Shown here one piece after another: positions 1-10,935 of a stretch of 10,935 bases of DNA. The position numbers and the translations under genes were made by a program. Position 1 is the first letter of the stretch. Every line of letters starts with the position of its first letter. This stretch comes from Lachnospiraceae bacterium. GTDB taxonomy: Bacteria > Bacillota > Clostridia > Lachnospirales > Lachnospiraceae. The DNA is taken from contig JAJQIE010000087.1 of NCBI GenBank assembly GCA_021199395.1, forward strand, positions 1-10,935, written 5' to 3'. The notes beneath the pieces were generated by a model that saw nothing but the letters and a program-made list of their open reading frames with translations, was not told the origin of the DNA and made no database searches.

Positions 1-2004
1 GAAAAGGGATATCATGTTTTTTACAGTCGGGTGTCCCTGTTAAAACACAGCGGAGAGAACTATGAACCGTATATTTTTGCTGCCTTGAATTCTGCCAGAG
101 TGATGCTTCTTTTGGGAAGTTGTACAGAAAACATCAGCTCTGTATGGGTGAAAAATGAATGGCAGAGATACCTGAAGCTGTGTGAAAATACCCCAAATGA
201 AAGACATATCATTCCTGTCATACGCGATATGCTGCCGGAAGAGCTTCCCGCGCAGCTGAATCGGCTGGAATCGATCAGTGTCGAAAACACGACATGGCTT
301 GTCAATCTGGAAAATACACTGGAAAAATTCATCAGAAAGAAAAAAACGCCATCCATGATCGGAAATGTTAATCCTGTAGCTTTACTGTCCAGAGGGAAAA
401 TGGCTCTTGAGGATCGGGAATGGGAACGGGCAGACAGCTTCTTTGACCAGGTGCTAAACATTGACGCGGAAAACGGGGAAGCCTATCTGGGGCAGTTCCT
501 CGCCGGGCAGAACGTCTCATCCATCGAGGAACTGAGATCAGTTCGGCTGGCGCAAAGCGAACAGGCTTTGTCCACGGAGCTTGAGGCAAAGCCGGATGAT
601 GGCGGAGTGATTGAGGAATGCGTAAATCGCTTCACAATTTCCAGTTTTTTTACCAGAGAGGAAATCCTGGATTACTTTTCCTTTGACGGTACGTACGAGT
701 CTGATACGCCGGACAGAAAGAAGCAGCTTGAGGATGAAATGGAATTCTGGGAAAAGGACGCAAACCTGCGGAAATTCTTTCTGTATGCGGATCTCGAAGC
801 AAAGGAACAGCTGGAACAGACAAAAGAGCTGATCCGAAAAGCGATGGAGCAGCGAATCTTAAAAGCAGAGGAGGAGGATAAGGAAAGCATTGAATCCGTG
901 GAAGAAGAGTATAAGGAATTCCTGATCGATACGGAAAAGGAACTCGAAGAGGAGATGGAAGAGAGAATAGAGGATCGGTATGATGGAATCAGGTACTGGT
1001 TCTGGCATGAACATGAGAAAAAAGGAGCGATGAATGAAAATATTGCATGCATTGTAAATATGATGCATTTCTATGAAACTGCAAAATATTGCTCACAGCC
1101 GTCGGAGCTGAAGCTGGATAAATGGCTGGAGAGATTGAAAAAGGCAAGGGAATTCCGAAAAAAGATCCCGTTTATCATCGCGGGGGCCTGCGCATGCATT
1201 TTCTTCCTGATATTCACAGGCAAAGAGGTGAATTACCGGACTGCAAAAAGCAAAATCAGGCAGGGAGAAGTCGGGGAGGCATATAATATACTTACGAGAA
1301 ATACTTTCTTTTCTTCCTATAAGAATTCCAAAACCCTGTCTGAATTCTGCCGGGAATATATGAATGCCATGGCTGCGCTGGAAGATAATGATTATAATTA
1401 CGCCGCGGAAACAATTTATGATGTTTACCATAGCGCAACCGAGGAAAAGATTCGGGTTTTTAAAAAGATATGTGAGAAGACGATTGCGGAATACAGCCTG
1501 GATACTACAAATGGCTGGTTTTATATGACGGCGGTTGACCTTGCGGAGGATGGGGAAGAATTGCAGGCGTTGCAGCTGGCCTGCGGTATTGGAGATTATG
1601 TGAACAGTAAAGGAATCAGCGGGGAATCCGAAGAAGAATCTGACGATGCTGAAAAGGGAGCGCATTATTTTATCTGTGAATATCTGGATGGAGGATGGGT
1701 GTCGGAAACCGTGAATTCGAACAGCCTGCTATGGACCATCGAGTGCGAAGAAGCTTCTGTCTGGATTTACGAATCAGGGGGAGCATTTTCCAGCAGCGAG
1801 GATCGGTCAGATGCGAAGGTGGGAAACGAATACAGTATAACCGGTGCGTCGGTACAGACGGCATATGGCAGCAGCGATAGCTATACCTTCACACTGGATC
1901 TGAAAAACAATGCAACCGGAGAGACCTGTACCCTGTATTTTGAAGATCTGGACGAGGACAGCTTTACGATTGGCTCAGAGGGATATGAAAGGGAAAATCT
2001 TTAA
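1..2004 (+). CDS. TIR-domain protein with TPR-like region, one transmembrane helix and C-terminal ectodomain (5' partial)
   Basis: The reading frame is open from base 1, so the gene begins upstream; the GTG at 31 is internal to the TIR fold. Of 667 visible residues, about 1-110 are the TIR domain (YEPYIFAALNSARVMLLLG, then WVKNEW). Its W49-x-x-x-E53 matches the WxxxE of NAD-cleaving TIRs; SARM1 has WVHKE with catalytic E642. A TPR-like unit follows (about 123-165), then a Glu/Lys-rich probable coiled coil (about 268-327). One hydrophobic helix (about 391-407) is preceded by KKAREFRKK, so the positive-inside rule puts the N-terminus in the cytosol. The remaining 260 residues include helical repeats and, from about 554, a beta-rich acidic domain, predicted outside. 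It leads an operon with the SPFH and four-helix genes. NADase activity is inferred from family knowledge. Only the first strand of the TIR fold and the true start are missing. Confidence 0.88.
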   Translation, partial: EKGYHVFYSRVSLLKHSGENYEPYIFAALNSARVMLLLGSCTENISSVWVKNEWQRYLKLCENTPNERHIIPVIRDMLPEELPAQLNRLESISVENTTWLVNLENTLEKFIRKKKTPSMIGNVNPVALLSRGKMALEDREWERADSFFDQVLNIDAENGEAYLGQFLAGQNVSSIEELRSVRLAQSEQALSTELEAKPDDGGVIEECVNRFTISSFFTREEILDYFSFDGTYESDTPDRKKQLEDEMEFWEKDANLRKFFLYADLEAKEQLEQTKELIRKAMEQRILKAEEEDKESIESVEEEYKEFLIDTEKELEEEMEERIEDRYDGIRYWFWHEHEKKGAMNENIACIVNMMHFYETAKYCSQPSELKLDKWLERLKKAREFRKKIPFIIAGACACIFFLIFTGKEVNYRTAKSKIRQGEVGEAYNILTRNTFFSSYKNSKTLSEFCREYMNAMAALEDNDYNYAAETIYDVYHSATEEKIRVFKKICEKTIAEYSLDTTNGWFYMTAVDLAEDGEELQALQLACGIGDYVNSKGISGESEEESDDAEKGAHYFICEYLDGGWVSETVNSNSLLWTIECEEASVWIYESGGAFSSSEDRSDAKVGNEYSITGASVQTAYGSSDSYTFTLDLKNNATGETCTLYFEDLDEDSFTIGSEGYERENL

Positions 2005-2046
2005 TAAATCACGGCACAGGTTGCCGTTTTGGAGAGGAAAACGAAA

Positions 2047-3246
2047 ATGGCTATGTTAGATGTTATTACCTATGAAGGGAATCACGATGTGCTGGTTTAC
2101 AGATATCCCCACACGGAATTTAATACCATGTCACAGCTGATTGTCCATGAGTCGCAGGAGGCAGTTTTTTTCAAAAACGGACAGATGCTGGATTCGTTTG
2201 GACCTGGGAAATATACCCTGCGTACAGAAAATATTCCGCTGCTGGGTAAGCTGATCAATCTGCCCACCGGTGGCGAATCTCCTTTTCGCTGTGAAGTATA
2301 TTTTATAAATAAAACGCTGGCTTTGAATTATAAATGGGGGACTACGAGCAGAACCAGAGTGATGGACAACCAGTTTCATCTGCTGCTTGAGATTGCCGCG
2401 AATGGCACGATTGGCCTGAAGGTGACGAATCCGCGCATGCTTCTGAGCAGGATAGTAGGTACGGAGATGGAGCTTACCGCGGAAAGGTGTCTGGAATATT
2501 TCAGGGAGAACGTATCGGCAAAGGTGAAAGAATATCTGGCCAGTGTTATGAGGAGGCCGGAAATGAATTTCCTGCTTCTGGAAATGTATTTGAATGATTT
2601 TTCGGCTGCTGTAAAAGAGATGCTCCGTGAAATTTTTAATGACGTGGGGGTTGACATTTACAATTTTGTGATCGGGATGATCAATATTCCGGAAGAACAG
2701 TACGCAGTGATCACAGAAGGCCAGAGAGCACTGCAGAAAGCCCAGTATGCGAAGCAGCTCAAGAGGATTGAGGCAGAGGGAGATGCGGAATCCAGTGTTA
2801 TCCGCGCCGGCGGCAGAGCGAAAAGCCGGGAAACAGAAGGCTACAACTGGGCGGATGAACAGGTATCTGAGATTACCAGAATGTATGCGGCGAATCCCGG
2901 AAATGTCCAGAATCCCGTGGGGATGCTGGCACAGGCTCCAATGGCGCTTGCGTTTGGAACGATGCTGAAAAACGGCATGGAGCCGGCTATGGACAGGCAG
3001 TTTTCAAATGCACCCCGCGCTTTTTCTGAGGAAAAGCCGATGTCGACTCCATTGGCCGATGTGGGGACAGAGCATTCGGAAAAGAATGTGAATAGCGGCA
3101 GGGCGGAAAACAATGTGCCTGAAAAGGACGCTGCATATGAAGATCCGGTTATGGTTCTTACAAAGCTGAAAAAACTGCTTGACGCGGGGCTGATTCCGCA
3201 GGACGCGTACGACAGGAAGATGCAGGAGATCCTGGACAGGATGTGA
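2047..3246 (+). CDS. YdjI-like SPFH (band 7) domain protein with C-terminal SHOCT domain
   Basis: The protein has 399 residues. ATG 2047 is chosen because GGAGAGG at 2031-2037 sits nine bases upstream; the in-frame TTG at 2029 overlaps that site. Residues 1 to about 215 resemble the SPFH family typified by Bacillus subtilis YdjI (old name 'virion core protein'): VIVHE-like LIVHESQEAVFFKNG, FGPGKYTL, then VYFINKTLALNYKWGT. A charged helical stretch follows (about 215-275), then a low-complexity linker. The C-terminus (about 365-399, LTKLKKLLDAGLIPQDAYDR...ILDRM) fits SHOCT, a short oligomerisation module. There is no transmembrane helix, so membrane attachment would be peripheral. SPFH proteins form membrane-bound oligomeric scaffolds. 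Its place between the TIR protein and a four-helix protein suggests it organises them at the membrane; that role is inferred. Confidence 0.87.
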   Translation: MAMLDVITYEGNHDVLVYRYPHTEFNTMSQLIVHESQEAVFFKNGQMLDSFGPGKYTLRTENIPLLGKLINLPTGGESPFRCEVYFINKTLALNYKWGTTSRTRVMDNQFHLLLEIAANGTIGLKVTNPRMLLSRIVGTEMELTAERCLEYFRENVSAKVKEYLASVMRRPEMNFLLLEMYLNDFSAAVKEMLREIFNDVGVDIYNFVIGMINIPEEQYAVITEGQRALQKAQYAKQLKRIEAEGDAESSVIRAGGRAKSRETEGYNWADEQVSEITRMYAANPGNVQNPVGMLAQAPMALAFGTMLKNGMEPAMDRQFSNAPRAFSEEKPMSTPLADVGTEHSEKNVNSGRAENNVPEKDAAYEDPVMVLTKLKKLLDAGLIPQDAYDRKMQEILDRM

Positions 3247-3257
3247 AGGAGAAAAAG

Positions 3258-3929
3258 ATGAACGGGAAGAAGATTTATCGGACGGGGATTTACATGGTCA
3301 TATATCTTTTGGCGCTTTTGCTTATGTGCCTGGTTTTTAAGAGCAAAACGACGGCATTTTGGCTTGGACAGGGCTTTTCTCTGCTGTCTGTTCTCTGCGT
3401 TTTCGTGTCATATGGCATTCTGGAAGGAAAAAACCGGGAAGCCTCGTATTCCGGGTTATCGCCGGTAATACTTTCGAGCGTTTATTTTGTCGTGCAGATT
3501 CTGGCTTCCATTTATATTGCATGGGCGTCGAACCGCAGCAGGCAGGCGCTGATTCTGGAACTCGTCCTGCTTGCGGTTTATCTGGTTCTCTGGATGGCTG
3601 CATTGCTGGGAAAGGGTATCGCAGATAAGTCGGAGGCGCACACGAAGGAGCAGATCCGCCGTATGGCGGAGATAGAAGAGATCCTGAAGGACGGACGATC
3701 AGGATGTGAAAATCCTGAGACTGAAAAATATCTGTCAGAGCTGATCGAAGCCGTTCACTATAGTGATCCGGTGAGCGTGGATTCTGTATATGAGCCTGAG
3801 CAGGAGCTGATGAGTCTGGCAGGCAAAATCAGCGCGGAGACCGCAGATCCCGCAGCGGTAAAGACAGACTGTGAGCAGTTTAAAAAGGTGTTGGATAAAA
3901 GGAACCGTCTTTGCAGGGCAGGAAAATAA
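3258..3929 (+). CDS. Four-transmembrane-helix protein with cytosolic helical tail, function unknown
   Basis: The protein has 223 residues. ATG 3258 is preferred over GTG 3243, which overlaps the upstream stop, because AAGGAG at 3246-3251 is correctly spaced before the ATG. Hydrophobic helices lie at about 11-27, 34-55, 69-90 and 97-118. The short basic N-terminus (MNGKKIYR) suggests both termini are cytosolic. The tail (about 119-223) is charged and helical (HTKEQIRRMAEIEEILKDG, later SDPVSVDSVYEPEQELMSL). I recognise no named family. The gene follows the SPFH gene by 11 bases, so translation is probably coupled. With an SPFH scaffold and a TIR protein as operon partners, a role as membrane partner or effector is plausible but not shown. 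A decayed copy of its last codons recurs between the two YARHG genes. Confidence 0.8.
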   Translation: MNGKKIYRTGIYMVIYLLALLLMCLVFKSKTTAFWLGQGFSLLSVLCVFVSYGILEGKNREASYSGLSPVILSSVYFVVQILASIYIAWASNRSRQALILELVLLAVYLVLWMAALLGKGIADKSEAHTKEQIRRMAEIEEILKDGRSGCENPETEKYLSELIEAVHYSDPVSVDSVYEPEQELMSLAGKISAETADPAAVKTDCEQFKKVLDKRNRLCRAGK

Positions 3930-3946
3930 AAAATGGGAAATCGTCA

Positions 3947-3975
3947 TGGAAAGCTGCAGAGATTAAAGCTATAAT
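3947..3975 (+). promoter_or_regulatory. Possible sigma-A promoter for the first YARHG gene
   Basis: A perfect TATAAT lies at 3970-3975, 17 bases after a weak -35 candidate TGGAAA (3947-3952). It sits in the 138-base gap between the four-helix gene and the YARHG start. Only the -10 box is convincing. The matching stretch is absent upstream of the second YARHG copy. Confidence 0.4.
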
Positions 3976-4010
3976 AGAGATACTTTTCGATGCGGAAATT
4001 TTTACGTGCA

Positions 4011-4070
4011 TCAAAGGGAGAGTTTTTGTATCAAAGGGAGAGCTTTTGTATCAAAGGGAAGTTTTTTATG
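4011..4070 (+). repeat. Three tandem 20-base units, each with a Shine-Dalgarno-like core, ending at the YARHG start codon
   Basis: Units lie at 4011-4030, 4031-4050 and 4051-4070. Each begins TCAAAGGGA and ends in a T-rich stretch. The last three bases of unit 3 are the ATG (4068-4070); the other units have GTA there. Each AAAGGGAG/AAAGGGAA core is a potential ribosome binding site, but only the third is correctly placed. Because the unit is not a multiple of three, gain or loss of a unit would shift any upstream in-frame start. Confidence 0.8.
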
Positions 4071-5732
4071 TCAGAGAAAGGTATTGGAAAAACAGGCCTG
4101 TACAGAGTATTTATCATGCTGCTGCTGTTTGCGGCACTGTTCGTGTTTTCAAAGAATACTGCATATGCGAGAGATTACATAATCGCGGACAGCGATTCCC
4201 GCTATCTGAGTGACGCGGATGTCGAGGGGCTTTCCCTCCGGGAAATCAACTACGCAAAAAATGAAATCTATGCCCGCTGCGGCCGAAAATTCAATTCCGT
4301 GGAGCTGCAGGCATGGTTTAACAGCAAGAGCTGGTATCAGGGAGTGTATGAACCGGCGGATTTTGACGCCAACTATGCGGCGTCTGTTATGAACAGCTAT
4401 GAAAAGGTCAACGCGGAATTCCTTTCGGACGTAGAATATTCCATCGATCCAAATGGATACCAGCTGGACGTTTCGGATTATACTTCTTTTATTGAGGCGG
4501 AAAAGGAGACGGAATCGACTGCAGTCGGGACAGAAACCGTTTCCGCAGAGCTGGTTTTGAGTATTTACCGGGAAATCCTCGAAATGGAGTATTTCACGAT
4601 CGAAGGGGACGACGGCTATGTCGGCGGCAAAATCCTCGGCTTCCAGCTTATGGATCTGAACGGCGATGGGATTCCGGAGCTGCTGCTCTGGATTGACAGA
4701 GGCACAGTAGGCCATACGCTTGTTTCCTGCCGGGAGGAGAAAATCGTCAAATTGTATGACGACACGAATCCGGATATGCAGTTCCACTACTATTCGGATT
4801 CTAATACCCTGATGATGGAATATGAGCAGAATGGGGTCAATACGGTTTCCTGCTATACCTGTGAGAACGATGAATTTATCTGCAAAGCGCAGAGAGTGGT
4901 CAACAACAGCTCTGATCTGAGCCTGACCGGGGGAAAGACCATCCTCTACTATGTCGATGGCGTGGAAGTGACTGAGACGGAATACATCGTCATTATCGCC
5001 GTATTGATCGTGGGCGATGTACAGGATCTGGTCTACTATGAGAATACCGCGGAGAACCGCGATGAATATCTAAAGAGCTGGCTGACGCTCGCAGATACCG
5101 TCTACGCGGACATCTTAAACGAATACCGCCGTGCGGTGGCGGAGAAATTCGAGGGGAGCTATGAGAATATATCGAATACGGTTCATTGGCTGACAGGTGA
5201 AAGCGGGCAAGAATATGGAGACTTTAATGAAACCTATGGTATTAGTTATGCTCTATATGATTTCCTGGGCGATGGTCAGCCGGAACTATTGATTGGTTTG
5301 TATGAAAAAGGCTCAGATGCTGGTCAGCTGGAACGATTTATCAGTTTGTATGAAAGAGGCTCAGAAGATGCGGGAATTTACGGTTACAATGGCAATAGTT
5401 GCGTTGATGTATTTTGTACAGATGGCAATACAGTGCGGCGCGTAGATTCAGAACAATCGTGGCCATATACCTTTTATCATTTTTGTGAAAATGGTATTGT
5501 TATGGGAGCGTATATGAGCGGTGGGCCATCAGCAGGGGGATTCAGTATCTTTCAGCTCTATGCGAATCAGGCGTCGGCGGAACTGGTTACGGAGTATGGG
5601 CACAATGGAGGTGGCAATTATTTCTGCTGTGCAACGACAGGTGAAGAACTTTCCTCAGAGGAGTATTATGAAATAATGGATTCCTATGTGATGATCGAGG
5701 ATATCGGCGTAGAATGGATTCCGATCTCCTGA
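4068..5732 (+). CDS. Secreted YARHG-domain protein, copy 1
   Basis: The protein has 554 residues. ATG 4068 is chosen because AAAGGGAAG lies just upstream and a clean signal peptide follows: MSEKGIGKTGLYR, a hydrophobic core at about 14-27, and probable cleavage after AYA (A34). The YARHG domain covers about 46-125 (LREINYAKNEIYARCG, then KSWYQGVYEPADFD). The usual ARHG reads ARCG here, with Cys at 71. Two EF-hand/FG-GAP-like acidic turns follow: DLNGDGIPELLLW (196-208) and DFLGDGQPELLIG (398-410). The YARHG domain is generally found in exported bacterial proteins, and its molecular role is unknown. There is no lipobox, so it is probably released or wall-associated. Codons from about base 5200 onward are visibly more AT-rich than before, suggesting a mosaic gene. 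It follows the TIR/SPFH/four-helix operon in the same direction, so a link is possible but unproven. Confidence 0.87.
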   Translation: MSEKGIGKTGLYRVFIMLLLFAALFVFSKNTAYARDYIIADSDSRYLSDADVEGLSLREINYAKNEIYARCGRKFNSVELQAWFNSKSWYQGVYEPADFDANYAASVMNSYEKVNAEFLSDVEYSIDPNGYQLDVSDYTSFIEAEKETESTAVGTETVSAELVLSIYREILEMEYFTIEGDDGYVGGKILGFQLMDLNGDGIPELLLWIDRGTVGHTLVSCREEKIVKLYDDTNPDMQFHYYSDSNTLMMEYEQNGVNTVSCYTCENDEFICKAQRVVNNSSDLSLTGGKTILYYVDGVEVTETEYIVIIAVLIVGDVQDLVYYENTAENRDEYLKSWLTLADTVYADILNEYRRAVAEKFEGSYENISNTVHWLTGESGQEYGDFNETYGISYALYDFLGDGQPELLIGLYEKGSDAGQLERFISLYERGSEDAGIYGYNGNSCVDVFCTDGNTVRRVDSEQSWPYTFYHFCENGIVMGAYMSGGPSAGGFSIFQLYANQASAELVTEYGHNGGGNYFCCATTGEELSSEEYYEIMDSYVMIEDIGVEWIPIS

Positions 5733-5778
5733 AGGGAAGCGACGGGGATGGAAATCTGACTTTGCCGGATGTACCGTG
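4075..5778 (+). repeat. Large direct repeat, unit 1 (identical core)
   Basis: This 1704-base stretch matches 5924-7627 at a constant offset of 1849 with no difference seen. The forward proteins and the out-of-frame translations I compared also match exactly. It starts one base after the single mismatch inside codon 3 (GAG versus AAG) and ends 46 bases past the stop codon. Beyond both edges the copies differ sharply. Confidence 0.93.
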
Positions 5779-5826
5779 TCAGAATGAATTACCGTAGCTG
5801 TAAGAAATAAAAATGAAATTTCGCGC
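5733..5826. other. Intergenic spacer between the YARHG copies, homologous to the spacer after copy 2
   Basis: The first 46 bases are identical to 7582-7627. From 5779 to about 5828 the match to 7628-7677 continues with roughly one difference in five bases. There is no clear promoter or terminator. The homology with the copy 2 flank stops where repeat R1 begins (7676). Confidence 0.6.
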
Positions 5827-5863
5827 TTTGAAAAAGTATTAGTAAAAGGAACCGTCTTTGCAG
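5827..5863 (+). pseudogene. Decayed 3'-end fragment of the four-helix membrane gene
   Basis: The end (5843-5863) is a 21-base exact match to 3896-3916 inside the four-helix gene. Upstream of it the codons TTT-GAA-AAA-GTA-TTA parallel TTT-AAA-AAG-GTG-TTG (3879-3893). Three of the four differences are silent third-position changes, and one base is then lost, breaking the frame. That pattern fits a coding relic better than chance. About 79 bases that follow the match before copy 1, including the stop codon and the TATAAT, are missing here. Confidence 0.6.
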
Positions 5864-5879
5864 AACATTTTTACGTGCA

Positions 5880-5919
5880 TCAAAGGGAGAGCCTTTGTAT
5901 CAAAGGGAGGATTTTTATG
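5880..5919 (+). repeat. Two tandem 20-base Shine-Dalgarno-like units before YARHG copy 2
   Basis: Units lie at 5880-5899 and 5900-5919, homologous to the three units before copy 1. The second ends in the ATG (5917-5919) and carries AAAGGGAGG, a stronger Shine-Dalgarno match than AAAGGGAAG of copy 1. Confidence 0.8.
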
Positions 5920-7581
5920 TCAAAGAAAGGTATTGGAAAAACAGGCCTGTACAGAGTATTTATCATGCTGCTGCTGTTTGCGGCACTGTTCGTGTTTTCA
6001 AAGAATACTGCATATGCGAGAGATTACATAATCGCGGACAGCGATTCCCGCTATCTGAGTGACGCGGATGTCGAGGGGCTTTCCCTCCGGGAAATCAACT
6101 ACGCAAAAAATGAAATCTATGCCCGCTGCGGCCGAAAATTCAATTCCGTGGAGCTGCAGGCATGGTTTAACAGCAAGAGCTGGTATCAGGGAGTGTATGA
6201 ACCGGCGGATTTTGACGCCAACTATGCGGCGTCTGTTATGAACAGCTATGAAAAGGTCAACGCGGAATTCCTTTCGGACGTAGAATATTCCATCGATCCA
6301 AATGGATACCAGCTGGACGTTTCGGATTATACTTCTTTTATTGAGGCGGAAAAGGAGACGGAATCGACTGCAGTCGGGACAGAAACCGTTTCCGCAGAGC
6401 TGGTTTTGAGTATTTACCGGGAAATCCTCGAAATGGAGTATTTCACGATCGAAGGGGACGACGGCTATGTCGGCGGCAAAATCCTCGGCTTCCAGCTTAT
6501 GGATCTGAACGGCGATGGGATTCCGGAGCTGCTGCTCTGGATTGACAGAGGCACAGTAGGCCATACGCTTGTTTCCTGCCGGGAGGAGAAAATCGTCAAA
6601 TTGTATGACGACACGAATCCGGATATGCAGTTCCACTACTATTCGGATTCTAATACCCTGATGATGGAATATGAGCAGAATGGGGTCAATACGGTTTCCT
6701 GCTATACCTGTGAGAACGATGAATTTATCTGCAAAGCGCAGAGAGTGGTCAACAACAGCTCTGATCTGAGCCTGACCGGGGGAAAGACCATCCTCTACTA
6801 TGTCGATGGCGTGGAAGTGACTGAGACGGAATACATCGTCATTATCGCCGTATTGATCGTGGGCGATGTACAGGATCTGGTCTACTATGAGAATACCGCG
6901 GAGAACCGCGATGAATATCTAAAGAGCTGGCTGACGCTCGCAGATACCGTCTACGCGGACATCTTAAACGAATACCGCCGTGCGGTGGCGGAGAAATTCG
7001 AGGGGAGCTATGAGAATATATCGAATACGGTTCATTGGCTGACAGGTGAAAGCGGGCAAGAATATGGAGACTTTAATGAAACCTATGGTATTAGTTATGC
7101 TCTATATGATTTCCTGGGCGATGGTCAGCCGGAACTATTGATTGGTTTGTATGAAAAAGGCTCAGATGCTGGTCAGCTGGAACGATTTATCAGTTTGTAT
7201 GAAAGAGGCTCAGAAGATGCGGGAATTTACGGTTACAATGGCAATAGTTGCGTTGATGTATTTTGTACAGATGGCAATACAGTGCGGCGCGTAGATTCAG
7301 AACAATCGTGGCCATATACCTTTTATCATTTTTGTGAAAATGGTATTGTTATGGGAGCGTATATGAGCGGTGGGCCATCAGCAGGGGGATTCAGTATCTT
7401 TCAGCTCTATGCGAATCAGGCGTCGGCGGAACTGGTTACGGAGTATGGGCACAATGGAGGTGGCAATTATTTCTGCTGTGCAACGACAGGTGAAGAACTT
7501 TCCTCAGAGGAGTATTATGAAATAATGGATTCCTATGTGATGATCGAGGATATCGGCGTAGAATGGATTCCGATCTCCTGA
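5917..7581 (+). CDS. Secreted YARHG-domain protein, copy 2
   Basis: The protein has 554 residues and differs from copy 1 only at residue 3 (Lys for Glu, MSKKGIG). It has the same signal peptide (cleavage after A34), the same YARHG domain with the ARCG variant, and the same two acidic turns. The ATG at 5917 follows AGGGAGG with normal spacing; the upstream in-frame GTG at 5875 would only prepend repeat-derived residues to the signal peptide. No TATAAT equivalent is seen upstream, so expression probably depends on read-through from copy 1. The two coding regions look intact, with no sign that either is decaying. The function is unknown; the retained identity suggests recent duplication or gene conversion. 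Confidence 0.87.
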   Translation: MSKKGIGKTGLYRVFIMLLLFAALFVFSKNTAYARDYIIADSDSRYLSDADVEGLSLREINYAKNEIYARCGRKFNSVELQAWFNSKSWYQGVYEPADFDANYAASVMNSYEKVNAEFLSDVEYSIDPNGYQLDVSDYTSFIEAEKETESTAVGTETVSAELVLSIYREILEMEYFTIEGDDGYVGGKILGFQLMDLNGDGIPELLLWIDRGTVGHTLVSCREEKIVKLYDDTNPDMQFHYYSDSNTLMMEYEQNGVNTVSCYTCENDEFICKAQRVVNNSSDLSLTGGKTILYYVDGVEVTETEYIVIIAVLIVGDVQDLVYYENTAENRDEYLKSWLTLADTVYADILNEYRRAVAEKFEGSYENISNTVHWLTGESGQEYGDFNETYGISYALYDFLGDGQPELLIGLYEKGSDAGQLERFISLYERGSEDAGIYGYNGNSCVDVFCTDGNTVRRVDSEQSWPYTFYHFCENGIVMGAYMSGGPSAGGFSIFQLYANQASAELVTEYGHNGGGNYFCCATTGEELSSEEYYEIMDSYVMIEDIGVEWIPIS

Positions 7582-7627
7582 AGGGAAGCGACGGGGATGG
7601 AAATCTGACTTTGCCGGATGTACCGTG
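5924..7627 (+). repeat. Large direct repeat, unit 2 (identical core)
   Basis: This is the partner of 4075-5778 at offset 1849. The first difference at the right edge is 5779 T versus 7628 C, followed by about ten more differences in the next 50 bases. Confidence 0.93.
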
Positions 7628-7675
7628 CCAGAATGAGTTACCGTGGCGGTAAGATATAAGAATGGAATTCCGTGT

Positions 7676-7885
7676 TTACGAACGCATGCAGAGCCCTCGA
7701 CTTGGCAATCTGCATGCGTTCTTGTACACAGCCGTGTACGGAACTCATGGCTAGTGTGCCGTCTCAATCATTTTTTAAATTATAGTGCTGAAGATGTCGT
7801 CATTCTGCAAGGCCGACGCAGGCGGGCGGCGTCGGCAGATTGCCTCATGCTCGAACGTTTTAACATGCAAAAACGAAACAAAATC
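7676..7885. repeat. Dispersed structured intergenic repeat R1
   Basis: It begins TTACGAACGCATGCAGAG, as does R2 at 10708. The last 75 bases (7811-7885) align without gaps to 10861-10935, and the final 55 (7831-7885) are identical. The six mismatches fall in or beside the loop of a hairpin (GCCGAC 7812-7817 with GTCGGC 7831-7836); R2 has GCCGAT, which still pairs through a G-U. The middle differs in length and content but keeps CAGCCGTGTA and CATGGCT-like blocks. Conserved ends, conserved stems and a variable centre suggest a structured RNA or a small non-autonomous element. Short reading frames across it are not credible genes. Confidence 0.8.
7680..7721 (+). other. Hairpin at the left end of R1
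   Basis: A 13-base perfect stem (7680-7692 with 7709-7721, arm GAACGCATGCAGA) encloses a 16-base loop that contains GCC/GGC. No T-run follows, so it is not a classic terminator, though it could protect or end the YARHG transcript. A second small hairpin (GTACAC 7724-7729 with GTGTAC 7734-7739) follows directly. Confidence 0.7.
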
Positions 7886-7904
7886 ACCAAAAACCGGTGA
7901 TTTT
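7880..7904. terminator. Possible bidirectional terminator hairpin after R1
   Basis: AAAATCACC (7880-7888) pairs with GGTGATTTT (7896-7904) across a seven-base loop. T-rich sequence follows on the + strand, and TTTTGTTTCGTTTTT follows on the - strand. It lies just upstream of the -35 box of the next promoter and overlaps the end of R1. The stem has only four G-C pairs, so termination strength is uncertain. Confidence 0.45.
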
Positions 7905-7907
7905 TGG

Positions 7908-7936
7908 TTGCGGGTATATTTGCCATATGATACAAT
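7908..7936 (+). promoter_or_regulatory. Sigma-A type promoter with extended -10 for the Big_2 gene
   Basis: TTGCGG (7908-7913), a 17-base spacer, and TACAAT (7931-7936) preceded by TGA, giving the extended -10 form TGnTACAAT. The start codon is about 50 bases downstream, with a strong AAGGAGG at 7972-7978. Confidence 0.65.
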
Positions 7937-7986
7937 AAAAAAGCCGTATAGTGGTATTTAAAAATTTTCATAAGGAGGAAAGAGAA

Positions 7987-9018
7987 ATGAAATGGTTGAA
8001 GGAACACGTACCTGTTGACAGCGTCAGACGCAGACTCGCGCTTTATCTGGCGGTACTGATGATGCTCCCGGCGCTGGTCGGTATCCAGCCGATTCAGGCG
8101 GAGGCGGCCTCAAGTCTGCAGCTTGTCACTGGCGGAGAGACAAATCAGGTTGTGACGATTGAAAAAGGGCAGAATTTTTTTGCGGGGGATCTCATTTATT
8201 ATGATAGCACCGGTAATTATGAATTTGTTACCCTGTCTATGCTGAGCGGAGCGACCTATAAGAGCAGCAAAACCTCTGTCGCGACCATCGGGAAATCGAC
8301 CGGGAAGGTGACCGCCAAGGCGACGGGGACGACCACGATTACCGCGACCTACAAGTCGAAAAAGGTGACTTTCAAGCTGAAGGTTCTGAAAAAGGGCGCT
8401 CTTGGAACGACGACTACCTACAAGAGCCTGAATGAAAAGGCAAATTTAATCAGCTCCGCTTTTTCAAGCTCTCCGACTACGACTATTAAGCGGGCGTTTC
8501 AGGTGAGCAAAAAGCTTGCCAAGCTTGCCAACGCCGATTCGACTTTGATCTGGGTGTGTGGTTATCGTGGCGATAATCCTGTTGGCGTGTCGTATGCGTC
8601 GGACTGGACGACGATAAACCTGAACATACCTCTTAGCACCAGAATATATACGCTGGAAATGATGTACAATCCTCTTGCGACAGGCTCCGCAAATGCGTTT
8701 CAGGCGTCAAAGATGACGGCGTCCGTCTCAAAGAACACACTGACGCTGACGCTCAAGAGCAAGGCGACTAAGGAGCAGGTGACATGGCTGCGGGAGGCAT
8801 ATGAGCAGTCGAGCAGCACGAAAACGTACTACACTTCGGGGATCTGGGACGAAACGTCCGGGAAGTTCTATGACGCCAGGGTATATGTGACAGCGGGGAG
8901 TAAAAACCTGACAATTAAGCTGTATTCCAATGGAAAGAGAGCGAAGGTTATAAAGGGACATAAGTACACCTGCGTTTCTCCGGGCTTTATGTCGATCACT
9001 GCGTCAAAGGCGAAATAA
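7987..9018 (+). CDS. Secreted protein with one Big_2 (Ig-like) domain, function unknown
   Basis: The protein has 343 residues. ATG 7987 follows AAGGAGG (7972-7978). The signal peptide has RRR at 14-16, a hydrophobic core at about 17-33 and cleavage near AEA-A (38-41). Residues about 88-133 form a Big_2-type Ig fold (SSKTSVATIGKSTGKVTAKA, then TTTITATY), common in cell-surface proteins of Clostridia. The remaining 210 residues are rich in Thr, Ser and Lys and match no family I recognise. There is no LPXTG motif or transmembrane anchor at the C-terminus, so it is probably secreted or non-covalently bound. It has its own promoter, and the AAA-ATPase gene follows after 70 bases. Confidence 0.82.
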   Translation: MKWLKEHVPVDSVRRRLALYLAVLMMLPALVGIQPIQAEAASSLQLVTGGETNQVVTIEKGQNFFAGDLIYYDSTGNYEFVTLSMLSGATYKSSKTSVATIGKSTGKVTAKATGTTTITATYKSKKVTFKLKVLKKGALGTTTTYKSLNEKANLISSAFSSSPTTTIKRAFQVSKKLAKLANADSTLIWVCGYRGDNPVGVSYASDWTTINLNIPLSTRIYTLEMMYNPLATGSANAFQASKMTASVSKNTLTLTLKSKATKEQVTWLREAYEQSSSTKTYYTSGIWDETSGKFYDARVYVTAGSKNLTIKLYSNGKRAKVIKGHKYTCVSPGFMSITASKAK

Positions 9019-9088
9019 AGAACGAACAAGGGAATGAAATAACAAAAATAGAAATAACACAATAAGCGAATAAAAGGGCGGTGACGCT

Positions 9089-10696
9089 GTGGGCGTTTAT
9101 TTAAATCCGGGAAATATGGAATTTTCCCGCGCGGTGCATTCAAAAATATATGTAGATAAAACGATGCTGATTGAGCATACGAATGATGCACTTTTTACTG
9201 AGCAACAGTTTATCAGCGTCAGCCGCCCAAGACGATTTGGAAAGTCAATGGCTGTAAATATGCTGGCGGCGTATTACGGCAGAGGATGTGATTCGAGAGA
9301 GCTTTTTTCAGGTTTAAAAATTTCGGATCATCCAGGCTTTGAAAAACATTTAAATCAGTACAATGTGATTCGGATTAATATGAGAAATGCTTTAAGCCGC
9401 GGGAAATCTGTGGAAGGAATGATTGCGATTCTGGAAAAGATGATTTCGCTTGAGCTCAAAAGAGAGTGCAGGGACGTGGATTTTTCAGAGATAGACTTTA
9501 TGTCTTATTTAGAAGATGCCTTTGCGCAGACTGGTATTTCATTTGTTTTTATTATTGATGAGTGGGATTGCATATTTCGTGTTTCTAAGAACGACAGCAC
9601 GGCGCAGGCACGGTATCTGGATTTCCTTCGTTTCTTGTTGAAAGATCAGCCGTATGTGGCACTGGCGTATATGACTGGAATTTTGCCTGTTAAAAAATAC
9701 GGAGAACATTCAGCACTCAATATGTTTACGGAAATTACTGTTACAAACCCGATGGAATATGCGGAATTTACCGGATTTACGGAGCCGGAGGTCGCTGCGT
9801 TGAGCGAAAAGTATGGGGTGTCGCTGGATGAGACAAAACGGTGGTATGATGGCTATGATGTGATGGGTATTTCGATTTATAATCCAAGGTCGGTCGTAAT
9901 GGTCATGCTAAGCGGTATTTTTGACAGCTATTGGACTCAGACAGAGACATATGAGGCTTTGAAAATATACATTCAGATGGGCTACGATGGTCTTCGTGAG
10001 CGAGTGGCCCGGCTAATTGCGGGTGAAAATATTTCTGTGAACATTGAAAAATTTCAAAATGATATGACAACACTCGCGGGGGCTGACGATGTCCTGACCT
10101 TGCTGATCCATTTAGGCTATCTGACGTATGATTTTTCGAAAAAGACCTGCCGTATTCCCAATAATGAAGTCCGTAGGGAGTTTATCAACTGTATTGAGAC
10201 AGAAGGGTATCCACGTATGGTCGAGGCAATCCGCAGCTCCGCAGAACTTCTCCGTCAGACGTTTTTGGAAAATGAGGAAGAGGTAGCTTTACGAATTGAA
10301 AAAATTCACGAGGAAAATTCTTCAATATTGAGGTATAACGATGAGACATCGCTTGCTTATGCTGTAGAACTTGCGTATTATGCCGCGCAGGAAACTTATG
10401 CATTGTATCGTGAAATGCCCGCAGGAAAAGGATTCGCAGATCTTGTATATGTTCCGGATCGAGCATGTATGACACCTGCATTGGTAATTGAACTCAAATG
10501 GAATCGTACGGCGGAAACTGCGCTTGACCAGATTCGAAGACATAATTACGCAGAGTGTCTGAAACATTATCAGGGTGAAATTCTTTTGGTCGGCATCAGC
10601 TATGATAGAGATCTCCGGAAAGGCGGGAAAAAACATTTTTGTAAAATTGAGAGGGTTATAAAGGATATGCCTGTTGGTTCCTCTAAGACAGAATAA
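9089..10696 (+). CDS. AAA-ATPase-like protein with C-terminal PD-(D/E)XK nuclease-fold domain (DUF1703 type)
   Basis: The protein has 535 residues, a normal length for the family. GTG 9089 is chosen because MGVYLNPGN is the family's usual opening and GGGCGGTGA (9076-9084) is a good Shine-Dalgarno site. The N-terminal half is AAA-ATPase-like: IYVDKT (20-25), a family-typical P-loop SRPRRFGKS (45-53) that departs from classic Walker A, and a Walker B-like FIIDEWD (154-160). The C-terminus carries a PD-(D/E)XK signature with FADLVYV (D451), then VIELKWN (E468, K470), so the nuclease core looks intact. Such genes are often present in many copies in gut Clostridia and Bacteroidetes; their role is unsettled, with mobile-element or defence links proposed. 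It is flanked by direct repeats R1 and R2. No convincing promoter is seen in the 70-base gap upstream, so it may share the promoter of the Big_2 gene. Confidence 0.9.
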   Translation: MGVYLNPGNMEFSRAVHSKIYVDKTMLIEHTNDALFTEQQFISVSRPRRFGKSMAVNMLAAYYGRGCDSRELFSGLKISDHPGFEKHLNQYNVIRINMRNALSRGKSVEGMIAILEKMISLELKRECRDVDFSEIDFMSYLEDAFAQTGISFVFIIDEWDCIFRVSKNDSTAQARYLDFLRFLLKDQPYVALAYMTGILPVKKYGEHSALNMFTEITVTNPMEYAEFTGFTEPEVAALSEKYGVSLDETKRWYDGYDVMGISIYNPRSVVMVMLSGIFDSYWTQTETYEALKIYIQMGYDGLRERVARLIAGENISVNIEKFQNDMTTLAGADDVLTLLIHLGYLTYDFSKKTCRIPNNEVRREFINCIETEGYPRMVEAIRSSAELLRQTFLENEEEVALRIEKIHEENSSILRYNDETSLAYAVELAYYAAQETYALYREMPAGKGFADLVYVPDRACMTPALVIELKWNRTAETALDQIRRHNYAECLKHYQGEILLVGISYDRDLRKGGKKHFCKIERVIKDMPVGSSKTE

Positions 10697-10715
10697 ACGA
10701 ATAGCGCTTACGAAC

Positions 10716-10755
10716 GCATGCAGAGTCCCCGATTTGGGCAATCTGCATGCTTTTT
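10716..10755 (+). terminator. Rho-independent terminator of the AAA-ATPase gene, formed by the left hairpin of R2
   Basis: GCATGCAGA (10716-10724) pairs with TCTGCATGC (10742-10750) across a 17-base loop that has its own CCC/GGG pairing, followed at once by TTTTTGCTTT. It starts 20 bases after the stop codon. Confidence 0.65.
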
Positions 10756-10790
10756 GCTTTATTGGAAACTTCGTTCCTATAAAGCAAAAA
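10751..10790. other. Long hairpin inside R2, absent from R1
   Basis: Left arm 10751-10767 and right arm 10774-10790 form a 17-base stem with one mismatch and a six-base loop (ACTTCG). On both strands the T-run precedes the stem and the A-run follows it, the reverse of a terminator, so another explanation is needed, such as a nested palindromic insertion. Confidence 0.7.
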
Positions 10791-10935
10791 AGCTCCGCGG
10801 GAATGCACACTTTGTTCAAACAGCCGTGTAAAACCTATGGCTTGCGCCATACGCGGACGCGGCCGATGCAGGGGACGGGAGTCGGCAGATTGCCTCATGC
10901 TCGAACGTTTTAACATGCAAAAACGAAACAAAATC

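Follow-up and report, generated by a model that had tools for sequence, protein, structure and literature searches.

Organisation of the locus

The stretch of DNA analysed here (the window, 10,935 nucleotides) corresponds to contig C283 in its entirety, from a Lachnospiraceae bacterium whose genome is fragmentary (71.6% complete, 353 contigs). Nucleotides 1-3929 carry the genes of a TIR protein, an SPFH protein and a protein with four transmembrane (TM) segments, all on the + strand. Since the window spans the entire contig, the edge lies at base 1 and the TIR gene is cut at its 5' end. The features are as follows.

1..2004, + strand: TIR transmembrane protein, 667 aa read, open 5' end; relatives carry TIR_2 (PF13676)
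1..345, + strand: remainder of the TIR domain, from the second strand onward; invariant YEP and WVxNEW columns in the alignment, profile match 187-300 of 300
157..159, + strand: Glu codon (GAA) in WVKNEW, at the WxxxE position of NADase TIRs, from the sequence and the relatives' alignment
1165..1221, + strand: single TM segment by hydropathy, with 8 K/R in the 15 residues before and 5 after
1222..2001, + strand: predicted extracellular C-terminal region, 260 aa, no Pfam match at E 0.001
2031..2037, + strand: SPFH ribosome binding site GGAGAGG, nine bases upstream of the ATG
2047..3246, + strand: SPFH (Band_7_1) protein, 399 aa; PF13421 at 1.3e-42, aligned with 13 relatives
3157..3234, + strand: SHOCT-like C-terminal tail of the SPFH protein, below the Pfam cut-off; CxxC pairs here in many of the 13 aligned relatives
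3246..3251, + strand: four-TM ribosome binding site AAGGAG, overlapping the SPFH stop
3258..3929, + strand: four-TM protein with predicted helical bundle and conserved YSDP motif, the fixed partner of SPFH

The gaps measure 42 bases between TIR and SPFH and 11 bases between SPFH and four-TM, and both downstream genes have a ribosome binding site, in agreement with the tightly spaced operon proposed in a preliminary description of this DNA. By eye, the first gap holds a short hairpin followed by TTTT (2012-2030), possibly an attenuator.

The rest of the window contains a 1706-base direct duplication (4027-5732 and 5876-7581) with 5 mismatches, the identity continuing for 46 more bases on the right, which is either a recent duplication or an assembly artefact. 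Another repeated element occurs at 7676-7885 and 10708-10935, the contig ending inside one copy; partial copies on additional contigs bring the matches in this genome to 10, and the element has no Rfam match at the gathering score. A protein with AAA-ATPase_like and PDDEXK_9 domains is encoded at 9089-10696, with no PADLOC match at E<=0.1.

Domain content and topology of the TIR protein

The first residue of the window TIR protein falls on column 198 of the 313 columns of its relatives' alignment, so that the zinc ribbon, the TPR part and the first TIR strand are absent from it. In complete relatives, a zinc ribbon-TPR part is situated N-terminal to the TIR domain. Because the gene is incomplete, the window protein matches neither Pfam above cut-off (best E 0.13, to an unrelated family) nor PADLOC, and its TIR assignment was made through the relatives. 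The truncated protein also has no sequence match in the PDB, and the profile of the TIR family retrieves from it mostly TPR designs, plus one TLR sequence (2 entries). The TIR of a complete relative models onto NADase TIRs, which supports a TIR fold.

The Glu at the WxxxE position is found in 42 of the 45 domain rows covering this column (loci L031-L149). The remaining loci, L150-L228, were found via the patterns YEP[YH]IF and WV[KR]NEW and represent the top 79 loci out of 578 relatives; having been selected by these patterns, they were left out of this count. A conserved Glu is by itself no proof of TIR activity (PMC7075850, in the part available).

A simple hydropathy scan of the 152 TIR proteins of at least 450 aa, some of them cut by contig ends, gave one TM segment after the TIR domain in 90, none in 48 and several in 14; the TIR protein of the cultured [C.] aerotolerans (L203) is without TM segment. 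The 90 single-TM proteins have on average 6.6 K/R in the 15 residues before the segment vs 1.8 in the 15 after it, with more before than after in 88 and never fewer; the window protein (8 vs 5) belongs to the less clear cases. According to the positive-inside rule, the positively charged flank stays cytosolic, and the bias in 88 of 90 proteins thus places the TIR domain in the cytosol and the C-terminus outside. Most TIR proteins of the family are therefore predicted to consist of a cytosolic TIR domain, one TM segment and a variable outside domain. The window protein, with its one TM segment, is indeed the single-pass TIR protein that had been proposed.

The SPFH and four-TM proteins

The window SPFH protein matches Band_7_1 (PF13421) with 146 bits, against a curated cut-off of 24 (E 1.3e-42). 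The SHOCT half of the SPFH-SHOCT label given earlier is much less clear, with a weak match (E 0.026, 14.7 bits against a cut-off of 27). The third protein was rightly described as a four-helix membrane protein: its model (pLDDT 92.4) shows four TM-length helices, the last of which is predicted to extend into a helical bundle, where the conserved YSDP motif is located. No Pfam family matches this protein above cut-off (best E 0.10, unrelated), and its model has no significant fold match in the PDB.

The interval between the SPFH and four-TM genes is interrupted in only 2 of 71 cases (median gap 7), and the distances within these two families correlate with r 0.60 over 59 triads, vs 0.28 and 0.33 for TIR with either of them. 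In a mirror-distance test all three gene pairs exceed 500 shuffles, which is weak evidence of contact between the proteins because the shared descent of the hosts is still included. The pair also occurs without TIR, next to other proteins that have, by eye, CxxC pairs near the N-terminus. It lies beside PASTA kinases in L047, where the four-TM gene is recognised by position only. In L036 its neighbour is a single-pass protein of 1242 aa that weakly matches PEGA, PPC and FG-GAP, and in L033 and L037 it is an uncharacterised protein of 442-444 aa. The four-TM profile includes L044 and L047, both chosen by position and TM count. From its gene arrangement, we conclude that SPFH and four-TM are a fixed gene pair and the core of the module, TIR being an exchangeable partner. 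The earlier name of a TIR system is thus too narrow for the scaffold, TIR being one of several partners.

Some parallels are available for such a pair. In Bacillus subtilis, the SPFH protein YdjI is reported to need the membrane proteins YdjG/YdjH, and PspA to need YdjI for its membrane location (PMC8581546). The ydj operon is also described as encoding PspA and a band-7 protein with a zinc ribbon (PMC11237479); the 'CesT/Tir' of that account is a chaperone, with no TIR domain. For a distant bacterial SPFH protein, the text available from PMC10936438 describes a 24-mer enclosing a compartment on the membrane.

Co-occurrence and distribution

TIR matches occur in 9 of the 144 relatives' genomes besides the window's own, and SPFH lies within a few kb in 7 of these 9 (the exceptions being G044 and G110). 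Of the 144 relatives, 97 have PF13421 genes, usually between one and three each, and with so few genes per genome TIR-SPFH proximity by chance should be rare. In a sample of 391 genomes of the class, the TIR family is patchy, being present in 23 genomes including the own one (E 1e-20) and in genomes that span many families of the class. Besides the own genome, TIR is present in 22 genomes and four-TM (E 1e-5) in 32; 18 genomes share both, vs 1.8 expected, and SPFH is within 5 kb of TIR at 19 of 25 loci. The preliminary description had named rare co-occurrence elsewhere as the finding that would speak against it, and these numbers show the opposite. Among the genome_contigs loci, SPFH is within 5 kb of TIR in 54 of 78. 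SPFH is on the same strand as TIR in 19 of 19 such cases in the class sample and in 53 of 54 in genome_contigs. The class-sample loci are stretches around part of 42 TIR places, several from one genome. The loci are also partly dependent: L112/L193, L119/L165, L135/L212 and L155/L223 are apparently the same contigs, and L124/L138 and L189/L200 are near-identical modules by gene length.

The commonest gene order is SPFH, four-TM, TIR (51 of 80 loci); the window order TIR, SPFH, four-TM is found in 9 of 80. At 23 of the 80 loci neither SPFH nor four-TM lies within 10 kb of TIR; 10 of these 23 are stretches shorter than 10 kb (one of them, L199, with no TIR frame called), and 4 have full flanks of about 20 kb (L170, L171, L219, L220). 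The arrangement varies among cultured strains: Massilioclostridium coli (L218) has SPFH, four-TM and a single-TM TIR protein whose outside part is short; Lachnospiraceae bacterium NC2008 (L215) and Anaerotignum sp. MSJ-24 (L186) combine SPFH with a single-pass TIR protein carrying a DUF6273-like outside domain, with no four-TM match; and [Clostridium] aerotolerans DSM 5434 (L203) has all three genes. In a sample of 299 genomes of the phylum, the only matches are in the own genome and in one of the same family. The collection of viral contigs contains a single relative, suggesting that the TIR family is not a typical phage gene.

Slot genes and defence context

An extra same-strand gene of at least 110 aa is present in 26 of 62 intervals between four-TM and TIR. 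Such slot genes occur between any two core genes, also beyond this interval; we collected 50 of them from 36 of 83 loci, the other 47 having none (loci not fully deduplicated). Within the stretch covered by the contig, the window copy lacks a slot gene. From the slot set we dropped three candidates of L040, which lie outside the operon, and L194:13506-13850, a doubtful frame, and added L169:11840-12772; the set scanned with Pfam and the set used for the homologue search, 50 genes each, differ by one gene.

Among the 25 of 32 Pfam families listed for the slot genes, at least 3 matches each fall to DUF4365, DUF2971 and AbiH, at least 3 and 2 to two HEPN families and at least 2 to SIR2_2. Among the matches listed, reverse transcriptase, TIR, RES, FRG, DUF4760, 23S IVP and AAA occur once each; one slot protein may count in two families. 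Three of ten slot genes checked individually have no Pfam family at E 0.01. AbiH, SIR2, HEPN, RES, TIR and defence reverse transcriptases are toxins or abortive-infection effectors; FRG, DUF2971 and DUF4365 are less well established as such. PADLOC matches of the slot genes include RT_UG26 (1.2e-139) and ThsB (1.1e-24). As controls we took 50 genes of 110-560 aa from the same contigs, at a distance of at least about 7 kb; most of the 25 of 94 Pfam families listed for them are housekeeping families. The slot set matches 99 PADLOC families vs 64 for the controls, the latter including a TIR effector, AbiLi and AriA, and slot-gene homologues make up 11 of 708 flanking genes and 1 of 273 control genes.

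The wider flanks were compared through a random draw of 148 of 487 neighbours, some slot genes included, from which one TIR protein was removed. At 1e-10, these 147 neighbours match 121 PADLOC families and 144 control genes match 37, almost all being single-protein matches of redundant models. Among the families listed, the neighbours have mad3 (2), REase_II (2) and then single matches of MTase and RT models, and the controls mad3 (6), PDC-S01, mad8, mad2 and AriA (2 each), so that mad3, the largest family, is commoner in the control (6 vs 2). Five window proteins matched no PADLOC family at E<=0.1, the TIR gene being incomplete and any genes upstream of base 1 lying outside the contig.

Ectodomains and tandem TIR genes

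We scanned 81 of the 83 ectodomains that reach 100 aa, leaving out L042 and L229. DUF6273 is found in 50 of these 81, RCC1_2 in 13, BspA-type leucine-rich repeats (LRR_5) in 3, Flg_new in 3, and TPR in many; the window ectodomain has no Pfam family at E 0.001. The sequences of L204 and of the first TIR protein of L119 can be read as carrying leucine-rich repeats outside. DUF6273 is also mentioned in a paper on DGR-hypermutated phage receptor-binding proteins (PMC10743442).

Up to four long TIR genes (>400 aa) are found in tandem per SPFH locus, and five in L128 when a short one is included. Sixteen paralogue pairs, drawn from 9 loci, have a median identity of 0.60 over the first 300 residues and of 0.32 over the ectodomain. 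This contrast is clear in the four pairs with the highest identity in the TIR half (TIR half/ectodomain 0.94/0.40 in L128, 0.92/0.21 in L127, 0.91/0.46 in L227, 0.89/0.28 in L119), whereas it is reversed in two pairs (L154, 0.57/0.62; L161, 0.53/0.55) and the two identities are about equal in L179 and in one L119 pair.

In L127 (G229:C9:28001-48000), three long TIR genes and a short piece are interleaved with FRG, reverse transcriptase and RES genes, followed by four-TM and SPFH; by eye, the reverse transcriptase is the RT_UG26 match. The gene duplicated in the window has a signal-peptide-like product, which contains a YARHG domain and weakly matches FG-GAP. One homologue is a stretch of the TIR receptor L227:7108-9282, by eye its ectodomain, and another is L036:2642-3616, of the same genus, about 6.6 kb from the SPFH-four-TM pair. 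The secreted YARHG proteins may be part of the same biology as the TIR receptors.

Comparison with known systems

As here, pspA-ydjGHI of B. subtilis encodes an SPFH protein with membrane partners, on which its membrane localisation is reported to depend, but the available excerpts of its description mention no TIR protein or outside receptor of this kind (PMC8581546). Our four-TM protein, set beside YdjG/YdjH, has neither a Pfam family above cut-off nor a significant PDB match. Among the control genomes, PF13421 matches in B. subtilis, in a protein that we take to be YdjI. Six window proteins scanned with Pfam include no PspA and no TPM protein of the YdjH type, the contig starting at base 1.

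SPARTA TIR-APAZ, SARM1 and AbTir are activated by Argonaute or NMN, or are soluble, whereas the TIR domain described here mostly belongs to a protein that crosses the membrane once and has a domain outside. Thoeris (ThsB TIR and ThsA) also has a TIR gene in an operon, and one slot gene matches the ThsB model; here, in contrast, the constant partners are SPFH and four-TM, and no PADLOC family was obtained for five window proteins. Animal Toll-like receptors resemble the present proteins in being single-pass with the TIR domain inside, and 3 of 81 relatives have LRR outside. However, the order is reversed (TIR N-terminal, LRR C-terminal), a zinc ribbon and TPR precede the TIR domain, and the latter is likely enzymatic; there is no evidence for common descent of the layout. 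A possible parallel comes from TEP1, a TIR-like NADase that resides in the vault (PMC13174449, in the part available). No description of a TIR-SPFH operon was found in the open-access papers searched. The parts are known (TIR NADases, SPFH with anchors), and their combination, the outside sensing and the cargo slot appear to be new.

Interpretation and alternative explanations

We consider it somewhat probable that the locus encodes a membrane-anchored, surface-sensing, TIR-signalling immune module, acting through cell suicide or signalling. The membrane-sensing part of the original proposal agrees with the predicted topology and the variable ectodomains; the immune part we infer mainly from the toxin and abortive-infection type genes inserted between the core genes. 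Weighing against this reading are the lack of PADLOC families for the five window proteins, the PADLOC matches that control genes have as well, the loci at which TIR has neither partner within 10 kb, the TIR proteins with no or several predicted TM segments, the occurrence of the pair without TIR, the single relative in viral contigs and the milder contrast over all 16 paralogue pairs. In such a module, the four-TM protein would anchor SPFH at the membrane, by analogy with YdjG/YdjH and YdjI, and an SPFH ring would gather the single-pass TIR receptors. Binding of an outside cue to the ectodomain (upon phage adsorption, damage to the envelope or attack by a rival) would make the TIR domains pack together and cleave NAD+, which would either be depleted or yield an ADP-ribose signal. 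At loci that have one, a slot gene (SIR2/AbiH, HEPN, FRG, RES, others) would serve as an added or exchangeable effector, adding to the killing step or replacing it. The SPFH ring could set the threshold of TIR activation, given the 24-mer mentioned above (PMC10936438) and the need of SARM1 TIR domains for self-association (PMC8635717), both as stated in the accessible parts of these papers. More tentatively, we suggest a possible counterpart, in layout, of Toll-like receptors, in which outward receptors with fast-diverging ectodomains and tandem repertoires would sit on a flotillin-like raft (SPFH and four-TM) and be coupled through an enzymatic TIR domain to exchangeable toxic effectors.

The pair might instead belong to an envelope-stress or membrane-repair module like PspA-YdjGHI, in which remodelling proteins would be gathered by SPFH with its anchor and TIR would be a protein-binding signal part and no immune NADase. 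The dependence of YdjI on YdjG/YdjH, and of PspA on YdjI, at the membrane (PMC8581546) agrees with this, as does the pair beside PASTA kinases in L047. In L036 (7499-10181) the pair adjoins an AAA protein (PF00004 2.2e-39, MIT and Vps4_C below cut-off) and a coiled-coil type protein, a loosely ESCRT-like arrangement, and a similar AAA gene follows two charged helical proteins in L132 (8292-10640), with a homologue in L131; archaeal ESCRT loci also contain SPFH, as noted in PMC10936438. We nevertheless find a repair module unlikely, considering that many slot genes belong to toxin or abortive-infection families and few are repair-like, that the occurrence is patchy (23 of 391 genomes), that ectodomains diverge in several tandem arrays and that PspA is missing among the six window proteins scanned.

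Non-immune surface signalling, in which the receptor would read sugars, peptides or gut-host surfaces and the TIR product would regulate the cell or act on the animal host, is an improbable reading. The prevalence of DUF6273 among the ectodomains (50 of 81) fits it, and TIR_2 domains of gut strains, whether of the present family or of another, are reported to make NAD products (PMC9092222); the slot genes are nonetheless of toxin type, and the relatives' samples come from sheep, goat, deer, yak, horse and rumen, hence from no single host. Least probable to us is that independent defence genes were merely collected next to the SPFH pair, slot genes and TIR receptors not cooperating. Such a hotspot would explain why slot genes vary between loci and are absent from 47 of 83, and why SPFH and four-TM distances correlate better with each other than with those of TIR; it is at odds with a TIR gene that is on the same strand as the pair and closely spaced, and with TIR-positive genomes in many families of the class.

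To our knowledge, known bacterial TIR systems sense phage inside the cell. If the immune reading is correct, a module in which outside sensors are coupled to TIR domains on an SPFH raft would represent threat sensing at the bacterial surface. SPFH function would then become testable via a clear output, the loss of NAD+, and bacteria would possess a parallel to the raft-organised TIR receptors of animals.
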